From positions 1-64,000 of the forward strand of contig NZ_FSRT01000002.1 of assembly GCF_900143015.1 (NCBI RefSeq): a stretch of DNA of 64,000 bases, read 5' to 3'. The position numbers were made by a program, and so were the translations under genes. The DNA comes from Fibrobacter sp. UWB11. GTDB taxonomy: Bacteria; Fibrobacterota; Fibrobacteria; Fibrobacterales; Fibrobacteraceae. Shown here piece by piece: positions 1 through 64,000 of this stretch; position 1 is the stretch's first letter, and the number at the start of each line of letters is the position of its first letter. The notes beneath the pieces were generated by a model, which was not told the DNA's origin, searched no databases, and saw only the letters and a program-made list of their open reading frames with translations.

Positions 1-143
1 CTCTTGATTAATTTGACTTCCAAGAAATTTTCTTGGGCCGTCACTAAGCACATCTCCGATTCCTTCAATCTTCCCGAAAGTCTCGCGGGCTTTCGTTTTA
101 CTCTCGATTCTTCGTTTTGACCGTCGTTTCGAGGGTGAGACCA
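1..143 (-). other. Possible rRNA operon leader leaving the window at the left edge
   Basis: Read on the minus strand, this stretch follows a good promoter (144-171) and carries a small hairpin with CCAAGAA arms (21-37). It ends at the window edge in AAATTAATCAAGAG. That ending resembles the start of bacterial 16S rRNA, where AAGAG precedes TTTGATC. A leader transcript running off the window is therefore plausible. Alternatively, a plus-strand reading frame open from base 1 to the TGA at 118-120 (39 codons) could be the tail of a protein gene; I do not recognise that peptide. Both readings are inference from the edge sequence only. Confidence 0.3.
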
Positions 144-171
144 ATTATAGAATTTTCAGGAATAAAAACAA
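144..171 (-). promoter_or_regulatory. Strong sigma70-like promoter directed leftward
   Basis: The minus strand reads TTGTTT, a 16-bp spacer, then a perfect TATAAT. Upstream is an A/T-rich tract (181-215) that could act as an UP element. It lies downstream of the miaA terminators, so it would start a new transcript toward base 1. Downstream protein-coding sequence is not evident, which fits a structural RNA leader. Confidence 0.5.
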
Positions 172-217
172 GGGGTCATTGGCAAAAAAATTCACTTTTT
201 TTCACTTTTTTCGTTAA

Positions 218-237
218 AAACGGGTTCTATCCCGTTT
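218..237 (-). terminator. Hairpin terminator between miaA and the leftward promoter
   Basis: A perfect 7-bp stem (AAACGGG / CCCGTTT) with a 6-nt loop is followed on the minus strand by TTTTTAACG. It is a second terminator-like hairpin behind miaA, just before the leftward promoter. Confidence 0.45.
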
Positions 238-287
238 CTACATCATGATATTCACATTCTATTCACCACTTTTTTAGGAGACCTCAA

Positions 288-315
288 AAAGAAAAAGGGC
301 ACTTTGCCCTTTTCA
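288..315 (-). terminator. Terminator of miaA
   Basis: The stem is AAAAGGGC / GCCCTTTT around a 5-nt loop (293-313). On the minus strand it is followed by CTTTTTG. It lies about 50 bp past the miaA stop codon. The stop codon itself sits in a weaker CCCTTAAAAGGG palindrome followed by GTTTTTAGG. Confidence 0.65.
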
Positions 316-365
316 AGCCCAATTTTTGGTGAAAAAATTTTTGGAGAGTCCTAAAAACGGCCCTT

Positions 366-1265
366 TTAAGGGGCAACCACCCTATTATGGATGTATTCCA
401 GAGGATTTGTACAGGTATCCAAGTCTACTTCCGTCGATTTGACCTGCCAACGGAACCATGTCAACTGCCTTTTCGCATAATTTCGCGTTTTTCGCTTCAC
501 TTCTTCAAGGACTGATTGCACTTGATTGCCGTCTTTTGCACACAAAAGTTCTTTATAACCAAGGCTCTGCCATGCAGGAGCTTCTAGCGGAACCGTTTTT
601 GCCAATTCATGAATTTCATCTAGCCAACCATCTGCAATCATTTGATCCACACGCGTATCAATTCTTGCATAAAGATTTTCACGAGCTCGATTAAGCCAAA
701 ACACAGGCAAGACACCAATTCCCCCTTCACGTTCCTTTTGCCATTCCGAGAGTTTGCGGCCTGTCAGCTGGAACACTTCAAGAATACGAATAATGCGCTG
801 AACATTATTCTCTTCGACCTTTTCCATTGCCTCGGGATCCACTTCTTTTGCTTTTTTAAACAAACTATTACTTCCAAACTTTACTGCATCATCTTCGAAA
901 GATTTTCGAATAGACTCATCAATTTTGGGAATCTGCGGAAGTCCTAGCATCAAAGACTGAAGATACAGGCCTGTTCCCCCAACCAAGATGTAATTCTGGT
1001 TGGTATTTTCAGACAAAAGTTTTTTCGCATTTGCACAAAAATCGCCCGCAGAATAAACCTTGCGCGGATCAAGAAAATCAATCTGATGGTGTTTCACCCG
1101 AAGCATGTCTTCCGTAGAGGGCTGCGCAGTTCCAATGGCAAAACCTTTGTATATCTGACGAGAATCTACGCCGATGATTTCGGCGTTAAAGCGTTCCGCC
1201 AGTTCCAGTGAAAGGCGAGACTTGCCAACACCAGTAGCTCCAACAAGTGCAAACAGAATAGGCAT
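366..1265 (-). CDS. miaA: tRNA dimethylallyltransferase
   Basis: The product transfers a dimethylallyl group from DMAPP to N6 of A37 in tRNAs that read codons starting with U. This is the first step of ms2i6A formation, in the cytoplasm. The P-loop GATGVGKS is at residues 9-16. The substrate-binding segment DSRQIYKG follows at about 34-41, and GGTGLYLQSLMLG at about 96-108. The 299 residues match the usual family size. The ATG at 1265 is divergent from the next gene with 32 bp between them, so the two promoters must overlap. Transcription ends at hairpins just past the stop codon. Confidence 0.95.
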   Translation of the reverse strand: MPILFALVGATGVGKSRLSLELAERFNAEIIGVDSRQIYKGFAIGTAQPSTEDMLRVKHHQIDFLDPRKVYSAGDFCANAKKLLSENTNQNYILVGGTGLYLQSLMLGLPQIPKIDESIRKSFEDDAVKFGSNSLFKKAKEVDPEAMEKVEENNVQRIIRILEVFQLTGRKLSEWQKEREGGIGVLPVFWLNRARENLYARIDTRVDQMIADGWLDEIHELAKTVPLEAPAWQSLGYKELLCAKDGNQVQSVLEEVKRKTRNYAKRQLTWFRWQVKSTEVDLDTCTNPLEYIHNRVVAP

Positions 1266-1297
1266 ACGCGCTCAATGTAGTTATATTTATAGGCGTA

Positions 1298-2407
1298 ATG
1301 ATTAAGCTTAAACACATTGTCGCACTTTTTTTAGCGTCGGGGATTTTTGCCGGTTTGGCATTTTTTTTGAACAACCAAGATAAGGCGCATCATATTCTCG
1401 AAAAAATCGAGGAAACTACCGGTATGCACTCCCCCGAATCAGCTCCGGTTGAAAACGACACAATCCCCTTCGAAAAAGGCTTGCAAGACGAGCTCAAGAT
1501 TATTTCGTCGACTTATTCCAAACGTTCCAAGCGTACTATTTGGACCCTTGCTCGCGGAAAGACCATCGTTGTCTATCTTATGCAAGCGCAAAAGTTTATC
1601 CAGAAGCGCGGAGGAACCGTACTCTTGATGGAAGAACTGAACGACAACCCAAATTCATACCAATCCGCAAAGGTGGATATTTTAACGCCCAAGGGCGATT
1701 CGCTTCAGCTGACACTTCAAGTTTCGGACAATATATTCATGAAAAACGCATCGCTCATGTCGATTGCGTTTCAAACAACAAACTTGTCTCATGAGATTAT
1801 CGAAAAGCTAAACCACCTAGATTTTCCGTTCGACTTACTCGTTCCTCCATTTGGTTTAAACGATGATTTCTACAAAGACCTAAACAAAATAAACAACAAA
1901 GAAATTGTTCTATGGCTAGCCATGGAATCAACCAAGTTGAACAAAGTCCACAACAAGCTCCGTCCGCTCCGCATACACCACACCGAAGAACAAATTGAAG
2001 AAAACATCAACGATGCAAAGGACGTTCTCCCGAATGCAGCAGGCATAGCAACTCGTTATGGAGAACAGGCGGTCAAGCATAAACAACTTTTGCAAGCTAT
2101 CTTAAAGCCCACCGAAAAGAAGAACATGTGGTTTTTGGATTTATCCATGGAAGAACGTACGGTCGTTCCGCAAACATGCAAGGACTTTGATATTATCTGT
2201 AAAATTGCATTCCCGTATAATCCGGACAATAGTTCTGTCGAAGACTATGTCCACCAGAAACTCAGGGAAGCCCCCAAAAGCGGAACATCTATAATGATTC
2301 TCCCGCTGACAGAACAAAATTTGTCTAAAATTGAGGACATTGCCAAAAAAGCTGCCAAGCAAGGCACGACCCTCGTTGACTTATCTACTTTATTCAATTC
2401 TAAATAG
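1298..2407 (+). CDS. Divergent polysaccharide deacetylase-like protein, membrane-anchored
   Basis: The 369-aa protein has one hydrophobic N-terminal helix (about residues 8-25), a charged linker, and a C-terminal domain (about 145-365) with the layout of the divergent polysaccharide deacetylase (DUF610/YibQ-like) family. Family-like segments are FDLLVPPF, EIVLWLAMES, WFLDLSMEE and SIMILPL. The family's usual IxxDDxG metal-site strand reads MSIAFQTTN here, so the acidic pair is missing and catalysis is doubtful. The enzyme or scaffold would face the periplasm. The start is ATG without a Shine-Dalgarno sequence, 8 nt after a TATTTA box. pdxJ follows after 8 bp, so the two are probably cotranscribed. 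Confidence 0.55.
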   Translation: MIKLKHIVALFLASGIFAGLAFFLNNQDKAHHILEKIEETTGMHSPESAPVENDTIPFEKGLQDELKIISSTYSKRSKRTIWTLARGKTIVVYLMQAQKFIQKRGGTVLLMEELNDNPNSYQSAKVDILTPKGDSLQLTLQVSDNIFMKNASLMSIAFQTTNLSHEIIEKLNHLDFPFDLLVPPFGLNDDFYKDLNKINNKEIVLWLAMESTKLNKVHNKLRPLRIHHTEEQIEENINDAKDVLPNAAGIATRYGEQAVKHKQLLQAILKPTEKKNMWFLDLSMEERTVVPQTCKDFDIICKIAFPYNPDNSSVEDYVHQKLREAPKSGTSIMILPLTEQNLSKIEDIAKKAAKQGTTLVDLSTLFNSK

Positions 2408-2415
2408 GAGAGCCT

Positions 2416-3144
2416 ATGTCTATCAAACTCGGTGTAAACGTGGACCACATTGCTACAATCCGTGAAGCCCGTAAAGGCAAGGAACCAGACCCAGTCGCAG
2501 CAGCCATGATCGCTGAACTTGCCGGCTGCAACGGCATCACCGCCCATCTCCGTGAAGACAAGCGCCATATCCAGGACCGAGACATCAGACTCCTCCGCGG
2601 AACTGTTACGACCAAGCTGAATCTTGAAATGGCACCGACACAAGCAATGGTGCAGTTTGCCATCAACCGCCAACCGGACATGGTCACCCTCGTCCCGGAA
2701 GTCCATACCGAACTTTCTACTGAAGACGGCCTTAACGTATCTGCAAAGATTGATGAACTTGCAAAGTACATCATGACGCTTCGCAACAACGATATTCTCG
2801 TAAGCGTGTTTATCGATGCCGAAACCGAACAGGTCAAGGCAGCCAAGAAGGTCGGTGCAAATTTTGTTGAATTCAATACAGGCAAATATGCAACGGCATT
2901 CGAACTTGGCAGCCGCGAAGAAGTCGACCGTGAAGTTTCTGCATTGCAGGACATGACTGTTCTTGCGCACAAGTATGGTTTGAACGTGCTTGCAGGTCGT
3001 GGACTTAATTACAGAAACGTAGAAGCAGTCGCCCAGATTGACGGCATTGACGAAATCATCATCGGACACAGCATCGTAAGCCGCGCCGCACTCGTCGGCA
3101 TGGAACGCGCTGTAAAAGAAATGATTGAAGCAATTAGAAGTTAG
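2416..3144 (+). CDS. pdxJ: Pyridoxine 5'-phosphate synthase
   Basis: This enzyme condenses 1-deoxy-D-xylulose 5-phosphate with 3-amino-2-oxopropyl phosphate to give pyridoxine 5'-phosphate, the last ring-forming step of the DXP-dependent vitamin B6 route. The N-terminal LGVNVDHIATIREAR (residues 5-19) and GITAHLREDKRHI (about 40-52) hold the phosphate-binding and catalytic histidine and arginine residues of the family. IIGHSIVSRA near the C-terminus is also typical. The length of 242 aa is normal. A GGAGAG ribosome site 4-9 nt before the ATG supports this start. It is the second gene of a likely two-gene transcript. Confidence 0.96.
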   Translation: MSIKLGVNVDHIATIREARKGKEPDPVAAAMIAELAGCNGITAHLREDKRHIQDRDIRLLRGTVTTKLNLEMAPTQAMVQFAINRQPDMVTLVPEVHTELSTEDGLNVSAKIDELAKYIMTLRNNDILVSVFIDAETEQVKAAKKVGANFVEFNTGKYATAFELGSREEVDREVSALQDMTVLAHKYGLNVLAGRGLNYRNVEAVAQIDGIDEIIIGHSIVSRAALVGMERAVKEMIEAIRS

Positions 3145-3241
3145 TCACTAGCAGCTAGTCATTGGTTATTAGTCATATCATCGCGCCAAAGGCGCCAAAC
3201 TTTAAAACTAAAGACCAAGAGCCAATGACCAACAACTAAAA
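3145..3241. repeat. Heptamer-type repeat forming a long imperfect hairpin
   Basis: The gap between convergent pdxJ and truA is filled by degenerate heptamers. The left arm contains TAGTCATTGGTTATTAGTCAT and the right arm GAGCCAATGACCAACAACTA. The arms are imperfect inverse complements, separated by GCGCCAAAGGCGCC. The same family recurs at 23126-23286, 45392-45420 and 53779-53813. It could act as a bidirectional terminator here. Confidence 0.6.
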
Positions 3242-3994
3242 TCAATAGTCCCTATATTCCACGTTCTCTAGCACAAGCCCCTGCGGGGGCGCCCATGTGC
3301 GCTCGCCTTTAAATTGCTTGGCGAAAATTTGATTGACCGTCCCTTCGGGATAGCGACCTCGCCCAACATCAAAGAGTGTGCCGACCATGGCACGAACTTG
3401 GCGATGCAAAAAACGATTCCCTTTAATGTGGAACATGCAGCTCCAGTCGTTCAATCGTTCCAGGCGAAATTCACTTAACGTACAAAGTGTCGATTTTCCG
3501 TCGTTACGCGGAATGCAAAAATCAATAAAATCGTGTTCTCCGAGGAACGAGGCGGCTTCACGCCCCATCGCATCGATATCGAGATTGAGAGAACCACATT
3601 CCCAGCCAAAGTCACGCATCAACGCAACCGGACGAGTAAAAATCGTGTACTGGTAATAGCGCAATACGGCATCGTAACGCGCATTAAAGTCTGCAGCACA
3701 AGGTTCCAAATCACGGATACGGATAAGGCGTTTTGTAAGACCATTAACAGAGCGAACAACCTTCACTGGATCAAGTTCACCGTCAAAATCAAAGTGAACG
3801 CACTGTCCACGAGCATGTACGCCCGTATCGGTTCGGCCCGACCCCGTCACGCGGATTGGTGTACGCAAAGCAATCGACAACGCTTCTTCGAGCGTTGATT
3901 GCACAGTTACAAAGCGGAGCTTGCCGCCACAATTCTGTTCTTGCCAGCCGTAAAAGGCACTGCCTAGATATTCGCAACGAAAGCGGTAACGCAT
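3242..3994 (-). CDS. truA: tRNA pseudouridine(38-40) synthase
   Basis: The product isomerises uridines 38-40 of the tRNA anticodon arm. The catalytic aspartate lies in GSGRTDTGVHARGQ (D56 in residues 51-64). The N-terminal RFRCEYLGSAFYGWQ and C-terminal RFLHRQVRAMVGTL segments are characteristic. The length of 250 aa is usual. Its ATG shares one base with the TAA of the upstream membrane-protein gene (TAATG), so the two are likely translationally coupled. Confidence 0.95.
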   Translation of the reverse strand: MRYRFRCEYLGSAFYGWQEQNCGGKLRFVTVQSTLEEALSIALRTPIRVTGSGRTDTGVHARGQCVHFDFDGELDPVKVVRSVNGLTKRLIRIRDLEPCAADFNARYDAVLRYYQYTIFTRPVALMRDFGWECGSLNLDIDAMGREAASFLGEHDFIDFCIPRNDGKSTLCTLSEFRLERLNDWSCMFHIKGNRFLHRQVRAMVGTLFDVGRGRYPEGTVNQIFAKQFKGERTWAPPQGLVLENVEYRDY

Positions 3995-4971
3995 TAGTTA
4001 CCTGCTTCTACAGCTTCCTTGATAACAGCCTCGACCTTAGCCTGAGGAATTTTCAACTTCGAAGCAATTGCCGAAGCAGGGAACCCTCTACGAGACATCT
4101 GCAAGATCTTGCTATTCACCGAAGATTCTCGATCAAAGCGGTTCATCTCAAGCGGATGAGCGACAGCCGTAGCTACAACTTCGGGTCTCGGTGGGGTTTG
4201 TTCCTTTGGATGCGAGACCTTGGATCGGTCATGATGCAGCACGTCAGAAAGCGACTGCATGGCTGAAGTAATACGTTCTCTTGCGGTCGGACGAAGTACA
4301 GTCTTTCCGTTAAACGGCGATGTCAAAATGCGATTTTCAGGAACGCCATGTTCATCTTCAAAAGCAGCCTTTGTCGCACCGACACTAGAAGATTCCACAT
4401 CAGCGCCCGTCTTTGTTTGCATTTCCATCGTTTCACGACGCTTGGCTGCAAATTCCTGAGCTTCGTCGATAATAGATTTTTTCGGGGTATGAACTCGTGT
4501 CGTTGTAATCGTTTCGGTATCGTCAACAGCAGGCATCTCACCCGTTTCTTTTGCTTTAGCAAGCGCTTCCATCATTCGAGTTTCAACCACTTTTTTGCGA
4601 TGGATAAGCACAAGCACGAGAATCACGGCGCAAAGGAGGACCGCAAGTGAGCCTCCGATAATCCAAAGCAAAACGCCACTAGAAAAGCCGCCTACGTTTT
4701 CTTCTGATTCTTCAGCATCGCCTTCCGTATTAGAACGCATGGCCGAAAGATCTTCCCAGGCATTGGAAAGCTCATCGCGGATTTTTACCTGAGTATCGAC
4801 ATTGCCCTGTGCATTCCACAATGCAATTTCCAAAGAATCAATTTTGGCACGAGTCTGCATGTATCGGTTAACGTCGAACGAAGTGGACGAACCCGAGAAA
4901 TCAACTTTGAGATAAACAATTAAGGCGCAGGCCAAAACAAAAAGAACAACTGGAGCAGCATATTTCTTCAT
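3994..4971 (-). CDS. Two-helix membrane protein with C-terminal helix-turn-helix-like segment
   Basis: From the ATG at 4971 the protein has 325 aa. TM1 is at about residues 5-21, a periplasmic coiled-coil-like stretch follows (about 35-85), TM2 is at about 98-123, and a long polar cytoplasmic tail follows. The last 35 residues (ILQMSRRGFPASAIASKLKI) read like the helix-turn-helix end seen in DUF6115/DUF2802-type proteins. The function is unknown. The start is uncertain: the frame stays open to a TTG at 5166, which lies 14 nt after an AGGAGG, but the added 65 residues look non-coding and would bury the first helix. The gene is coupled to truA by TAATG. Confidence 0.7.
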   Translation of the reverse strand: MKKYAAPVVLFVLACALIVYLKVDFSGSSTSFDVNRYMQTRAKIDSLEIALWNAQGNVDTQVKIRDELSNAWEDLSAMRSNTEGDAEESEENVGGFSSGVLLWIIGGSLAVLLCAVILVLVLIHRKKVVETRMMEALAKAKETGEMPAVDDTETITTTRVHTPKKSIIDEAQEFAAKRRETMEMQTKTGADVESSSVGATKAAFEDEHGVPENRILTSPFNGKTVLRPTARERITSAMQSLSDVLHHDRSKVSHPKEQTPPRPEVVATAVAHPLEMNRFDRESSVNSKILQMSRRGFPASAIASKLKIPQAKVEAVIKEAVEAGN

Positions 4972-5196
4972 GCCCGGAAATCTAGAAATTATTCCCGCAA
5001 CATTTTCATTTTGAAAGTTTGACACTAAGCAAAACCTCTTTTTAACATACCTATTATTAATTGTAGAAAAATTGCAACGCCTCATTGAGATGTTCACAAC
5101 ACTTTTCAACACGAATCTAGTGAAAAACACCTTTAGGTTACAAACTTTAGATACCTTTATGTTCAAGAACTCTTTGTTCTCCTCCTAACCCCAAAA

Positions 5197-5232
5197 AAAA
5201 CACCATAGCCCCAACAGCTTTGGTGTTTTTTC
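5197..5232. terminator. Bidirectional terminator-like hairpin between divergent genes
   Basis: AAAACACCA and TGGTGTTTT arms flank a 15-nt loop, with A/T runs on both outer sides, so it would work as a terminator on either strand. No gene end is nearby: the flanking genes diverge. An AGGAGG (5181-5186) follows on the minus strand without a convincing start codon. Confidence 0.5.
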
Positions 5233-5349
5233 GTTTTTACCGTAATTTCGTGCGCAATCATTCCAATTTATACGGTCTATATACGCACTTTTTCGCCTCT
5301 ATTCGCTCAAAATGAGACTTTTTGCGAAAAGTTTTTATAGTTTCAAGCT

Positions 5350-7128
5350 ATGCAGCAGCAAGCACTTAGATTGTCCCGTATTACGATTTCGAATCTCCGC
5401 TCTATCCAGCGCGAGACGTTTCCGCTTAGTGATTTTACCGCTTTGATTGGCTATAACAATGCCGGAAAAACGAATATTTTGATGGGAATTCGCTGGTTGC
5501 TAGCCAATTTTTCGCTGGATATCTCGTATTTTGACGACCCGAACCACCCCGTTGAAGCCGAAGGGATTTTCGAGGGAATTACAGAACAAATTTTAAACCG
5601 CCTTGGAGACGAAAAGGCGGCAGAACTCGAGCCGTTCCTTGCAGGCTCCACACTCCGCGTCAAGAAAGTCCAGCGCATCCCGGGCGAGCTCCCCGGCAAT
5701 ATTGAATTTTGGGCATTTAGCCCGTCTAACGGCAAGCGCAAAGGCAAGGACTGGGTCCGTGTCAACGACAAATTCATCGCAGCGTTCAACCGTATATTCC
5801 CGGAATCCATCGCAATCTGGGATTTTGAGGGGAACAACGCCTACACAAAGCTCATGCACGAGATTTTCAAGCCACTCGAGCGCAAGTTCGGTGGCGAGCT
5901 GAGTCAAGTCATTGAGCAGTTTACAGAATTGCTCGCTCCAGGGAGCGACAAAAGAGCTGATGAAATCCAGGCTTTCGATAGAGAAGTCAACACGGCTCTC
6001 CGTCCTCTTTTCCCGAGCGTTAAAGTAGAACTCGACATTCTTGTACCGACTCTTGAGACATTCCTCAAGAGTGCAACGATTAAGGTTGTCGATGAAGATG
6101 ACGGTTTCGAACGCGACATTTCACGCATGGGTGCGGGTTCGCAACGAGCCATCCAAATGGCGCTTATCCGTTACCTCGCCGAAATCAAAAAGCATCACAA
6201 CAATCATTATCTGAGCCGCACGCTCATGCTGATTGATTCACCGGAACTGTTCTTGCACCCGCAAGCTGTTGAACTTGTGCGCGTTGCCCTCAAGAACCTT
6301 TCGAACGAAGGCTATCAGGTTGTCTTTGCAACTCATTCCGCACAGATGGTCACGAGCGAAGATGTGAGCACATCTCTCTTGATTCGCAAGAATAGGCAAC
6401 GCGGTACATTTATGCGCAAACGAATGGAGGATGCCGTTCGTCAAGTCGTGAAGGATGCGCCGAGCCAGTTGCAGATGCTGTTTAGTTTGTCTAACAGCAA
6501 TGAACTTTTATTTGCCGATTATGTGCTGCTTACCGAAGGAAAAACGGAATGGCGAGTACTCCCCGCCCTTTTCGAACGCATTACCGGGCAATCTTTTGCA
6601 CTTATCAAATGTGCGCTCGTGCGTCAAGGCGGCGTGAGCAATACACGCAAGAGTATGCAGGTTTTGAGCGCGATGGACATTCCCGTGCGAGCCATAGTCG
6701 ATTTGGACTACGCGTTTACCACGGCAACCCGCGACGGATTTTTGAGCGCTAACGACCCGGACATTACCGAATGTCGCAACTTGTTCCGCGAGCTCGCCTG
6801 CCACAACCATTTGCGCTTGGTGAACGGCCTCCCTGTCAACAAGCACAGCAATATCAGTGCCTCTACGGCGTATGCAATGATGGCATCTATGCCCGAAGCT
6901 GAACGCCCCATCCGCAATATTCATAACAAGCTTTGTGAGCAAGGCATTTGGGTCTGGACGCGCGGCGCAATCGAAGAGCACCTTGGGCTGAATGGCAAAA
7001 ACGAGATGGTGTGGCGAAACTTCATTGAACGCAGCAAGTCCAAGAACTTTATCCAGACGCTGCCCGACTACGACGGCATTGAAGCCTTGTGCCAATGGAT
7101 TATCAACGGGAGCCGCGGGCAATTCTAA
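5350..7128 (+). CDS. OLD-family ATP-dependent nuclease (AAA ATPase plus TOPRIM)
   Basis: The 592-aa protein joins an SMC/ABC-type ATPase to a C-terminal TOPRIM nuclease. Walker A is GYNNAGKT (34-41), an ABC-signature-like MGAGSQR is at about 260-266, Walker B is LMLIDSPELF (about 293-302), and a switch histidine lies in FATHS. The TOPRIM part has LLTEGKTEWRVLP (about 394-406) and VDLDYAF (about 449-455), which give the acidic metal site. OLD proteins cut DNA and serve in phage defence. No UvrD-like helicase is adjacent, so this is a solitary (class 1-like) OLD rather than Gabija. There is no Shine-Dalgarno; a TATAGT box lies 8 nt before the ATG. Confidence 0.85.
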   Translation: MQQQALRLSRITISNLRSIQRETFPLSDFTALIGYNNAGKTNILMGIRWLLANFSLDISYFDDPNHPVEAEGIFEGITEQILNRLGDEKAAELEPFLAGSTLRVKKVQRIPGELPGNIEFWAFSPSNGKRKGKDWVRVNDKFIAAFNRIFPESIAIWDFEGNNAYTKLMHEIFKPLERKFGGELSQVIEQFTELLAPGSDKRADEIQAFDREVNTALRPLFPSVKVELDILVPTLETFLKSATIKVVDEDDGFERDISRMGAGSQRAIQMALIRYLAEIKKHHNNHYLSRTLMLIDSPELFLHPQAVELVRVALKNLSNEGYQVVFATHSAQMVTSEDVSTSLLIRKNRQRGTFMRKRMEDAVRQVVKDAPSQLQMLFSLSNSNELLFADYVLLTEGKTEWRVLPALFERITGQSFALIKCALVRQGGVSNTRKSMQVLSAMDIPVRAIVDLDYAFTTATRDGFLSANDPDITECRNLFRELACHNHLRLVNGLPVNKHSNISASTAYAMMASMPEAERPIRNIHNKLCEQGIWVWTRGAIEEHLGLNGKNEMVWRNFIERSKSKNFIQTLPDYDGIEALCQWIINGSRGQF

Positions 7129-7145
7129 GAATTTCACAGCGAAGC

Positions 7146-7183
7146 AAAAAAAGGAGTGCGCATTTCTGCGACACTCCTTTTTT
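7146..7183. terminator. Bidirectional terminator between OLD gene and icd
   Basis: A7-GGAGTG, then a CGC/GCG inner stem, then CACTCC-T6. It closes transcription of the OLD gene on the plus strand and could also stop icd read-through on the minus strand. Confidence 0.75.
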
Positions 7184-7189
7184 AATGCC

Positions 7190-7236
7190 TTGGATCCTAT
7201 CGCTACGCTCCAGGATGACAAAGTCCGGGGTGACAT
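7190..7236. repeat. REP-like repeat at the icd 3' end
   Basis: Imperfect palindrome GGATCCTATCGCTACGCTCC followed by AGGATGACA, then GTCCGGGGTGACA. It belongs to the repeat family found at many gene ends in this window. Confidence 0.6.
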
Positions 7237-7237
7237 T

Positions 7238-9472
<2,235 letters not shown>

Positions 9473-9523
9473 CTAAGATAGAAAATAGCTCATGAAAGTT
9501 AAGTTCTATATCTTGGAAATGGG

Positions 9524-11131
9524 CTAGTCTTTACCTACCAATTTTAAATAGTTATCTTCACCAAAATGTTCTATAAATCTTTCTTTACCACCATACAATT
9601 CTACATATCTATCCGTTTCAAACAAAGCAAACCATTCTTCATAATATCTGGACCCATCAAACGAAATTGTCCATTCACCATAAGGTTCTATTTTTTCAAG
9701 AGTTTCCGGCTTGTCGCAATTCCAATTATCGCTCACATAAGTCGTTTTAACAATGGGGCGATTCATAACATCCCAATCAGGAGAATCCAGCAACAAAATC
9801 ATCGAATAGTGGACAGTCGTATCTTCAGGGCAATTTCCACTTTTCACAATATCCGTCACGTAAATTCCGTTTGCATCAAAATTTGTTACAAAATGTCCCT
9901 TTGCCCCAACATCTTTCAGAACGATGATGTAGAAAATTTCCGGGGGATACCACTTGAGTCCCTCTAATCCATCCGCCGGATAAGTCGCCAGATTCGGGAA
10001 GAATTCAGCCACCAAGGAATCTGGCAATACATAAACACCCTCTTTGCGATATGCATCTGCATTTTTAGTATCGGGCAATGTGTTATAAGCGTAGCCTAAG
10101 CTATTAACATGCTTGAGAGCGAGTTCGTCATCTTCTCTTTCTTGATAAACAAAGTTATCGCAATCATCTAACCCTACCGTACTATCAATTATCGAGAATT
10201 GCCATCTATAAGCATACATGGAATGCTTTTGAGCCCTACTCCATTCATAAACTAAATTACTAACCCTATTCACACTATCTCTATACAAACTATCCGAGAA
10301 AGGATCAATATAGACATAATTTTCATCATCGTAAGGAGCGTATTTTATTGAATCTTCAAGGCACTGAATTTTATACCCTTCGGTATAAGAATTCAATACT
10401 TCATCAGGCGTTTTACCTTCAGGAATAAAAGATGCACAAGCTAAACTCAATTGATTCATATTACAGCCATCTCCAAAATCCATGAAAAGGCCGTTTGATG
10501 CGTTGCAAGACTGCTTGAATTCTTTTAAGTATTCACCACAAGAGACGCCATACCCAAAAAACTGATTGAATGAAGTCATGCCAATCGATTTTATAACAAC
10601 AGGAACGCCATCCACATCAGTAATTTTAGCATCAACAACCGTTTCATTGCGGTGAGTACCCAAATAATCATCTGCAAGGCACCTTTTTTCTTCAAATTTG
10701 GAACCTTCCCATTTACATCTATGATTGTGTTCATCGTATGACATCGCGAGAAAAACACCTTTTTGATCTTTTCCATTTTCTTGCTTATATGTCACAACAT
10801 CACAAACCTTACGCCCATCTTTACTTGGATAACTGAAAACCTGATCGTTCTTGACGCTATACGGACGCGTATTGAAATATTCAATATAACGGTGATCAAT
10901 CTTTGTTATATCAGAACCAAAAATGGCTTTTAAAGAATCAACTTTCGTTGAATCCACCAATGTGTATAGCGAGTTCGCCAAAATGGTTTTCTGCGCTTCA
11001 GTCAGCTCAGCCATCGGCGATGTGCTCGGTTCCGTTGTCGCCCCTGTAACATCAGGAGTCGTCGATACCTCCGCACAAGACACCCAAAAAGCGGCAAGTC
11101 CACTCACGATTATTTTATTAGCTCTCATCAT
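9524..11131 (-). CDS. Lipoprotein of unknown function, coupled to a TIGR02147 regulator
   Basis: The 535-aa protein starts with a lipoprotein signal (lipobox WVSC, Cys at about residue 19) and a Thr/Ser/Pro-rich linker (about 22-40), then one large Cys-containing globular region rich in Asp and Tyr. I recognise no domain. It should sit on the periplasmic face of the outer membrane or on the surface. AGGAGG lies 6 nt before the ATG, inside the last codons of the upstream TIGR02147 gene, whose TGA ends 2 bp before this ATG. The two are therefore translationally linked, and regulation or function is probably shared. Confidence 0.8.
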   Translation of the reverse strand: MMRANKIIVSGLAAFWVSCAEVSTTPDVTGATTEPSTSPMAELTEAQKTILANSLYTLVDSTKVDSLKAIFGSDITKIDHRYIEYFNTRPYSVKNDQVFSYPSKDGRKVCDVVTYKQENGKDQKGVFLAMSYDEHNHRCKWEGSKFEEKRCLADDYLGTHRNETVVDAKITDVDGVPVVIKSIGMTSFNQFFGYGVSCGEYLKEFKQSCNASNGLFMDFGDGCNMNQLSLACASFIPEGKTPDEVLNSYTEGYKIQCLEDSIKYAPYDDENYVYIDPFSDSLYRDSVNRVSNLVYEWSRAQKHSMYAYRWQFSIIDSTVGLDDCDNFVYQEREDDELALKHVNSLGYAYNTLPDTKNADAYRKEGVYVLPDSLVAEFFPNLATYPADGLEGLKWYPPEIFYIIVLKDVGAKGHFVTNFDANGIYVTDIVKSGNCPEDTTVHYSMILLLDSPDWDVMNRPIVKTTYVSDNWNCDKPETLEKIEPYGEWTISFDGSRYYEEWFALFETDRYVELYGGKERFIEHFGEDNYLKLVGKD

Positions 11132-11132
11132 C

Positions 11133-11954
11133 TCATTCCTCCTTCCCTTTTGTAAGTGGGAATAGTTGTAAGTTCAATCGATAAACTTTATCGTATTCTT
11201 TTTCTTTTGCAGCCATGGCAACCACCTGCTGCCGGAGCGTTTCAAGCTTTTGCACAAGCCACTGGTACGTCGCTTCGGAAATACCAAGCGTCACGCCTGC
11301 GATGTGGCGTTTTTCGGGCGGCACTTCGTCAATTGCCTCGGTTGCAAATTTTGACATTTGACGGTTCATGGAACGCAGCGCCAAAGGAATCGCCTCGGAA
11401 GATCCCGTCACGACCTTCTCGGTCTGCACATAGGTATCTTCGCCGACCTTCTTTAGGAATTCCGCATGGCACATAAAGTCGAGCGAATGGCGAACTTCGG
11501 CGGCACTCACCACTGGGTAGCAGTTACGCGCGAGTTCGAGCGGTTTTGCGCCCGGCATAATCGGAGCAAGTTCACGCAGCACCGGATTTACCCACGATTC
11601 GAAATACTTGAACGCCTCGGCATCGACGACTCGTAAGCGGTTTTCCTTTGCGATTTTCTGCATTTCATTAAACGCCTGGATTTTCGTCGCATCGTTCTTG
11701 GCATCGCCAAAACGTTCCATCGCAAAGAAATAGTCGCGGTCAGCGCCGGCAAGCTCCATGGCATCGGCCACTTTTCCGACGCCCGTTTTGCTCAAGCGGC
11801 TTTTGCCTTCGCACACCAACTGGATGTAGTTTGGCGAAGAGAACCCCGCCAATTTGGAGAATTCACGCCATGAGAACAAAGAACTGCGTTTGCGTTCTTC
11901 GTAGAAGTCTCGCATGTATTCTCGGTAGTCTTGATATTCAGTGATTGGTTTCAT
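11133..11954 (-). CDS. TIGR02147 family protein (putative transcriptional regulator)
   Basis: The 273-aa cytoplasmic protein begins ITEYQDYREYMRDFYEERK and continues with a helix-turn-helix-like LAGFSSPNYIQLVCEGKSRLS, the hallmark of TIGR02147. That paralogous family was first defined in Fibrobacter succinogenes. The C-terminal half includes LGISEATYQWLVQKLETLRQQV. Family members are thought to act as regulators; no ligand is known. The next gene encodes a lipoprotein starting 2 bp after this stop codon. Upstream is a 248-bp AT-rich divergent region shared with the pectate lyase gene, so it might also control that gene (inference). Confidence 0.85.
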   Translation of the reverse strand: MKPITEYQDYREYMRDFYEERKRSSLFSWREFSKLAGFSSPNYIQLVCEGKSRLSKTGVGKVADAMELAGADRDYFFAMERFGDAKNDATKIQAFNEMQKIAKENRLRVVDAEAFKYFESWVNPVLRELAPIMPGAKPLELARNCYPVVSAAEVRHSLDFMCHAEFLKKVGEDTYVQTEKVVTGSSEAIPLALRSMNRQMSKFATEAIDEVPPEKRHIAGVTLGISEATYQWLVQKLETLRQQVVAMAAKEKEYDKVYRLNLQLFPLTKGKEE

Positions 11955-12124
11955 ACCTATAAATTAGTTTTTGCGGCATAGCTCTGCAATAGATTTTATT
12001 ATACAAAATCAAGATTTTTAAAGAAATTTCATCAATTTTTAGATTTTATAAAAATTTTTAGAAAAATATTATACAGAGCGTATTATAAATAGCCCCATTG
12101 TCCAAAGACAACACTTAAAAGAAA

Positions 12125-12152
12125 TTCATAACAAAAATCGGCCTATTATAAT
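12125..12152 (+). promoter_or_regulatory. Putative promoter of the pectate lyase gene
   Basis: A perfect TATAAT (12147-12152) lies 16 bp downstream of TTCATA, 51 bp before the start codon. It sits in the AT-rich divergent region between the TIGR02147 regulator and the lyase. A second AT-rich TATTATAAAT lies at about 12079-12088. Confidence 0.4.
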
Positions 12153-12202
12153 GTAAATTATAGAAGCGGTGTGGGTTTAAAAACTCTTCTATAGGTCTTT
12201 TT

Positions 12203-13930
12203 ATGAAGAATTTTGGGTTTGGTAACTACAAGTTTTTTGTAGCGGCAATGTCTGTCGCGTCTTTTTCGTTTGCGGCAACCTATACTCCCCCATCAACAGC
12301 AGTTTCGAAAATCAACAGCTATCGAGGCTATTCGGAGCTGACCTCGGCGGCATCCGACATGGATATCGACCAGTACACCTACAACATGACCACATGGCAA
12401 ATCGCAAACGGCGGTTTTTACAAAGCCATGGCCGACAAGTATAAAAGCGCGTATGGCGGCGGTCAAAAATCCGAATGGCAAGCTAAAGGCGGTGGCGACC
12501 TCGGCACTATAGACAACAACGCCACCATCCAGGAAATGCGCCTCCTTGCCGTGCGTTACAAGGCGACAACGAACAACAGTTACAAAGCCGCATTTAAGAC
12601 AAGTTTCAATAAAGCCGTCAATTTTCTTTTGACCATGCAGCGCTCCAAAGGCGGGCTACCGCAAGTTTGGCCCAAGCGCGGCAACTATTCCGACCAAATC
12701 ACGCTGAATGACAACGCCATGATCCGCGCCATGGTCACGATGATGGATATCGCCAACAAGACAAGTCCATTCGACAGCGACATCATCGACGACGCCACCC
12801 GCAGCAAGATGAAATCGGCTCTTGACAAAGCGGTCGATTACTTGCTCAAGGCGCAAATCGTGAACGACGGAAAACTCACGGTATGGTGCGCCCAGCACGA
12901 CACCAACAGCTTTGCCCCAGTTGGCGCACGAGCCTACGAACTCCCGAGCAAATCTGGCAACGAATCCATGGGCGTTGTGTGGTTTTTGATGAACTGGCCA
13001 AACCAAAACGAAGCAATCCAGAAGGCGGTCAAAGGCGCAATCGCTTGGTACAAAAAGAATAAACTAAAAGACAAGGCGTTTAGCAAGACCGCAGGCGTTG
13101 TGGACAAGGCGGGTTCATCGCTGTGGTTCCGCTTTTACGAAGTCAACAACGACAACTACTTTTTCTGCGACCGCGATGGTGCTAGCACCAAGACGCAGGA
13201 CTTCATGAAAATCAGCGAAGAACGCCGCAAGGGCTACCAGTGGGCAGGCGATTACGGCTCTGCAATTCTAGGCACCGAAAATGCATACCTTGAAGCACTC
13301 GCCAAGATGGACGACAACTATGTTCCACCTCCGCCAGCACCAGCTATGTGCGGAAACGACACATGCAAAACGTACATTGACGGTGTAGACTTTATCGACA
13401 TTCAAGGCGTCAAGGAAACAACCAACACGGGATTCGTCGGCGAAGGTTACGCCAACGTTGACAACTCCACAGGAAGCTATGTGACCTACGGCGTCACCGC
13501 ATTCAAGGAAGGCAAATACACTTTGTTCATCAGCTTTGCAAACGGTGGCGGTTCTGCACGCGGTTACAGCGTTTCTGCAGGAGACAAGACGTTACTTGCA
13601 GACGGCAGCATGGAATCGACCGGTGGTTGGACCGAATGGAAAATACAAAAAATCGAAATCGAATTGCCAATGGGCTATAGCGAACTCAAGTTCACAAGCC
13701 TTTCGAAAGACGGTATGGCGAACATCGATTACATCGGCTGGATGAACGATGATTTAAAAGTGGGTGAAGTTGAAGTTCCCCGTTCATCAATTGAGGCAAT
13801 GCGTGCAATTCGCAAAACGCAGCAAGGCAACCGCTACTTTGTAGATTTTAGCAACAAAGCCAATGGCGCAGGGGCTTACTTTATGCGTGGCGGCAATACA
13901 TTCCGTGTGAATGGGAAAAGTACGAAATAG
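12203..13930 (+). CDS. Secreted pectate lyase, polysaccharide lyase family 10, with C-terminal CBM
   Basis: The enzyme cleaves polygalacturonate by beta-elimination outside the cell. A signal peptide (about 1-24, ending SFAA) leads into a PL10 catalytic domain (about 30-370). Family blocks visible are NGGFYK, DLGTIDNNAT, GGLPQVWP, LNDNAM, VWCAQHD and GARAYELPS. A proline linker (PPPPAPA) precedes a CBM35/CBM6-like beta-sandwich (about 390-515: FVGEGYANVDN, SARGYSV, NIDYIGW). The C-terminal 50 residues are not the T9SS-like tail of its neighbours. The CE8 pectinesterase gene follows after 70 bp. Demethylation followed by lysis is a coherent pectin-removal pair. Confidence 0.9.
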   Translation: MKNFGFGNYKFFVAAMSVASFSFAATYTPPSTAVSKINSYRGYSELTSAASDMDIDQYTYNMTTWQIANGGFYKAMADKYKSAYGGGQKSEWQAKGGGDLGTIDNNATIQEMRLLAVRYKATTNNSYKAAFKTSFNKAVNFLLTMQRSKGGLPQVWPKRGNYSDQITLNDNAMIRAMVTMMDIANKTSPFDSDIIDDATRSKMKSALDKAVDYLLKAQIVNDGKLTVWCAQHDTNSFAPVGARAYELPSKSGNESMGVVWFLMNWPNQNEAIQKAVKGAIAWYKKNKLKDKAFSKTAGVVDKAGSSLWFRFYEVNNDNYFFCDRDGASTKTQDFMKISEERRKGYQWAGDYGSAILGTENAYLEALAKMDDNYVPPPPAPAMCGNDTCKTYIDGVDFIDIQGVKETTNTGFVGEGYANVDNSTGSYVTYGVTAFKEGKYTLFISFANGGGSARGYSVSAGDKTLLADGSMESTGGWTEWKIQKIEIELPMGYSELKFTSLSKDGMANIDYIGWMNDDLKVGEVEVPRSSIEAMRAIRKTQQGNRYFVDFSNKANGAGAYFMRGGNTFRVNGKSTK

Positions 13931-13983
13931 GAGATTCCCGCTCGGAGTCGGGAATGACAATCCGGAACAAGTCCGGGGTGACA
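13931..13983. repeat. REP-like repeat between PL10 and CE8 genes
   Basis: Two imperfect palindromes in tandem: GATTCCCGCTCGGAGTCGGG followed by AATGACA, and TCCGGAACAAGTCCGGGG followed by TGACA. The first half is nearly identical to the copy at about 53916-53943. Confidence 0.7.
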
Positions 13984-14000
13984 AGCAAAGAAGAGGTCTT

Positions 14001-16100
14001 ATGTTGAATAGTTGGGTTTACAGGTTTGCAGTTTGTATGCCGCTTGCGATGGCGGTAAGTGCGTTCGCCATTACGAAGCACGGGTTTGACTTTGTCTTGG
14101 GCGTCGATGGAGATTTTAAGGCGGCTATCGCAAAGGCCTCCTCTTCGGGCGCAAGCGAATCTAACCGTTTTATCTTATTCGTGCCAAATGGTGAATACAA
14201 CATTACCAAAGTCACCGGCGATGAACACGGCAAAACGACATTCAGCGGCTCGAACATATCCATTATCGGGGAGTCTGTCGACAAGACGATTATCTGGAAC
14301 ACGACCGACACCGAAGGCATCAGCACAACGGCAACGCTGTACTTCCCCAGCAACAAGAACATGTACATGCAGGACATCACCCTGCAAAACAGAAGTTCCG
14401 TCAGTTCTTCAAATGCGGCCCGCCAGGTGGCCTTGCAGCAAAACGCAGGAGACAAGTTCATCTACAAGAACGTACGCCTCTTGAGCGGTCAAGATACGTA
14501 CTACACCAAGAAAGGCCGCACGTATTGGGAAGGTGGCGAAATTGACGGAACCGTAGACTTTATCTGTGGTGGCGGTGACGTATTCTTTGAAGGCACCAAA
14601 CTCGTGATGACGCGTAACGGCGGCTACATCACTGCATCGCAAAACCCTGACACCTGGGGATACGTCTTTAACAACGCCATCATTGAAGTCAGCAATTCTA
14701 GTTTCAACAAGACATTCTATCTCGGGCGTTCTTGGGGCCGCGCAAAAGTGGTCTGGTTGAACACCATCATGCGCGCAGAGCCCAAAGCCGAAGGCTGGGG
14801 CCCCGACATGAATTCCGCCCCCGTAGTTTTTGGTGAATACAACAGCAAAAACGGAAGCGGTGGCGCTATCAACACAAGCCAACGCAAAACATATTTTAAC
14901 GGAGGCAAAGACGCATCGACAGCAACAACACTCAAGACCGTGTGGAATGCAAACGATGCCGCGAAATACACGCTCAAGAATGTACTTGGCGGCAGCGACA
15001 ACTGGGAACCGAACAAACTCACAGCGCAAGTTTCAGCACCTAAAATTTCTCAGGAAGGCGCCAACATCGTTTGGAACGATGACGACAACGCCATTTGCTG
15101 GGCAATCTTTGTGAATGGCAAATACCACAGCAATACCACCACAAATTCCATTGACGTCGGCGGCATCGCCGCAGGTTCCAAAGTTACGGTCCGCGCCGCA
15201 AATTCCATGGGCGGCCTCGGTGCAAGCTCCAACGAAATCACCGTCCTCGAAGCAAATGTCACCTACTACAACTTAACAATCAACTCTTCTATTGGCGGCT
15301 CCGTTATCGCCTCCCCGAATCGCGAAAAAATTGCAGAAGGCACTTCCGTCACATTTACAGCGAAACCCGCCAGCGGCTGGAAATTTGCAGGATGGACCGG
15401 CAAAAGCGCAAGCGATGCCGGCAGCGAAAGCACTTGGAAAACAACGATGACAAAGGACATCGAACTCGGAGCCATCTTTGAAGCCAAGGGCACAGACACT
15501 TTCCAGGCCGAAGACGGCATCATCGATAACGCCATCAACGAAAGCACAAACGCAGGCTTTGCTGGCACAGGCTACATCAACTTCGGCACGGGAAAATCGA
15601 CCGTGCAAATTCCCGTATATGTAGAATACCCAGGCGAATATACAATGGAAATGACATACGCAAACGGCAGCGGCAAAGCTCGCAGCCTCGCCTTCGCAGC
15701 CCCCGGCACATGCACCGCAGGCGTTGACGGATGCAAAGGCGCCGAAGTCGTTTCGTTCGAAGCCACCGACAAGTGGACCACATACCAGACAAAAGAATCA
15801 ACCATTACGCTCCCCAAAGGCGCAAGCTACATCACGTTCTCCATCGTTGATGGCAATGACGGCCCGAACCTCGACCAAATCAAGCTTACCGAAAAGAACG
15901 TTGAGAAAAATCCTGTGGCACTCCCCAAGATTAAGCGCACCGACAGTGCTGTTTTGGAATCGCGAATCTACGACACGAAGGGCAATTTGGTCCGCCAAAC
16001 AAAAGGAAATGCAAACATGGCTGGCCTTACTCCGGGCATTTACATTGTAAGGACCTCCAGCCAAGGTAAATACAAACAAAAAATTGTTCAAGTCCGCTAG
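14001..16100 (+). CDS. Secreted pectinesterase, carbohydrate esterase family 8, multidomain
   Basis: The product de-esterifies methylated pectin. From the ATG at 14001 (AGAGG upstream) it has 699 aa and a signal peptide (about 1-25). The CE8 beta-helix follows (about 28-325), with GQDTYY, GTVDFICGGGDVFFEG (nucleophile Asp in VDF) and FYLGRSWGR. Next come a fibronectin-III-like domain (about 335-420), an InlB/repeat-type module (about 425-500, GWKFAGWTG), a CBM35/CBM6-like domain (about 505-625) and a T9SS-like C-terminal tail ending KIVQVR. An in-frame extension back to 13911 is rejected because it would translate the REP-like repeat. Confidence 0.92.
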   Translation: MLNSWVYRFAVCMPLAMAVSAFAITKHGFDFVLGVDGDFKAAIAKASSSGASESNRFILFVPNGEYNITKVTGDEHGKTTFSGSNISIIGESVDKTIIWNTTDTEGISTTATLYFPSNKNMYMQDITLQNRSSVSSSNAARQVALQQNAGDKFIYKNVRLLSGQDTYYTKKGRTYWEGGEIDGTVDFICGGGDVFFEGTKLVMTRNGGYITASQNPDTWGYVFNNAIIEVSNSSFNKTFYLGRSWGRAKVVWLNTIMRAEPKAEGWGPDMNSAPVVFGEYNSKNGSGGAINTSQRKTYFNGGKDASTATTLKTVWNANDAAKYTLKNVLGGSDNWEPNKLTAQVSAPKISQEGANIVWNDDDNAICWAIFVNGKYHSNTTTNSIDVGGIAAGSKVTVRAANSMGGLGASSNEITVLEANVTYYNLTINSSIGGSVIASPNREKIAEGTSVTFTAKPASGWKFAGWTGKSASDAGSESTWKTTMTKDIELGAIFEAKGTDTFQAEDGIIDNAINESTNAGFAGTGYINFGTGKSTVQIPVYVEYPGEYTMEMTYANGSGKARSLAFAAPGTCTAGVDGCKGAEVVSFEATDKWTTYQTKESTITLPKGASYITFSIVDGNDGPNLDQIKLTEKNVEKNPVALPKIKRTDSAVLESRIYDTKGNLVRQTKGNANMAGLTPGIYIVRTSSQGKYKQKIVQVR

Positions 16101-16119
16101 AATTTGTTAATTTTAGAGC

Positions 16120-17031
16120 ATGCTTGGAATTGAACAGAAAAAAGGAAATGACGACCAGTTGTGCGGCAGAATGATTGCCTATGCACGCATTTTGCCCTCC
16201 CCCGACGCCGAACCTAGCGAAACTCCGTTTAATGACATGATCAAAAACGGGCTTTTGACATTGGAAGGCGATTTTCGTCAGGCAGAACACAAGCCAAGCA
16301 GAAGAGAAGTCAACCGCGCCGTCGACGCAAAGTTCAACAATTTTCTCAAAACCATGGAAGAAAACGGTGTTGAACTTCCTGAAAACATAGACGTTGACGC
16401 CATGCGCGAACGCCTCCATGAACTTTCGAACATGGAAGTCATCCCCATTCCAGCTCGCATCGGAAACTTCAACAGCGAAGAAGACATTCTCAAAGAAGAA
16501 GCCGACATTTACTATATCGGTGAATTCATTGGTGCAAACCAAGCACACTATTGCCTTACGACGCTCCCGATATACTATCAAGCAAAGTACCGCGAACAAG
16601 CGAAACGAAGCGAAATGGACATGCTCAACGAAATGCTTTCGCAGTTCGAAGAAGGTGACTTTGTCAATACAGAAGATATCCAGAAAGACACTGAAGAGCT
16701 TTTCCCGAAAGGCCTCACGCTCAACACTTTCATGGGCGACCTTTCAAAACTCCTTAACGTGCGCGTGATTCCGTTTTTGCTTGCCTGCGAATCGGACAAC
16801 GACTACAACACGCAAATTCAACTTTTCTACACGTTCATGAAGGGATACCCCGATCAGAACGACATCGAAAGAATCGATAAGGCTTTGAGAATTCTGCGCA
16901 AACAAAGCGATTCCATCGAAGCCCGCAACTTGCTCGAGCTCAGCTGCCAAAGAATCAGCGCTATCTACAACGAAAATTCGCAACTCGCAAACGAACTCGG
17001 GAAGCAGATTCAAGCAATCGAAGGCATTTAA
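16120..17031 (+). CDS. Conserved hypothetical protein, cytoplasmic, unknown function
   Basis: The 303-aa, acidic, largely helical protein has no signal peptide and no membrane helices. It has no motif I can assign. Notable are a charged N-terminus with many Pro residues, a helical middle (about 150-185) and a C-terminal region rich in Gln/Asn/Ser helices. The ATG lies 20 bp after the pectinesterase stop and has no Shine-Dalgarno. A TAATTT box 6 nt before the ATG, in the sequence TTTTAGAGCATG, suggests its own near-leaderless transcript. The same TTTTAGAGCATG occurs before the GH57 gene. A terminator follows. Confidence 0.75.
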   Translation: MLGIEQKKGNDDQLCGRMIAYARILPSPDAEPSETPFNDMIKNGLLTLEGDFRQAEHKPSRREVNRAVDAKFNNFLKTMEENGVELPENIDVDAMRERLHELSNMEVIPIPARIGNFNSEEDILKEEADIYYIGEFIGANQAHYCLTTLPIYYQAKYREQAKRSEMDMLNEMLSQFEEGDFVNTEDIQKDTEELFPKGLTLNTFMGDLSKLLNVRVIPFLLACESDNDYNTQIQLFYTFMKGYPDQNDIERIDKALRILRKQSDSIEARNLLELSCQRISAIYNENSQLANELGKQIQAIEGI

Positions 17032-17050
17032 TTAAGACTTCTAAAAAAAA

Positions 17051-17078
17051 AGCGGCGCGGATGCGTCGCTCATTTTTA
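17051..17078 (+). terminator. Terminator after the 16120-17031 gene
   Basis: An 8-bp stem AGCGGCGC / GCGTCGCT with one G-U pair, GGAT loop, then CATTTTTAT. Confidence 0.65.
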
Positions 17079-17085
17079 TAATGAA

Positions 17086-17110
17086 GATGCCCGCTCGGTG
17101 GCGGGACTAG
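17086..17110. repeat. REP-like palindrome, short form
   Basis: TGCCCGCTCGGTGGCGGGACT is a single-arm member of the REP-like family. It lies just beyond the stop of the minus-strand M16 gene. Confidence 0.45.
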
Positions 17111-17118
17111 CACAATTT

Positions 17119-18588
17119 TTATTCTTTCACCAAGAAGCCGACCGTTGACTTTTCACGGACAAACGTTTTCTTGGCAACATTCTGGACATCAGCGACATTC
17201 ACCTTATCCAAATTATCTGCCCAATTGATGAAATAGCGATAATCGCCGTAAACTTCATACCAACCAAGCATGGTTGCCACATTTTCCATATCGGTCAAAC
17301 TGCGGATAAGGCCTGCATAGGCGCGATTTTTTACCTTCTGGAACTCACGTTCACTCACTTGTTCTTTCTTGAGTTTTTCGAGTTCTTCCCACACGATTTT
17401 CTCGACCTTTTCGCGGTTGGCATCGGGGCGGAGGTTCACGCGGACCGAGAACTCAGAAACATACTTGTTCGGGCTATTGCTTGCGCTTACGCCAACAGCA
17501 AGTTTTTCTTCTTCGACAAGGCGCTTGTAAAGGCGGCCAGAACGTCCGTTTAAAACGCCTTCAGCAATATCGAGCGCATAGAGCGTGCTATCACCAACTG
17601 CCGGAGTCTTGAAGACGAGCGTGTACAAATTCGGAGCGTCCTTACGCTTTACGATCAAACGCTTTTCGCCCGCCTGTTCCGGATCGCGCACCGTAAGTGC
17701 CGGGAACGAATCGCCCGTCGGAATCGGTCCAAAATATTTCTTGACAAGAGACATCGCTTCAAGCGTATCCAAATCACCAGCCATCACGAGAATAGCATTA
17801 CGCGGTTTGTAATACTTGCGGTAATGTTCATCGGCCTGTTCTCGCGTCAAGTTTTCAATATCGCTAGGCCAGCCAATGGTCGGCACGCGGTACGGGAACG
17901 CCTCATAAATCATAGAATTGAGCGTTTCGTAAAAGCGGCCTGTCGGACGGTCATCATAGCGCATGCGGCGTTCTTCACGCACAACAGAGCGTTCCGAATA
18001 GAACTCACGCAAAACGGCGTTCTGCATGCGGTCGGATTCGAGCCACATGAAGAGTTCCATCTTGTTCTTGGGGAGCGTGACCGTATAAGCCGTCAGCAAG
18101 TCACTCGTAAATGCATTAAGCCCTGTGCCACCTGCAGCCTGATAAGCGCCCCAAAGTTCATCCTTCACAAAAATCTTGCGGTGTTCATTCACCACGGAAT
18201 CGTGTTCAGCCGTAAGCTTTTTAACAAGCGCTGTGTCACCCGCCTGCTTTGCAGGACGGATTAGAGCTTGCAAGGAATCTTGAGTCGCCATGAATTTGGC
18301 ATCGGCAATGCTATCCGAGATGCCGACTTTTTTGGTACCCTTGAACAATTCATGTTCCAAAATGTGGGCAAGTCCCGATTTACCCGGAACTTCGTGAACA
18401 GAACCGGTCACATAAAACAAACGGAAGCTCACCGTAGGTGCCTGCTTGTTGGGGTATAAAAGCACCGTAAGTCCGTTATCCAGAATTTCCTTATGTACGG
18501 GCAAATTTACAGCAGCTTTAGACGTTCCGGCAAGCAACGCAGGAACCAAAGCGCAACTTAAAGCAATTCGAGCGAAAAGTTTTTTCAT
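17119..18588 (-). CDS. Periplasmic M16 family zinc peptidase
   Basis: The 489-aa protein has a cleavable signal peptide (about 1-25, ALLAGTSKA). The inverted zinc motif HxxEH appears as HILEH, and the downstream acidic partner lies in KMELFMWLESDRM. It therefore keeps the active N-terminal M16 half plus one C-terminal M16 domain, as in pitrilysin-like subunits. Such proteases degrade peptides in the periplasm. No inactive partner subunit is adjacent. A perfect 8-bp hairpin (18612-18632) sits 24 nt upstream of the start. Confidence 0.9.
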   Translation of the reverse strand: MKKLFARIALSCALVPALLAGTSKAAVNLPVHKEILDNGLTVLLYPNKQAPTVSFRLFYVTGSVHEVPGKSGLAHILEHELFKGTKKVGISDSIADAKFMATQDSLQALIRPAKQAGDTALVKKLTAEHDSVVNEHRKIFVKDELWGAYQAAGGTGLNAFTSDLLTAYTVTLPKNKMELFMWLESDRMQNAVLREFYSERSVVREERRMRYDDRPTGRFYETLNSMIYEAFPYRVPTIGWPSDIENLTREQADEHYRKYYKPRNAILVMAGDLDTLEAMSLVKKYFGPIPTGDSFPALTVRDPEQAGEKRLIVKRKDAPNLYTLVFKTPAVGDSTLYALDIAEGVLNGRSGRLYKRLVEEEKLAVGVSASNSPNKYVSEFSVRVNLRPDANREKVEKIVWEELEKLKKEQVSEREFQKVKNRAYAGLIRSLTDMENVATMLGWYEVYGDYRYFINWADNLDKVNVADVQNVAKKTFVREKSTVGFLVKE

Positions 18589-18611
18589 GATAGATAATTT
18601 ACTAAAAAAAA

Positions 18612-18632
18612 TATGGAGATTTTTTCTCCATA
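18612..18632. other. Perfect hairpin in the leader of the M16 gene
   Basis: TATGGAGA and TCTCCATA arms surround a T5 loop. It lies 24 nt before the M16 start codon and just past the terminator of the upstream M6 gene. It could be a leader structure or operator; nothing proves either. Confidence 0.45.
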
Positions 18633-18644
18633 CGCGAAAGACAA

Positions 18645-18667
18645 TAAAAAAGGGGGCTTTCGCCCCT
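18645..18667 (-). terminator. Terminator of the M6 protease gene
   Basis: On the minus strand a GGGGC stem with a GAAA tetraloop and GCCCC is followed by CTTTTTT. It lies directly behind the stop codon. Confidence 0.8.
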
Positions 18668-18670
18668 AGT

Positions 18671-20782
18671 TTACTTCACTTTAATCTTTTTCGATTTCAC
18701 GACTTGCCCATTCAATTCGAGCACAGCAATCACAAGCGCTTTTCCACGCAGATTATCCATGTGAACTTCGCAGTATTTGTCGGCAAACGATTTCTTCATA
18801 AGAAGAGTTCCGTTTACATCGAACAAAGCAACCGTTTTAAGTCCATCTATATCTGCATGGACCTTCAAAGCTCGGTCAGCAACAGAGAATTGAACTGCAG
18901 ACGGAACTATGTTTTGCGTTGCAAACATAAATGGTTCTGATGACGAACTCAAGTCTTTTGAAGTACTAGAAATAACGTTAGAAGAAGAAGACTTCGCCTT
19001 ACTGCTAGACGACACAGACGAAGAACTTACGCTTGAAGAACTCGAAGCAGGCTTGCTCGAAGAAGAAACCGCCTTGCTTGAAGAAGAACGAACGGCACTA
19101 GAAGAAGATGCCGGTGAAACTGGAGATACTCGGCTTCCGCGAGTTTTGAATTCCACATGGTCATCTACAATTTTTATATCATAAACTTCAAGTCCAAGAC
19201 TATCACCACCCCATGTCACAAAGCCATTATAGCTATTAACGCCCCTACTCGTCGGGAAAGCATCATCTTTAGCACTGTAGACATCCGCTTTACCATCAGC
19301 TTCAACTAAATCGACTTTCATGGGATCCGTGGTATTGACTTCGTTGTACATCCAAGAATATCTGTCATAATTGATATGCCAAATCAACAAACCCTGATTC
19401 GGAAGACCCTCGTCAAAATCTTGTTTTAAACGGAAATCGACAAAATAGTATTCAGCATCGTTTTTCGAGGTCAGTACAAGACCATCATTTTCTTGAATAG
19501 TCTTCAAAACAAAAGTCGTATCCGAAATTTCTAACCGGCGCGGTTCAAGCCAACCTAAACTAAAGCGTTCAAAAGCGGACAAATTCGCAGGCGAGCACGA
19601 AGTCGACTTATACTTATTTTGCGGACAGTTATAAGAACCTGCATCCATCAAGTCCCAAGCGCCCGGCGTATAACGAACCTTCGTACGCGTGTCATTGACA
19701 TAGACATCATAGTGGTCCTGCAAGCCAAGGACATGGCTAAACTCATGGCAGAATGTTCCAATACCATTTAATGCATCTGTACTTTTCCGGTACAAATAGG
19801 CCTGACCATCTATTTCAGGAGAACAGGCGTAACGATACATGGACATATTGCGCGTAAGACGCTTGCTTACATTATAAGAATGTGGCCAAATAGCGGATTG
19901 CACATCCGTATCAGCCGAACCGACACCTGCATAAATCATGTAGACAAAATCTACAATTCTATCGTTGTCACTATCGTAAGGCGTAAAATCGACACCAGCT
20001 GCCACAAGCGAATCCATAGCTTCACTGACGGCATTGACAGCTCCTGCCGCTATATTATTGGGGTCAACCAAAGCGCCATAGGAATCGCGAGTACCCTTAA
20101 GGGTTATAGGTCCATACACATCAAATGTAGGACGATATTTTCCAGAAGAATTCAAAATAAAAAAGTCTCGCGCGCTACCTTTCATAAAGTAATTCGAATA
20201 GCCCTCTTTATTAAGGAAATCGTGGTATTCCTCATAGGCATTATCGCGCTTAAACTTTACATCGCTAAACTGGACAAGAATAACAAGCCCGCGAACATCA
20301 CCTTCTTTTTTGACGTTATTCACAGACGGGCGCATCGGGGTATTGGTATTTTGGGTTGTCCGCCCTCCCCAAGCATTAGCCTTCATGGGAGACGAGGACT
20401 GGAGCACCTGAGGCTCGGAAGAGCGCTGTTCCTCCAACTGTTTTAGGCGTTTTTCGCGAAAATTTTCAAGAATTTGACGAGAATTGCGTTTTTTGAGGAA
20501 ATTTTTCTCTTTGGCACCACGTTTGGACTTGGCATGGACCCTCATCCCCGTCTTTTTGCCATGTTCGTCGGCATAATTCCAATAGCCGCTGGAGTCACGT
20601 ACCACAAGTACGCTATCATCTCCAGTAACGGTGTAATTAAAGTGTTCGTTTCCGACCTTTCTAATCTGCACAACGGAACCATCAGGCTGCGTTGAATTGA
20701 TTAAAAACGGTGCAGCTTTAACGGCCCACACAGATGCGGTACCGACTAAAGACCCAATCAATATACACTTCCACCAACTCAT
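18671..20782 (-). CDS. Secreted M6-family metalloprotease with poly-Ser linker and T9SS-like tail
   Basis: The 703-aa protein has a signal peptide (about 1-23). A basic propeptide-like region follows (about 80-130, many Lys/Arg), then an immune-inhibitor-A-like M6 catalytic domain (about 165-545). The zinc motif HEFSH is at about 344-348 within FCHEFSHVLGLQDHYDV. A serine-rich linker (about 555-620) joins a short C-terminal module (ALFDVNGTLLMKKSF to KKIKVK) like the tails of the nearby mannanases. It probably acts at the cell surface or outside. A TATAAT directly abuts the ATG region. Confidence 0.88.
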   Translation of the reverse strand: MSWWKCILIGSLVGTASVWAVKAAPFLINSTQPDGSVVQIRKVGNEHFNYTVTGDDSVLVVRDSSGYWNYADEHGKKTGMRVHAKSKRGAKEKNFLKKRNSRQILENFREKRLKQLEEQRSSEPQVLQSSSPMKANAWGGRTTQNTNTPMRPSVNNVKKEGDVRGLVILVQFSDVKFKRDNAYEEYHDFLNKEGYSNYFMKGSARDFFILNSSGKYRPTFDVYGPITLKGTRDSYGALVDPNNIAAGAVNAVSEAMDSLVAAGVDFTPYDSDNDRIVDFVYMIYAGVGSADTDVQSAIWPHSYNVSKRLTRNMSMYRYACSPEIDGQAYLYRKSTDALNGIGTFCHEFSHVLGLQDHYDVYVNDTRTKVRYTPGAWDLMDAGSYNCPQNKYKSTSCSPANLSAFERFSLGWLEPRRLEISDTTFVLKTIQENDGLVLTSKNDAEYYFVDFRLKQDFDEGLPNQGLLIWHINYDRYSWMYNEVNTTDPMKVDLVEADGKADVYSAKDDAFPTSRGVNSYNGFVTWGGDSLGLEVYDIKIVDDHVEFKTRGSRVSPVSPASSSSAVRSSSSKAVSSSSKPASSSSSVSSSSVSSSSKAKSSSSNVISSTSKDLSSSSEPFMFATQNIVPSAVQFSVADRALKVHADIDGLKTVALFDVNGTLLMKKSFADKYCEVHMDNLRGKALVIAVLELNGQVVKSKKIKVK

Positions 20783-20888
20783 ATTATAAACATATATTCT
20801 GATGGCGGATTTAGCAAAACAACAATAAGTTTTTTACATGTTTTTCGTTGACAGAACGCCAAAAATTAGCAACAGCCGATACAAAAAC

Positions 20889-21758
20889 TTACATTTTTGA
20901 CAGTGCAAGAAGCGCTCCGCCGCATAAAATCACAGAAACGGCAATCGCAAGCTTGATTCGTTCCGGTTTTGTCGGATATTCACCGAAAACGACCACGCCC
21001 CAAAGCAAGTTCACCAAAAGGTTCAACTGCGTCAGCGGATAGCCCACGGCATACCCCAAGGAGCCCTTCGTGTCGATAGCCCAGAAGCAGCCATGCTGCC
21101 CGACAACCCACAAAATGCCCATGAGCATGGAAGAAATCGAAGGAGCCAAGCCATATTCAAAAAGGGCACGGCGCTTTATACACAAAATTGCAACCAAAAG
21201 TTCTGCGGCTACGAAAATACCTATAGAGAACGAGCTCATGAACTCGAGTATAGGAACTTCGGCAAACTTGTACGGTATGAGGTAAAGACCAAAAATGAGA
21301 CCGCCCAAAAGAGAACGCCAATTTCTAAAAATATTCCCCTGCGGAGGAGCAAGCCTACTCAAACCAAAAAGCAACAGAAGAATTGCCGGAATTGAAAAGT
21401 AAAGTAACGTCGATTCCGAGAAAACAAGCACGCCACTTATAAATGAAGCAAGAATGCTCACGCCCATCGAGCGCACACCGGCACCTGTCAAGTCCTGTTC
21501 GGCCTTTACGGCCCAAAAGCAGAACGCCCCCGCACATACCCAGAAGAACCCGCAAAGGAGGCCCACCGGCAAAACACACAGCGTGTCCGTTGCAATCGAA
21601 ATGGCAAGTTGGCCAAGGAACATACCCAAAGCCATGCAAGAGAGGTACGCCCAAGACGAGAACTTGGACCAAGCCTTGAGAGGGACCATGTAAGTGCCGA
21701 ACGCAAATACGGCTAAAACGAGACCAACGTAACTATTTCCCAATGCAGAACCCCGCAA
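20889..21758 (-). CDS. Inner-membrane transporter of the GRP/RhaT-like (DMT superfamily) type
   Basis: The 289-aa protein has about ten hydrophobic helices in two halves, as in the glucose/ribose porter and EamA branches of the drug/metabolite transporter superfamily. Segments such as YMVPLKAWSKF, FGLYLIPYKFAEVP, WVVGQHGCFWAID and YAVGYPLTQLNLLVNLLWGV fit glucose/ribose uptake proteins. The substrate is probably a sugar but cannot be read from the sequence. The first 26 bp overlap the 3' end of mnmE, so it is translated from the mnmE transcript. Confidence 0.8.
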   Translation of the reverse strand: MRGSALGNSYVGLVLAVFAFGTYMVPLKAWSKFSSWAYLSCMALGMFLGQLAISIATDTLCVLPVGLLCGFFWVCAGAFCFWAVKAEQDLTGAGVRSMGVSILASFISGVLVFSESTLLYFSIPAILLLLFGLSRLAPPQGNIFRNWRSLLGGLIFGLYLIPYKFAEVPILEFMSSFSIGIFVAAELLVAILCIKRRALFEYGLAPSISSMLMGILWVVGQHGCFWAIDTKGSLGYAVGYPLTQLNLLVNLLWGVVVFGEYPTKPERIKLAIAVSVILCGGALLALSKM

Positions 21759-23112
21759 ATATTTTTTGTAAAACGTCTTCGGACGAAATTTCGCCCGTTA
21801 TACTTTGGAGAGACCGGCGCACCAGTTGCATTTCAAACGCAATAAGTTCCACCGCCGGATTCGTACGAATAAGAGAAAGCGTACGGTCGATGCCCGCGAG
21901 AGCATCTTCGAGGCAGTTCTTTTCGCGCTCGCTCGTAATCCAGAGGTCTTCGGAATTTTCCATTTTCTTGAAAAGAGCGGCATTCATCTTTTGGCGAAGT
22001 TCCGCGAGACCATCGCCCGTTTTCGAGGAAATGTGAAGGTTTCCGTCCTGCTGAGATGCGCGCAAGTCCGATTTCGAAATGACGACAAGGTCCGGTTGGA
22101 TTGCTTCCGCCACGCTCTGCTCGCGGCAGGCTCCACTATCGTTCCTCGCAATGACGTTGTTTCCATCCACGACAAGAATCTTCATGTCAGCTTCAGCGAG
22201 GATTTCCTTGCTCTTTTCCATACTGAGCGCATCGAGCGCATCAGAAGCCTTGTCCGCGATACCCGCGGTATCAATCAAGCGGATTTCACCGCCATCCAAG
22301 AACAGGCGAACTTCAACAAAATCACGGGTCGTGCCCGGAATATCGCTCACCAAAATTCGATCTTCGCCAAGAAGTGCGTTTACAAGGCTCGATTTGCCCG
22401 CATTCGGAGCGCCGTACAAAACAGCAAGCGGCAAACGGCTCACATTGGCTTTTTCCTTGAAGCTTTTCAATATAGATTGCACACTTTCGCGAATCGCTTC
22501 AATCTTTGTGCCCCAAGTTGAGTAATCCGGGTCGGCCTCTTCTTCGGCAAAATCAACATCAAGTTCGAGACGCGCCGAAATGTCCATGACCTGTTCCGTG
22601 AGCGTCTTGACCTTTTTCGAGAGCGCACCGCCGAGCAAACGATGGGCATTCTTAAGCTCATCACGATTTGCACTATGGATCACATCCGCGACAGATTCTG
22701 CTTGCACCAAGTCCATGCGACCATTCAAAAACGCACGGCGCGTATATTCACCGGGTTCCGCAAGACGCACGCATTCAACACTCTTGATGACCTGAATCAG
22801 TTCGCGAACGATAATCGGGTTTCCGTGCGGATAAAGTTCCAGCACGTCTTCGCCAGTATAGGAATTTGGACCTTCGAAAAAGATGTACAGGAGGCTATCG
22901 ATAACCTGGGCCGTTTTCCGGTCGCCATTCACGATAGTTCGGTAATCCCTTGCCGTTGCAAGTCTCGCTTCGCGAGCCTTTAAATTTTTTATCGCAGATT
23001 CGCCAAACAATAACCGAATTACATCACGCACTTTGGAACCGCTTACGCGGATTGCGGCAACGGCACTCACGCCGGCCGGCGTCATCGGGGCAACAATCGT
23101 TTGAGAATCCAT
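21733..23112 (-). CDS. mnmE: tRNA uridine-5-carboxymethylaminomethyl modification GTPase
   Basis: With MnmG, this GTPase installs (carboxymethyl)aminomethyl groups at U34 of tRNAs. The 459 aa hold an N-terminal tetrahydrofolate-binding domain, a helical domain, and an inserted G domain with P-loop GAPNAGKSS (about 228-236), DTAG and SKSD. It ends in the family's FCIGK motif with the catalytic cysteine. A TATCTT box lies 7 nt before the ATG and there is no Shine-Dalgarno. Heptamer repeats lie immediately upstream. Confidence 0.96.
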   Translation of the reverse strand: MDSQTIVAPMTPAGVSAVAAIRVSGSKVRDVIRLLFGESAIKNLKAREARLATARDYRTIVNGDRKTAQVIDSLLYIFFEGPNSYTGEDVLELYPHGNPIIVRELIQVIKSVECVRLAEPGEYTRRAFLNGRMDLVQAESVADVIHSANRDELKNAHRLLGGALSKKVKTLTEQVMDISARLELDVDFAEEEADPDYSTWGTKIEAIRESVQSILKSFKEKANVSRLPLAVLYGAPNAGKSSLVNALLGEDRILVSDIPGTTRDFVEVRLFLDGGEIRLIDTAGIADKASDALDALSMEKSKEILAEADMKILVVDGNNVIARNDSGACREQSVAEAIQPDLVVISKSDLRASQQDGNLHISSKTGDGLAELRQKMNAALFKKMENSEDLWITSEREKNCLEDALAGIDRTLSLIRTNPAVELIAFEMQLVRRSLQSITGEISSEDVLQKIFAGFCIGK

Positions 23113-23119
23113 GAAGAAA

Positions 23120-23125
23120 AAGATA
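23120..23125 (-). promoter_or_regulatory. TATCTT -10-like box of mnmE
   Basis: Minus-strand TATCTT 7 nt before the mnmE ATG. The same arrangement precedes icd, coaBC and (11 nt) cmk, implying a very short 5' leader. Confidence 0.4.
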
Positions 23126-23286
23126 GTAATTAGCAGTTAGTCATTGGTCATTAGTCTTTGGTCGTTAGATAATAATCGCTCCCTCACCCACATTCTTTCG
23201 TCTCTCGTCTGTAGCGAGCCTGCGAGCGGTCTCTCATCTAATTACTAAATTCTCTAACAACTAATAACTATTAACTAGCAACTACG
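23126..23286. repeat. Heptamer-type repeat with long imperfect inverted arms
   Basis: The left arm (about 23126-23175) runs TTAGTCA TTGGTCA TTAGTCT TTGGTCG TTAG. The right arm (about 23236-23286) reads ACTAATAACTATTAACTAGC, roughly the inverse complement. The core carries CGTCTCTCGTCTGTAGCGAG. It fills the divergent gap between mnmE and the epimerase gene. Confidence 0.6.
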
Positions 23287-23288
23287 AT

Positions 23289-24266
23289 ATGAGCAACTTC
23301 AAACTTATTTCCCGTCCTTTGGGCACTGTGCAGTGCTACGTTTTGCAGCGCGACGACGGCGCTGAATTTGAAATTTTAAGCGGATACGGTGCAGGCCTCA
23401 ACGCCTGGCGCATTCCCGACAGCAAGAGCGGTAAACTTGCCGACCTCCTTTTCGGCTACCGCGAAGGCGATGACATTTACAAAATGGGGCCCGACACAAA
23501 CGCCGGTTGCCGACTCGCCCCCTTCCCGGGACGCGTGGCCTATGCCAAGTTCAATTGGAACGGGAGCGTTTACCAGCTCGTGAACAACGTGAGCTGGGCC
23601 CCGCACGCGCTCCATGGATTCTTGCAAAACAAAGAATGGAAGTTCGTGAGTTTCGAAAGCGATAACGAAAAATGCACGGCAACATTCGGCATCGACTGGC
23701 CGGGTGCATTTACCGGATTCCCATTCCCCTTCCGCGCCATTAACAAGATTACGTTCACCGGCGAAAGTTACAGTGTCGAATCGACCGTCACGAACATCGG
23801 CAAGGGCGACCTCCCCTATTCCGAAGGTTGGCACCCCTATTACACGCTCGGCGAAAAAATCAACAATCTCGTCATGAAGCTCCCCGAAACGGACCTCGCC
23901 CTCCTCGACAAAGCCGATATTCCGACAGGTGAATTCAAACCGGATACCCGTTTTGTAGGCGGCCGGCTCATCAACGAAGAATTCATCAACGACTGCTTCG
24001 TTCTCAAAAATGAGCAAAATTTTGAGAACATTTTAGCCACCACGGAACTCAAAAGCGATTCCAAAACTCTCCAAATTTGGCAAAAAGCCGGTAAAGAACA
24101 ATATAACACCATCCAGATTTATACTCCACCCGACCGCATGAGCATCGCCATCGAACCGATGACCGCGGAACCCGATACTTTAAACCATCACAGAGGTTTA
24201 ATCGTTATCAAGCCGGGTGAATCTCGTACATTCAGTTTTGGGGCAAGTATCCAGAAAAACGCCTAA
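23289..24266 (+). CDS. Aldose 1-epimerase
   Basis: The product interconverts alpha and beta anomers of free aldoses in the cytoplasm, feeding hexose use. The 325-aa beta-sandwich shows RLAPFPGRVAYAKF, HALHGFLQNKEW (catalytic His), EGWHPYYTLG (second His) and IAIEPMTAEPDTLN (catalytic Glu region). The galM symbol is not given because substrate preference is unknown. There is no Shine-Dalgarno, and the right arm of the heptamer repeat reaches almost to the ATG. A strong terminator follows. Confidence 0.88.
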   Translation: MSNFKLISRPLGTVQCYVLQRDDGAEFEILSGYGAGLNAWRIPDSKSGKLADLLFGYREGDDIYKMGPDTNAGCRLAPFPGRVAYAKFNWNGSVYQLVNNVSWAPHALHGFLQNKEWKFVSFESDNEKCTATFGIDWPGAFTGFPFPFRAINKITFTGESYSVESTVTNIGKGDLPYSEGWHPYYTLGEKINNLVMKLPETDLALLDKADIPTGEFKPDTRFVGGRLINEEFINDCFVLKNEQNFENILATTELKSDSKTLQIWQKAGKEQYNTIQIYTPPDRMSIAIEPMTAEPDTLNHHRGLIVIKPGESRTFSFGASIQKNA

Positions 24267-24317
24267 AAACGCTCAAAAACACCCTTATATTTTCTATAAA
24301 CATATTTTTTCCTTTCC

Positions 24318-24350
24318 AAGCAAAAATGTTGTTGCATTTTTGCTTTTTTC
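24318..24350 (+). terminator. Terminator after the epimerase gene
   Basis: An 11-bp stem AAGCAAAAATG / CATTTTTGCTT with a 6-nt loop runs into T6. Confidence 0.8.
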
Positions 24351-24387
24351 ATTATATTTTTGAGAACATAAATACTAAGGAGTGAAC

Positions 24388-26709
24388 ATGGGATTCAAAA
24401 AGGTTTTCTTAGCATGCAGTCTTTCCGCAGCATGTTCCGTTTTTGCAGCACAATACGAAGCTGAAAGCGCAACCCTTTCCGGGGACGCAGCCGCAGCCTC
24501 TAGCACAGCAGCTTCTGGCGGCAAATACGTCAAAATGAACGGTGGCGACATCACATTCTCTAAAGTCGTAGCCGAAAAAGCGGGCAAATACACCATCGTC
24601 ATCCATTACATGAATAACTACGGTGGTTCCAAGATCAACAACGTAGAAGTTGGCGGAGCCTCTTCCGCAGTCACATTCGACGAGACGGACAAGGGCAAAT
24701 TTGCCGACGTCGAAACGGTCATGAACCTCGCCGCCGGTGAGAACACCATCGCTATCACCAATAGCTGGGGATGGATCGACGTGGACTATATCGAAATCAA
24801 GGGCTATGAAGCAAAGGCATTCAACCTCTGCAACGCCCCGGTCACAAAAACCGCTACCCCGTCCGCCATCAAGCTTTATAACTTCCTCGTCAACAACTTT
24901 GGCAAAAAGACCATTTCTGGCGTGATGACCGGCAACATGGATGCCTACACCAAGGGCGACGCCACCCAGCACGAAGACGTTCAGGCCGTATTCAAGGCAG
25001 GCGGCAAGTACCCCGCACTTGTTGGAGTCGACCTGATGAACGCTACCGGCGCAAGCAAGGACAACAGCTGGTTCCAGGAATATACCGAAAAGGCCATCGA
25101 TATCGCCAAGAGCACCTGGAAAAAGGGCGGCATTCTGGCATTCACATGGCACTGGCGTCCAGGTGAAGAAGAGAACTTCTATGTCAAAGGCGCAAATGAC
25201 AACTACACCGAATTCGACTTCACCGAAGCTTTCGTGACCGGCACGACCAATTGGGATACAGTTTCGACCGCTTACAAGGCTCTCGTCGCAGACATTGACC
25301 TCGTTTCCAAAATCTTCCTTGACCTCCAGAAAGAAGGCATTGCCGCCATCTTCCGCCCGTTGCATGAATCTGGTGGCAACTGGTTCTGGTGGAGCACGCA
25401 TACCGGCAAGCAGTTCGCCGCACTCTACCAGTTGCTCTACGAACGCATGGTTTTCACGAACGGCGTAAACAACCTCATTTGGGACTTTAACCCGAAGGAC
25501 GCCGCCACGATGTCCTGGACTCCGGGCGAAACCTACTATGACGTGTTGAGCGTAGACATTTACAACAATGCAAACGATCACCAAAGCAACAGCGCCGCAT
25601 TCATCGATCTCACGAACAAGGCAGGCACAAACAAGATTATCTCCCTCAGCGAAAACGGCCCGATTCCTGACGTCGACAAGATGTACGAAGACGGTGCCAC
25701 TTGGAGCTGGTGGATGCCGTGGTACGAATCCCCGAGCTGGAACGGTGGCTACGTAAGCCAGACCGCAGCCAATGTGTGGACAAAGAACCTTGCCGACGAA
25801 CGCATCATCACCCTCGACAAAATGCCGGGCTGGGACAACTATAACGAAGCGGCCGCAGCAACTAACGTTTGCCCGACTTCTACGCAGAACGCCAAGTTCG
25901 GCGCAGACACCGCCAAGGCTAATCCGGAAAATGTTGACCTTGTCATGGGCGTGACCTACAAGGCTATCAACGATAGCGGCGCTAACATCCAGTACACCAA
26001 GGTTCCGAACTTGACTGGAGCAAAGAGCATTGCAGTCACGATCGAAAACAAGGGTTCCGGAGGCGAAATGAATGGCATCTGGATTGGCATGGCATTTGTC
26101 CGCGACGGTTCCGCCGATAAGGCATGGACCTGGGAACAGTCACCGTCTGACGGCTGCTGGCTCAACGACGGCGCCAAAGCCACTTGCGAATTTGCCATCG
26201 AGACTTACACCGATGACGCAGGCGTTGAACACCCGATGGACCTCGACAAGCTTTTCTCCGTCACCTTCATCTTGGCTGGCGCTAACGGATTCGAAGGCAC
26301 GGTGCTCTTTGACAACATGGTCACGGACAACGGCATCATCATCAACGGATTCAACAAGAAGACGGAACTATTCACCGCCGCAGACCAGAGCAAGGGCCAC
26401 ATCGCAAGTATCGAGCTCTATAACAAGGACGGCACTCCGGCAACTCCTTCCTCTATCAAGCCGATTGCAGCAACAAAGAAGGCCGGAATCCGCATGAACG
26501 GAACTAGCATCGCCTTTACCGCAAGCAAGGCAGGCTTTGCAAGCATCGACGTATTCAACATGAACGGCAAGCGCGAAGCAACACTCTACCGAGGCACCCT
26601 CAGCGCAGGCGAACATTCGTTCAGCCTCAAGAACCTCTCCAAAGGTCAATACATACTCCGCGTAAAGGGCAACGGAATCGCAGCCTCCAAGCCGATTCTT
26701 GTCAAGTAA
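24388..26709 (+). CDS. Secreted endo-beta-mannanase, GH26, with two CBM-like domains and T9SS-like tail
   Basis: The enzyme hydrolyses beta-1,4-mannan. AAGGAG places the start at this ATG (773 aa) rather than the GTG 6 nt upstream. Signal peptide about 1-20; CBM35-like domain about 21-140 (EAESATLSG, WIDVDYIEIKG); GH26 domain about 145-490 with acid/base E327 in RPLHESGGNWFWW and nucleophile E422 in LSENGPIPD. A CBM11-like domain (about 520-665, WTWEQSPSDGCW) follows, then a tail ending PILVK. It is the first and longest of three GH26 paralogues here. Confidence 0.93.
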   Translation: MGFKKVFLACSLSAACSVFAAQYEAESATLSGDAAAASSTAASGGKYVKMNGGDITFSKVVAEKAGKYTIVIHYMNNYGGSKINNVEVGGASSAVTFDETDKGKFADVETVMNLAAGENTIAITNSWGWIDVDYIEIKGYEAKAFNLCNAPVTKTATPSAIKLYNFLVNNFGKKTISGVMTGNMDAYTKGDATQHEDVQAVFKAGGKYPALVGVDLMNATGASKDNSWFQEYTEKAIDIAKSTWKKGGILAFTWHWRPGEEENFYVKGANDNYTEFDFTEAFVTGTTNWDTVSTAYKALVADIDLVSKIFLDLQKEGIAAIFRPLHESGGNWFWWSTHTGKQFAALYQLLYERMVFTNGVNNLIWDFNPKDAATMSWTPGETYYDVLSVDIYNNANDHQSNSAAFIDLTNKAGTNKIISLSENGPIPDVDKMYEDGATWSWWMPWYESPSWNGGYVSQTAANVWTKNLADERIITLDKMPGWDNYNEAAAATNVCPTSTQNAKFGADTAKANPENVDLVMGVTYKAINDSGANIQYTKVPNLTGAKSIAVTIENKGSGGEMNGIWIGMAFVRDGSADKAWTWEQSPSDGCWLNDGAKATCEFAIETYTDDAGVEHPMDLDKLFSVTFILAGANGFEGTVLFDNMVTDNGIIINGFNKKTELFTAADQSKGHIASIELYNKDGTPATPSSIKPIAATKKAGIRMNGTSIAFTASKAGFASIDVFNMNGKREATLYRGTLSAGEHSFSLKNLSKGQYILRVKGNGIAASKPILVK

Positions 26710-26736
26710 GTTTATAACACATAAAGCTGAATACAC

Positions 26737-26769
26737 AAAGGCGACCGTGGAAGCGGTCGCCTTTTCTTT
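26737..26769 (+). terminator. Terminator of the first GH26 gene
   Basis: An 11-bp stem AAAGGCGACCG / CGGTCGCCTTT with a 6-nt loop is followed by TCTTTG. Confidence 0.8.
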
Positions 26770-26878
26770 GTAAAGAGGAAATCAAGCTTCTTAGCTAAAT
26801 CTAGATACTCGCGAACTCTCCGTCAACTGTTTGAATTTTTGTCAGAAAACGCCTCAAGGAACTCATCTTAATAAAAAA

Positions 26879-27181
26879 TCAAGGCGCTGAAAGATTTACG
26901 CAGTGATTTCCTTTTCGTGCAACAAGTTCATAACCAAGAGTCGAAAGCAAAGCATTCAACGTCTTTAAGGTTATGTTCACCGGTTGCATGGCTCGTAGAT
27001 TTTGAATCACCGATGTCGAAATTCCAGACGCTTTCGATAAAGCACGAACACTAACATCCTGTTCCGCCATGGCATCTAAAATAAGCTCAGACAAAAGGAA
27101 ATTTGCATATTCCTTTTCAAAGGCTTTCTTTTGTTTCGGGTCGGACATGATCCTTTCAAATGTCGATTTAGCCTTCTTCAT
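26879..27181 (-). CDS. Antitoxin of a HigBA-type pair (XRE-family HTH)
   Basis: A 100-aa protein with a central/C-terminal helix-turn-helix (VSVRALSKASGISTSVIQNL). Antitoxins of this class neutralise a RelE/HigB-like RNase and repress their own promoter. The start is the ATG at 27181, with GGGAGA 5-10 nt upstream. A longer frame to 27283 runs backward through the toxin gene and is not needed. It overlaps the toxin's 3' end by 14 bp, the toxin-first order typical of HigBA. Confidence 0.85.
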   Translation of the reverse strand: MKKAKSTFERIMSDPKQKKAFEKEYANFLLSELILDAMAEQDVSVRALSKASGISTSVIQNLRAMQPVNITLKTLNALLSTLGYELVARKGNHCVNLSAP

Positions 27182-27554
27182 AATACTCTCCCTTCTGTAC
27201 ACGAGTGTTATAGCTTTGCATAGAAAATATTGCCCTTTGTTTTTCGTTTTCAGGAAGCTTTTGCGATTTTTTGCAAAACGCATTCGTTATGATAATTTTC
27301 TTCCCGACATAAAAGAAGGAAAGAAATCGATCCGGTTGTGGTTTGAATGCATAAATCTTATCACCTTCATTCCTGAACTTGGTTATATCTGAAATTTTTC
27401 CTGAATCACCTATTCTTTTAAACAACATTAGTACTTTACGCTTTTGCGCATCACCTAATCTATTGAAATAGTCAAACGCCTGACTTGTACCATTTTCATC
27501 GTAATACCATTCTACAGTAAAGCACGGACCTTCATAAGCTAAAATTTCTCTCAT
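27168..27554 (-). CDS. Toxin of a HigBA-type pair (RelE superfamily, Gp49-like)
   Basis: The 128-aa protein fits the phage-derived Gp49-like/HigB family: FTVEWYYDENGTSQAFDYF, a basic helix, KFRNEGDKIYAFKPQPDRFLSFFYVGKKIIITNAFCKKSQKLP in order, then IFSMQSYNTR. Such toxins cleave mRNA on the ribosome. GGAG lies 11 nt before the ATG at 27554; an upstream in-frame start at 27614 has no ribosome site. The pair is AT-rich and sits between two mannan-degrading genes, suggesting acquisition. Confidence 0.83.
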   Translation of the reverse strand: MREILAYEGPCFTVEWYYDENGTSQAFDYFNRLGDAQKRKVLMLFKRIGDSGKISDITKFRNEGDKIYAFKPQPDRFLSFFYVGKKIIITNAFCKKSQKLPENEKQRAIFSMQSYNTRVQKGEYYEEG

Positions 27555-27643
27555 TACAAATGTATCTCCTTTTTGATACGCTGTCAAGAGCGGCAATTTC
27601 AAATACGGATACATTTGCGAAATTCATGCCAGCAGAAAAATTA

Positions 27644-27707
27644 CCGTTTTCACGCGAAAAACGGCAAATTGCAATTTGAGAAAAAGTGATTAATCGATTT
27701 AATCACT
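27644..27707. promoter_or_regulatory. Three stacked palindromes upstream of the toxin gene
   Basis: Imperfect CCGTTTTCACGCGAAAAACGG (27644-27664) abuts the exact palindrome CAAATTGCAATTTG (27665-27678). AGTGATTAATC/GATTTAATCACT (27685-27707, near-perfect) follows. They are candidate operators for the HTH antitoxin, 90-153 bp before the toxin start. Confidence 0.45.
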
Positions 27708-27872
27708 GATAAATCAGTTCATTAACTCAGCAAATCACTAGTACATTTAAGGTATTAAGATGTTTGTCTATTTTAATGACAAAGTCCATCATTTTCTGTT
27801 TGTTAAAGACTCATTTCCACTACAATGCTGTTGCTAAAACGCATTATTGTTACTAGTTTTACTAGAGCATAA

Positions 27873-27883
27873 CCCCCCCCCCC
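27873..27883. repeat. Homopolymer C11 tract
   Basis: Eleven consecutive C residues in otherwise AT-rich non-coding DNA. Such tracts are prone to slippage. The nearest downstream gene start is GH5 at 28261. Confidence 0.8.
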
Positions 27884-28260
27884 GGAAATGCGACCATACC
27901 TTGAACTCTTGTAGTCCCCAATAATCAGCAACGAGGAAAAAATCTCGCCTAAAATTATTTTACCGCAGCAGACGGACGATAAATTTTACTAAGACGTCTA
28001 GACTTGGTTATAATACTCACTGTGTTTTCCGTCACGTTTGGCCCCGTCCAAACATTCATTTTTCTTACAATCGTGTGAAAAACTTGCACTTTTTCACAGC
28101 GCTTATTGACTTCATTTTTCACGAATTTATTTTTCTATAGACGATATTTAGGATGTTTGGGGGTGTGGACATTTTCCACAAGTTTTGTCAACACTCAAAA
28201 GTCGGGATTGCCCTATTTCATCGTTATTTATCTAGTTTCAGAGAAAAATAAGGATACGCT

Positions 28261-30147
28261 ATGAATTGCATCAAGACTTTAATCGCAGTTTCGCTTCTTG
28301 GAACAGCCGCATTTGCAGCTCCGGGACTCACCGTGAGTGGCACAGACCTTCAGTACAACGGAAAGAAAATTTTCTTCTCGGGTACAAACCTCGCTTGGAG
28401 CGACTACAATTCCGACGTGGGAGCCTCCCCTCTTGACGAAAACGCATGGCGCAAAGCCGTGGAAGGCACGCGTGCCGCAGGTGGTAACGCAATCCGTTGG
28501 TGGCTCTTTAACAACATGAGCCAAAGCCCGACAATTGACGAAACAACGCACTTGGTCACTGGCCCGAAGGAAAATACCATCGCCAACATGAAAAAAGCTT
28601 TGGACATTGCCGAAGAATACGGCGTGATGGTCTCGATGTGCCTCTTTAGCCACAACTTGATGGAACCGAACCAGTGGGGTCTTTACAACGAAAAGCTCGA
28701 CATCACTGCTAACGAATTGCTTTTCGAAGACGCGGGCACCAAGGCGTTTATAGACAACGTTCTTATTCCGGTCGTAAAGGCTATTGGCAACCACAAGGCT
28801 CTCATGACTTGGGAAGTCTTTAACGAACCCGAGGGCATGACTAGCGAATGCAGCGGTTGGACCACAAAGAAGATGGCACTCGCCAAAATCCAGAAGTTTA
28901 CGAACAAGGTTGCAGCGGCCATCCACACAACAAACCCGGAACTTCTCGTTTCGACGGGTAGCGTGAACATCAAGTATCAGAAGCATTGGAACGATGCAGC
29001 CCTCATCGAAGCGGGTGGCGAAGCGAATGGTACGCTCGACTTTTTCCAGACCCACTATTACCCGTACTGGCAAGACAATTCCGTAAGCCCGTTCGTAAAC
29101 ACTGCGGCCCAGATGGCAACAAAGTACAGCTACGACAGCAAGCCGATGATCATCGGTGAATTCCCGGCAAGCGGTTGGGCTGGCAATACATACCGCTCCA
29201 ATTTTGCCGCAAAGACAGAAATTACAACGGAAGAATGCTACCGCAAGGCTTTTGACGGTGGTTATGCGGGTGCTCTCGCTTGGCAGTACATTGGCGACAA
29301 GACCGAAGCAAACTTTGGCGGTTACAGCTACACGATTGAACCTGCGCTCGATGCCATGAAGAAGCTCGCCGCAACGGAAGAAGCAAGCATCAAGATTAAG
29401 GATGTGAACATTGAAGGCGGCAATGGCGGAAACGGCATGATGGCTGTGACCTACGGTGCCGACAATGGCCAGGTGGAATACCAGAACAAGGGCGGTTGGG
29501 ACCTTTCCGGTGCAACGACGTTTACGTGGACCGCAAAGAATAATGGTTCTTCTGACGCAGACATTTACCTCATCTTCAAGCTTACGGATTCTTGGACATG
29601 GACCGAAACGGATGGAAGCTGCAAGGTTCCGGCAGGCGAAAAGGTCACTTGCTCTATCGACATTTCTAGCTTTGCCGACCGCAACAAGACGCTCAGCATC
29701 ACGTTTGCGAACTACGCCGCAGGCTACACCGGCACGGTGATTTACGATGACATCAAGGCTGGCGCCACGACACTCTTTGACTTCAATACCGACAAGTACG
29801 ACGCCTTCAAGCGTGGTTACGAGAACACCGAAGAAATGATTCCAGAAATCAAGATTGTGTTCGATGAAAACTACGTTTTTGGAAAGACCAGCTTGGTCAA
29901 AGGAAAGGTCGCAGCATCGTCCAAGTTCACCATCAACGGCGACAAGATTATGCTCAACACAAAGGCTAAGGGCCAGGTCAGCGTCGACGTGTTCGGCATG
30001 AACGGAAGAATCATCGCCACGCTCTTTAACGGAAAGCTCAGCGCTGGTAATTACGTGTTCAGCCTTGCTGACATGCCGAAGGGCCAGTACATTGTTCGCA
30101 TGAAGGGTGCAGGCCTCACAGCCACGCAGCCGGTGATTATCAAGTAA
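28261..30147 (+). CDS. Secreted GH5 endo-glycanase (mannanase/cellulase type) with CBM11-like domain and T9SS-like tail
   Basis: The 628-aa protein has a signal peptide (about 1-20). The GH5 barrel (about 22-375) has a catalytic acid/base E189 in EVFNEPEG and a nucleophile E300 in IIGEFPASGW; FFQTHYYPYW carries the conserved His/Tyr. A beta-sandwich follows (about 400-505, WTETDGSCKVPAG) that resembles the CBM11-like domain of the first GH26, then a tail ending PVIIK. Position inside a GH26 array favours beta-mannan as substrate, but beta-glucan cannot be excluded. AAGGA precedes the ATG. Confidence 0.9.
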   Translation: MNCIKTLIAVSLLGTAAFAAPGLTVSGTDLQYNGKKIFFSGTNLAWSDYNSDVGASPLDENAWRKAVEGTRAAGGNAIRWWLFNNMSQSPTIDETTHLVTGPKENTIANMKKALDIAEEYGVMVSMCLFSHNLMEPNQWGLYNEKLDITANELLFEDAGTKAFIDNVLIPVVKAIGNHKALMTWEVFNEPEGMTSECSGWTTKKMALAKIQKFTNKVAAAIHTTNPELLVSTGSVNIKYQKHWNDAALIEAGGEANGTLDFFQTHYYPYWQDNSVSPFVNTAAQMATKYSYDSKPMIIGEFPASGWAGNTYRSNFAAKTEITTEECYRKAFDGGYAGALAWQYIGDKTEANFGGYSYTIEPALDAMKKLAATEEASIKIKDVNIEGGNGGNGMMAVTYGADNGQVEYQNKGGWDLSGATTFTWTAKNNGSSDADIYLIFKLTDSWTWTETDGSCKVPAGEKVTCSIDISSFADRNKTLSITFANYAAGYTGTVIYDDIKAGATTLFDFNTDKYDAFKRGYENTEEMIPEIKIVFDENYVFGKTSLVKGKVAASSKFTINGDKIMLNTKAKGQVSVDVFGMNGRIIATLFNGKLSAGNYVFSLADMPKGQYIVRMKGAGLTATQPVIIK

Positions 30148-30157
30148 AATTAAAAAA

Positions 30158-30180
30158 AGACCCCAGCCGGGGTGATAAGC
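30158..30180. repeat. REP-like repeat, short form
   Basis: GACCCCAGCCGGGGTGATAAGC is a compact member of the GGGGTGACA family located at the GH5 gene end. Confidence 0.45.
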
Positions 30181-30185
30181 AAAAG

Positions 30186-30211
30186 AGTCCCGACGATGTC
30201 CGGGACTTTTT
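30186..30211 (+). terminator. Terminator of the GH5 gene
   Basis: Stem AGTCCCG / CGGGACT with an 8-nt loop, then T5. Confidence 0.7.
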
Positions 30212-30275
30212 AGTTCGCAACAAAAATCCTTTGAATTTAAGGTGCAAAAATATAGATTTAGAGATGGAGAATGGA

Positions 30276-32081
30276 ATGTTTATGAAGAACTTTAACTACA
30301 CAAATTTTGTCGCTACGGCAACTGTCGCAGCACTCGCAGGCACCGCTTTTGCGGCCACCCCCATCCGTTTAGAAGCCGAAGACGCCGTCCTTGCCGATGA
30401 CCACAAAGTCGTCGTAATCACAGATGCCAAAGCTTCGGGCGGAAAGTCCGTCGATATGAAAGACGGCAATTTGGAATTCAAAGTAACAGTCCCCGCAACA
30501 GGCTATTACACGCTTTGGGCAACATACCAGATACCATCGAATTCAACCAACAAAATCCAGAACTTGACCGTCAATGGCGTTTCTGCAGGGCAGATTTCTT
30601 TTGGAATTTCTGACGAATTCACGACCATCAAGGGTGCGGGCAAAATCAAGCTCACCGCAGGTGAAAACAAAATAGGCATCATCCACAGCTGGGGTTACGT
30701 CAACCTCGACTATATCGAGCTCACCGAATACGAAGCTAGTCCGTGGAATCTTTCCCCGACGCCAGTCACGCCTGAACCGACCGAAAGCGCACAGAAGCTA
30801 TACAACTTCTTGCTTGACAACTTCGGCAAGCGCGTGATTAGCGGTGTCATGACAGAACGCCCGTTCGAAAACAACGGCCAATATACACCACAAAACTACG
30901 AAACGCAAACCGAGCTCAAATACATTCACGATGCAAGCGGCAAGAACGTAGTTCTAGTTGGTTTTGACTTTTTGCACGCCTCCGGCAAGAATTCTGAAGA
31001 ACAGTGGTATCAGGGCTACACACACGCTTCGCTAGAAATGGCAAAGACGGTCTGGAAAGCAGGCGGCATTCCGCAATTCAACTGGCATTGGAAAGATCCA
31101 ACGCACGAAATCGAAGCATTCTACACAAAATCAGGCAACGAAACCTCATACACCGAATTCAGCATCAACAAAGCTTACGACGAAGCCTCCGGCAAATGGA
31201 AAACTGATAGCGATGCATACAAAGCTATGGTCCGCGACATGGAAATGATCGCCGATTCGCTTTTGACCTTGCAAAAAGAAGGGGTCGCTGTTCTTTGGCG
31301 CCCGCTCCACGAAGCCAGCGGAAAATGGTTCTGGTGGGGCACCGATGGCGCCAAGCCGTGCGTTGCTTTGTACAAGCTCATGTTCGATATTTTCGTGAAC
31401 AAGAAAGGTTTGCACAACTTAATTTGGGTGTGGACTACCGACGAAGCAAGCGATGCTCTCGACTGGTATCCGGGCGATGAATACGTGGATGTTGTTGGTC
31501 GCGACTACTATTACTACCCGCGCGAATCCAATCACTCTAGCCTTGTGGGCAGCTTTGAAACAGTGAAGGAAATGTTCGGTGGCAAAAAAATTGTAACGCT
31601 CAGTGAAAACGGCTCCGTCCCCTACCCCGACGAAATGAAGGCTGATGGCGCCAACTGGAGTTGGTTCATGCCATGGTATGGTGATTACGCCATGGAAAGT
31701 TGGGCAAACGACAACAATGCCGAAAGCTGGAAAACCGTGATGAACAATGATTACACGATTACTCTCGAAGACATGCCGGGCTGGGAAAAATACCAGATTG
31801 TTGAAGTCCCGACGACGGGAATCAAGAGCGTTATGGCAGCAACAAAGGCTACCGCTAATTTAGTTGTAATCGGAAAGAATTTGCAGATTAGTATTCCGGG
31901 CATTGCTGCAGGTGCTACCGCAAAAGTCGCCATTTTCGACATGCAAGGCAATCAGGTGGTGATCCGTGCCATCAATGGTGCAAATGCTAGCATCAACTTG
32001 AACGGAATTGCGGTTGGGCAGTACCTCGTGAAAGTGCAAGGCAAAGGATTTGCACAAAACGGAAGGATTCTGGTAAAGTAA
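30276..32081 (+). CDS. Secreted endo-beta-mannanase, GH26, with N-terminal CBM35-like domain
   Basis: GGAG 6 nt upstream supports the ATG at 30276 (601 aa); starts further upstream lack ribosome sites. Signal peptide about 1-27 (ending AFAA); CBM35-like domain about 28-145 (EAEDAVLADDHK, WGYVNLDYIEL); GH26 domain about 155-500. The acid/base is E346 in RPLHEASGKWFWW and the nucleophile E444 in LSENGSVP. The C-terminal T9SS-like module ends RILVK. Unlike the first GH26 it lacks the CBM11-like domain. Confidence 0.93.
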   Translation: MFMKNFNYTNFVATATVAALAGTAFAATPIRLEAEDAVLADDHKVVVITDAKASGGKSVDMKDGNLEFKVTVPATGYYTLWATYQIPSNSTNKIQNLTVNGVSAGQISFGISDEFTTIKGAGKIKLTAGENKIGIIHSWGYVNLDYIELTEYEASPWNLSPTPVTPEPTESAQKLYNFLLDNFGKRVISGVMTERPFENNGQYTPQNYETQTELKYIHDASGKNVVLVGFDFLHASGKNSEEQWYQGYTHASLEMAKTVWKAGGIPQFNWHWKDPTHEIEAFYTKSGNETSYTEFSINKAYDEASGKWKTDSDAYKAMVRDMEMIADSLLTLQKEGVAVLWRPLHEASGKWFWWGTDGAKPCVALYKLMFDIFVNKKGLHNLIWVWTTDEASDALDWYPGDEYVDVVGRDYYYYPRESNHSSLVGSFETVKEMFGGKKIVTLSENGSVPYPDEMKADGANWSWFMPWYGDYAMESWANDNNAESWKTVMNNDYTITLEDMPGWEKYQIVEVPTTGIKSVMAATKATANLVVIGKNLQISIPGIAAGATAKVAIFDMQGNQVVIRAINGANASINLNGIAVGQYLVKVQGKGFAQNGRILVK

Positions 32082-32088
32082 TAGGAAA

Positions 32089-32162
32089 TGGTGATCCCGG
32101 CACTGTGGCCGGGATGACAATGTAAAAGCAACGCTTCCGGCGCAAGTCCGGGATGACAATGC
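32089..32162. repeat. Tandem pair of REP-like repeats
   Basis: GATCCCGGCACTGTGGCCGGG with ATGACAATG, then TTCCGGCGCAAGTCCGGG with ATGACAATG. It fills the gap between two GH26 genes and no terminator is seen there. Confidence 0.7.
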
Positions 32163-32184
32163 AAAAAAAATTGGAGTGTATGTT

Positions 32185-34077
32185 ATGGAATGTAAATTAA
32201 TCGCGGGCGCATGCTCCGCAATGGCTTTTGCCACAACAGTTGCAACAACATCAGTTTACGCGGCACCGACTACTTACGAAGCCGAAGACTTGAGCGGCGC
32301 CACCGTTGCTGAAGGCACAGAATTTTCAGGCGGCAAATACGCAAAGCCCGCCGATGCTAGCGGTATCACGTTTACGGTCAAAGTCGAAGAAACCGCCGTT
32401 TACGACATTACCACGAAAGTTTTCATCAAGCAATACGACTGGATTACCTCTAAAATCGTAGTGAACGGCGTTGACGCAGGTTCGCTCCTTACTACTCCGC
32501 GCAATTGCGATTCCACTTACGTCATCAGCGCATCGGCAAAGATGAAAGTCGGCGAAAACAAGATTACAGTGGGCAATCAATCCATTGGCGTCGACTACAT
32601 CACCGTCGAAAAGCATCCTGATCCAGAATTCAAAATCGGAGCAGCCCCTGTAACGCCAAACGCTTCGGAATCTGCGCGTAAAGTATTCTCGTTCTTACGC
32701 GAGAACTTTATGAAAAAGACAATCAGTGGCATGATGATCAGCGACCAGAATTTTAATTACGATTATGGCAACATGAAACTTTTAAAGCCTGGTGAATGTA
32801 CTCCGGCGGATTCCTGCAAATATAGCGATGCAGAAGTTTCATGGAAGGGTCAAACCGATATTGCCGAATTCTACAAACGTAGCGGCCATTACCCCGCTAT
32901 TGGCGGATTCGACATGCTCTTTGCTACAGGCGGTCATCATGAAGAAGGTTGGTTCAAAGGTTACACCGAAAACAATCTTGCCATGACCGAAGAACTTTGG
33001 AAAATGGGCGGCATCCCGACTTATACTTGGCATTGGAAAGTCGGCAAAGACACCGTATTTTATACAAAAGATACTTATCCGAACAACGGATTTAACGCTA
33101 GCGGTTGTACAGAAGGCGTTCAAGGAACCTCCGAAAGCAACACATGCTTTAACTACACCAAGGCTTTCAAAGGCGAACAATGCAAAGAAATTGACGAAAC
33201 CTCTCAAGAATATAAAGACATTGTCGCTGACATCGATATTGTTTCGGGATATTTCCAGGAACTGCAAGACAAGGGTATCGCTGTCGTATGGCGTCCGCTC
33301 CACGAAGCTAGCGGTGGTTGGTTCTGGTGGGGTGCAGGTAGCCCTGAATGTTATGTACAACTTTATCGATTGGTTTTCAACCGCATGGTCGGCACAAACA
33401 AGCTCAACAACTTGATTTGGGTTTGGAACATCAATACTGATCCGAAATACGGTTACGATTATAGTGCACTCAATGCAGCATGGTACCCCGGTGACGAATA
33501 CGTCGACATTGTAGCCGTCGATATTTACGACCCGCTCAACAACCACAATTCCGGAGCCAACTACTTCAACAAAATCATAAGTGATGTAGGTACAAGCAAG
33601 ATGATTGCTTTGAGCGAAAACGGAGCCATTCCAGACATCGACAGCATCGCCGAAGACAAAGCCTATTGGAGCTACTGGATGACATGGAGCCAGACTTGGA
33701 GCGGAAACTTCTTGGAAAAGACCCCCACGGACATGTGGAAAAAGAATCTTGATGACAAACGCATTATCGCTCTCGACAACATGCCGGGTTGGGACAAAAT
33801 GACCGTACACAATTCCGTTCAAAAGCGTACTACCAAAATTTCAAACAACATAAATCTTGCTATAAATGGTAAAAATTTGTCACTTTCAACAGCCACTAAC
33901 GGCAACGCCACAGTCACTATTTTTGACATGACCGGGCACCGTGTTGCAACGCTTTTGCAGGGAAATATTTCGGCCGGAACTCATAGCTTTAGCTTGCAAT
34001 CCATCACAGCAGGAAACTACATTGTAAAAGCAAGTGTCAACAATCACACTACAATGCAAGTTTTGCGTTTAAAATAG
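32185..34077 (+). CDS. Secreted endo-beta-mannanase, GH26, with N-terminal CBM35-like domain
   Basis: GGAG 8 nt before the ATG at 32185 sets the start (630 aa); the GTG at 32176 overlaps that site. Signal peptide about 1-26; CBM35-like domain about 28-145 with several Cys; GH26 domain about 155-545 with acid/base E374 in RPLHEASGGWFWW and nucleophile E478 in LSENGAIPDID. An extra Cys-bearing loop lies around residues 305-340. The T9SS-like tail ends VLRLK. Cysteines set it apart from its two paralogues. Confidence 0.93.
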   Translation: MECKLIAGACSAMAFATTVATTSVYAAPTTYEAEDLSGATVAEGTEFSGGKYAKPADASGITFTVKVEETAVYDITTKVFIKQYDWITSKIVVNGVDAGSLLTTPRNCDSTYVISASAKMKVGENKITVGNQSIGVDYITVEKHPDPEFKIGAAPVTPNASESARKVFSFLRENFMKKTISGMMISDQNFNYDYGNMKLLKPGECTPADSCKYSDAEVSWKGQTDIAEFYKRSGHYPAIGGFDMLFATGGHHEEGWFKGYTENNLAMTEELWKMGGIPTYTWHWKVGKDTVFYTKDTYPNNGFNASGCTEGVQGTSESNTCFNYTKAFKGEQCKEIDETSQEYKDIVADIDIVSGYFQELQDKGIAVVWRPLHEASGGWFWWGAGSPECYVQLYRLVFNRMVGTNKLNNLIWVWNINTDPKYGYDYSALNAAWYPGDEYVDIVAVDIYDPLNNHNSGANYFNKIISDVGTSKMIALSENGAIPDIDSIAEDKAYWSYWMTWSQTWSGNFLEKTPTDMWKKNLDDKRIIALDNMPGWDKMTVHNSVQKRTTKISNNINLAINGKNLSLSTATNGNATVTIFDMTGHRVATLLQGNISAGTHSFSLQSITAGNYIVKASVNNHTTMQVLRLK

Positions 34078-34100
34078 TGAGTGATGCAACATGTATTTTA

Positions 34101-34130
34101 AAAAAAAGGTTCACTTTCGAACCTTTTTTC
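34101..34130 (+). terminator. Terminator of the third GH26 gene
   Basis: AAAAAAGGTTC / GAACCTTTTTT with a 6-nt loop, symmetric and so possibly bidirectional. Confidence 0.8.
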
Positions 34131-34136
34131 TATTTT
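34131..34136 (+). promoter_or_regulatory. TATTTT -10-like box of the GH57 gene
   Basis: TATTTTTAGAGCATG places a -10-like hexamer 6 nt before the start codon. The transcript would begin at or next to the ATG. There is no Shine-Dalgarno. Confidence 0.4.
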
Positions 34137-34142
34137 TAGAGC

Positions 34143-36569
34143 ATGACCGAAAAGAACCCCCTTTATTTTACAATTCACGGACATTTTTATCAACCGCCCC
34201 GCGAAAATCCTTGGACTGGCGTTATCGAAAACCAGCCGAGTGCACGTCCGTTCCACGATTGGAACGAACGCATTGCAAGCGAGTGCTATAGCCCGAACTC
34301 CGCAAGCCGTATTTTAAATTCTAAAGGCAAGATTGTAGACATCGTAAACAACTACGATTTCATGAGTTTCAACATCGGCCCGACTCTCATGGGCTGGATT
34401 CGTACAAATACGCCTGACACATACAAGCGCATTAAAGAAGCGGACAAGCGCAGCCAAGATCGCTTGAATGGCCATGGCAACGCCATAGCCCAAGTTTACA
34501 ACCACATCATCATGCCGCTTGCAAGCGAGCAAGACAAGCGTACACAAATCCGCTGGGGCATCGAAGATTTTAAGTTCCATTTCGGTCGCATGCCCGAAGC
34601 CATGTGGCTCGCCGAAACAGCAATCAACTTCGAAACCGTCGTTGAACTCATCAAGGCGGGCATCAAATTCACAGTTCTTTCGCCTACGCAGGCTGACAAG
34701 TTCCGCAAGTTTGGCGACAAGAAGTGGACCGATTGCAGCAACACGAACATCGACACTACGCGCCCGTACCGCATTTACCCGCGCGACAAAGAAGGCAACC
34801 TCGTCTGTGACGGTTACCTCGACGTATTCTTCTACAACCCGTGGCTTTCGAGCGCAGTCGGCTTTGAACATTTGCTCCGCGATGCAGGAACATTCGGCCA
34901 CCGCATTGAAAGCGCCTGGGACGCCAATCGCAATGAACCGCAACTTGTAAGCATCGGTACCGACGGCGAATCTTACGGTCACCACGAACCGTTTGGCGAC
35001 ATGTGCGCTGCATGGCTTTATAACAAGTTCGCACCGCAGAACAACATGGTCCCCGTAAACTACGGCTGGTACCTTGAAAAGTTCCCGCCCAAGTACGAAG
35101 TCGAACTCAAGAATTTTTATGGCGAAGGCTGCGCATGGAGTTGCGCCCATGGTGTTGGTCGCTGGTACAGAGACTGCGGCTGCTCCACCGGTGGCGGCGC
35201 CGACTGGAACCAAAAATGGCGTGGCCCGCTCCGCGATGCATTCAACCACCTCAAGGAAGTGGCCGACAACATTTTCGTTCGCGAATTCGAAAAGATTTCG
35301 AAAATCGACCCGTGGGATGCCCGCAACAATTACATTCAGGTACTCGTTGCTCCGGAAGACGAATCCCGCAAGGAACAGTTCCTCAAGGATACGCTCAAGG
35401 ACTACGACAAGCAAGAAGACCGCGCCAAGGCAATTCGACTTCTCGAAATCCAGAAGTTCTGCCTGTTCAGCTTCACGAGCTGCGGTTGGTTCTTCAACGA
35501 TATCGAAGGTTTGGAACCGGTTCAGAACATGCGTTACGCCCTCCGCGCCATGCAGCTCTTAAAGCCATTCCTCCCGATGGGTGATAACCTCAAGAGTGAA
35601 ATTCTCTATATTCTCGCTCGCGCCACAAGTAACGAACACAAGTGGAACGGCGCCGAAGTCTTCACGAAGTACGCCGAAGAAAACGTCCCGTCCGTCATCA
35701 AGCAGATGGCAGAACGTGCCGCAATTTACCACCTCGAACTCGAAGAAGACTATCTCAACAAGGATTCCCGCATCACCGCAACAAAGATTGCCTCCCGCCG
35801 TCGCCAGACGCTTGTGCGCACATCTTACGAAGACAAAGATCTCGGTGAATCTTGCGTGACCACGAACTTGGTCGTCACCGACCAGCTCAGCCGCGTGAAC
35901 ATCGTTGTCGCCATGGGCGAAGAAAAAGAAAGCGGGCTCACGTTTGTTGAAAATACGAACATGACGACGGAACAGCTCCACGAGCTCTATCCGACAGCAT
36001 ACGTTGTCCGCATGAGCAACCTTGCGAGCGATTCCTTGAAGCGCATCAATTTACTTTCGACGCAAAAGCACCTCGAGAACATCACAAAGTCGTTCTCCGG
36101 TTTTGCTCTGAACCACGGCATTTCCATCGACAGCCTTGCAGACCCCGACCATACATTACCGGACACCATGAGAAAGATTCTCACGGTGGAAATCAACGCT
36201 CGCATTCACCATGCTGCATTGCAGTTGCTGAACGAGCATAACAAGGCAACCATCGAAGAAATCCACGAGCTCATTGACGAAGCTACAGCACTCAACACGC
36301 ACTTTAGCTTTGGTGGGCTTGGCCACATGTTCTTCCACAAGCTCACGCTTCTCATTGACGAAGTTGCAAAGAAGTACGACGAAAGCACTCTCAACTACAT
36401 CACAGACCTGATTACAGTTGCAGATTGGCTAAAGCTCTACATCAACAAGACTTCTCTTGAGAACTATGTCTTTGGATTCTACAAGGAATACAAGGCAGAG
36501 CCGAAGGGCAAATTTGCAGCCCTCAAGCTCATGTTCCAATGGCTGAACTTTGAGGTCGATAATGTATAA
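34143..36569 (+). CDS. GH57 family glycoside hydrolase (DUF3536 type)
   Basis: The 808-aa cytoplasmic protein has the GH57 barrel at the N-terminus (about 5-360). Characteristic parts are FTIHGHFYQPPRENPW, MPEAMWLAETAIN, LVSIGTDGESYGHHEPF and the Cys/Gly-rich EGCAWSCAHGVGRWYRDCGC. The DUF3536 region follows. GH57 enzymes act on alpha-glucans (amylase, branching enzyme, 4-alpha-glucanotransferase). With no signal peptide, intracellular glycogen or maltodextrin metabolism is more likely than a role in the mannan array. The 3' end overlaps hpt by 8 bp. Confidence 0.87.
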   Translation: MTEKNPLYFTIHGHFYQPPRENPWTGVIENQPSARPFHDWNERIASECYSPNSASRILNSKGKIVDIVNNYDFMSFNIGPTLMGWIRTNTPDTYKRIKEADKRSQDRLNGHGNAIAQVYNHIIMPLASEQDKRTQIRWGIEDFKFHFGRMPEAMWLAETAINFETVVELIKAGIKFTVLSPTQADKFRKFGDKKWTDCSNTNIDTTRPYRIYPRDKEGNLVCDGYLDVFFYNPWLSSAVGFEHLLRDAGTFGHRIESAWDANRNEPQLVSIGTDGESYGHHEPFGDMCAAWLYNKFAPQNNMVPVNYGWYLEKFPPKYEVELKNFYGEGCAWSCAHGVGRWYRDCGCSTGGGADWNQKWRGPLRDAFNHLKEVADNIFVREFEKISKIDPWDARNNYIQVLVAPEDESRKEQFLKDTLKDYDKQEDRAKAIRLLEIQKFCLFSFTSCGWFFNDIEGLEPVQNMRYALRAMQLLKPFLPMGDNLKSEILYILARATSNEHKWNGAEVFTKYAEENVPSVIKQMAERAAIYHLELEEDYLNKDSRITATKIASRRRQTLVRTSYEDKDLGESCVTTNLVVTDQLSRVNIVVAMGEEKESGLTFVENTNMTTEQLHELYPTAYVVRMSNLASDSLKRINLLSTQKHLENITKSFSGFALNHGISIDSLADPDHTLPDTMRKILTVEINARIHHAALQLLNEHNKATIEEIHELIDEATALNTHFSFGGLGHMFFHKLTLLIDEVAKKYDESTLNYITDLITVADWLKLYINKTSLENYVFGFYKEYKAEPKGKFAALKLMFQWLNFEVDNV

Positions 36570-37083
36570 ATTGTCAAATGCCCCGCTTCTAAACGCGCCG
36601 CAAATTGACAAGCGTCTGGAATCACTCGCCCAAGAACTAAAGGCGTGTGATTTCGACATTATTTTATCAGCACTCACAGGCAGCTACATTTTTACCGCCG
36701 ATTTGTCTCGCCGTATCGCAACTCCGAAATTGCGCATTGCATTTATCAAAGCATCTAGTTACGGCGAATCCGATCAACCGAACGCAAACGTCCATATTTC
36801 AGGCCTTGAAGGTCTCGACATCAAAGGCAAACGCGTTTTGTTGATTGACGATATCCTTGACACTGGCAACACGATGTACTCCCTCGTGAAAGCCCTCGCG
36901 GACTACTCCCCCGCTTCTATCAAGACTTGCGTACTGTTGAATAAGGAATCAAGACGAACTGTTGATTATCACGCTGATTTCGTCGGTTTTGAAATAGAAA
37001 ATAAATTTGTGGTCGGTTACGGTCTCGACTATGCAAACGATTACCGTACCTTGCCCGAAATATGGACTCTTGAAGAAGTATGA
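36562..37083 (+). CDS. hpt: Hypoxanthine/guanine phosphoribosyltransferase family protein
   Basis: Purine salvage: base plus PRPP gives the nucleotide. The PRPP loop VLLIDDILDTGNT is at residues 92-104. The length of 173 aa and FVGFEIENKFVVGYGLDYANDYRTLPEI (in two conserved blocks) fit HPRT. The pyrophosphate loop (SALTGSYIFTADL) carries Thr-Gly where Lys-Gly is usual. The ATG at 36562 lies in the end of the GH57 gene with AGG upstream. Its stop overlaps the next start by ATGA. Confidence 0.88.
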   Translation: MYKLSNAPLLNAPQIDKRLESLAQELKACDFDIILSALTGSYIFTADLSRRIATPKLRIAFIKASSYGESDQPNANVHISGLEGLDIKGKRVLLIDDILDTGNTMYSLVKALADYSPASIKTCVLLNKESRRTVDYHADFVGFEIENKFVVGYGLDYANDYRTLPEIWTLEEV

Positions 37084-37601
37084 CAGACAACAATAACAAC
37101 CTGAACGAAAATGATGACTTGAACGAAGTCAAGAAACATGCGACCATGACGTTTGCCGCCATCGAGCGCAGTTTTACAAGAATGGCATACCGCAAGAGGA
37201 ATGCCATCCGCATCATCGTCTGCCTTTTATTCTTTATTGCAGGCTACAAAGCAAATACGCTATTCAGCAGTAAAATCCCGACTGAAAAGATCATCGAGAA
37301 AATTGCGGCACAGCCGGACCTTCCGAACAAATGCAAGTACCGCTATGACCGTTCCATGGAATACGCCATCATGCACGAATGCGTATTCTCTCACGACACG
37401 CCTACGGATGTAACCAAGCTCATCCAGCGCATCAATTACTGCTCTTGCGCCTTGGAACGCGTACAAAAAAAGAAGCCCTTCCAGAAGATGTTCGAAAACA
37501 ATCTGGAGGACTTCACATTCAAAATCCGCGAAGAAATTCTGTGCAAGGATGAAAAGATTCCTCCCGCACTCGAAATGGATTCTGTTTCAACTCCAAAATA
37601 G
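37080..37601 (+). CDS. Small single-helix membrane protein, unknown function
   Basis: 173 aa: a polar Asn/Asp-rich N-terminus, one membrane helix (about 44-60, IRIIVCLLFFIAGY), then an extracytoplasmic part with a CSC motif and four further cysteines or basic helices. I do not recognise the family. The start codon overlaps the hpt stop (ATGA), so it is translated from the GH57-hpt transcript. It ends only 4 bp from the convergent queA stop codon, leaving no room for a separate terminator. Confidence 0.72.
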   Translation: MTDNNNNLNENDDLNEVKKHATMTFAAIERSFTRMAYRKRNAIRIIVCLLFFIAGYKANTLFSSKIPTEKIIEKIAAQPDLPNKCKYRYDRSMEYAIMHECVFSHDTPTDVTKLIQRINYCSCALERVQKKKPFQKMFENNLEDFTFKIREEILCKDEKIPPALEMDSVSTPK

Positions 37602-37605
37602 CGTT

Positions 37606-38652
37606 TTACAAAATAAGCATTCCGTCGCCGTAGCTGAACAGTTTAAGTTTGTTCTCTACGGCCATTTTGTATGCAGCGAGCGTATTTTCGCGACCATAGA
37701 ATGCAGACACAAGCAAAATAAGCGAGCTCTTTGGCCAATGGAAATTGGTTAAAAGCCCATCCACCAACTTGTACTTGTATCCCGGATAAAAGAACGCATA
37801 AGTGACACCCTTTTGCGGTTTCAAGAATCCGTTCGCATCGGCAATAGTTTCGACAACACGCGTACTTGTAGTGCCTACAGTCACCACGCGGCCACCATCC
37901 CGTTTTGCCTTGTTGATGATGTCGGCGTTTTCCTTGGTGAGTTCATAATGCTCGCCATGCATCTTGTGTTGCGAGAAATCTTCGACAGAAATATTCTGGA
38001 ACGTGCCCGGCCCCACATGAAGCGTCACTTCAGCAACGTACACGCCCTTCGCTTTCAAATCGTTGAGCATTTGTTCGCTAAAATGGAGGCTTGCCGTCGG
38101 CGCTGCCACAGCACCAGCATACTTTGCAAAAATCGTCTGATACGCTTTTTTATCATCTTCGTCATCAGGGCGATCAATGTAAGGCGGCAGCGGAACGTGG
38201 CCTTCCCTATTCATGACTTCTTCCATTTCGGCAGGAGTCTTTTCAAAGCGGAGAACGCGGTTTCCGTCTTCTTCATGAACTTCTTCCACAAACGTGCGCA
38301 CGCCAGCAAGTTTAAGTTCGCGCCCGACCTGGAAAGCCTTGCCCGGATGCACCTTGGCTTCAAAGCGCGCCTCGCCCGCCGTGGACGGGTTTAACGCCTG
38401 TACCAAGAGAACTTCCACCTGGCCACCAAACTGAGTTTCGCCATAAAGGCGTGCCGGAATCACCTTCGTATTGTTCACCACAAGACAATCGCCCGGACGG
38501 AACAAATCGACAATTTCAGGAGCCTTCATGATGCGGCGTTCACCGCCATCTTTCGGGCAATACAGAATATTCGTTTTGCCCTTACCTGCTGTACGCGAGG
38601 CAATCAATTCTTTCGGGAATTCAAAGTTATAATCAGAAAGACGGTATTCCAT
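37606..38652 (-). CDS. queA: S-adenosylmethionine:tRNA ribosyltransferase-isomerase
   Basis: The product adds the epoxycyclopentane precursor to preQ1-tRNA in queuosine synthesis. The 348-aa length and blocks YRLSDYNFEFPKELIA, DCLVVNNTKVIPARLYG, LHVGPGTFQNI, YELTKENADIINKAK and YPGYKYKLVDGLLTNFHWPKS (in pieces) are diagnostic. It is the last gene of the gltX, BON/zinc, WYL, queA transcript; the WYL gene ends 2 bp before this ATG. Confidence 0.96.
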   Translation of the reverse strand: MEYRLSDYNFEFPKELIASRTAGKGKTNILYCPKDGGERRIMKAPEIVDLFRPGDCLVVNNTKVIPARLYGETQFGGQVEVLLVQALNPSTAGEARFEAKVHPGKAFQVGRELKLAGVRTFVEEVHEEDGNRVLRFEKTPAEMEEVMNREGHVPLPPYIDRPDDEDDKKAYQTIFAKYAGAVAAPTASLHFSEQMLNDLKAKGVYVAEVTLHVGPGTFQNISVEDFSQHKMHGEHYELTKENADIINKAKRDGGRVVTVGTTSTRVVETIADANGFLKPQKGVTYAFFYPGYKYKLVDGLLTNFHWPKSSLILLVSAFYGRENTLAAYKMAVENKLKLFSYGDGMLIL

Positions 38653-38654
38653 TA

Positions 38655-39638
38655 CTACGCCTTCATGTCCTTCAATGTATTTTTCAAACGTTCAAGCATT
38701 TCCGTTTTCAAGGATTCCGGCTTCAGGATTTTCACATCCGGCAATACGCCAAACAGCCATGTTTTAAAGTCCGGAGTCAAGCGGAGTTTCAACGTCACAA
38801 TCATATTCCCGTCCTTACCTTCGCTAATTTCTGCAACCGGAGAAAAACGAGACTTGTTAAACTGCGTTTTGAGCCAGCCCGACTTGATCTGGAGCGAAAC
38901 CGTTTGCGGGTCTTCTGTAGACACGTACTTTCCGAAAGCGTACTTGTAATGTTCATAGACACAGAACGGTTCATCCAAACGAATCGCACACTTATTAGTC
39001 TGAGCAATATTCAAGATATTTTCAACAAGATAATTCTTGAAAATATGGGTTTCGGGATATTCATCATCGGCAGCGATCAAATAAAGAGTATCAATTCTCA
39101 TCACAAGCTTGACTGGGCAAACTTCAATCGTTTTCTTTTCGCCATCTTCATTTGTGCTCTTGTAAGTAATGCGAATTTTAAAGCCTTCGCGAATTGCAGA
39201 CAAGAGTCTCGAAACCGTAGAATCTTGAGCTTTGTGATCGCAGAATGGGCCATAATCCATAATGTAGTTCGGATCAAGCGTAATCGCTTCGGCCTTGAAT
39301 CCATCCGGATCGGTCGTCTGCATAGACGAAATGACACTATCAATGAGCTTTCTATTCTTCAAATCCAACGGAGTCGTATCGTTCATCGTCTTTTTCAGTT
39401 TTTCCAACTGCTTGACGATTTTCTGGTTAAAGTCGACCTTTTGCTCGGTTTGAATAACATAAAAAGTTTCACCATCTTTTTTGAACTTATGGAGTCCGCA
39501 ATTTTCCTGTTCCAAAGCATTCAAGTGGCGAAAAATCGTTCTCGGTCCGCAGCCCATAGCATCTGCAAGCATCGAGACCGTCATCGGCACACGAAGTTTG
39601 CATTTGATATTATTTATTTTTTCATATCCAGTAGCCAT
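38655..39638 (-). CDS. WYL-domain transcriptional regulator
   Basis: 327 aa: an N-terminal winged helix-turn-helix (about 17-75, TVSMLADAMGCGPRTIFRHLNALEQ), a WYL domain (about 150-225; KIRITYKST, DTLYLIAAD) and a WCX-like C-terminal domain ending in ILKPESLKTEMLERL. WYL proteins sense small ligands or nucleic acids and often control DNA-damage or phage-defence genes. Here it sits between a BON protein and queA in a housekeeping transcript, so its targets are unclear. AAGGAGG lies 5 nt before the ATG. Confidence 0.88.
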   Translation of the reverse strand: MATGYEKINNIKCKLRVPMTVSMLADAMGCGPRTIFRHLNALEQENCGLHKFKKDGETFYVIQTEQKVDFNQKIVKQLEKLKKTMNDTTPLDLKNRKLIDSVISSMQTTDPDGFKAEAITLDPNYIMDYGPFCDHKAQDSTVSRLLSAIREGFKIRITYKSTNEDGEKKTIEVCPVKLVMRIDTLYLIAADDEYPETHIFKNYLVENILNIAQTNKCAIRLDEPFCVYEHYKYAFGKYVSTEDPQTVSLQIKSGWLKTQFNKSRFSPVAEISEGKDGNMIVTLKLRLTPDFKTWLFGVLPDVKILKPESLKTEMLERLKNTLKDMKA

Positions 39639-39655
39639 TATTCCTCCTTAATTAA

Positions 39656-40906
39656 TCAAGCCTTAGATATTCTAAGACGGTTCCCAACAGCGACTGACCG
39701 TGCAAAGCCTGCAACAGCCAATAACGCAAATTCTCTCTGAATAATATTGGTCACTCTTCCTTCCACCAAGAATCGTTTCCCAACATATGTCACATGGACA
39801 AATGAATTTTTCAGGAATCGATATGACGCCAGTTTATTCATAATACGGCGACAAAGATCCTGTTTTCCCAAATTCTCTTTTAAAATTGCCGTTCCGTGCA
39901 TGTTCAACGAGATAATGCCAGGAATACTTTCTAACCGAGACTTCAATTCATCTGGATAGACTTCATCTTCGTAATAGAAAGTTACCTTTGCCGCCCCCGA
40001 CTTGACTTTAACACCATATTTGAAAATGGGATGGGCTGCATCGTCCATGACATTCCAAATACTTTTTTCCAAATCTTCATCGGAGACTTTTGAATTTTTG
40101 CGAACACGCACCATATTGACGCAGCCACGCAATCCAGCAATACTATTAACTTTTGTTTGTATTGCACGTTTCGTTGCAAGGCTATCTACAAAACCTCGCA
40201 AATAAACAATTCCCTGGCCTGCTTCTACCGTAATATCTTCACTCAGCCCATTCGACAAAAGTTCAAGTTGCTTGCGCACAACAGAAATCACCTCGGCATT
40301 AGGCGGATTTTCTGCATAACGCGGATAGCTCATAAAGACAATCAAGCCATCATCCATCTTCACGACCAGCTTGTCCTTCGTCTCGTCCTTAACGACACCA
40401 ACGGCAATTCCAAACTGTTTGCGAATAACGTGATAGACATGATCGCCAAGCAAGGTAAGTACGCACTGGGCCGGCAAAAGCCTATAGCCTTCAGGCGCCA
40501 CCTCATGCTCTATCGAAATTTTCGGACCTTCGTACTTTTCGTCCGGCAGGCCATTTCGTTTATAAACAACAACTTCCCTGTCATTAGACTGGAAGAAGCT
40601 CTTTACAATGCAAGGCCGAGCCGCACCTTCGAAATAAAGCCAGTCTCCCGGAAAAATTCGATTGTGGCCATAAACCTTTGCGTACTCGGAGTTTTCGTCA
40701 TCCTTGTGGCAAAAGGCAAACTCTTGCGAAAAAGCCACATGGAACGTGCCGCAATGTGTACAAACACAAAGCAGCGGAATTCCACGTTCAATTCCCCCAT
40801 ACGTCGAATGTTCTTCCATGGCGCAAACGTCATGGCGCACCGCCTGTCGGCATTGCCGACAGAACAGCTGTTGCGAGTATAAACGATAGGGGAAATATTG
40901 GCGCAT
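39656..40906 (-). CDS. Zinc-ribbon protein with three BON-like modules
   Basis: The 416-aa protein has no signal peptide. Its N-terminus carries paired cysteines (FCRQC at about 15-19 and CVCTHC at about 47-52) likely to bind zinc. A middle beta-rich part (about 80-195) follows. Three repeats resembling BON domains come next: about 205-275 (VRKQLELLSNGLSEDITVE, VYLRGFVDS), about 282-345 and about 350-414 (FLVEGRVTNI). BON domains usually bind membranes in the periplasm, so a cytoplasmic zinc-linked version is unusual. Its start shares a base with the gltX stop (TAATG). Confidence 0.6.
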   Translation of the reverse strand: MRQYFPYRLYSQQLFCRQCRQAVRHDVCAMEEHSTYGGIERGIPLLCVCTHCGTFHVAFSQEFAFCHKDDENSEYAKVYGHNRIFPGDWLYFEGAARPCIVKSFFQSNDREVVVYKRNGLPDEKYEGPKISIEHEVAPEGYRLLPAQCVLTLLGDHVYHVIRKQFGIAVGVVKDETKDKLVVKMDDGLIVFMSYPRYAENPPNAEVISVVRKQLELLSNGLSEDITVEAGQGIVYLRGFVDSLATKRAIQTKVNSIAGLRGCVNMVRVRKNSKVSDEDLEKSIWNVMDDAAHPIFKYGVKVKSGAAKVTFYYEDEVYPDELKSRLESIPGIISLNMHGTAILKENLGKQDLCRRIMNKLASYRFLKNSFVHVTYVGKRFLVEGRVTNIIQREFALLAVAGFARSVAVGNRLRISKA

Positions 40907-42366
40907 TACTTCATCAGCGGCATCGCCACATCCATGCGGCGGAGCACTTCTTCCTTGCCAATGAGTTCGAACATTTCCCAGAGACCCGGGCCAGCGGTAA
41001 CGCCAGACACTGCAAGGCGCGGAGCACCGACAAGTTCACCGACCTTGTGACCGCAACGTTCAGCAAGTTCATAGAAGCCTTTCTCGATGACCGGAGTCTT
41101 GAAGTCTTCGATGGAAGCGAGCATGTCACGCACGAGCGTTGCAATTTCCTTGGAGCCTTCGCCAAAGTGCTTCTTCGCGCCCTTTTCATCATAAGTTGTC
41201 GGAGCAACAAAGAAGTACACAGCCATTTCAGCAAGATCCTGCACAAAGTGAGCGCGCGGCTTGAGCTGCTTCACGATTTCATCGAGGCGTGCTTCAGGTT
41301 CGTTGGAAAGGTCAATTCCCTTTGCGGCAAGGCCTTCCTTCATGATGCCCTTGAGGAACGCGTCGTCGCACATGTGGATGTGCTGACCGTTCATCCACTG
41401 GAGCTTCTTTTCGTCGAAGCTTGCAGACTTCGGGTTAATGCGTTCGAGCGTGAAGCTTTCGACCATTTCCTTGATGGTCATGACTTCGCGGTCATCACCC
41501 GGATTCCAGCCGAGGAGTGCCAAGTAGTTCACGAGCGTTTCGGGCAAGTAGCCGAGATCGCGGAAGTCACCCACGGAAGCTGCACCCTTGCGCTTGGAAA
41601 GCTTACCACCGTTCTTGTCGAGAATCACCGGCAAATGGCACCATACAGGCGGCTGCCAGCCGAATGCCTTGTACAAGAGTTCGTGCTTCGGCGTGGAGCT
41701 GATCCATTCATCGCCGCGGAGCACGTGAGTGGTTCCCATGAGGTGGTCATCCACGACACTTGCAAAATGGTAAGTCGGGTAACCGTCGCGCTTGATGAGC
41801 ACGAGGTCGTCCAAAAGTTCGTTCTGGTAGCTGATGTGGCCACGGATCATGTCATCGAATTCCGTGACGCCCGTTTCAGGAACCTTGAAGCGGATAACAG
41901 CCTTTTCGCCAGCAGCAATGCGAGCTTCGGCTTCTTCGCGGCTAATGTTACGGCAGTGGCGGTCGTAACCCGTGACCGGCACATGAGACTTTTCTTGTTC
42001 AGCGCGAACTTCTTGCAGACGTTCTTCAGAGCAGAAGCAATAATAAGCATAGCCCGCATCCAAGAGCTTCTTGATTTCGCGGTGATAAATGTCCAAACGT
42101 TCGCTCTGGAAGTACGGACCACAATCGCCTTCGCAACCCGGACCTTCATCCCACTGGAGTCCGAGCCACTTGAGATCGCGCATCAAGTCATGGAGGGCCG
42201 TTTCATTATAACGCTTACGGTCAGTATCTTCGATGCGCAGGTAGAACGTACCACCCATGTGTTTTGCAAAGAAGTAGTTATAAATTGCGGTACGTGCTCC
42301 ACCAACGTGCAAATAACCCGTGGGGCTCGGAGCAAAGCGAACACGAACTGGACTTTTTTCAGTCAT
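40906..42366 (-). CDS. gltX: Glutamyl-tRNA synthetase
   Basis: The product charges tRNA-Glu with glutamate. Class I motifs are HVGG in FAPSPTGYLHVGGAR (the HIGH site, about residues 11-25) and KLSKRKG (the KMSKS site, about 250). The 486 aa match the bacterial discriminating or non-discriminating enzymes; whether glutamine charging also depends on it cannot be told here. It is the first gene of a four-gene operon whose second gene is coupled by TAATG. Confidence 0.96.
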   Translation of the reverse strand: MTEKSPVRVRFAPSPTGYLHVGGARTAIYNYFFAKHMGGTFYLRIEDTDRKRYNETALHDLMRDLKWLGLQWDEGPGCEGDCGPYFQSERLDIYHREIKKLLDAGYAYYCFCSEERLQEVRAEQEKSHVPVTGYDRHCRNISREEAEARIAAGEKAVIRFKVPETGVTEFDDMIRGHISYQNELLDDLVLIKRDGYPTYHFASVVDDHLMGTTHVLRGDEWISSTPKHELLYKAFGWQPPVWCHLPVILDKNGGKLSKRKGAASVGDFRDLGYLPETLVNYLALLGWNPGDDREVMTIKEMVESFTLERINPKSASFDEKKLQWMNGQHIHMCDDAFLKGIMKEGLAAKGIDLSNEPEARLDEIVKQLKPRAHFVQDLAEMAVYFFVAPTTYDEKGAKKHFGEGSKEIATLVRDMLASIEDFKTPVIEKGFYELAERCGHKVGELVGAPRLAVSGVTAGPGLWEMFELIGKEEVLRRMDVAMPLMK

Positions 42367-42581
42367 AATTTCCTCTAATGAACCTTTTTACTTTTTATGA
42401 CAAAAATTAGCAAATTCAATTGTGTAAAAAAAATCCATAGCTTTATATGAAGCGACTTATTAGAACTCAAAACCATAACGCTTCCCGACAAACTTTCAAA
42501 AATACGCCGCAAATATTACGCAATTATTTTTTACCCTACAGAATGAAAACACAAGCCAAGGACCTGCCCCTCTAATTTCTA

Positions 42582-42597
42582 ACTTGCGAGCGCAAGT
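42582..42597 (+). other. Hairpin next to the fabV ribosome site
   Basis: ACTTGCGAGCGCAAGT, a 6-bp stem with a 4-nt loop (GAGC), ends 7 nt before the GGAG of fabV. It may be an operator or a translational control hairpin. Confidence 0.4.
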
Positions 42598-42613
42598 AAA
42601 CTATGGAGTCTCA

Positions 42614-43843
42614 ATGATTATCAAGCCAATGATCCGCAGCAACATGTGTGTCAACGCCCACCCGAAGGGCTGCGCTGCCGATGTCAAGCATCAAATCGAA
42701 TACGTCGAAAAGAAATTTGCCGAACGAGGCATTCTTAACAACATCCCCCAAGACGCTCCCAAGACAGTCCTCGTTCTCGGTTGCTCTACCGGTTACGGTC
42801 TTGCAAGCCGTATCACAGCAGCCTTCGGTTACAAGGCTACAACCATCGGAGTTTCCTTTGAAAAAGAGGGTTCCGACGGATTGACCGACGGTTCACGCGA
42901 AAAAACGGGCACGCTAGGCTGGTACAACAACATGGCTTTTGACAAATTCGCAAAAGAAGCAGGCCTTGAATCCGTAACATTTAACGGGGATGCTTTTTCG
43001 CACGAAATGCGCAAGAACGTTATCGATACCCTTAAGAAGATGGGCAAAAAAGTAGATCTATTAGTTTATAGTGTCGCAAGTTCCGTCCGTGTCGACCCGG
43101 ATAACGGAACAGTCTATCGCAGTGTTTTGAAGCCCATCGGCGGCGTATTTACCGGAGCAACAATTGACTGTATCACCGGCAAAATCAGTACCATCAGCGC
43201 AGAGCCCGCTACCGAAGAAGAAGCGGCTAACACGGTAAAGGTTATGGGTGGTGAAGACTGGGCGCTTTGGGTGCGCAAGCTCAAGGAAGCAGGCGTTCTC
43301 GCCGAGGGCATAAAGACAGTAGCTTATTCGTATATCGGTCCAAAGCTTTCACATGCCATTTACCGCGACGGCACCATCGGAGGCGCCAAGAAGCACCTTG
43401 AAGCAACAGCTCTTGAGCTCAACAAGGAACTGCAAAACGACCTGCATGGCGAAGCCTATGTTTCTGTGAACAAAGGACTCGTGACACGCTCCAGTGCCGT
43501 CATTCCCATCATTCCGATGTACATTTCCGTGCTCTTTAAGGTCATGAAAGAAATGGGTAATCACGAGGGCTGCATCGAGCAAATGGAACGTCTCATGACT
43601 GAAAGACTTTATACAGGTTCCAGCGTTCCAACAGACGAAAATCACCTTATCCGCATTGACGATTACGAATTAGATACAAAAGTCCAAGAAGAAGTCGACA
43701 AGCGCATGGCAACAGTCACGCAAGAAAACCTTGCCGAAGTCGGCGATTTCGAAGGTTATCGTCATGATTTCCTTGCCACAAACGGTTTCGATATTGATGG
43801 CGTGGACTACAGCGCCAATGTTAAAACGCTTACCAGTATCTAA
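42614..43843 (+). CDS. fabV: Trans-2-enoyl-ACP/CoA reductase, FabV type
   Basis: The enzyme reduces the enoyl double bond with NADH in fatty-acid elongation. The start MIIKPMIRSN is the family's own N-terminus and GGAG precedes this ATG, so upstream in-frame residues are dropped (409 aa). The nucleotide-binding loop is VLVLGCSTGYGLASRI. The catalytic Tyr-x8-Lys is in AIYRDGTIGGAKKHLE. FabV tolerates triclosan in studied species. It appears to be single-gene, with an AT-rich 200-bp upstream region. Confidence 0.95.
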   Translation: MIIKPMIRSNMCVNAHPKGCAADVKHQIEYVEKKFAERGILNNIPQDAPKTVLVLGCSTGYGLASRITAAFGYKATTIGVSFEKEGSDGLTDGSREKTGTLGWYNNMAFDKFAKEAGLESVTFNGDAFSHEMRKNVIDTLKKMGKKVDLLVYSVASSVRVDPDNGTVYRSVLKPIGGVFTGATIDCITGKISTISAEPATEEEAANTVKVMGGEDWALWVRKLKEAGVLAEGIKTVAYSYIGPKLSHAIYRDGTIGGAKKHLEATALELNKELQNDLHGEAYVSVNKGLVTRSSAVIPIIPMYISVLFKVMKEMGNHEGCIEQMERLMTERLYTGSSVPTDENHLIRIDDYELDTKVQEEVDKRMATVTQENLAEVGDFEGYRHDFLATNGFDIDGVDYSANVKTLTSI

Positions 43844-43860
43844 TTTAAACGTATATGGCG

Positions 43861-43886
43861 CCCCCGGAATAAATCCGGGGTGACAA
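43861..43886. repeat. REP-like repeat after fabV
   Basis: CCCCCGGAATAAATCCGGGG with TGACA, a clean 7-bp hairpin of the family. It may also terminate fabV transcription. Confidence 0.6.
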
Positions 43887-43954
43887 AAGCAATCGACATT
43901 GCGTTCCATAATTTCTAACTTTAGGACAAAACCCCTTAACATCAAGGACAACTT

Positions 43955-45391
43955 ATGGAAACACTCAATTCCATTCTCGATGCTATCGATGGGTACGTCT
44001 GGGGCGTTCCCCTCATTGTCATCATTCTCTTTGTAGGCATCCTCCTCACCATCCGTCTCGGCTGTCTGCAGGTCATGAACTTGCACAATGCGCTGCGCTT
44101 CATGGCCCACAGCGAAAAGGATGGCGCAGGCGAAGTCTCTAGCTTCGGTGCACTCTGCACGGCTCTCGCTGCCACAATCGGTACGGGTAACATCGTCGGT
44201 GTGGCAACTGCTATCGGCACCGGTGGCCCAGGCGCTCTCTTCTGGATGGAAGTCGCCGCATTCCTCGGCATGGCTACAAAGTACGCCGAAGGTTTGCTCG
44301 CTGTCAAATACCGCACGGTCGATAAGGACGGCAAGGTTCTCGGCGGTCCGTTCTATTACATTGAAACAGGCATTAAAGAACGCTTTGGCTGGAACATGAA
44401 ATGGCTTGCCGTGATTTTCGCCATCTTTGGCGTATGCGCAGGTCTCCTTGGCATTGGCACCATCACGCAGGTCAACGGCATCACAAGCGCTATGGCTCGC
44501 CTCACCCCGAATGCCGCTGAATTTGTCAACATTGGCGGAAACTCCGTGAGCATCACCACCGCAATTGCCGGATTCCTTGTCACTGCATTTGCGGCAACCG
44601 TCATCATCGGCGGACTCAAGCGCATCGCGAAGGTTTCGATGTACATCGTTCCCATCATGGCAATTGTCTACATCATCGCCTGCGTACTCCTTTTGCTCCT
44701 CAACTTCTCGCAGATTTCTTCTGCCATCGAAACGATTGTGAAGGCCGCATTCAACCCGTCCGCAGTCACTGGCGGTGTTGTCGGTTCCATCTTTGTTGCC
44801 ATGCAGAAAGGCATTGCCCGCGGTATTTTCAGTAACGAAGCGGGCCTCGGTTCTGCACCGATTGCAGCAGCCGCAGCAAAGACAAAGGAACCGGTACGTC
44901 AGGGTCTCGTTTGCATGACGGGCACGTTCTTCGATACGATTATCATTTGTACGATGACCGGCCTTGCAATTGTGGTCTCGGGCGCTTGGGATCCGAAGCT
45001 CGGACTCGAAGGCGTGAACATCACGATGGAAGCATTCTCCCGCGGCCTCGCCATTATCCCTGGCGGTGCAGTGATTGCTCCGTACTTCCTTGCAACAGCT
45101 CTCGTATTCTTCGCTTTCACGACGATTCTCGGCTGGGCCTACTACTCTGAAAAGTGCTTGCAGTACTTGATTGGCCGCAAAGACAAGAAGGCAATACTTA
45201 CCTACCGTTGGCTTTATATCTTCGCAATTTTCATCGGACCATACCTCACAGTAAGTGCCGTTTGGACAAGCGCAGATATCTTTAACGGTCTGATGGCATT
45301 CCCGAACTTGATTGCACTCATTCTCCTCTCCGGGATTGTGGCAAGCGAAACAAAAACATTCCTTACTAAGTTCAAGAACGAAAAGTACTAG
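43955..45391 (+). CDS. Sodium:alanine symporter family protein (AGCS)
   Basis: The 478-aa protein has about eleven membrane helices. The signature GTGNIVGVATAIGTGGPGA and the downstream GIARGIFSNEAGLGSAPIAAA are the conserved sodium/alanine-glycine carrier segments. It would import alanine or glycine with sodium or protons. AAGGA lies 6 nt before the ATG. The 111-bp upstream gap shows no riboswitch that I recognise, only a REP-like hairpin. Confidence 0.93.
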   Translation: METLNSILDAIDGYVWGVPLIVIILFVGILLTIRLGCLQVMNLHNALRFMAHSEKDGAGEVSSFGALCTALAATIGTGNIVGVATAIGTGGPGALFWMEVAAFLGMATKYAEGLLAVKYRTVDKDGKVLGGPFYYIETGIKERFGWNMKWLAVIFAIFGVCAGLLGIGTITQVNGITSAMARLTPNAAEFVNIGGNSVSITTAIAGFLVTAFAATVIIGGLKRIAKVSMYIVPIMAIVYIIACVLLLLLNFSQISSAIETIVKAAFNPSAVTGGVVGSIFVAMQKGIARGIFSNEAGLGSAPIAAAAAKTKEPVRQGLVCMTGTFFDTIIICTMTGLAIVVSGAWDPKLGLEGVNITMEAFSRGLAIIPGGAVIAPYFLATALVFFAFTTILGWAYYSEKCLQYLIGRKDKKAILTYRWLYIFAIFIGPYLTVSAVWTSADIFNGLMAFPNLIALILLSGIVASETKTFLTKFKNEKY

Positions 45392-45420
45392 TCATTAGTC
45401 TTCGGCAATAAACATTGATT
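45392..45420. repeat. Heptamer-type repeat remnant
   Basis: TCATTAGTCTTCGGCAATAAACATTGATTA-type sequence directly at the symporter stop codon, related to the TTAGTCA heptamers elsewhere. Confidence 0.4.
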
Positions 45421-45425
45421 ATTAG

Positions 45426-45452
45426 AGCCCGCGAAAGCGGGCTTTAATTTTA
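45426..45452 (+). terminator. Terminator of the AGCS gene
   Basis: AGCCCGC, GAAA tetraloop, GCGGGCT, then TTAATTTTAT. Confidence 0.8.
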
Positions 45453-45503
45453 TAAGCAAAACAAATCCACGAAATATCCAGTTTTTTCTTGTAACTAGAC
45501 ATG

Positions 45504-45538
45504 ACTGGATCATTCGCTTCGCTCAGGATGACGAAGCA
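45504..45538. repeat. REP-like repeat, GCTTCGCTC subtype
   Basis: CTGGATCATTCGCTTCGCTC followed by AGGATGACG. The same subtype occurs inside coaBC at 53167-53210. Confidence 0.6.
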
Positions 45539-45541
45539 TGC

Positions 45542-45571
45542 AAAAAGACCCCCCATGCGGGAGGTCTTTTT
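45542..45571 (-). terminator. Terminator of the Ser-rich lipoprotein gene
   Basis: AAAAAGACC ... GGTCTTTTT with an inner CCC/GGG pairing; usable on both strands and just past the 45595 stop codon. Confidence 0.75.
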
Positions 45572-45594
45572 AAATTCGTTTCTAAGCTATTTGA

Positions 45595-46851
45595 TTAGTA
45601 AGCAATCTGGCACTTTGCAGCAAGATCAAGACCAACCACAATTGCAGACTTATTCATCGTGTTTTCCACAGGGATAGAAAGCGTTGCGGAGTAATCAGCC
45701 TTAGAAGATTGCGTACCGACCGTAATCGTAACAGGGCCACCAGCATCATCGCATCTCAAGGTGCAAGTACCTGTATTAGCACCACCATGCCAACCAGACG
45801 GTAAGTCAAGCACCAAGGTCGATTCACCCTTCGGCAATTCAATCTTCGTATTCTGTTCTGTGAGAATGTAGTCCGGATCAGTTGCATCAACGGAAACAAC
45901 CTCATCGCACTGGACAGGTTGAACCGTATTGTCATTGTTAGAAACATTCACAACCGGAGCAGCCATCTGGTTCTTTTTCGTAAATGCCTGAGTTGCAGTC
46001 GGGCCATTACCAACAGCGCCAAGCCATTCATAACCAGTAATCTCAGCACCAGCAGAAGTACAGCCAGTCACGGTCCAAGATCCGCCAACAGAGACATCCG
46101 GTTTCTTATCAGCAGCAGAGCACTTGCAACCCGTAATCGGAGCACCGTTCACCTGAACCGGCGTGCAAGAAATATTGTAAGTAGCACCCGAAGTCTTCAC
46201 AAACACAGACACCGATGCATTATGCTTACCTGAGGCAGCATACGTTACTGTATCGATACGTCCCTTATAACCGCCAATCGTTGCAGTAGGCACATTTGCA
46301 TCAGATGTTGTCCACGTGAAGTCAGAGTTCAACATCAGGTTACCCGGAAGGTCCTTACCGTTCTTGAATACCCAGACAACTTTTTCACCACTTTCTACAG
46401 TCGGCGTTTCCGGACCGCAGGTACCAATATCTTCACCGATGATAATGTTCGCAGATGAAGAAGAGGAATATACAGGAACCGGGTTTGGGTTATACGAAGA
46501 TGACGATTCGTACACCGGAGGTGTAGAAGACGAAGTTGCGCTATTAATTATAAGCAGGGAACTCGAAGAAGAATGCACAAACGGATTTCTAGAGCTAGAG
46601 GATTTAGGAGTCGGAATAGCCCTGGAGGAACTAGAAGCAGTACCTTTAAGACATTCCGGGCAAAGAGTATCAAGGACTCTAAGGTTTACCATTTCGGTAA
46701 GCTTTGTAGGTTCCTGATCTTCCAAAGCAGCAATAACTAAAGCATTCTTATCCGTCAGTTCATCGGGTTTCAAAATTTCACCACTACCACAAGCCCAAAA
46801 ACTTGCGGCGACACCGAAAGTAATCATTCCAGCATAAATCTTTTTATTCAT
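45595..46851 (-). CDS. Lipoprotein with poly-Ser linkers and Ig-like repeats
   Basis: 418 aa with lipobox FWAC (Cys about 21). Serine-rich linkers (about 74-140) carry short Pro/Tyr interruptions. Two beta-sandwich, Ig/PKD-like repeats with paired cysteines follow (about 145-235, EKVVWVFKNG; about 238-320, GGSWTVTGC), then a C-terminal carbohydrate-binding-like domain (GGPVTITVG). Function unknown; surface display is likely. It shares architecture with the next lipoprotein upstream, so the two are paralogues. Confidence 0.78.
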   Translation of the reverse strand: MNKKIYAGMITFGVAASFWACGSGEILKPDELTDKNALVIAALEDQEPTKLTEMVNLRVLDTLCPECLKGTASSSSRAIPTPKSSSSRNPFVHSSSSSLLIINSATSSSTPPVYESSSSYNPNPVPVYSSSSSANIIIGEDIGTCGPETPTVESGEKVVWVFKNGKDLPGNLMLNSDFTWTTSDANVPTATIGGYKGRIDTVTYAASGKHNASVSVFVKTSGATYNISCTPVQVNGAPITGCKCSAADKKPDVSVGGSWTVTGCTSAGAEITGYEWLGAVGNGPTATQAFTKKNQMAAPVVNVSNNDNTVQPVQCDEVVSVDATDPDYILTEQNTKIELPKGESTLVLDLPSGWHGGANTGTCTLRCDDAGGPVTITVGTQSSKADYSATLSIPVENTMNKSAIVVGLDLAAKCQIAY

Positions 46852-46931
46852 AAAAAACCTCTTAGCTGAAAAATAAATTAAATCAAGCCAATATGCAAAT
46901 ACTGTAAGTGATTTTTATTCAGGAAATTAAG

Positions 46932-46966
46932 AAAAAACGTCCCGGATTTAGCTCCAGAACGTTTTG
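46932..46966 (-). terminator. Terminator of the 47001-48236 lipoprotein gene
   Basis: On the minus strand, ACGTTCTGGA / TCCGGGACGT arms (imperfect) are followed by TTTTTTCTT. Confidence 0.6.
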
Positions 46967-46974
46967 TAAACTTA

Positions 46975-46996
46975 ATTATACAGTTTATTGTATAAT
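46975..46996. repeat. Perfect 8-bp inverted repeat at a gene end
   Basis: ATTATACA and TGTATAAT around a 6-nt loop, immediately past the stop codon of the lipoprotein gene. Confidence 0.6.
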
Positions 46997-47000
46997 ATCA

Positions 47001-48236
47001 TCAGAAGATGCAGCTTTCAGGGTCTTCTAGACACGGATCAACCGCCTTCGAAGAACTGGACTTTTCTTCTTCTTCAGAAGAAGAACTTTCCTCAGGAATC
47101 TCTTCAGAAGAGGAACTCTCAGGCAATGTTTCTACGACAAGCAAAGCATCGAAATCATCTTCATCCAATTCATTACGATCACAGCTAACCGTTTTACCAT
47201 TCCAAGTGACCATAGGCTCAACCTTGGAATTCGGCCTTGTATACTTCACTTGAATTCGAGTGCTTCCAGACCCGCTGCGTTCACCATCAATCAATTCGGC
47301 AGTATCATCGCCTAACTTAACCCACTGATGCACACCAGAAAGTTCGTTTCCATTGACATCCACGATATACCAGTCAACCATTTCACCCGTAAATATCTTA
47401 CGCTTGCTTACAGCGCAATAGCCCTTCACAGAACTTGAAGACTGTGCCGACGAAGATTCCGGTTCCGAAGAAGACGATTCCGGTTCCGAAGAAGAACTTA
47501 CAGGATCGTCCTTGGCGGCCACCTTCACATTCTTACATTCGAAGCCCTTACCGTCAAATGTCAAAGTCGGAGCCACCTTTGTTCCCTTCGATTTGAAGGT
47601 CACAAAAAGCTCAGGTGTTCCGGTACCCGAAACTTTACCATCGACAACCCAGTTTTTGGCATCGTCGTCATTAAAGCTCCATGTGAATTCAGCTTCTTCC
47701 AAAGAGCCTTCATCCGGGACATAACGCCAGCTAATTTGATCGCCAATATAAACAACATCCGGCATAGTCAAGATGCACTCGCCCGAAGCCTTCAACTTAG
47801 CACTAGAGCTGCTAGCGCCACTAGAAGAGCTGTTCACTGGTTTAGAGCTGCTGCTCGACCCGCTCGGGCTGGATTTTCCGTCATTGGAGCTGCTGGAATT
47901 TGTTTTACCAGAGCTAGAAGACTTCGATGTAGTGCTGCTAGAAGAGTTCGAAGAAGCACTTCCGCCATCACTGCCCTTGGAGCTGCTGCTCTTTTTATAC
48001 TCAGCCTCGCAGCCATCCTTATGGCCTTCCTTGCCATTGCAGTATTCCAAGAATTTGTCTACAAATTCATGAACGTTTTTTTCGTAGTCTTTCTTCGTCG
48101 AATCAAGCTTTTCTAACAAATTCGCTTTAGCTCTTTCATCCACATCAGTGACTTCATTGATGCTTCCTTCGCCGCAGGCCCATAAAAAAGCCATCGCAGA
48201 CGATAATAATAACGGTATAAACTTTTTCCTTTCCAT
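47001..48236 (-). CDS. Lipoprotein with long poly-Ser linkers and Ig-like repeats
   Basis: From the ATG at 48236 (GGGGA upstream) it has 411 aa and lipobox LWAC. A charged helical part (about 25-85) leads into a serine/Gly/Lys linker (about 85-150). Two Ig/PKD-like repeats (about 152-240 and 270-355) each have a Trp and Cys pair, separated by an SSSEPESSS linker. A second acidic Ser/Glu tail ends with CIF. It follows mlaF by 22 bp on the same strand, so it may be an operon tail; the function is unknown. Confidence 0.78.
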   Translation of the reverse strand: MERKKFIPLLLSSAMAFLWACGEGSINEVTDVDERAKANLLEKLDSTKKDYEKNVHEFVDKFLEYCNGKEGHKDGCEAEYKKSSSSKGSDGGSASSNSSSSTTSKSSSSGKTNSSSSNDGKSSPSGSSSSSKPVNSSSSGASSSSAKLKASGECILTMPDVVYIGDQISWRYVPDEGSLEEAEFTWSFNDDDAKNWVVDGKVSGTGTPELFVTFKSKGTKVAPTLTFDGKGFECKNVKVAAKDDPVSSSSEPESSSSEPESSSAQSSSSVKGYCAVSKRKIFTGEMVDWYIVDVNGNELSGVHQWVKLGDDTAELIDGERSGSGSTRIQVKYTRPNSKVEPMVTWNGKTVSCDRNELDEDDFDALLVVETLPESSSSEEIPEESSSSEEEEKSSSSKAVDPCLEDPESCIF

Positions 48237-48258
48237 AATTTTCCCCACTTTTTAAAAT

Positions 48259-49053
48259 CTACTCTTGAGATTCCCCATCCACCGATATTTTTCGTTGCCC
48301 AGTAATGAACTGGTGCACATACGGATTACTCGTATTCTTGATTTCATCGACAGTTCCCACTTCGATGATGCGGCCATTATAAAGCATGGCTATGCGGTCA
48401 GCGACCTTGAAGGCGCTCACCATGTCGTGTGTCACCACGACAGACGTGACACCGAGCTTGCTCTGCATATCGAGAATAAGATCGTTAATCACGTCACTCG
48501 TAATCGGGTCCAGACCCGTCGTCGGTTCATCGTACAAAAGAATTTCCGGGTTCAGCGCAATGGCTCTTGCAAGCGCAACACGCTTACGCATACCGCCCGA
48601 AAGTTCAGACGGCATCTTTGTACGGAAAGACGGCACGAGGTTGATCATCTGGAGTTTTTCAGTGACCACATTCTGGATTTCCGATTCTGACATTTCCGGG
48701 TGATGTTCACGCAAGGCAAAGGCAATATTTTCGCCTGTGTCCATGGAGTCAAACAAGGCACCCATTTGGAACAACATTCCCATCTTGCGGCGGATCGTTC
48801 GCGTATCGAAGAATTCCGGCGTACTGATAGTCACGCCATCAACAGTCACTTCACCGCCATCCGGCTGCAAAAGTCCAATCATGTGCTTCAAGATAACGGA
48901 CTTACCACCACCGGACTTTCCGATAATCACCATCGTTTCGCCACGGCGAATATCGAGGTTCACGTCTTCAAGAACCGTTTGAGGGCCAAAGGACTTTTTA
49001 AGTCCCTTGAGTCGAATCGCAATGTCGTTCGGATCGATTTTTACATTCGGCAT
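48259..49053 (-). CDS. mlaF: ABC transporter ATP-binding protein of the Mla lipid-transport system
   Basis: ATPase driving phospholipid traffic between outer and inner membranes. Walker A GKSGGGKS (45-52), signature LSGGMRKRVALARAI and Walker B ILLYDEPTTGLDP are intact. The length of 264 aa is normal. It follows the permease gene by 10 bp. The MCE substrate-binding partner (mlaD) is not in this window, so the complex is completed elsewhere. Confidence 0.93.
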   Translation of the reverse strand: MPNVKIDPNDIAIRLKGLKKSFGPQTVLEDVNLDIRRGETMVIIGKSGGGKSVILKHMIGLLQPDGGEVTVDGVTISTPEFFDTRTIRRKMGMLFQMGALFDSMDTGENIAFALREHHPEMSESEIQNVVTEKLQMINLVPSFRTKMPSELSGGMRKRVALARAIALNPEILLYDEPTTGLDPITSDVINDLILDMQSKLGVTSVVVTHDMVSAFKVADRIAMLYNGRIIEVGTVDEIKNTSNPYVHQFITGQRKISVDGESQE

Positions 49054-49063
49054 AACTCAACCT

Positions 49064-49852
49064 CTAGAAGAACATGAACGCATCAAGAATAAAGTCAGAA
49101 ACCAAAATCATAAGGCAACTTGAAACCACGACGCTCATCGTTGCAAGGCCAACACCATGGGCACCCGGCTTAGAGTGCGTTCCGTGATAGTAAGCCAATA
49201 CAAAAATAATCGTCCCAAATACTATCGACTTGATAATCCCCGCCCACAAGTCCAAATTTTCGAACAGATACTGCATACCGGTCGAATAGGTGTAGGTCGT
49301 GATATCCAATGCAAGCACACAAACAATCCAGCCTCCAATCAACGCAAGCGCATTAGAAATAGCAGTGAGGCACGGAATCATCGTCAAAAAAGCAAACAAC
49401 CTCGGCATCGCGAGATAGCGGTACGGGTCAAGCCCAAGAACCACGTAAGCAGATAGTTCTTCTTTTTCTTTCATGGAACCGATTTCAGCAGCAACTGCAC
49501 TCCCCACACGTCCGGAAAGCACGATAGCCGTAAGGAGCGGTCCAAGTTCAATGAGCACCATTTTGCATGCGGCAGTTCCCACAAACTTGTCGGACACGAG
49601 ATTGTGGAATTCGAATTCAGCCATGATGGTTGCTACCATGCCCGTAAAGATGGACGTCACAAACAAGAGCGGAAGCGAAGAAACGCCAACAGAAATCATT
49701 TCCTTTACAATCAAGGAAGGATTCTTGTGCACATAGCGGAACTGCTTGAGTGTAACAAGCAGGATGCAAATGCACTCGCCCACGGAGGCGATTGCATCGA
49801 CAATCTTTTGCCCTATCCAGTATATCGGTTTCAGAATCAACGGCATCTTCAC
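49064..49852 (-). CDS. mlaE: ABC transporter permease of the Mla lipid-transport system
   Basis: 262 aa with about five to six helices and the MlaE/DUF140 hallmark ELGPLLTAIVLSGRVGSAVAAEIGSMK (in two blocks). It forms the inner-membrane channel paired with MlaF. It starts 3 bp after dnaB ends, so dnaB, mlaE and mlaF form one transcript. Coupling of the replicative helicase with lipid transport is positional only. Confidence 0.94.
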   Translation of the reverse strand: MKMPLILKPIYWIGQKIVDAIASVGECICILLVTLKQFRYVHKNPSLIVKEMISVGVSSLPLLFVTSIFTGMVATIMAEFEFHNLVSDKFVGTAACKMVLIELGPLLTAIVLSGRVGSAVAAEIGSMKEKEELSAYVVLGLDPYRYLAMPRLFAFLTMIPCLTAISNALALIGGWIVCVLALDITTYTYSTGMQYLFENLDLWAGIIKSIVFGTIIFVLAYYHGTHSKPGAHGVGLATMSVVVSSCLMILVSDFILDAFMFF

Positions 49853-49855
49853 CTC

Positions 49856-51277
49856 TTAGAAATCGCCGAAGTCGGCAACCTGCGGTCCACCGCCCTCGTC
49901 ATCTGAACCATACTGATAATCTTCGTCACCGCCAGCCTGCTGGTCGGTAGCATCGTAGAACGTCGTGTATTCGGGCACGAAGCTCATGTCGATATCTTTG
50001 ACGGAACCGTTACGGTGCTTCGCGACAATGAGTGTTGCCTTGTAGCGGTCTTCGTCCTTATGCGTCTGCACAAACGGGCGTTCCACGAACCACACCATGT
50101 CGGCGTCCTGTTCGATAGAACCGGATTCACGCAAGTCCGAAAGTTGCGGGCGTTCACGGCCTTTTTCTTCGACTTTACGGCTGAGCTGAGCAAGCGCAAT
50201 AACCGGAATACTCAGTTCCTTTGCCAAAATCTTAAGACCACGAGAAATCGCACCGATAGCGACGGCACGGTTTTCTTCCTTGCCGGTCTTCATCAACTGC
50301 AAGTAGTCGATGATGAGCAAATCAAGGTGGCCCTTGTGCTTGAGCTGGCGCGCCTTGCTCATGAGTTCCATGATGCCGAGGTCGGCGTTGTCATCGACAA
50401 ACAGCGGAGCCTGGTTAATCGGAGTCACGGCGGCGATAATCTTCTTGATTTCGTCAGAATTGAGCTTACCATTGCGGAGCCTACTCTGGTCCACTTGCGC
50501 CTGCGAGCAGAGCAAACGTTGAGCAAGCTGGATGCCGTCCATTTCCAAGCTGAAGAAGGCAACGTTCTTGCCGTAGCGAATGGCCGCATTTGCAGCGACA
50601 GTCATGGCGAAAGATGTTTTTCCAACACCTGGGCGCGCCGCAAGGATAATCAAGTCGGAATTCTGGAGACCGTTCGTAAGTTCATCCAGTTCCGTAATGC
50701 CCGTAGGCACACCTGTAATGCCGCCTTCCCTGCGATTGTTAATGCGTTCCAGAAGAGGCGCCACAAAGTTGTCGATAGACTTTAAGGTGTTGCGCACCTG
50801 GTTATCGGCAATCGCAAAGATATCACGTTCGGCATCTTGAAGCACATTGTCCGGAGTAGAAGCCGGGTCCATCGCCTGGCGGATAATATCGGATGACGTG
50901 CGGATGAGCTTGCGGAGCACCGCCTTGCTGCGGAGGTGTTCCAATTGCCACGGGACATTCGCTGACGATGCGACGGATTCCATCAATTCAAAGATGTATT
51001 CACGGCCACCGACAATGTCGAGCTTCCCCATCTTCGTAAGTTCCGCCGAAAGCGTCACGGGATCGATGGGGGTCACCGCCTTGTTCAAACTGCAAAGCGC
51101 ATTCCAAATCAACTGATGACGTTCCATGTAGAAAAAGTCATCGTCACTGATGGCCATCACAGCGACGCCCATCACTTCGGGGTCACGCAAAATACCGCCC
51201 AACAGGCAGCGCTCCGCCTCAACATCGGCGGGCATTTGGCGACCATCAAACGACTTGGAATTATTTTCTTCTGACAT
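49856..51277 (-). CDS. dnaB: Replicative DNA helicase
   Basis: Hexameric 5'-3' helicase at the replication fork. The N-terminal DnaB domain (VEAERCLLGGILRDPEVM) is followed by a RecA-like core with Walker A ARPGVGKTSFA, FFSLEMDGIQLAQRL and Walker B LLIIDYLQLM. The C-terminus is acidic. 473 aa is usual and no intein is present. Upstream is a 170-bp gap with REP-like repeats. A TATAGT box lies within a few nt of the ATG. Confidence 0.96.
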   Translation of the reverse strand: MSEENNSKSFDGRQMPADVEAERCLLGGILRDPEVMGVAVMAISDDDFFYMERHQLIWNALCSLNKAVTPIDPVTLSAELTKMGKLDIVGGREYIFELMESVASSANVPWQLEHLRSKAVLRKLIRTSSDIIRQAMDPASTPDNVLQDAERDIFAIADNQVRNTLKSIDNFVAPLLERINNRREGGITGVPTGITELDELTNGLQNSDLIILAARPGVGKTSFAMTVAANAAIRYGKNVAFFSLEMDGIQLAQRLLCSQAQVDQSRLRNGKLNSDEIKKIIAAVTPINQAPLFVDDNADLGIMELMSKARQLKHKGHLDLLIIDYLQLMKTGKEENRAVAIGAISRGLKILAKELSIPVIALAQLSRKVEEKGRERPQLSDLRESGSIEQDADMVWFVERPFVQTHKDEDRYKATLIVAKHRNGSVKDIDMSFVPEYTTFYDATDQQAGGDEDYQYGSDDEGGGPQVADFGDF

Positions 51278-51366
51278 AACTATACCGATTTAAATATACA
51301 ATAAAAATTTACACAGGACCTTTAGTGACAGCGCAAAAGCGGGGGGAAATGTGCCATAAATGGCGA

Positions 51367-51418
51367 CCCCGTCCCGGAACAGAGTCCGGGATGACATTGC
51401 GTCCGAGGTGACAATGCA
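51367..51418. repeat. Tandem REP-like repeats upstream of dnaB
   Basis: CGTCCCGGAACAGAGTCCGGG with ATGACATTG, then TCCGAGGTGACAATGCAAAG. Confidence 0.6.
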
Positions 51419-51447
51419 AAGTGAAAATGCGCGGGGGTATGCGCGGG

Positions 51448-52386
51448 CTACTTGGCGGCGGTGAAAAGGCCGCTACGCGGAATATGAACTTTCCACGTGA
51501 GCCATTTAAGCTGTTTGTCCGTTGTCATCGCATAGGCATCGACAAGCGAAACAGTCTTTGTGCCGTTGAAGTCGAGCGCTGTACCGGCGAGATCATTGAA
51601 GTTCTTGCCCTTGCTGAACACGTCATAGAAAAGCGGTTCACCAAAGGTTATCATGATTTCAGGTGCAATAAAGGAAAGTTCCTTTGTTAGCATTCGGCGG
51701 AGCGAGGCGAGCAGGATCGGAGATAGTGCTCGCGGAGCATCCTTGTAGAAATACGTGACGCCAAGAGATTCCGGAGCGTAGCCGAGGCTTCCGAACAAAC
51801 GCACAAGCATTTCGCCGGTGGGAGACTGGAAAAAGTTGCCAATCTGTTCGCCCTGTTTGGGAGCAGCAAGGAGAATTAAAAGACGCGGGTGCTCCGGGCC
51901 AGCGTAGCGAACAACGTTCGCAGTACGCGCGTAGAGAGCATCTGTCTTGAGCGCATCGTAGAAGGCGCCGATGGAATCGGCGAGTTCGTACGCGGCAGTC
52001 GTCTTCTTGACGGCACGCGGAGCAATGGTGAGACCCGCATCGAGCTTTGGCGCCGGGGCCGGCGCGGGTTGCGCGGGAGCGCCAAATGCAGACTGCTGAA
52101 AAGCGGGCTGTACCGGATTTGCAAATGGTGCGGGATTCGAGGGGAACGGCGATTGTTGTGGAATCGGCGCCGGGTTCTTCGGAATCGAAGGCTGCGGGAA
52201 TGGCGCCGGATTCGCCGGACGCATCATTTGCGGCATCGGATTCGCAGGGCGCGGAGCCCCAGCAGGAACGACAGACTTTTTGCGAGTCAATGTCCATGGT
52301 TCATCAAGGAGCAAGTCCTCCTCGCCCATGTCCATTTGGCCTTGCAGATATTTGCGAAGTTCGCTAAAATCAAATTCTTCGGGCAT
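51448..52386 (-). CDS. Uracil-DNA glycosylase-fold protein with Pro-rich linker
   Basis: 312 aa. The N-terminal 35 residues are followed by a Pro/Ala/Asn/Gln-rich low-complexity linker (about 40-120). A C-terminal domain (about 135-308) has the secondary-structure order of UDG family 4/5 proteins: LLILLAAPKQGEQIGNFF, GEMLVRLFGSLGY, VTYFYKDAP, EIMITFGEPLFYDVF. The usual GEAPG active-site loop is altered to AAPKQGE, so activity is uncertain. GAGGA precedes the ATG. The gene lies 9 bp after coaBC on the same strand. Confidence 0.6.
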   Translation of the reverse strand: MPEEFDFSELRKYLQGQMDMGEEDLLLDEPWTLTRKKSVVPAGAPRPANPMPQMMRPANPAPFPQPSIPKNPAPIPQQSPFPSNPAPFANPVQPAFQQSAFGAPAQPAPAPAPKLDAGLTIAPRAVKKTTAAYELADSIGAFYDALKTDALYARTANVVRYAGPEHPRLLILLAAPKQGEQIGNFFQSPTGEMLVRLFGSLGYAPESLGVTYFYKDAPRALSPILLASLRRMLTKELSFIAPEIMITFGEPLFYDVFSKGKNFNDLAGTALDFNGTKTVSLVDAYAMTTDKQLKWLTWKVHIPRSGLFTAAK

Positions 52387-52395
52387 GTCGTTCCT

Positions 52396-53748
52396 CTAAA
52401 CGTTCTTTAACTTATCTAGGCTAAAATCTACAATTTCTTGCGCCAAATCGATTTTTGAGCCCATCTTCATCTCGGGAATTTCAACCTCGGTAGCGTTACA
52501 AGAGTCACCGGAATCCTGTACATTGCGAGAATCGCCGGGAACATTACAAGAGTCACCGGGAACTGCCGCGCGAATCAAAGTATAACGGACTTCATCAAAA
52601 CCGAAACCGCTGTTCGCTGCGACAGGGGCATTGAGGAGGAGCGCATCGGCGCCGCTCTTCTTGAGCTTTTCTGCCGCATGTTCCTTGAAGTGGTCCGTTT
52701 CTAGCGCAAAACCGACTATCACTTGATCTGCACGCTTTTGCGCGACGCTATCGCGCAAGATGTTCGGATTCGGCTCGAGTTCCAAGACGAGCTGGCTACG
52801 GCTATCCTTGATTTTTTCGGTAGCGGCAACCTTCGGACGGTAATCGGCCACGGCAGCACAATGCACGAGCACATCGGCATTTTTCATCTGTTCGAGAACG
52901 GCCTTGTGCATGTCGCAAGCGCTCTTGATTTTTGTCACGTGGACAGCACCTGGAAATTCGGCTTCCATCGGGCCCGCGACAACGCTCACGTTAAAGCCAT
53001 TTGCAAGGAACGTCGCAGCGATTGCAACAGCAGTCTTTCCGCTGCTGCGGTTGCTAATATAACGCACGGGGTCAATCGCTTCTTCGGTGCGGCCAGCCGT
53101 AATGAGAACCTTCTTGCCGTAACCGGGAAGCGTCGGATCCACTTCATTTTCAGCAGGAAGAGTTTGAAGATCCTTCGACTTCGCGCGCGGCGCTTCGCTC
53201 AGGATGACACTACTAGCTTCTAAATAAGCGACAATTTCAGCGGGGTCGAGGAGACGGCCTTTGCCGACTTCGCCACAGGCAAGTTCGCCCGCAGGGCTGT
53301 CCATCACGAACGTATTTTCAAAACTACGAAGCGTTTCAAGATTGCGCTTGACCGCCGGAGAATTGAACATCGCGACATTCATCGCAGGGGCGATAAAACG
53401 CGGGCCCGTGCAGCTCATAAAGCAGAGGCTCACAGGGTCATCGGCAATGCCATAGACGAACTTTCCGATGACATTTGCGGTCGCCGGAACGACGAGATAA
53501 AGGTCGGCCCAACGCGGGAAATCGATATGCTGGAAAGGACGCGCTTCGACGGCGCCATTTTTCAGGTAAACCGGGCACTTGGATAGGCTAGCAAACGTAA
53601 GCGGGGCCACGAACTGTGTAGCGGCTTCGGTCATGCAGACGCGCACTTCGGCGCCTTTCTTTTGCAACAGGCGCAAAAGTTCACAAGACTTGTAGGCGGC
53701 AATTCCGCCCGAGACTCCAAGAAGAATTTTCTTTCCAGCGAGATTCAT
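52396..53748 (-). CDS. coaBC: Bifunctional phosphopantothenoylcysteine decarboxylase/phosphopantothenate-cysteine ligase
   Basis: Two consecutive coenzyme A steps. The CoaC half has GGIAAYKSCELLR, PAMNVAM and ACGEVGKGR (active-site Cys). The CoaB half has ITAGRTEEAIDPVRYISNRSSGK in order and NPNILRD. The 450-aa protein has two odd inserts. The interdomain linker (about residues 180-195) is the translation of a REP-like repeat, and near the C-terminus three GDS(C/R)N units break the sequence between YTLIRAA and the closing MGSKIDLAQEI. A TATCTT box lies 7 nt before the ATG. Confidence 0.94.
   Translation of the reverse strand: MNLAGKKILLGVSGGIAAYKSCELLRLLQKKGAEVRVCMTEAATQFVAPLTFASLSKCPVYLKNGAVEARPFQHIDFPRWADLYLVVPATANVIGKFVYGIADDPVSLCFMSCTGPRFIAPAMNVAMFNSPAVKRNLETLRSFENTFVMDSPAGELACGEVGKGRLLDPAEIVAYLEASSVILSEAPRAKSKDLQTLPAENEVDPTLPGYGKKVLITAGRTEEAIDPVRYISNRSSGKTAVAIAATFLANGFNVSVVAGPMEAEFPGAVHVTKIKSACDMHKAVLEQMKNADVLVHCAAVADYRPKVAATEKIKDSRSQLVLELEPNPNILRDSVAQKRADQVIVGFALETDHFKEHAAEKLKKSGADALLLNAPVAANSGFGFDEVRYTLIRAAVPGDSCNVPGDSRNVQDSGDSCNATEVEIPEMKMGSKIDLAQEIVDFSLDKLKNV
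52495..52564 (-). repeat. Triplicated 21/27-nt repeat inside coaBC
   Basis: Three copies of a TTACAAGAGTCACCGG-like unit (plus strand), starting at about 52495, 52522 and 52543, encode PGDSCN, PGDSRN and SGDSCN. It lies in a variable region near the CoaB C-terminus. Confidence 0.65.
53167..53210. repeat. REP-like repeat inside the coaBC linker
   Basis: AGATCCTTCGACTTCGCGCG through GCGCTTCGCTCAGGATGACA, the GCTTCGCTC subtype. Read on the minus strand it encodes VILSEAPRAKSKDLQ in frame. Confidence 0.75.
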
Positions 53749-53778
53749 GAAGTGCAAGATAGAAAAATAAAGAGAAAT

Positions 53779-53813
53779 AGCTTAGTTCATAGTCATTGGT
53801 CAATAGTCATTAG
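53779..53813. repeat. Heptamer-type repeat upstream of coaBC
   Basis: TAGTTCATAGTCATTGGTCA followed by ATAGTCATTAGAG, in the coaBC promoter region. Confidence 0.55.
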
Positions 53814-53913
53814 AGATTTCCGTGATTCGAGCTGTGCAAGGAGTCCCCCAGCACTAAGGGATTCTTCTTTATGTCATGCCCGCGAAAGCACGCACCTCCA
53901 TCTTGTATCGAAA

Positions 53914-53946
53914 GGAGATTCCCGGTCGGAGCCGGGAATGACATGC
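53914..53946. repeat. REP-like repeat
   Basis: GAGATTCCCGGTCGGAGCCG, GGAATGACATGC; nearly identical to the copy at 13931. The rest of the 269-bp gap (53749-54017) holds no gene that I can see. Confidence 0.65.
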
Positions 53947-54017
53947 AATGGTATCAAGCGAGAGGTCTCTTGTGATCTCACATCATGCTCCGTTAGGGGA
54001 ACGACAAATTAACAAGG

Positions 54018-55088
54018 TCAAGGAGACTGAGCAAAGCGTGAGAAGAATTTCACAACGGCATCGCTTATCCGCTTTAAAATCCAAGAAGCAATTAATATGA
54101 CGCCCATAGTTAGACCAAGCAGTACCATGACATTCCATTCCGTAAAGTTCCAGTGCATTCTTTCGAAAATCTTGACAAAAGCCATTTGAGCCCATACAAT
54201 GCCCACATGCTGCACTAAAAATACGCAATACGAAAGCGTCGCAAGTTTTTGAACAGTAAGGTCAATCATCTTATAACGCAACAGGAACGGGGCTACATAT
54301 AACACCACCACAAACAGAGCAATGGCGGCTACAGCCCCCAAGCAATCTGTATTGATTCGACCGGGGATATCGACAAACGTGAGCACAACAAACACTACAG
54401 CCGAAACCAAAACGAGTCGCAAATCTTTTAAACGATCCAAGTTTTCGACCAGCATAAAACCGATGCAAAATTTCAAAGATAAAGTCACAGGTAAGGCACC
54501 AAACACATCATCATATTCTGCAGGAATCAAGTATTGACAAGAATAAAGCACCGCAAGAGTAGACAATGTCAAATAAGGCCTATGATGGTAGCATTTGGCA
54601 AGCAACGGGAACAATAAGTACAAAATTACAATGGCCCCAACAAACCAATCACCGCAAAAAACATAGGTATCAACGCCATACTGCCGAACGTAGCCATCAA
54701 AGCCCACTATCGTAAACAACAGCTTAAGCGGATGCCCCATAAAGAATACGTTGCCATCCGCCATAAAATGGCGGATCATCGTCAAGGGAATATAAAGGCT
54801 CAAAATCCAAAACGGCGGATAGATTGTCTTGAAACGCTTTATATAAAATTCTTTAAAAGCACCTTTTTCAGAAAAACCGATTGTTCCATACTTTTTATAA
54901 AGTAGCCCTCCTGAAAGAGCTATAAAAAGTGTAACAGCAATATTCCCAAAATCATAGTTTACTGTTGTGCAGAACAAATTAAAGCAAGGGATACCCTCTG
55001 CTACATATTGCAATGCGAAATGGTATGTAACCACAAACAACATCGCCAACACACGCAAAACATCTAATTCTTGAATACGTTTTTGCAT
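54018..55088 (-). CDS. Acyltransferase family 3 membrane protein
   Basis: 356 aa with about ten helices. The N-terminus ELDVLRVLAMLFVVTYHFAL carries the Arg and His typical of the acyltransferase 3 (OafA/WecH-like) family. Such enzymes O-acetylate cell-surface sugars in the inner membrane; the acceptor is unknown. The gene stands alone between REP-like repeats and the rpsA terminator, with a TATTTT box 6 nt before the ATG and no Shine-Dalgarno. Confidence 0.88.
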   Translation of the reverse strand: MQKRIQELDVLRVLAMLFVVTYHFALQYVAEGIPCFNLFCTTVNYDFGNIAVTLFIALSGGLLYKKYGTIGFSEKGAFKEFYIKRFKTIYPPFWILSLYIPLTMIRHFMADGNVFFMGHPLKLLFTIVGFDGYVRQYGVDTYVFCGDWFVGAIVILYLLFPLLAKCYHHRPYLTLSTLAVLYSCQYLIPAEYDDVFGALPVTLSLKFCIGFMLVENLDRLKDLRLVLVSAVVFVVLTFVDIPGRINTDCLGAVAAIALFVVVLYVAPFLLRYKMIDLTVQKLATLSYCVFLVQHVGIVWAQMAFVKIFERMHWNFTEWNVMVLLGLTMGVILIASWILKRISDAVVKFFSRFAQSP

Positions 55089-55111
55089 AAAGTTAAAATA
55101 GCAAACTAATT

Positions 55112-55144
55112 AAAAAAAGAAATCCCACAGTTGCCTGCGGGATT
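55112..55144 (-). terminator. Terminator of rpsA
   Basis: On the minus strand AATCCCGCAG / CTGTGGGATT with a 4-nt loop is followed by TCTTTTTTT. Confidence 0.75.
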
Positions 55145-55170
55145 CCTTTAAGCTTTAGTTTGAAACCAAA

Positions 55171-56943
55171 TTAAGCTTCAGCTTCTTCGGACTTTTCAGC
55201 CTTCTTCTTGGAAGCCTTCTTCTTCGGAGCAACAGCTTCGCCAATCGTGGTGCCGTTTTCGCCCGGCTTGTGGGAGTCCATCCAAGCCTTGAGTTCAGCG
55301 GATTCACGGTTCTTGAAGTAGTCAACAACGGAGAGATAGATCTTGCGGTTGTTCTGGTCGATTTCAGTGACAACAGCCGGAACTTCGTCGCCAACCTTGA
55401 ATGCATCGGCCGGAACCTTGATGTATTCAGCGGTGAGCTTGGAGACCGGGATGAAGCCTTCGATACCGTCAGCGAGTTCAACCACGACGCCGCGGTCGAG
55501 CATGCGAACGATCTTGCCCTTGACTTCAGAGTCAACCGGGTAGGTGGAATCGATAGAATCCCACGGGTCTTCGGTGAGGTGCTTCATGGAGAGAGAAATG
55601 CGGCGCTTTTCCTTATCGACGGCGAGAACGACGCATTCAACCTTGTCACCCTTCTTGACCATTTCGTTCGGGTGGGTGATCTTCTTGGTCCAGGACATGT
55701 CAGAGACGTGGATGAGACCATCAACACCTTCCTTGATTTCGACGAATGCGCCGAAGGAAGCGATGTTGCGGATTTCACCGACGACACGTGCGCCCGGCGG
55801 AAGTTCGGTTTCGATAGAATCCCACGGATCAGATTCGAGCTGCTTCATGCCGAGAGAGATACGTTCTGCATCTTCTTCAACCTTGAGAACAACAGCTTCG
55901 ACTTCCTGACCGACGGTGAGGATTTTGGACGGGTGCTTGACGTGCTGGGTCCAGGACATTTCAGAAACGTGGATGAGACCTTCAACACCGCTGTCGAGTT
56001 CGACGAATGCACCGTAATCAGTGATGGAAACAACCTTACCCTTAACGATAGCGCCTTCCGGATAACGTTCGGCGATATCCTTCCACGGATGCGGCTTAAG
56101 CTGCTTCATGCCGAGAGAGATGCGTTCCTTCTTGTCGTTGAAGTCGAGAACCATGACTTCGACTTCCTGACCGAGCTGGAGCATTTCGGACGGGTGGTTG
56201 ATGCGCTTGTAGCTCATGTCGGTGATGTGGAGGAGGCCATCTACGCCGCCAAGGTCGATGAATGCACCGAAGTCGGTGATGTTCTTGACGATACCCTTGC
56301 GGACCTGGTTCTTCTCGAGAGTTTCGAGAACGTCGCCACGCTGCTTGTTGCGTTCTTCTTCGAGAACAACACGGCGAGAAACGACGATGTTGCGACGAGC
56401 CTTGTTGACCTTGATAACCTTGAGGTCGAATTCCTGGCCGATAAGAGCGTTGATGTCCGGAATCTGACGGAGGTCGATCTGAGAGCCCGGGAGGAAGGCA
56501 TCGATACCAAAGAGGTCGACGACAACGCCGCCCTTGATGCGCTTCGTGAGAGTGCCGCGTACGACTTCGTTGTTTTCGAATGCAGCGTGGATGCGATCCC
56601 ACACGCGAACGAAGTCAGCCTTCTGCTTGGAGAGGATGAGGCGACCGTCTTCGTCTTCGAGCTTTTCGACGAACACTTCGATTTCGGAACCGAGTTCGAG
56701 AGAATCAGTATCCTTGAATTCGGCGCGATCAATAACGCCTTCGGACTTGTAGTTCACGTCGACGAGAACTTCCTGTTCGTTCACCTGGCTAATCTTACCC
56801 GTGACGAGCTTGCCCTGTTCGAGGCAGCCCATGCCGGCATAGACGTCAGCGTTGGCCTTGCGGAAGTCCGGGGAGCATTCACCCTGAGCGGCGAGAATTT
56901 CTTCGAGATCTTCTTGAGTTCCGAATTTGAGATTTTGAGACAT
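55171..56943 (-). CDS. rpsA: 30S ribosomal protein S1
   Basis: Six S1 (OB-fold) repeats are visible, each with GxVxxIxDFGAFVxL-type strands (for example GIVKNITDFGAFIDL, GKVVSITDYGAFVEL, GEIRNIASFGAFVEI). The 590 aa end in a basic/acidic tail (KKKASKKKAEKSEEAEA). It delivers mRNA to the ribosome and can start translation of leaders lacking Shine-Dalgarno sequences. Its own ATG lacks one, as is common for rpsA. cmk lies 36 bp upstream, the classical cmk-rpsA pair. Confidence 0.97.
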   Translation of the reverse strand: MSQNLKFGTQEDLEEILAAQGECSPDFRKANADVYAGMGCLEQGKLVTGKISQVNEQEVLVDVNYKSEGVIDRAEFKDTDSLELGSEIEVFVEKLEDEDGRLILSKQKADFVRVWDRIHAAFENNEVVRGTLTKRIKGGVVVDLFGIDAFLPGSQIDLRQIPDINALIGQEFDLKVIKVNKARRNIVVSRRVVLEEERNKQRGDVLETLEKNQVRKGIVKNITDFGAFIDLGGVDGLLHITDMSYKRINHPSEMLQLGQEVEVMVLDFNDKKERISLGMKQLKPHPWKDIAERYPEGAIVKGKVVSITDYGAFVELDSGVEGLIHVSEMSWTQHVKHPSKILTVGQEVEAVVLKVEEDAERISLGMKQLESDPWDSIETELPPGARVVGEIRNIASFGAFVEIKEGVDGLIHVSDMSWTKKITHPNEMVKKGDKVECVVLAVDKEKRRISLSMKHLTEDPWDSIDSTYPVDSEVKGKIVRMLDRGVVVELADGIEGFIPVSKLTAEYIKVPADAFKVGDEVPAVVTEIDQNNRKIYLSVVDYFKNRESAELKAWMDSHKPGENGTTIGEAVAPKKKASKKKAEKSEEAEA

Positions 56944-56979
56944 ATTAGTTAATTGGGTTGTGGTAACAAAGGATTCAGG

Positions 56980-57648
56980 CTACGCCACTACACCTACGTA
57001 GTCGAGAATCTTTTGAACCTGTTGTTCGATTGAGATGTGTGTAGTGTCAATTTCAATAGCATCGTCCGCCTTCTTTAACGGGGCGGTCGCACGAGAGGAG
57101 TCCAGGCGGTCGCGTTCGACCAAATTGTTAAGGACTTCTTCGAGGGTAACTTTTTCGCCTTTTTCAAGGAGTTCCTTGTAGCGGCGTTCGGCGCGGACCT
57201 TCACGTCCGTCACCATGAAAAACTTGTACTTCGCGTCGGGGAAAACGACCGTTCCGATATCGCGGCCATCCAGAATGCAGCTCTGCTTCTTGCCGATTTC
57301 GCGCTGCTGCTTGGTCATCGCGGCGCGGACCGACGGGAGGGCGCAGTAGATGCTCACATTGCTCGATACGCGCATGCCACGGATTTCAGATTCGCGGCAG
57401 ACACCGTTAATGAGGATGTGGTTTTCGGAATCGAACCCGAGCGTGAGGTTAGAGAGCAATTCGTCCATTGCCGGGCCTTCTTCAGCAGCAAGGCCAGCAT
57501 CGAGAGCGGCAAGCGTCACGGCGCGGTACATCGCACCTGTGTCGAGGTAGGTAATGCCCAATTTCTTTGCAATAATCTTTGCAGTGGTACTCTTGCCAGT
57601 GCCAGAACCCCCATCAAGGGCAATAACGAATTGTTCAGAATTACTCAT
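56980..57648 (-). CDS. cmk: Cytidylate kinase
   Basis: Phosphorylates CMP and dCMP with ATP. P-loop DGGSGTGKSTTAK, the DTGAMYRAV CMP-binding motif and DGRDIGTVVFPDA are all present. 222 aa is normal. It begins the cmk-rpsA operon. A TATCTT box lies 11 nt before the ATG, without a Shine-Dalgarno, and AGTAGGC heptamers lie immediately upstream. Confidence 0.96.
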   Translation of the reverse strand: MSNSEQFVIALDGGSGTGKSTTAKIIAKKLGITYLDTGAMYRAVTLAALDAGLAAEEGPAMDELLSNLTLGFDSENHILINGVCRESEIRGMRVSSNVSIYCALPSVRAAMTKQQREIGKKQSCILDGRDIGTVVFPDAKYKFFMVTDVKVRAERRYKELLEKGEKVTLEEVLNNLVERDRLDSSRATAPLKKADDAIEIDTTHISIEQQVQKILDYVGVVA

Positions 57649-57669
57649 GAGTGGGGCATAAGATAGAAA

Positions 57670-57692
57670 AAGTAGGCAGTAGGCAGAAGGCC
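57670..57692. repeat. AGTAGGC heptamer repeat upstream of cmk
   Basis: AGTAGGC AGTAGGC AGAAGGC, three tandem 7-mers directly upstream of the TATCTT box of cmk. Confidence 0.6.
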
Positions 57693-57737
57693 GTTGACAG
57701 TAAATGTAAGCGAAAAAGCCCCTTATTTGCCCCTTTT

Positions 57738-58172
57738 TTAATAGTAGTAGTCGTAATCTCGGTAATAGTAGTAAGCTCTGCCCTCGTAACTATCAATATA
57801 GACGAGCTCGGAGCCATCTTCATAGATAGTCATCCTTACATCGTCCCCTACAAAATCATAATAGCGATCCCCATGATCATAACCCACATCGTACTCACCC
57901 GGATCGTAATACGAGCATTCACCATCGACGCAAAGAGTTACATAACCATCGCGAGTCACCTGCAAACGCGCCCCCACAGACGGAGACAAGGAGTAATAAT
58001 CGGTACAGTCGTAAGAGCCAAAGGAATCATAACGACAGTCAACCCCATAATAGTAACGGTAACTTCTGTTGATTGAGGCGCCACCGTCATTAGGGCCAAC
58101 ACTCCAATCCCCACCACAAGCCACAAGAGCAAGGGCAATCAGCAAAAACGGAAGAGCAGAGAATCTTTTCAT
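57738..58172 (-). CDS. Small tyrosine-rich lipoprotein
   Basis: 144 aa with lipobox LVAC (Cys about 19). The mature part is unusually rich in Tyr, Asp and Gly and ends DYDYYY. No domain is recognised. AGGAG lies 7 nt before the ATG. The next gene upstream is another lipoprotein, separated by a terminator, so this one needs its own promoter. The function is unknown; exposure at the cell envelope is expected. Confidence 0.75.
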   Translation of the reverse strand: MKRFSALPFLLIALALVACGGDWSVGPNDGGASINRSYRYYYGVDCRYDSFGSYDCTDYYSLSPSVGARLQVTRDGYVTLCVDGECSYYDPGEYDVGYDHGDRYYDFVGDDVRMTIYEDGSELVYIDSYEGRAYYYYRDYDYYY

Positions 58173-58189
58173 GGGGCACTCCTAAAAAA

Positions 58190-58214
58190 AATCCCTCGAA
58201 CATGTCGAGGGATT
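58190..58214 (-). terminator. Terminator of the 58248-58847 lipoprotein gene
   Basis: A perfect 10-bp stem AATCCCTCGA / TCGAGGGATT with a 5-nt loop, followed on the minus strand by a T8 run. Confidence 0.85.
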
Positions 58215-58247
58215 ATAATCTACAAAAATTGAACTCAGACGATTCGA

Positions 58248-58847
58248 TTACCTGTAAGAACCATTGTAGGTTTCTTCGGTCGTGCCATCGTCACGGGTTG
58301 CTTCCGGAGCGAGGAGTTCACCGGTGCTGCCATACTTACGCTTTTCGTCGTCGGTAAGGCGGTTGGTGAGAACTTCGACCTGCTGTTCCTGGTGAGCAGT
58401 AGCTTCTTCTTCCTGAAGAATCTTCTGACCTTCTTCAAGACGGCGCTTGATGCGATCGTCTTCCATCTGCTTCAGGTTCGTACCGACCTTAGCCTGATCT
58501 TCAGAAACCTTGTAGCGTTCGTTGGTTTCGTCCATCACAGCCTTGATACCCACGAGACGGCCATCGCTATCGACGCTAAGTCCGGCCTTGCGGAGTGTAG
58601 AAAGCGGAAGACGGCTTGCTGCAGTCTGGTATTCCGGCAAAAATTCATAGCCGTCCGAAGTGCCAATCAGGCGTGCTTCGTCCGGAGTCACATAGTTAAG
58701 AGCTTCTTGCCAGCGAGAGCTCTGGACACTAGAGGTAAACGACACGAGGGCATTATCCAAAGCCTCGCCATTATCTTCCTGCGGGGTGCCAGCGCAACCC
58801 AAAAGGAACAAACTCATTGCAGACAAAAGAACTAATAATTTTTTCAT
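58248..58847 (-). CDS. Lipoprotein with helical, charged C-terminus
   Basis: From the ATG at 58847 (GGAGG 8 nt upstream) it has 199 aa and lipobox LLGC (Cys about 17). The N-terminal mature part (about 25-75, SRWQEALNYVTPDEARLI) looks like a small alpha/beta domain of the kind that follows lipoprotein signals. A highly charged coiled-coil-like helix follows (about 115-170) and a polar tail. The function is unknown. A longer frame back to 58886 lacks a ribosome site and would spoil the signal peptide. Confidence 0.8.
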   Translation of the reverse strand: MKKLLVLLSAMSLFLLGCAGTPQEDNGEALDNALVSFTSSVQSSRWQEALNYVTPDEARLIGTSDGYEFLPEYQTAASRLPLSTLRKAGLSVDSDGRLVGIKAVMDETNERYKVSEDQAKVGTNLKQMEDDRIKRRLEEGQKILQEEEATAHQEQQVEVLTNRLTDDEKRKYGSTGELLAPEATRDDGTTEETYNGSYR

Positions 58848-58993
58848 GGGGTACTCCTCCGAAAAAAATCCTATCAAAATATACACATATTTCTCACATT
58901 TTTTTTAAGTTGTTCCGTTTTTTACTTAAAATGTACCCAAATTCGGCATTTTGCGATTTATCCCCCTATCTTTTTCTACATTACCTCTACCGT

Positions 58994-60211
58994 ATGAATG
59001 AAGTCAATTCTCAGTCTGAAGAAATCAATAAAACCGTAACGGGTGATAAGTCCGACGTTTACCGTATCCACACCAAAGACAACAGAGAAATCGTCCTCGT
59101 CGGGACCGCCCACATTTCGCAAGTATCCAAAGATCTTGTTCATGAAACCATCGAAACCGAATCCCCGGACACCGTCTGCGTGGAACTCGACGAAGGCCGT
59201 CTCAAGTCCATCCAAGACCCGAACCGTTGGAAGAATACAGACCTGAGAGACGTCATCCGCAAAAAGCAACTCGCCACCCTCATTGCAAACCTTGTTCTCG
59301 GCTCTTACCAAAAGCGCATGGGCGCACAGACAGGAGTCAAACCGGGTTCCGAACTGAAGGAAGCGGTCGACGTTGCAAACGAAAAAAATATTCCCATCGT
59401 GCTCGCGGACCGCGATATCAAGATCACGCTCAAACGAACCTGGGCCTGCACTCCGTGGTACCGTAAGTTCAACTTGCTCGGCGGGCTATTCGCAAGCATT
59501 TTCGACAAAACCGAGATTAGCGAAGAAGAACTCCAGAGAATCAAGGAGAAGGACGCCCTCAACTCCATGATGCAGGAGTTCGGAAAGACGTTCCCCGAAG
59601 TTAAGCAAGTGCTCATCGACGAACGCGACCAGTTCCTCGCAAGCAAAATCAAGAACGCTCCAGGCGACAAGGTCGTGGCTGTTGTGGGCGCAGGGCACAT
59701 GCGCGGCATCGCAAGCATCATCGAAGAAGACAAGGAACTGCCGAGCGAGGAATCCATTTCTGTCATCCCGAAGGGAACGGCCATCTGGAAGATCATCGGT
59801 TGGACCATCACGCTCGCAATTATCGCAAGCATCGTGCTCGTTGGCTATTTCGCAGGAATCGAGAAGGCCGGACAGTTGAGCCTGCAGTGGGCCATGCTGA
59901 CTGGCGGTGGCGCCATGCTCGGTGCAATCATCGCAGGTGGCCATCCGTTGACCGTACTTGTGGCGCTGGTCATGGCTCCGTTTACGGGGCTTACACCGCT
60001 TATCGGCGTCGGATTCTTTACAGCACTGACGCAGGTTTACGTACGACCGCCGCGCGTCTCCGAAATGGAAACACTAACAGACGACATTTGGCAGGTCAAG
60101 CGCTGGTGGAAGAACCGCGTGACGAGAGTCATCCTCTGCTTCTTGTGCCCAGGCATTCCGGCCATCATCGGAAAGATTCTCGCCATACTCAAGATTTATC
60201 AGGCGTTCTAG
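58994..60211 (+). CDS. TraB/PrgY family membrane protein
   Basis: 405 aa. The N-terminal TraB domain has VGTAHIS (residues 36-42), VCVELDEGRL and VVGAGHMRGI, the conserved His/Glu residues proposed to form a metallopeptidase-like site (Tiki/TraB/PrgY superfamily). Four or more C-terminal helices (about 255-400) anchor it. In enterococci PrgY limits a peptide pheromone; a role here is unknown. The start is the ATG at 58994. A frame running back to 58817 would overlap the divergent lipoprotein promoter. No Shine-Dalgarno is seen. Confidence 0.85.
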   Translation: MNEVNSQSEEINKTVTGDKSDVYRIHTKDNREIVLVGTAHISQVSKDLVHETIETESPDTVCVELDEGRLKSIQDPNRWKNTDLRDVIRKKQLATLIANLVLGSYQKRMGAQTGVKPGSELKEAVDVANEKNIPIVLADRDIKITLKRTWACTPWYRKFNLLGGLFASIFDKTEISEEELQRIKEKDALNSMMQEFGKTFPEVKQVLIDERDQFLASKIKNAPGDKVVAVVGAGHMRGIASIIEEDKELPSEESISVIPKGTAIWKIIGWTITLAIIASIVLVGYFAGIEKAGQLSLQWAMLTGGGAMLGAIIAGGHPLTVLVALVMAPFTGLTPLIGVGFFTALTQVYVRPPRVSEMETLTDDIWQVKRWWKNRVTRVILCFLCPGIPAIIGKILAILKIYQAF

Positions 60212-60249
60212 TTTAGTAGGCGTCAGGAATTAGGTTTTAGGGATTAGGA
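60210..60249. repeat. TTAGG-type heptamer repeat
   Basis: TAGTTTAGTAGGCGTCAGGA followed by ATTAGGTTTTAGGGATTAGG directly at the TraB-like stop codon, a variant of the heptamer family. Confidence 0.45.
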
Positions 60250-60258
60250 AATTTGTAC

Positions 60259-60290
60259 AAAAAGTCCGCTAGAAAACGCGGACTTTTTTA
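60259..60290. terminator. Bidirectional terminator between TraB-like gene and integrase
   Basis: AAAAAGTCCGC / GCGGACTTTTT with an 8-nt loop serves both convergent genes. Confidence 0.8.
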
Positions 60291-60302
60291 GTTTGTATAA
60301 AT

Positions 60303-61133
60303 TTACCACGTCACCACCTTATTCACAACTTCACGTTGTTCACTTGCAGTCTGGCGCAAATATATACGTGTAGTTTCGATATGTTCGTGCCCCATAAGGT
60401 CAGCAAGCAAAGCGATGTCGTTTCGTTTTTCCAGAAAGTTCTTAGCAAACCGGTGGCGAAACGAATGTGGATAAATGACGGCTTCATCTAGGCCATATTT
60501 CTTTGCGAACGTTTTCAGTTGCGAGGCAATCCCCCGCGGGGTAATCTGCTTGCCAAAACGATTCAAGAAAAGGTATCCACTCGACCGTCCATCCTTCGCA
60601 AGCCATTTCAAAGCTTCTTTTTGCAAAGTCTCAGGAATGTAGAGCCGACGCAACTTTCCACCTTTTCCGTAGATGTCAAAAAATCCGCACTCGACATGCT
60701 CCACTTTGAGTTTCACAAGTTCCCCTACACGGGCTCCCGTCGCCGATAGAAACCACACGACAAAATACCACTTAGTCTGACCATCTTGCAATAGACTAGT
60801 TTTCAAAAATTTGTAATCGGCATCGCTAATGACATTTTCCAGAAAACTTTTTTGCTGAACCTTGACATTCTTGATCCGTAACTTCGATTTGCCTGCAAAA
60901 TCCAAATACTTGTTGATGCCCTGAATTCGCAAATTAACAGTTTTGGGTTTGTAATTTTCTAAAAGAAAACTCTTATAATCAGCCAGCGACTTACGACCGA
61001 ACCGTCCGAAATGCGACTTGAAGAAGTCCGCTGTCCAGCAATACGAATCCATCGTATTGACAGCAAGGTTCTGCCCTTCCAGATACTGGTAAAACGAAGG
61101 TCTTTCTGCAAGGTAGAAAACGGAGCAGATCAT
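60303..61133 (-). CDS. Tyrosine recombinase (integrase), candidate hsdS invertase
   Basis: 276 aa: a SAM-like N-terminal core-binding domain (about 10-82) and a catalytic domain. The catalytic set is R135 (GARVGELVKL), K160 region (GKGGKLRRLY), H223-x-x-R226 (HSFRHRF), H249 (LMGHEHIETT) and nucleophile Y258. All are present. Its ATG overlaps the stop of the ORF6N gene (ATGA), so both come from one transcript. Given an inverted repeat in the neighbouring hsdS pair, it most likely drives DNA inversion there (inference), as invertases do at other type I loci. Confidence 0.9.
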   Translation of the reverse strand: MICSVFYLAERPSFYQYLEGQNLAVNTMDSYCWTADFFKSHFGRFGRKSLADYKSFLLENYKPKTVNLRIQGINKYLDFAGKSKLRIKNVKVQQKSFLENVISDADYKFLKTSLLQDGQTKWYFVVWFLSATGARVGELVKLKVEHVECGFFDIYGKGGKLRRLYIPETLQKEALKWLAKDGRSSGYLFLNRFGKQITPRGIASQLKTFAKKYGLDEAVIYPHSFRHRFAKNFLEKRNDIALLADLMGHEHIETTRIYLRQTASEQREVVNKVVTW

Positions 61134-62179
61134 AACAAGTTCTCAAACACGGCATGGTAAATCGAAACATCATCCAACTGAACAATAGACGTAATCTTGT
61201 TCCCGGCATCTTTGGAAGATGCTCCGCAGTGGAATATTTTTTCGTTCTTTGAACCAAAATCAAGCAGTATATAGCGGTCATGAAATATATTTCCGGCTGT
61301 TTTCGGATCTTCAAGCACAACATCTGGGCGCGCGGCCCTAAAATCAGCCAGCATGTTCTCGGTCAACCGGGTTCTTCCATATTGATCACTGAAAATCGTA
61401 ATGACAATACCCTTGGCGACATTCCGCAGTAAATCTAAAGTCTTGACATCCACATAATTGTCGATAATGACCACCGACTTCTTTGCCATACCATAAATTT
61501 GCGCGTACGCAACATCGGCTTCAAGTTTCTGTCCGTTCAAAATCAAGAAGTGCTTAAACATCGAAGGATCAATGAAGTTTTCCATAACCTTTTGCAAATC
61601 AGACTTCATTGCAAAAACATCCGTGCGGGTTTCGGCAAGTTCTCCACGAATTTCTGCAACTTCCCTTGTATTTTGAACCATATAAGAGGAAATTTGCGGA
61701 CTATTGCCCACGTTGAGCAACTGCATGTTCTCGGAAACAATGTAGTCCTTCATCTGCTTGAAAAGGCGAATCAGAGCCTTGCTTTGAGCTATAGCCTGTT
61801 CCCCCTTGAGGACCGTCATGAGCATATAAATACCCTGTTCGGTAAAGGCAAACGGCATTTTTCGCAAGCCGCCCCAACTTGAAGTCAAAAATTTTGACTT
61901 CAAGTCTGATGCCGGATGCAGGGATATAAGATTTGCAAGTTCATTGCGGTCAAGCTGAAACCGAAAATCATCGTCAAACTTTTCAATATTATTTTTGACC
62001 TGCTGGTTAAAAACCTTTTTGTCATACCCATAAATTTCCGCCAAGTCGGAATCCAACATCACCTTGAGACCACGAATCGTGTAGATTCTGGATTTCAGGA
62101 AATTTTCGTCTATCAGGGAGAAATCGTTTTTGCCGACTGCTTTTGATGCGGTTAATGCCGGTGCTTCTTGCTTGCTCAT
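61130..62179 (-). CDS. ORF6N domain DNA-binding protein
   Basis: 349 aa. The N-terminal ORF6N (KilA-N-related) domain covers about 20-110: IYTIRGLKVMLDSDLAEIYGYDKKVFNQQVKNN in order, then FRFQLDRNEL, SWGGLRKMPFAFTEQGIYML. The C-terminal half (about 215-345) is a separate alpha/beta domain (VVIIDNYVDVKTLDLLRNV, HDRYILLDF) resembling the phospholipase-D/nuclease-like domains found behind ORF6N. Such proteins are common passengers of type I restriction loci and phages. It is coupled to the integrase by ATGA. Confidence 0.85.
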   Translation of the reverse strand: MSKQEAPALTASKAVGKNDFSLIDENFLKSRIYTIRGLKVMLDSDLAEIYGYDKKVFNQQVKNNIEKFDDDFRFQLDRNELANLISLHPASDLKSKFLTSSWGGLRKMPFAFTEQGIYMLMTVLKGEQAIAQSKALIRLFKQMKDYIVSENMQLLNVGNSPQISSYMVQNTREVAEIRGELAETRTDVFAMKSDLQKVMENFIDPSMFKHFLILNGQKLEADVAYAQIYGMAKKSVVIIDNYVDVKTLDLLRNVAKGIVITIFSDQYGRTRLTENMLADFRAARPDVVLEDPKTAGNIFHDRYILLDFGSKNEKIFHCGASSKDAGNKITSIVQLDDVSIYHAVFENLL

Positions 62180-62273
62180 ATACTACCTCACTCCGTTTAC
62201 AACGCAAAAAAAACAGATTACTGCACAAATATACACTATTTTGAAAATTTGTCAAGAGGTTTGGAGATTTTTA

Positions 62274-62882
62274 TTGAAAAAAAATGTGAGGCATAACCCC
62301 CATTATGAGAAGTTGACCGATATTCCCTTTGAAATCCCTGATTCCTGGGAGTGGGTAAAGTTGGGGAATATATGTACAATTTCGTCTGCAAAGCGAGTTC
62401 TAAAGGAAGATTGGAAAGAAACAGGAATACCCTTTTATCGTGCTAGAGAAATCGCTCAGTTAGCCAATGGTGAAATTGTAAAAGACGATTTGTTCATAAC
62501 CAAAGAATTGTATGAATCACTGAAAGATTTATATGGTGTTCCTCAAACGGGTGATATATTGATGTCAGCAGTGGGGACTATCGGAAAAACATATATTGTG
62601 AACAAAGACGATTGTTTTTATTACAAAGACGCAAGTGTTATTTGTTTAAAGAAAAAACATGCAGACATTTCATCAAAATATTTAAAAATGCTTTTTTCTA
62701 GTAATTACTTGCAAAAACAAATGTTCGCCAATTCCAACGGAACAACGGTGGATACGATAACAATATCTGTTGCGCAAGGATATACAATTCCTTTCCCGCC
62801 GTTGGCAGAGCAGAAAAGAATCGTGGATAAGATTGATGAAATCTTTAAGTCGTTAGACGAGATTTCTCTCCATTTGGTCTAG
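62274..62882 (+). CDS. Half type I restriction specificity subunit (alternative recognition domain, opposed)
   Basis: Only one target-recognition domain is present: NPHYEKLTDIPFEIPDSWEW at the start, a variable region (about 30-165), then IPFPPLAEQKRIVDKIDEIF. A TTG at 62274 with GGAG 7 nt upstream could start a 202-aa product, but it may be a silent cassette. It opens at a 20-bp sequence repeated in inverse orientation in the full hsdS opposite. After inversion this domain would be joined in frame to the hsdS N-terminal half. Its last 30 bp overlap the 3' end of hsdS. Confidence 0.85.
   Translation: MKKNVRHNPHYEKLTDIPFEIPDSWEWVKLGNICTISSAKRVLKEDWKETGIPFYRAREIAQLANGEIVKDDLFITKELYESLKDLYGVPQTGDILMSAVGTIGKTYIVNKDDCFYYKDASVICLKKKHADISSKYLKMLFSSNYLQKQMFANSNGTTVDTITISVAQGYTIPFPPLAEQKRIVDKIDEIFKSLDEISLHLV
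62293..62312 (+). repeat. Inverted repeat, left copy, of the hsdS invertible segment
   Basis: The 20-bp sequence ATAACCCCCATTATGAGAAG encodes (H)NPHYEK in the half-hsdS. An identical sequence in reverse orientation lies at 63429-63448. Confidence 0.9.
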
Positions 62883-63428
62883 TGTAGAAAACAACTCTTC
62901 AATCTTTGCGACAATCCGAGATTGCTCATTAAGTGGTGGTAATGGAATTTGACACCGTTGAATTATTTCAAGAGTGAGGTTTGGAATAGATGTAACTTTT
63001 GTTTGGTTTAATAACAACTCTTGTATAAAAGACGAATTAAGAGCGTATACCACATATTTTAAGAAATCATCTTTTTTTAAATAAAGACGGACAATGGAAA
63101 TGGCTTGGTTTGTATTAAGTGGCAAATCTGATTTATGAACGATAGCTGTTCGTCCTAACGAACCTGCAATTGTAATAAGTATATCCCCTTCTTTAATAAT
63201 AGATCGCGCGAGAAAACCTTGATGGGTTGCGGAATCTATAAATTTCATATTCGAGGAATTAATTTTTAGCATTCCAGGAATGTTTTCTGCGCGAATAAAA
63301 CCGACACCGTTGTCTATATAAGCGACATTTCCCCCGCGTGGAGTTGTTCCTTTTGTAATTAAAGAAGAAAGACTACCCAAAGCAACCCAATACCAATTTT
63401 CGGGTATTTCGAAAGGTTCGTCCTCTAT
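62313..63428. mobile_element. Predicted invertible segment (hsdS phase-variation switch)
   Basis: The 1116 bp between the two inverse 20-bp repeats contain two alternative recognition domains facing each other, ending in a 30-bp overlap. Inversion at the repeats keeps the frame on both sides and swaps which domain is fused to the promoter-bearing hsdS. A tyrosine recombinase gene lies 1.2 kb to the left. Confidence 0.75.
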
Positions 63429-64000
63429 CTTCTCATAATGGGGGTTATCACGTGTTATTCGTTCTAGCAAAACGCTGGCGGGTTCGTCGGATTTGTTTTG
63501 TGGAACGAGTTTTCCGTGGATGGCGAGGTCAAGGATTTTTTGGCGGGTTTGCTTGATATGGGTTTTGAGGAGTTCCTTGTTCTTTTCGATGGCATCGATT
63601 TCGGCGAAGGCTTCTTCAATTTTTGCGACAATACGTTGTTGTTCCGCTAAGGGCGGGAGTGGCACAGTCAAGTCTAAAACAACACTTCGAGCAATGCCAG
63701 GAACAAGTCCATTACCCTGAAATTTTAGGCGCTCATATTGCGAACCAAGAAAATTATACACATAAGCATTCAATGTTTTATCACTTATTCTAATCGCCAT
63801 AATTTGTCTGGCAATATGTGCTTTTTCAAAATCAGCGTAAACATAATTACCATAACCAGATCCTTTACACACAAGCAAGATATCACCTTTTTGCGCAATT
63901 ACCGAAGGATATTCAGTCCATCTATTCAATATCACATGATTATTAACAAAATTACTCGCTCCAGTAATATAAGGCAATCCTTTTTTTTCTGCATTGTATT
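62853..64000 (-). CDS. hsdS: Type I restriction-modification specificity subunit (partial, 5' end beyond window)
   Basis: The frame is open to the right edge (YNAEKKG precedes LPYITGASNF), so the start is missing. At least 382 aa are visible. The end of recognition domain 1 is followed by the conserved central helix (LPPLAEQQRIVAKIEEAF) and KILDLAIHGKLVPQN. Next come the joint NPHYEKIEDEPFEIPENWYW, recognition domain 2 (about 1.0 kb to 62.9 kb) and the distal helix LPPLNEQSRIVAKIEELF. HsdS sets the DNA sequence read by the HsdM/HsdR enzyme; those genes should lie to the right. Confidence 0.93.
   Translation of the reverse strand, partial: YNAEKKGLPYITGASNFVNNHVILNRWTEYPSVIAQKGDILLVCKGSGYGNYVYADFEKAHIARQIMAIRISDKTLNAYVYNFLGSQYERLKFQGNGLVPGIARSVVLDLTVPLPPLAEQQRIVAKIEEAFAEIDAIEKNKELLKTHIKQTRQKILDLAIHGKLVPQNKSDEPASVLLERITRDNPHYEKIEDEPFEIPENWYWVALGSLSSLITKGTTPRGGNVAYIDNGVGFIRAENIPGMLKINSSNMKFIDSATHQGFLARSIIKEGDILITIAGSLGRTAIVHKSDLPLNTNQAISIVRLYLKKDDFLKYVVYALNSSFIQELLLNQTKVTSIPNLTLEIIQRCQIPLPPLNEQSRIVAKIEELFSTLDQMERNLV
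63429..63448 (-). repeat. Inverted repeat, right copy, of the hsdS invertible segment
   Basis: Exact inverse complement of 62293-62312, lying at the same NPHYEK codons of the full hsdS, between its central helix and second recognition domain. Identity stops abruptly on both sides of the 20 bp. Confidence 0.9.

Follow-up and report, generated by a model that had tools for sequence, protein, structure and literature searches.

The coaBC gene of Fibrobacter sp. UWB11 carries, in frame within the linker that joins its CoaC and CoaB domains, a 39-bp palindromic repeat (F1) of the form TCATCCTGAGCGnAG-[variable hairpin]-CGnAGTCGAAGGATC, and in related species the same linker holds short repeats of several families. 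We consider it probable that short repeats enter genes and are kept there only if they are in frame and fall in permissive linkers, whose contents turn over; the F1 copy in coaBC would most likely be such a spacer, harmless and not a new part with a purpose of its own. CoaBC is an essential enzyme. The features discussed are collected in Table 1; the window is the whole stretch of DNA analysed, 64,000 nucleotides of the UWB11 genome.

Table 1. Coordinates of coaBC, its parts and the repeats discussed in the text.
Feature	Position	Strand	Basis or remark
coaBC ORF, bifunctional phosphopantothenoylcysteine decarboxylase / phosphopantothenate-cysteine ligase	52396..53748	minus	ATG at 53748
coaBC alternative start, TTG	53757	minus	453-codon ORF then 52396-53757
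CoaC (flavoprotein) domain	53230..53733	minus	Pfam PF02441, residues 9-176 (453-codon reading)
CoaB (DFP) domain	52573..53118	minus	Pfam PF04127, residues 214-395 (453-codon reading)
CoaC-CoaB linker, 40 codons, hypervariable within the genus	53110..53229	minus	comparison of genus CoaBC
F1 palindromic repeat in coaBC, whole element TCATCCTGAGCGAAGCGCCGCGCGCGAAGTCGAAGGATC	53169..53207	minus	codons 53164-53208 read as VILSEAPRAKSKDLQ, residues 181-195
Tandem repeat of 21 bp (GDSCNVP-like), the second in-frame insert, close to the C-terminal end of CoaB	52520..52563	minus	
Short, imperfect intergenic F1-like copy	about 45508..45534	minus	sequence reading
MnmE gene	21739..23136	minus	
MnmE G-domain loop	22096..22161	minus	TCATTGCGAG-family word read as VIARNDSGACREQSV

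The window protein scores 370.7 bits against the NCBIfam equivalog TIGR00521 (cut-off 219.7), with the F1 insert inside the match, and Pfam recognizes both the CoaC and the CoaB domain in it. An earlier note on this DNA had placed an in-frame repeat at 53167-53210, between the two domains. The repeat is real and does lie between the Pfam borders, its codons falling a few bases away from that position. The second insert of the protein, near the C-terminus, was considered as another REP or F1 element and rejected, as it is a 21-bp tandem repeat; it is missing or shorter among relatives. The C-terminal end of CoaB is also seen to vary in length between close relatives.

F1 belongs to a family that is dispersed through the genome and the genus. 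Within the window, the 18-mer GCTTCGCTCAGGATGACA occurs exactly at 53192-53209 and with one mismatch at 45516-45533, a pair of matches that was reached in none of 100 shuffles of the window, and only one 13-mer word has at least three copies in the 64 kb taken alone. Across the 3.76-Mb UWB11 genome, a loose F1 pattern (TCATCCTGAGCGN{8,38}GAAGGATC) finds 28 copies of 35-49 bp and its reversed form finds none. A tighter pattern is present in 39 of 41 genus genomes and, among 120 sampled genomes from across the phylum, in 48 of 49 within the genus as against 1 of 71 others. The shuffles, the genome-wide counts and the reversed control together led us to reject a chance match as the source of the coaBC repeat. 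The second copy that had been claimed at 45504-45538 holds up only in part: it is F1-like, with one arm intact and one change in the other, and it is short and imperfect, has no variable hairpin and is not listed by the loose pattern.

When the 28 copies are aligned, the arms are fixed (YGTCATCCTGAGCG and CGAAGGATC) and the middle differs in 27 of 28 copies while still pairing as a hairpin, the inner stem having a mean of 3.7 pairs compared with 2.6 in shuffled sequences (maximum 3.07 in 500). Strong folding as RNA was considered for F1 and rejected, since the z score is 0.11 for the copy in CoaBC and lies below -2 in one of the four copies tested. To judge by the look of the genome-wide listing, a second family, F2, also combines fixed arms with a diverse inner stem. 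REPs are described as short palindromes of 20-40 bp in PMC3733652, and F1, as a dispersed and mostly intergenic palindrome of slightly greater length, is REP-like in this broad sense.

When the copies in UWB11 are placed by a simple test for ORFs, 19 of 28 lie outside them: eight between genes that run in the same direction as F1, three between genes that run against it, six between converging genes and two between diverging ones. The remaining nine are within ORFs, six of them in identified genes (coaBC, uvrB, ligA, an aminotransferase, hsdS and an Eco57I-type methylase), so coaBC is not the sole gene in this genome to carry the repeat. Five of these six are oriented with the gene and the ligA copy is against it. 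As for the other three, one lies in a 93-codon ORF, one in a further ORF, and one is placed, by reading, upstream of the uvrB start. By eye, the aminotransferase has a second repeat-like peptide too. The reversed F1 of LigA (L066:1162-3033) is in frame and read as SSLDPSTPLHSAQDD; it precedes what we take to be the KxDG motif.

To follow the linker through the genus we used the CoaBC proteins found in 72 of 80 genomes (40 of 40 among the better ones) and read 71 of them by BLAST, leaving out a fragment from G096. The genus linkers are 34-112 residues long, with a median of 55, whereas those of 20 proteins from other families of the phylum span 15-46 residues, 16 of the 20 having at most 20. 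The VILSE peptide of the window's linker (L001) occurs in only 4 of the 71 genus proteins, the others being L002, with one change, L035 and L036. No peptide is conserved throughout the 71 linkers, and relatives with similar flanks mostly have different linkers. The term "domesticated", which the earlier note had applied to the repeat, is not supported. In the 20 proteins from the other families, neither the peptide nor a single repeat word occurs; a linker peptide kept in distant CoaBC in the absence of the repeat, which would have spoken against an insert, is thus not seen among these 20.

The history of the F1 copy is less simple than a single recent insertion. Its presence does vary among the genus CoaBC proteins, whose alignment the earlier note had proposed as a check for recent insertion, but the four VILSE carriers do not form one clean branch in a tree of the CoaBC domains: L037, which has a different linker, groups with L001, L002 and L035, and L036 groups with L089 and L090, some forks of this tree being weakly supported. 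No empty site for the insert was found among the 71 linkers, the near relatives having other fillings, so that the insertion is not directly witnessed. In L006, a more distant relative, the corresponding position of the linker is taken by another F1 copy, and VIL[NS]-like starts are present at the F1 site in the relatives L003, L004, L038, L089 and L090. An older repeat may therefore underlie the copy in UWB11. The F1 copy of L006 and the VIL[NS]-like starts may reflect either shared origin or convergence.

Most of the other linkers contain repeat-like words as well. Among the words read in the linkers are TCATTGCGAG..GAAGCAATC, TCACCCTGAG..GAAGGGTC, TGAGCCTGYCGAA, GACGAnAGACGAnAG, TCATTCCGGC..GCCGGAATC, TCATCCCCGCG..GGGGATC and others, and in L095 there is apparent nesting, where a repeat interrupts a segment that is whole in relatives and a second repeat follows further along. 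Four linker families are dispersed genome-wide, namely F1, F2, F4 and F5; those beyond these four were recognized by reading the linkers. By count, F2 is present in 72 of 80 genomes (control 0), the TGAGCCTGYCGAA repeat in 70 of 80 (the control matched once in two genomes each) and a GACGAnAG repeat in 68 of 80 (control 0).

We measured the repeat content of the linkers in two ways. Of the 71 genus linkers, 63 match one or more of a set of 18 word patterns and eight match none. The patterns cover 15.8% of linker DNA, whereas they cover 0.02% of coaBC outside the linker and 0.06% of linkers shuffled by codon, and they are absent from the 20 linkers of other families; this coverage test is partly circular, because the patterns were derived from the linkers themselves. 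The commonest pattern, GGGGG.CACCCCC and its kin (31 rows), was counted within the linkers. A less circular test took intergenic 11-mers from parts of UWB11 and of a second genome, G004. These match 4.8% of linker positions; the figure is 1.4% for shuffled linkers (at most 1.8%) and 2.1% for coaBC outside the linker. Genic 11-mers, taken in equal number, match 3.1% of linker positions and 4.3% of those elsewhere in the gene. When the 13 linkers nearest to the two source genomes are removed, the intergenic 11-mers still cover 3.8%, as against 1.4% in one shuffle. An excess of repeats in the linkers is present, though by the 11-mer test it is modest.

Whether this content is read as protein bears on an artefactual explanation, in which coaC and coaB would be separate genes and the repeats ordinary intergenic DNA that is open by chance; the linkers do have an intergenic look, and we nevertheless hold this to be very improbable, given that the coding frame is open in all 71 linkers, through up to 112 codons, when each of the other five frames is open in 5-20 of 71, that each of the 71 genus loci has a single ORF, and that the full-length CoaBC chain 6tgv aligns over both domains. 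In the same alignment, the insert falls where the 6tgv chain has fewer residues. Being in frame and open, the coaBC copy has, on the evidence of sequence, the apparent character of an RPE-like protein-coding palindrome. The AlphaFold2 model gives pLDDT values below 50 at residues 181-201, which include the insert, and at 397-419, which include the C-terminal tandem insert, and the F1 insert lies within the least confident stretch. Structure prediction had been proposed as a check for a disordered linker, and the low pLDDT agrees with such disorder in the model; the model was built from 19 sequences, its mean pLDDT is 68.8, and the shallow alignment lowers confidence elsewhere too, including stretches in the domains (e.g. 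63-76 and 223-235), so that the low values agree with disorder and do not prove it.

The CoaBC linker is one of several such places. A comparison of 204 kb of the UWB11 genome with 193 kb from G004 yielded 88 aligned orthologue pairs, of which the 69 with at least 80% identity were examined. An internal variable run of at least 10 residues was found in eight of the 69; that of coaBC is the longest, and mnmE and uvrB, both with repeat peptides, are among the eight. In the G domain of MnmE, two loops vary in the manner of the CoaBC linker among the 30 best-matching of 80 genomes, one after KILVVDG and the other between SKSDL and an IS[SA] motif, with repeat-like peptides that differ by species. 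The UvrB linker that precedes the UVR motif varies alike, by eye, among the best 30 of 74 genomes with a UvrB match; in the segment examined it has 78-156 residues and many repeat-like peptides (L072, L190-L219). Both samples of 30, for MnmE (L137-L166) and for UvrB, lean to close relatives. Some UvrB peptides, such as IPAFAGMT, are apparent reversed repeats by peptide reading. Single F1 cases are found in LigA, the aminotransferase and restriction-modification proteins.

We suggest that these observations can be brought together in the following manner. Copies of F1 and of other short dispersed repeats would arise all over the genome, and selection would remove most of those that land inside genes. 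Copies that are in frame and free of stops, and that fall in linkers or loops without a sequence requirement, would persist as spacer; the CoaBC linker, the two G-domain loops of MnmE and the linker of UvrB would be permissive places of this kind. Linkers that need only length and flexibility would keep such copies, and the peptide would require no special function. The fillings would then be replaced over time by new insertion, decay and tandem slippage, and perhaps by recombination or exchange between species. A RAYT-type Y1 transposase was considered as the agent that copies F1 and rejected for the UWB11 genome, where PF01797 has no match; 5 of 14 control genomes are positive. Across the many sequenced species of this gut genus, corresponding positions of conserved enzymes hold different repeats, which allows one to follow, by comparison, where proteins tolerate insertions and how repeat-derived peptides appear and vanish. 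It is also a testable case for the copying of short repeats without a known transposase.

Three sets of observations sit less comfortably with simple neutrality. One is the placing of the four VILSE carriers in the domain tree, described above, and another concerns the identity of whole linkers. The linkers of UWB11 (L001) and G066 (L035) are identical in DNA, within a 131-nt identical run (gene positions 511-641, the linker being 520-639) that extends past the linker borders by 9 nt on one side and 2 nt on the other; the gene's next run measures 59 nt. The coaC and coaB flanks of this pair are 94.8% and 90.8% identical. An identical linker between flanks that differ by 5-9% suggests, as far as these sequences go, either exchange or constraint. 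In the former case, homologous recombination in the conserved coaC and coaB flanks would have carried the linker from one species to another as a cassette, and F1 would have come with a foreign linker instead of being inserted on the spot, an account that we regard as possible though rather unlikely for this gene and that is compatible with our preferred explanation for the first origin of the repeat. It would explain why similar flanks can enclose unlike linkers, as in L001 and L026 (coaC 0.936, coaB 0.902, linker 0.40), and why the ending DPTLPGYGKK is present in L087 and L091 of a sister clade and absent from L026, L037 and L003. However, another identical run of L001 and L035, 134 nt long, lies beyond coaBC within the surrounding 4.1 kb, so that long identical runs are not unique to the linker. 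Between L001 and L002, the linker identity is 0.958 and the linker is not the longest run, and in only 8 of 20 pairs of equal length, picked for similar linkers and flanks, the linker is at least as similar as the flanks. The probability of the L001/L035 run arising by chance is about 0.005 by a rough hand estimate that is uncorrected for the choice of the pair, and no donor was found.

The third set concerns orientation. In the CoaBC linkers, all words of F1 (5 rows), F1b (2), F2 (4), F3 (5), F4 (14), F5 (8), F6 (2) and F7 (5) run with the gene, and in the MnmE loops of 30 genomes so do those of F1 (10), F1b (2), F2 (5) and F4 (5). The only reversed words in the two proteins are two weak, short ones, F12 and F13, in four rows. 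Since the rows share ancestry, they represent fewer independent orientation events than their number. A one-way orientation is not predicted by simple neutrality, and stop codons were rejected as its cause for F1, as the frames of the 28 copies are open in 41 of 84 cases forward and 46 of 84 in reverse. A strict rule is contradicted by the reversed F1 of LigA and the apparent reversed peptides of UvrB. A more ambitious reading would treat the CoaBC, MnmE and UvrB linkers as standing landing sites for many unrelated repeats (four families dispersed genome-wide, more than ten by reading), with fillings renewed between species, with an insertion bias towards gene direction and with whole linkers passed between species. 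We think this unlikely. If true, repeat mobilization would continue without a known transposase, and would amount to a natural insertion screen of essential enzymes.

Orientation also enters into the case for recruitment, in which the repeat would do work in CoaBC as an RNA hairpin or as a peptide, for example in ribosome slowing or domain spacing. The near-uniform direction of the CoaBC and MnmE words, the two weak ones excepted, would fit such a role, as would the identity of the UWB11 and G066 linkers between differing coaC and coaB segments and an inner stem that stays paired while it is ever different. We nonetheless judge recruitment to be improbable: most relatives have other fillings in this position, shuffled versions of the CoaBC copy fold as well as the copy itself, no linker peptide is kept throughout the genus, and in the 20 proteins of other families the short linkers described above suffice. 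Retention as a harmless spacer remains our preferred reading of the coaBC copy.

Palindromic repeats that are read in frame are already known, as shown by the Rickettsia RPEs and by REPs in the work of Di Nocera, De Gregorio and Rocco (2013, PMC3733652). According to a MITE review (PMC10969869), RPEs are in frame in many genes, are about 150 bp long and each code for a conserved peptide. PMC3733652 describes REPs within genes and names flexible linkers as possible neutral sites, counts RPE-4 and RPE-6 as CGTC REPs, reports REP-type inserts in R. conorii uvrB, and notes that the DNA ligase of O. terrae, the organism with the most intragenic GTAG repeats, carries a GTAG REP. The parallel with Rickettsia that the earlier note drew is apt. 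Like the RPEs (Ogata 2000, 2002) as described in PMC10969869 and PMC3733652, the Fibrobacter elements are dispersed palindromes that lie in frame in unrelated conserved genes and are apparently tolerated; unlike them, they are mostly about 25-45 bp long, and the filling of the same linkers varies between species.

It is instructive to compare F1 with the published REP classes, as these are given in PMC3733652. F1 has the end that characterizes CGTC REPs (an unpaired CGTC, TGTC or CCTC, AT as the first stem pairs and a C-C-A-like tail): it starts with TGTC in 25 of 28 copies or CGTC in 3, then AT, and ends with AT and a short C-Y-N tail, which is CCA in 11 of 28 and otherwise CTA, CTC or CTT. 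It resembles them also in being mostly intergenic and sometimes genic, and in that CGTC REPs lack a dedicated transposase according to PMC3733652, and a RAYT-type one was looked for in the UWB11 genome without success. The CGTC REPs have an 8-9-bp stem with a 4-5-base loop, a form that F1 does not share; in F1 the outer stem is 5 bp long, the internal loop is conserved and a separate apical stem varies in nearly every copy. Because the TGTC-AT end is shared and the stem and loop are not, we have not filed F1 in the four published CGTC families. With the GTAG REPs that are accompanied by RAYT, as presented there, F1 shares short palindromes between genes and sometimes in genes, but its end is not GTAG, and PF01797 is absent from the UWB11 genome.

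The main text of PMC3733652 does not mention Fibrobacter, and the open-access literature searched yielded nothing on repetitive extragenic palindromes in this genus. A search of the same literature by title gave no pertinent work on Fibrobacter palindromic or intergenic repeats, on CoaBC-linker repeats or on these repeat words. REP sequences in frame in domain linkers found no match there, and the recurrent refilling of the same enzyme linkers across a genus was likewise not found. Rickettsia offers the best-known examples of palindromic repeats that are read in frame.

Some further features of the repeats and their surroundings were noted. Replication strand was weighed as a candidate cause of the one-way orientation, and the signs are mixed. 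On the strand that carries F1 in the forward direction, the local GC skew is positive at 21 of the 28 copies in UWB11. In the 204-kb stretch of the same genome, six of seven F1 words are on the G-rich strand, and F2 has the opposite lean (six of eight). Finally, two elements akin to pieces of the linkers, a palindrome of the GTCATTCCCGGC type and a tandem of TAGTCAT, lie in the spacer upstream of coaBC (53780-53960).

Follow-up and report, generated by a model that had tools for sequence, protein, structure and literature searches.

Can the type I restriction-modification (R-M) system at the end of this Fibrobacter sequence switch its specificity by inverting part of its own hsdS gene? The question is raised by a short repeat. 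The window, that is, the whole 64,000-nucleotide stretch that was analyzed (G000:C2:1-64000, G000 being the label of its genome), contains ATAACCCCCATTATGAGAAG on the plus strand at 62293..62312 and the reverse complement, on the minus strand, at 63429..63448. Perfect identity of the two arms extends over exactly 20 bp, and no other perfect inverted repeat in the 64-kb window is longer than 16 bp; the chance expectation for a 20-bp inverted repeat is ~0.002 per window and ~7e-7 within 1.2 kb. A general repeat search did not list the pair, which pattern searches and exact scripts recovered independently. In the reading frame of an HsdS-type protein, either copy translates as NPHYEK. The first-pass annotation had described a perfect 20-bp inverted repeat at these codons of a minus-strand hsdS and a plus-strand half hsdS, with a sharp end of identity outside it, and was correct to the base on both counts.

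The invertible segment (62293..63448, assigned to neither strand) measures 1156 bp with both repeats and 1116 bp between the arms. Within it are the 3' half of a full hsdS gene and, facing this, a half hsdS that lacks a start. The full gene, encoding the specificity subunit, was identified as an open reading frame with two Methylase_S domains (Pfam PF01420) and similarity to solved HsdS structures. It occupies 62853..64000 on the minus strand and continues to ~64280 of the contig, the likely start being an ATG at contig position 64280, past the window end. The expressed-side repeat copy lies inside it, between the first and second target recognition domains (TRDs), and a second TRD of class A (defined below) is presently in the expressed position. 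The half gene (62295..62882, plus strand; PF01420, E 6.7e-21) begins with the silent-side repeat copy, carries a class B TRD and converges on the full hsdS with an overlap of ~30 nt. As it has no conserved start codon, and comparison of the upstream frames reveals in-frame stops just ahead of it in several species, it is most likely a silent cassette. Beyond the window, on the same strand as hsdS, are an Abi_2 gene (64309-65238 of the contig; Pfam), hsdM (65315-66772; Pfam N6_Mtase/HsdM_N) and hsdR (66765-69611; Pfam ResIII/EcoEI_R_C). Pfam thus places type I hsdR, hsdM and hsdS together at the locus; the NCBIfam models for the three type I subunits match below their cut-offs.

When the segment is inverted in silico, the hsdS frame acquires the other TRD and stays open, its stop-to-stop length changing from 498 codons to 496; the opposed half gene is likewise open. 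No stop or break appears in either frame, in agreement with the first-pass claim that inversion of the 1116-bp segment preserves both.

Comparison with assemblies of relatives reveals that both orientations occur in nature, as seen between species. Two classes of second TRD can be told apart by their terminal sequences. G000 and G117 express class A (IEDEPFEIPENW...TLDQMERNLV), and G014, G003, G031, G048, and G045 express class B (LTDVPFEIPDSW or LTDVPFEIPDSWEW...SLDEISLHLV). The silent A-type half of G003 has a different start (MGLDERRETKDERD) and an A-type end. In all loci, the 40 bp leading up to the expressed site are almost the same, regardless of the class that follows. In global alignments of the segment among the seven complete loci, the orientation predicted from class scores better in 21/21 pairs. 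The clearest case is the close pair G048 and G117, which are collinear to the last repeat base, then carry a 635-bp block inverted at 95% identity, and then resume a collinear flank, so that the breakpoints lie at the repeat. Among partial loci, the silent side alone implies that A is expressed in G039, where the silent half is B, and that B is expressed in G019 and G110, where it is of A type. Contig ends near the site in G019 and G110 were considered as a sign of mixed orientations and were excluded from the evidence, strain variation being an equally possible cause. On the recombinase tree, many forks of which are weakly supported, the A and B states do not cluster, G000 (A) being placed next to G014 (B), for instance, which suggests repeated switching. 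Some A/B differences may result from inversion together with allele replacement, since TRD alleles are exchanged among species in other ways too. The proposal that inversion swaps the second TRD of a type I hsdS is supported by both orientations across related species, by breakpoints at the repeat and by a linked tyrosine recombinase, described below.

The site, allowing ≤2 mismatches, is present in 13 of 80 genomes of the genus. Seven Fibrobacter species have the complete pair, exactly 20 bp each, and more have single copies. The TRDs between the pairs are mostly different among the seven complete loci, and both halves are open in all seven. In the main group the site copies are invariant over the 20 bp, even on the non-coding side, where flanks diverge; all listed Fibrobacter copies are identical. 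Some of the conservation of the right half-site comes from protein constraint, as part of it also encodes the conserved HYEK/PYEK motif. In public records, the exact site occurs under Fibrobacter titles, confirming the genus setting given in the first-pass annotation, with the exception of one Elusimicrobia MAG contig (L052). This contig has the same flanking ATPase-like gene as the Fibrobacter loci and was rejected as a non-Fibrobacter carrier, being probably a mis-binned Fibrobacter contig. The exact 20-bp site was absent from the viral contigs searched, and no inverted repeat of at least 13 bp was found in the scanned hsdS regions of the other type I loci of the window genome (L026-L029).

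A likely invertase is encoded beside the site. The minus-strand gene at 60303..61133 specifies a 276-amino-acid, Xer-like tyrosine site-specific recombinase with a Phage_integrase domain (PF00589, E 2.1e-25), similarity to XerA, XerC, and XerD, and the catalytic R, K, H-R, H, and Y; the motifs GARVGEL, GKGGKLRR, HSFRHRF, and GHEHIETTRIYLR start at residues 133, 156, 223, and 248. The earlier annotation did not include this gene. Between it and the site is a variable accessory gene, which in the window encodes an ORF6N-domain protein (61130..62179, minus strand; PF10543) and in other species gives way to different genes, among them an ATPase-like one. A recombinase orthologue is found in 13/13 genomes with the site versus 3/67 others (Fisher p = 1.8e-12, computed without correction for shared ancestry; a fragment in G111 was left out of the count). 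Beside the site it is conserved at 92-99%, and it is absent from nearly all genomes lacking the site. As recombinase and site are linked in one locus, this co-occurrence could partly reflect joint inheritance. The ORF6N gene and recombinase are also kept in G004 (L040) and G044 (L042), with no hsd locus detected nearby, so the recombinase may have other roles.

We estimate a probability of about 0.9 that the adjacent Xer-like recombinase flips the 1.1-kb segment at the 20-bp sites, giving two HsdS forms and a changed specificity. The enzyme would recombine the two inverted sites, with crossover probably at the 6-bp core CCCCCA between the ATAA and TTAT half-sites. The flip would join the constant 5' part of hsdS, comprising the first TRD and the central spacer, to either second TRD. 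A cell would then make one of two HsdS subunits that recognize one common and one different half-site, and the targets of HsdM methylation and HsdR cutting would change with the HsdS form. What we infer from the sequence is that the adjacent enzyme is the catalyst, that the core lies at these 6 bp, that the segment flips within a clone and that specificity changes as a result. The layout ATAA-CCCCCA-TTAT, with two half-sites around 6 bp, resembles Xer/dif sites. A dif-like pattern search of the window genome gave one weak match, and a control gave an equal count. Cores differ between related systems (below) and are common to partner sites, which fits strand exchange by a tyrosine recombinase.

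The inversion could be real and yet be driven by RecA-type homologous recombination or by host XerC/XerD-type enzymes instead of the adjacent recombinase, a reading that we consider improbable. Twenty base pairs is short for RecA-dependent exchange. Host Xer enzymes are suggested by the four further tyrosine recombinases that the window genome encodes and by the dif-like layout seen on inspection of the site (ATAA, 6 bp, TTATG); against them stand the 92-99% conservation of the local recombinase beside the site and its near absence elsewhere, and the location of the sister-system recombinase inside its inverting segment. In Streptococcus pneumoniae, some hsdS inversions are reported to proceed without the local recombinase (PMC4948785; PMC6620402).

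It is slightly less probable still that the locus no longer flips, or does so only on an evolutionary time scale, the half hsdS being a duplicate whose orientation is fixed in each lineage. Each assembly does have a single orientation, but such a history fits poorly with a site whose 20 bp do not vary among the main-group copies, the non-coding side included, with two open halves in 7/7 complete loci, and with states that alternate between relatives as close as G000 and G014. The least likely reading, which we regard as very doubtful, is that the opposed half gene encodes a short specificity subunit expressed in its own right, the 20-bp identity stemming only from a conserved protein motif or a gene duplication. 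In the window genome the half frame does extend upstream without a stop, and translation might begin at a TTG (62130) or at a GTG immediately ahead of the site; other species, however, have same-frame stops ahead of the site and no conserved start. Moreover, the identity is exactly 20 bp long in every complete locus, and the exchange of orientation between species needs recombination.

Divergent relatives of the switch were also found. G008 and G119 encode a 65%-identical recombinase inside a three-TRD array. G008 has the order Z, recombinase, Y, X, and G119 has the opposite one. At the recombinase block the two genomes match at 92% in inverted alignment; for the entire segment, turning one sequence around raises the score from -89 to 1022 and the identity from 0.56 to 0.73. 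This sister system shows a second inversion, that of a three-TRD array including the recombinase. Its sites, ATAACCGCCCTTATGAGAAG, ATAACCGCCCCTACAAGAAG, and ACTGCCGCCCTTATGAGAAG, have CCGCCC in common and the right half goes with the TRD, which would place the crossover in or left of CCGCCC. TRD interiors differ between G008 and G119, indicating that allele replacement happened too. G126 belongs to another genus of the phylum. Its recombinase, 62% identical, is flanked by two hsdS genes of opposite orientation; both TRDs are preceded by matching sites, ATAAGTCACATTATGAGAAG / CTAAGTCACATTATAAGAAG and, separately, a 22-bp repeat that includes GATACATCTCATTATCC. The one-cassette layout proposed by the first-pass annotation accordingly holds for the window and does not extend to these sister systems, with three TRDs in G008 and G119 and two opposed two-TRD hsdS genes in G126. 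The putative 6-bp cores are CCCCCA, CCGCCC, and, both in one genome of another genus, GTCACA and ATCTCA, while the outer half-sites, ATAA ... TTATGAGAAG, are common across Fibrobacterota systems. We tentatively suggest that the core recognized by this recombinase family may decide which TRD slots exchange, a simple addressing code for HsdS variants. As a separate observation, the two opposed two-TRD hsdS genes of G126 (L057 209-3701) have separate inverted repeats before TRD1 and TRD2, possibly a four-way switch.

Judged by sequence, the Fibrobacter locus belongs to the known inverting type I R-M systems, and the likeness to their logic pointed out earlier is closest for the PsrA/IR1 switch of S. 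pneumoniae. At the pneumococcal cod/ivr locus (SpnD39III, Spn556II), PsrA, a locus-encoded tyrosine recombinase, is required for inversion at the 15-bp IR1 inside hsdS, which swaps a 3' TRD of 553 bp (PMC4948785; PMC7096588). The two have in common a short inverted repeat in hsdS, exchange of the 3' TRD and a local tyrosine recombinase gene. However, S. pneumoniae has three hsdS genes, three repeat pairs and several alleles, whereas the Fibrobacter locus has one pair and two alleles; the Fibrobacter repeat, 20 bp long, has another sequence, which is conserved across species of the genus; and a slot for accessory genes separates site and recombinase, unlike in cod/ivr. The hsd loci of Mycoplasma pulmonis, where the tyrosine recombinase HvsR drives hsdS inversion and changes specificity (PMC4948785), are similar by description and differ in phylum and arrangement. 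Inverting systems make up 3.9% of type I loci in a REBASE survey (Atack et al. 2020), which recognizes them by hsdS copies that share a perfect inverted repeat of ≥20 bp, as is found here, and in which a recombinase gene is often present too; Fibrobacter does not occur in the main text of the survey (PMC7394358). Our literature search returned no paper linking Fibrobacter with hsdS inversion.

With this locus, the switching of restriction specificity by a recombinase would extend to Fibrobacter, a genus of major fibre degraders in the rumen. If the switch is active, cells of two methylation and restriction types would coexist in a clonal culture, and phage resistance, DNA uptake, genetic manipulation and possibly gene regulation would be affected. 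An invariant 20-bp site with a single recombinase would also offer a compact system for studying site choice.

Several further features of these loci were noted. The slot between site and recombinase (loci L031, L033, L034, L035, L037, and L041) holds, depending on the species, an ORF6N protein, a 531-codon ATPase-like protein or, in G038, a small toxin-antitoxin-like pair; the ATPase-like protein has an N-terminal start similar to that of the ORF6N protein (MSKQ..TASK..GK). This position between inverton and recombinase looks like a cargo slot. The Abi_2 protein encoded between hsdM and hsdS (G000:C2:64309-65238) is identical in G014, although the surrounding hsd genes differ. At a second type I locus of the window genome (L026 7971-9798; G000:C1:2073971-2075798), three overlapping open frames take the place of a single hsdS; the region has a 19-bp direct repeat and no inverted repeat of at least 13 bp. 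Finally, a 23-bp direct repeat in this hsdS (KILDLAI motif; contig C2, 63520 and 64237) lies on both sides of the first TRD, is also present in several species and could allow exchange of TRD1 through homologous recombination.
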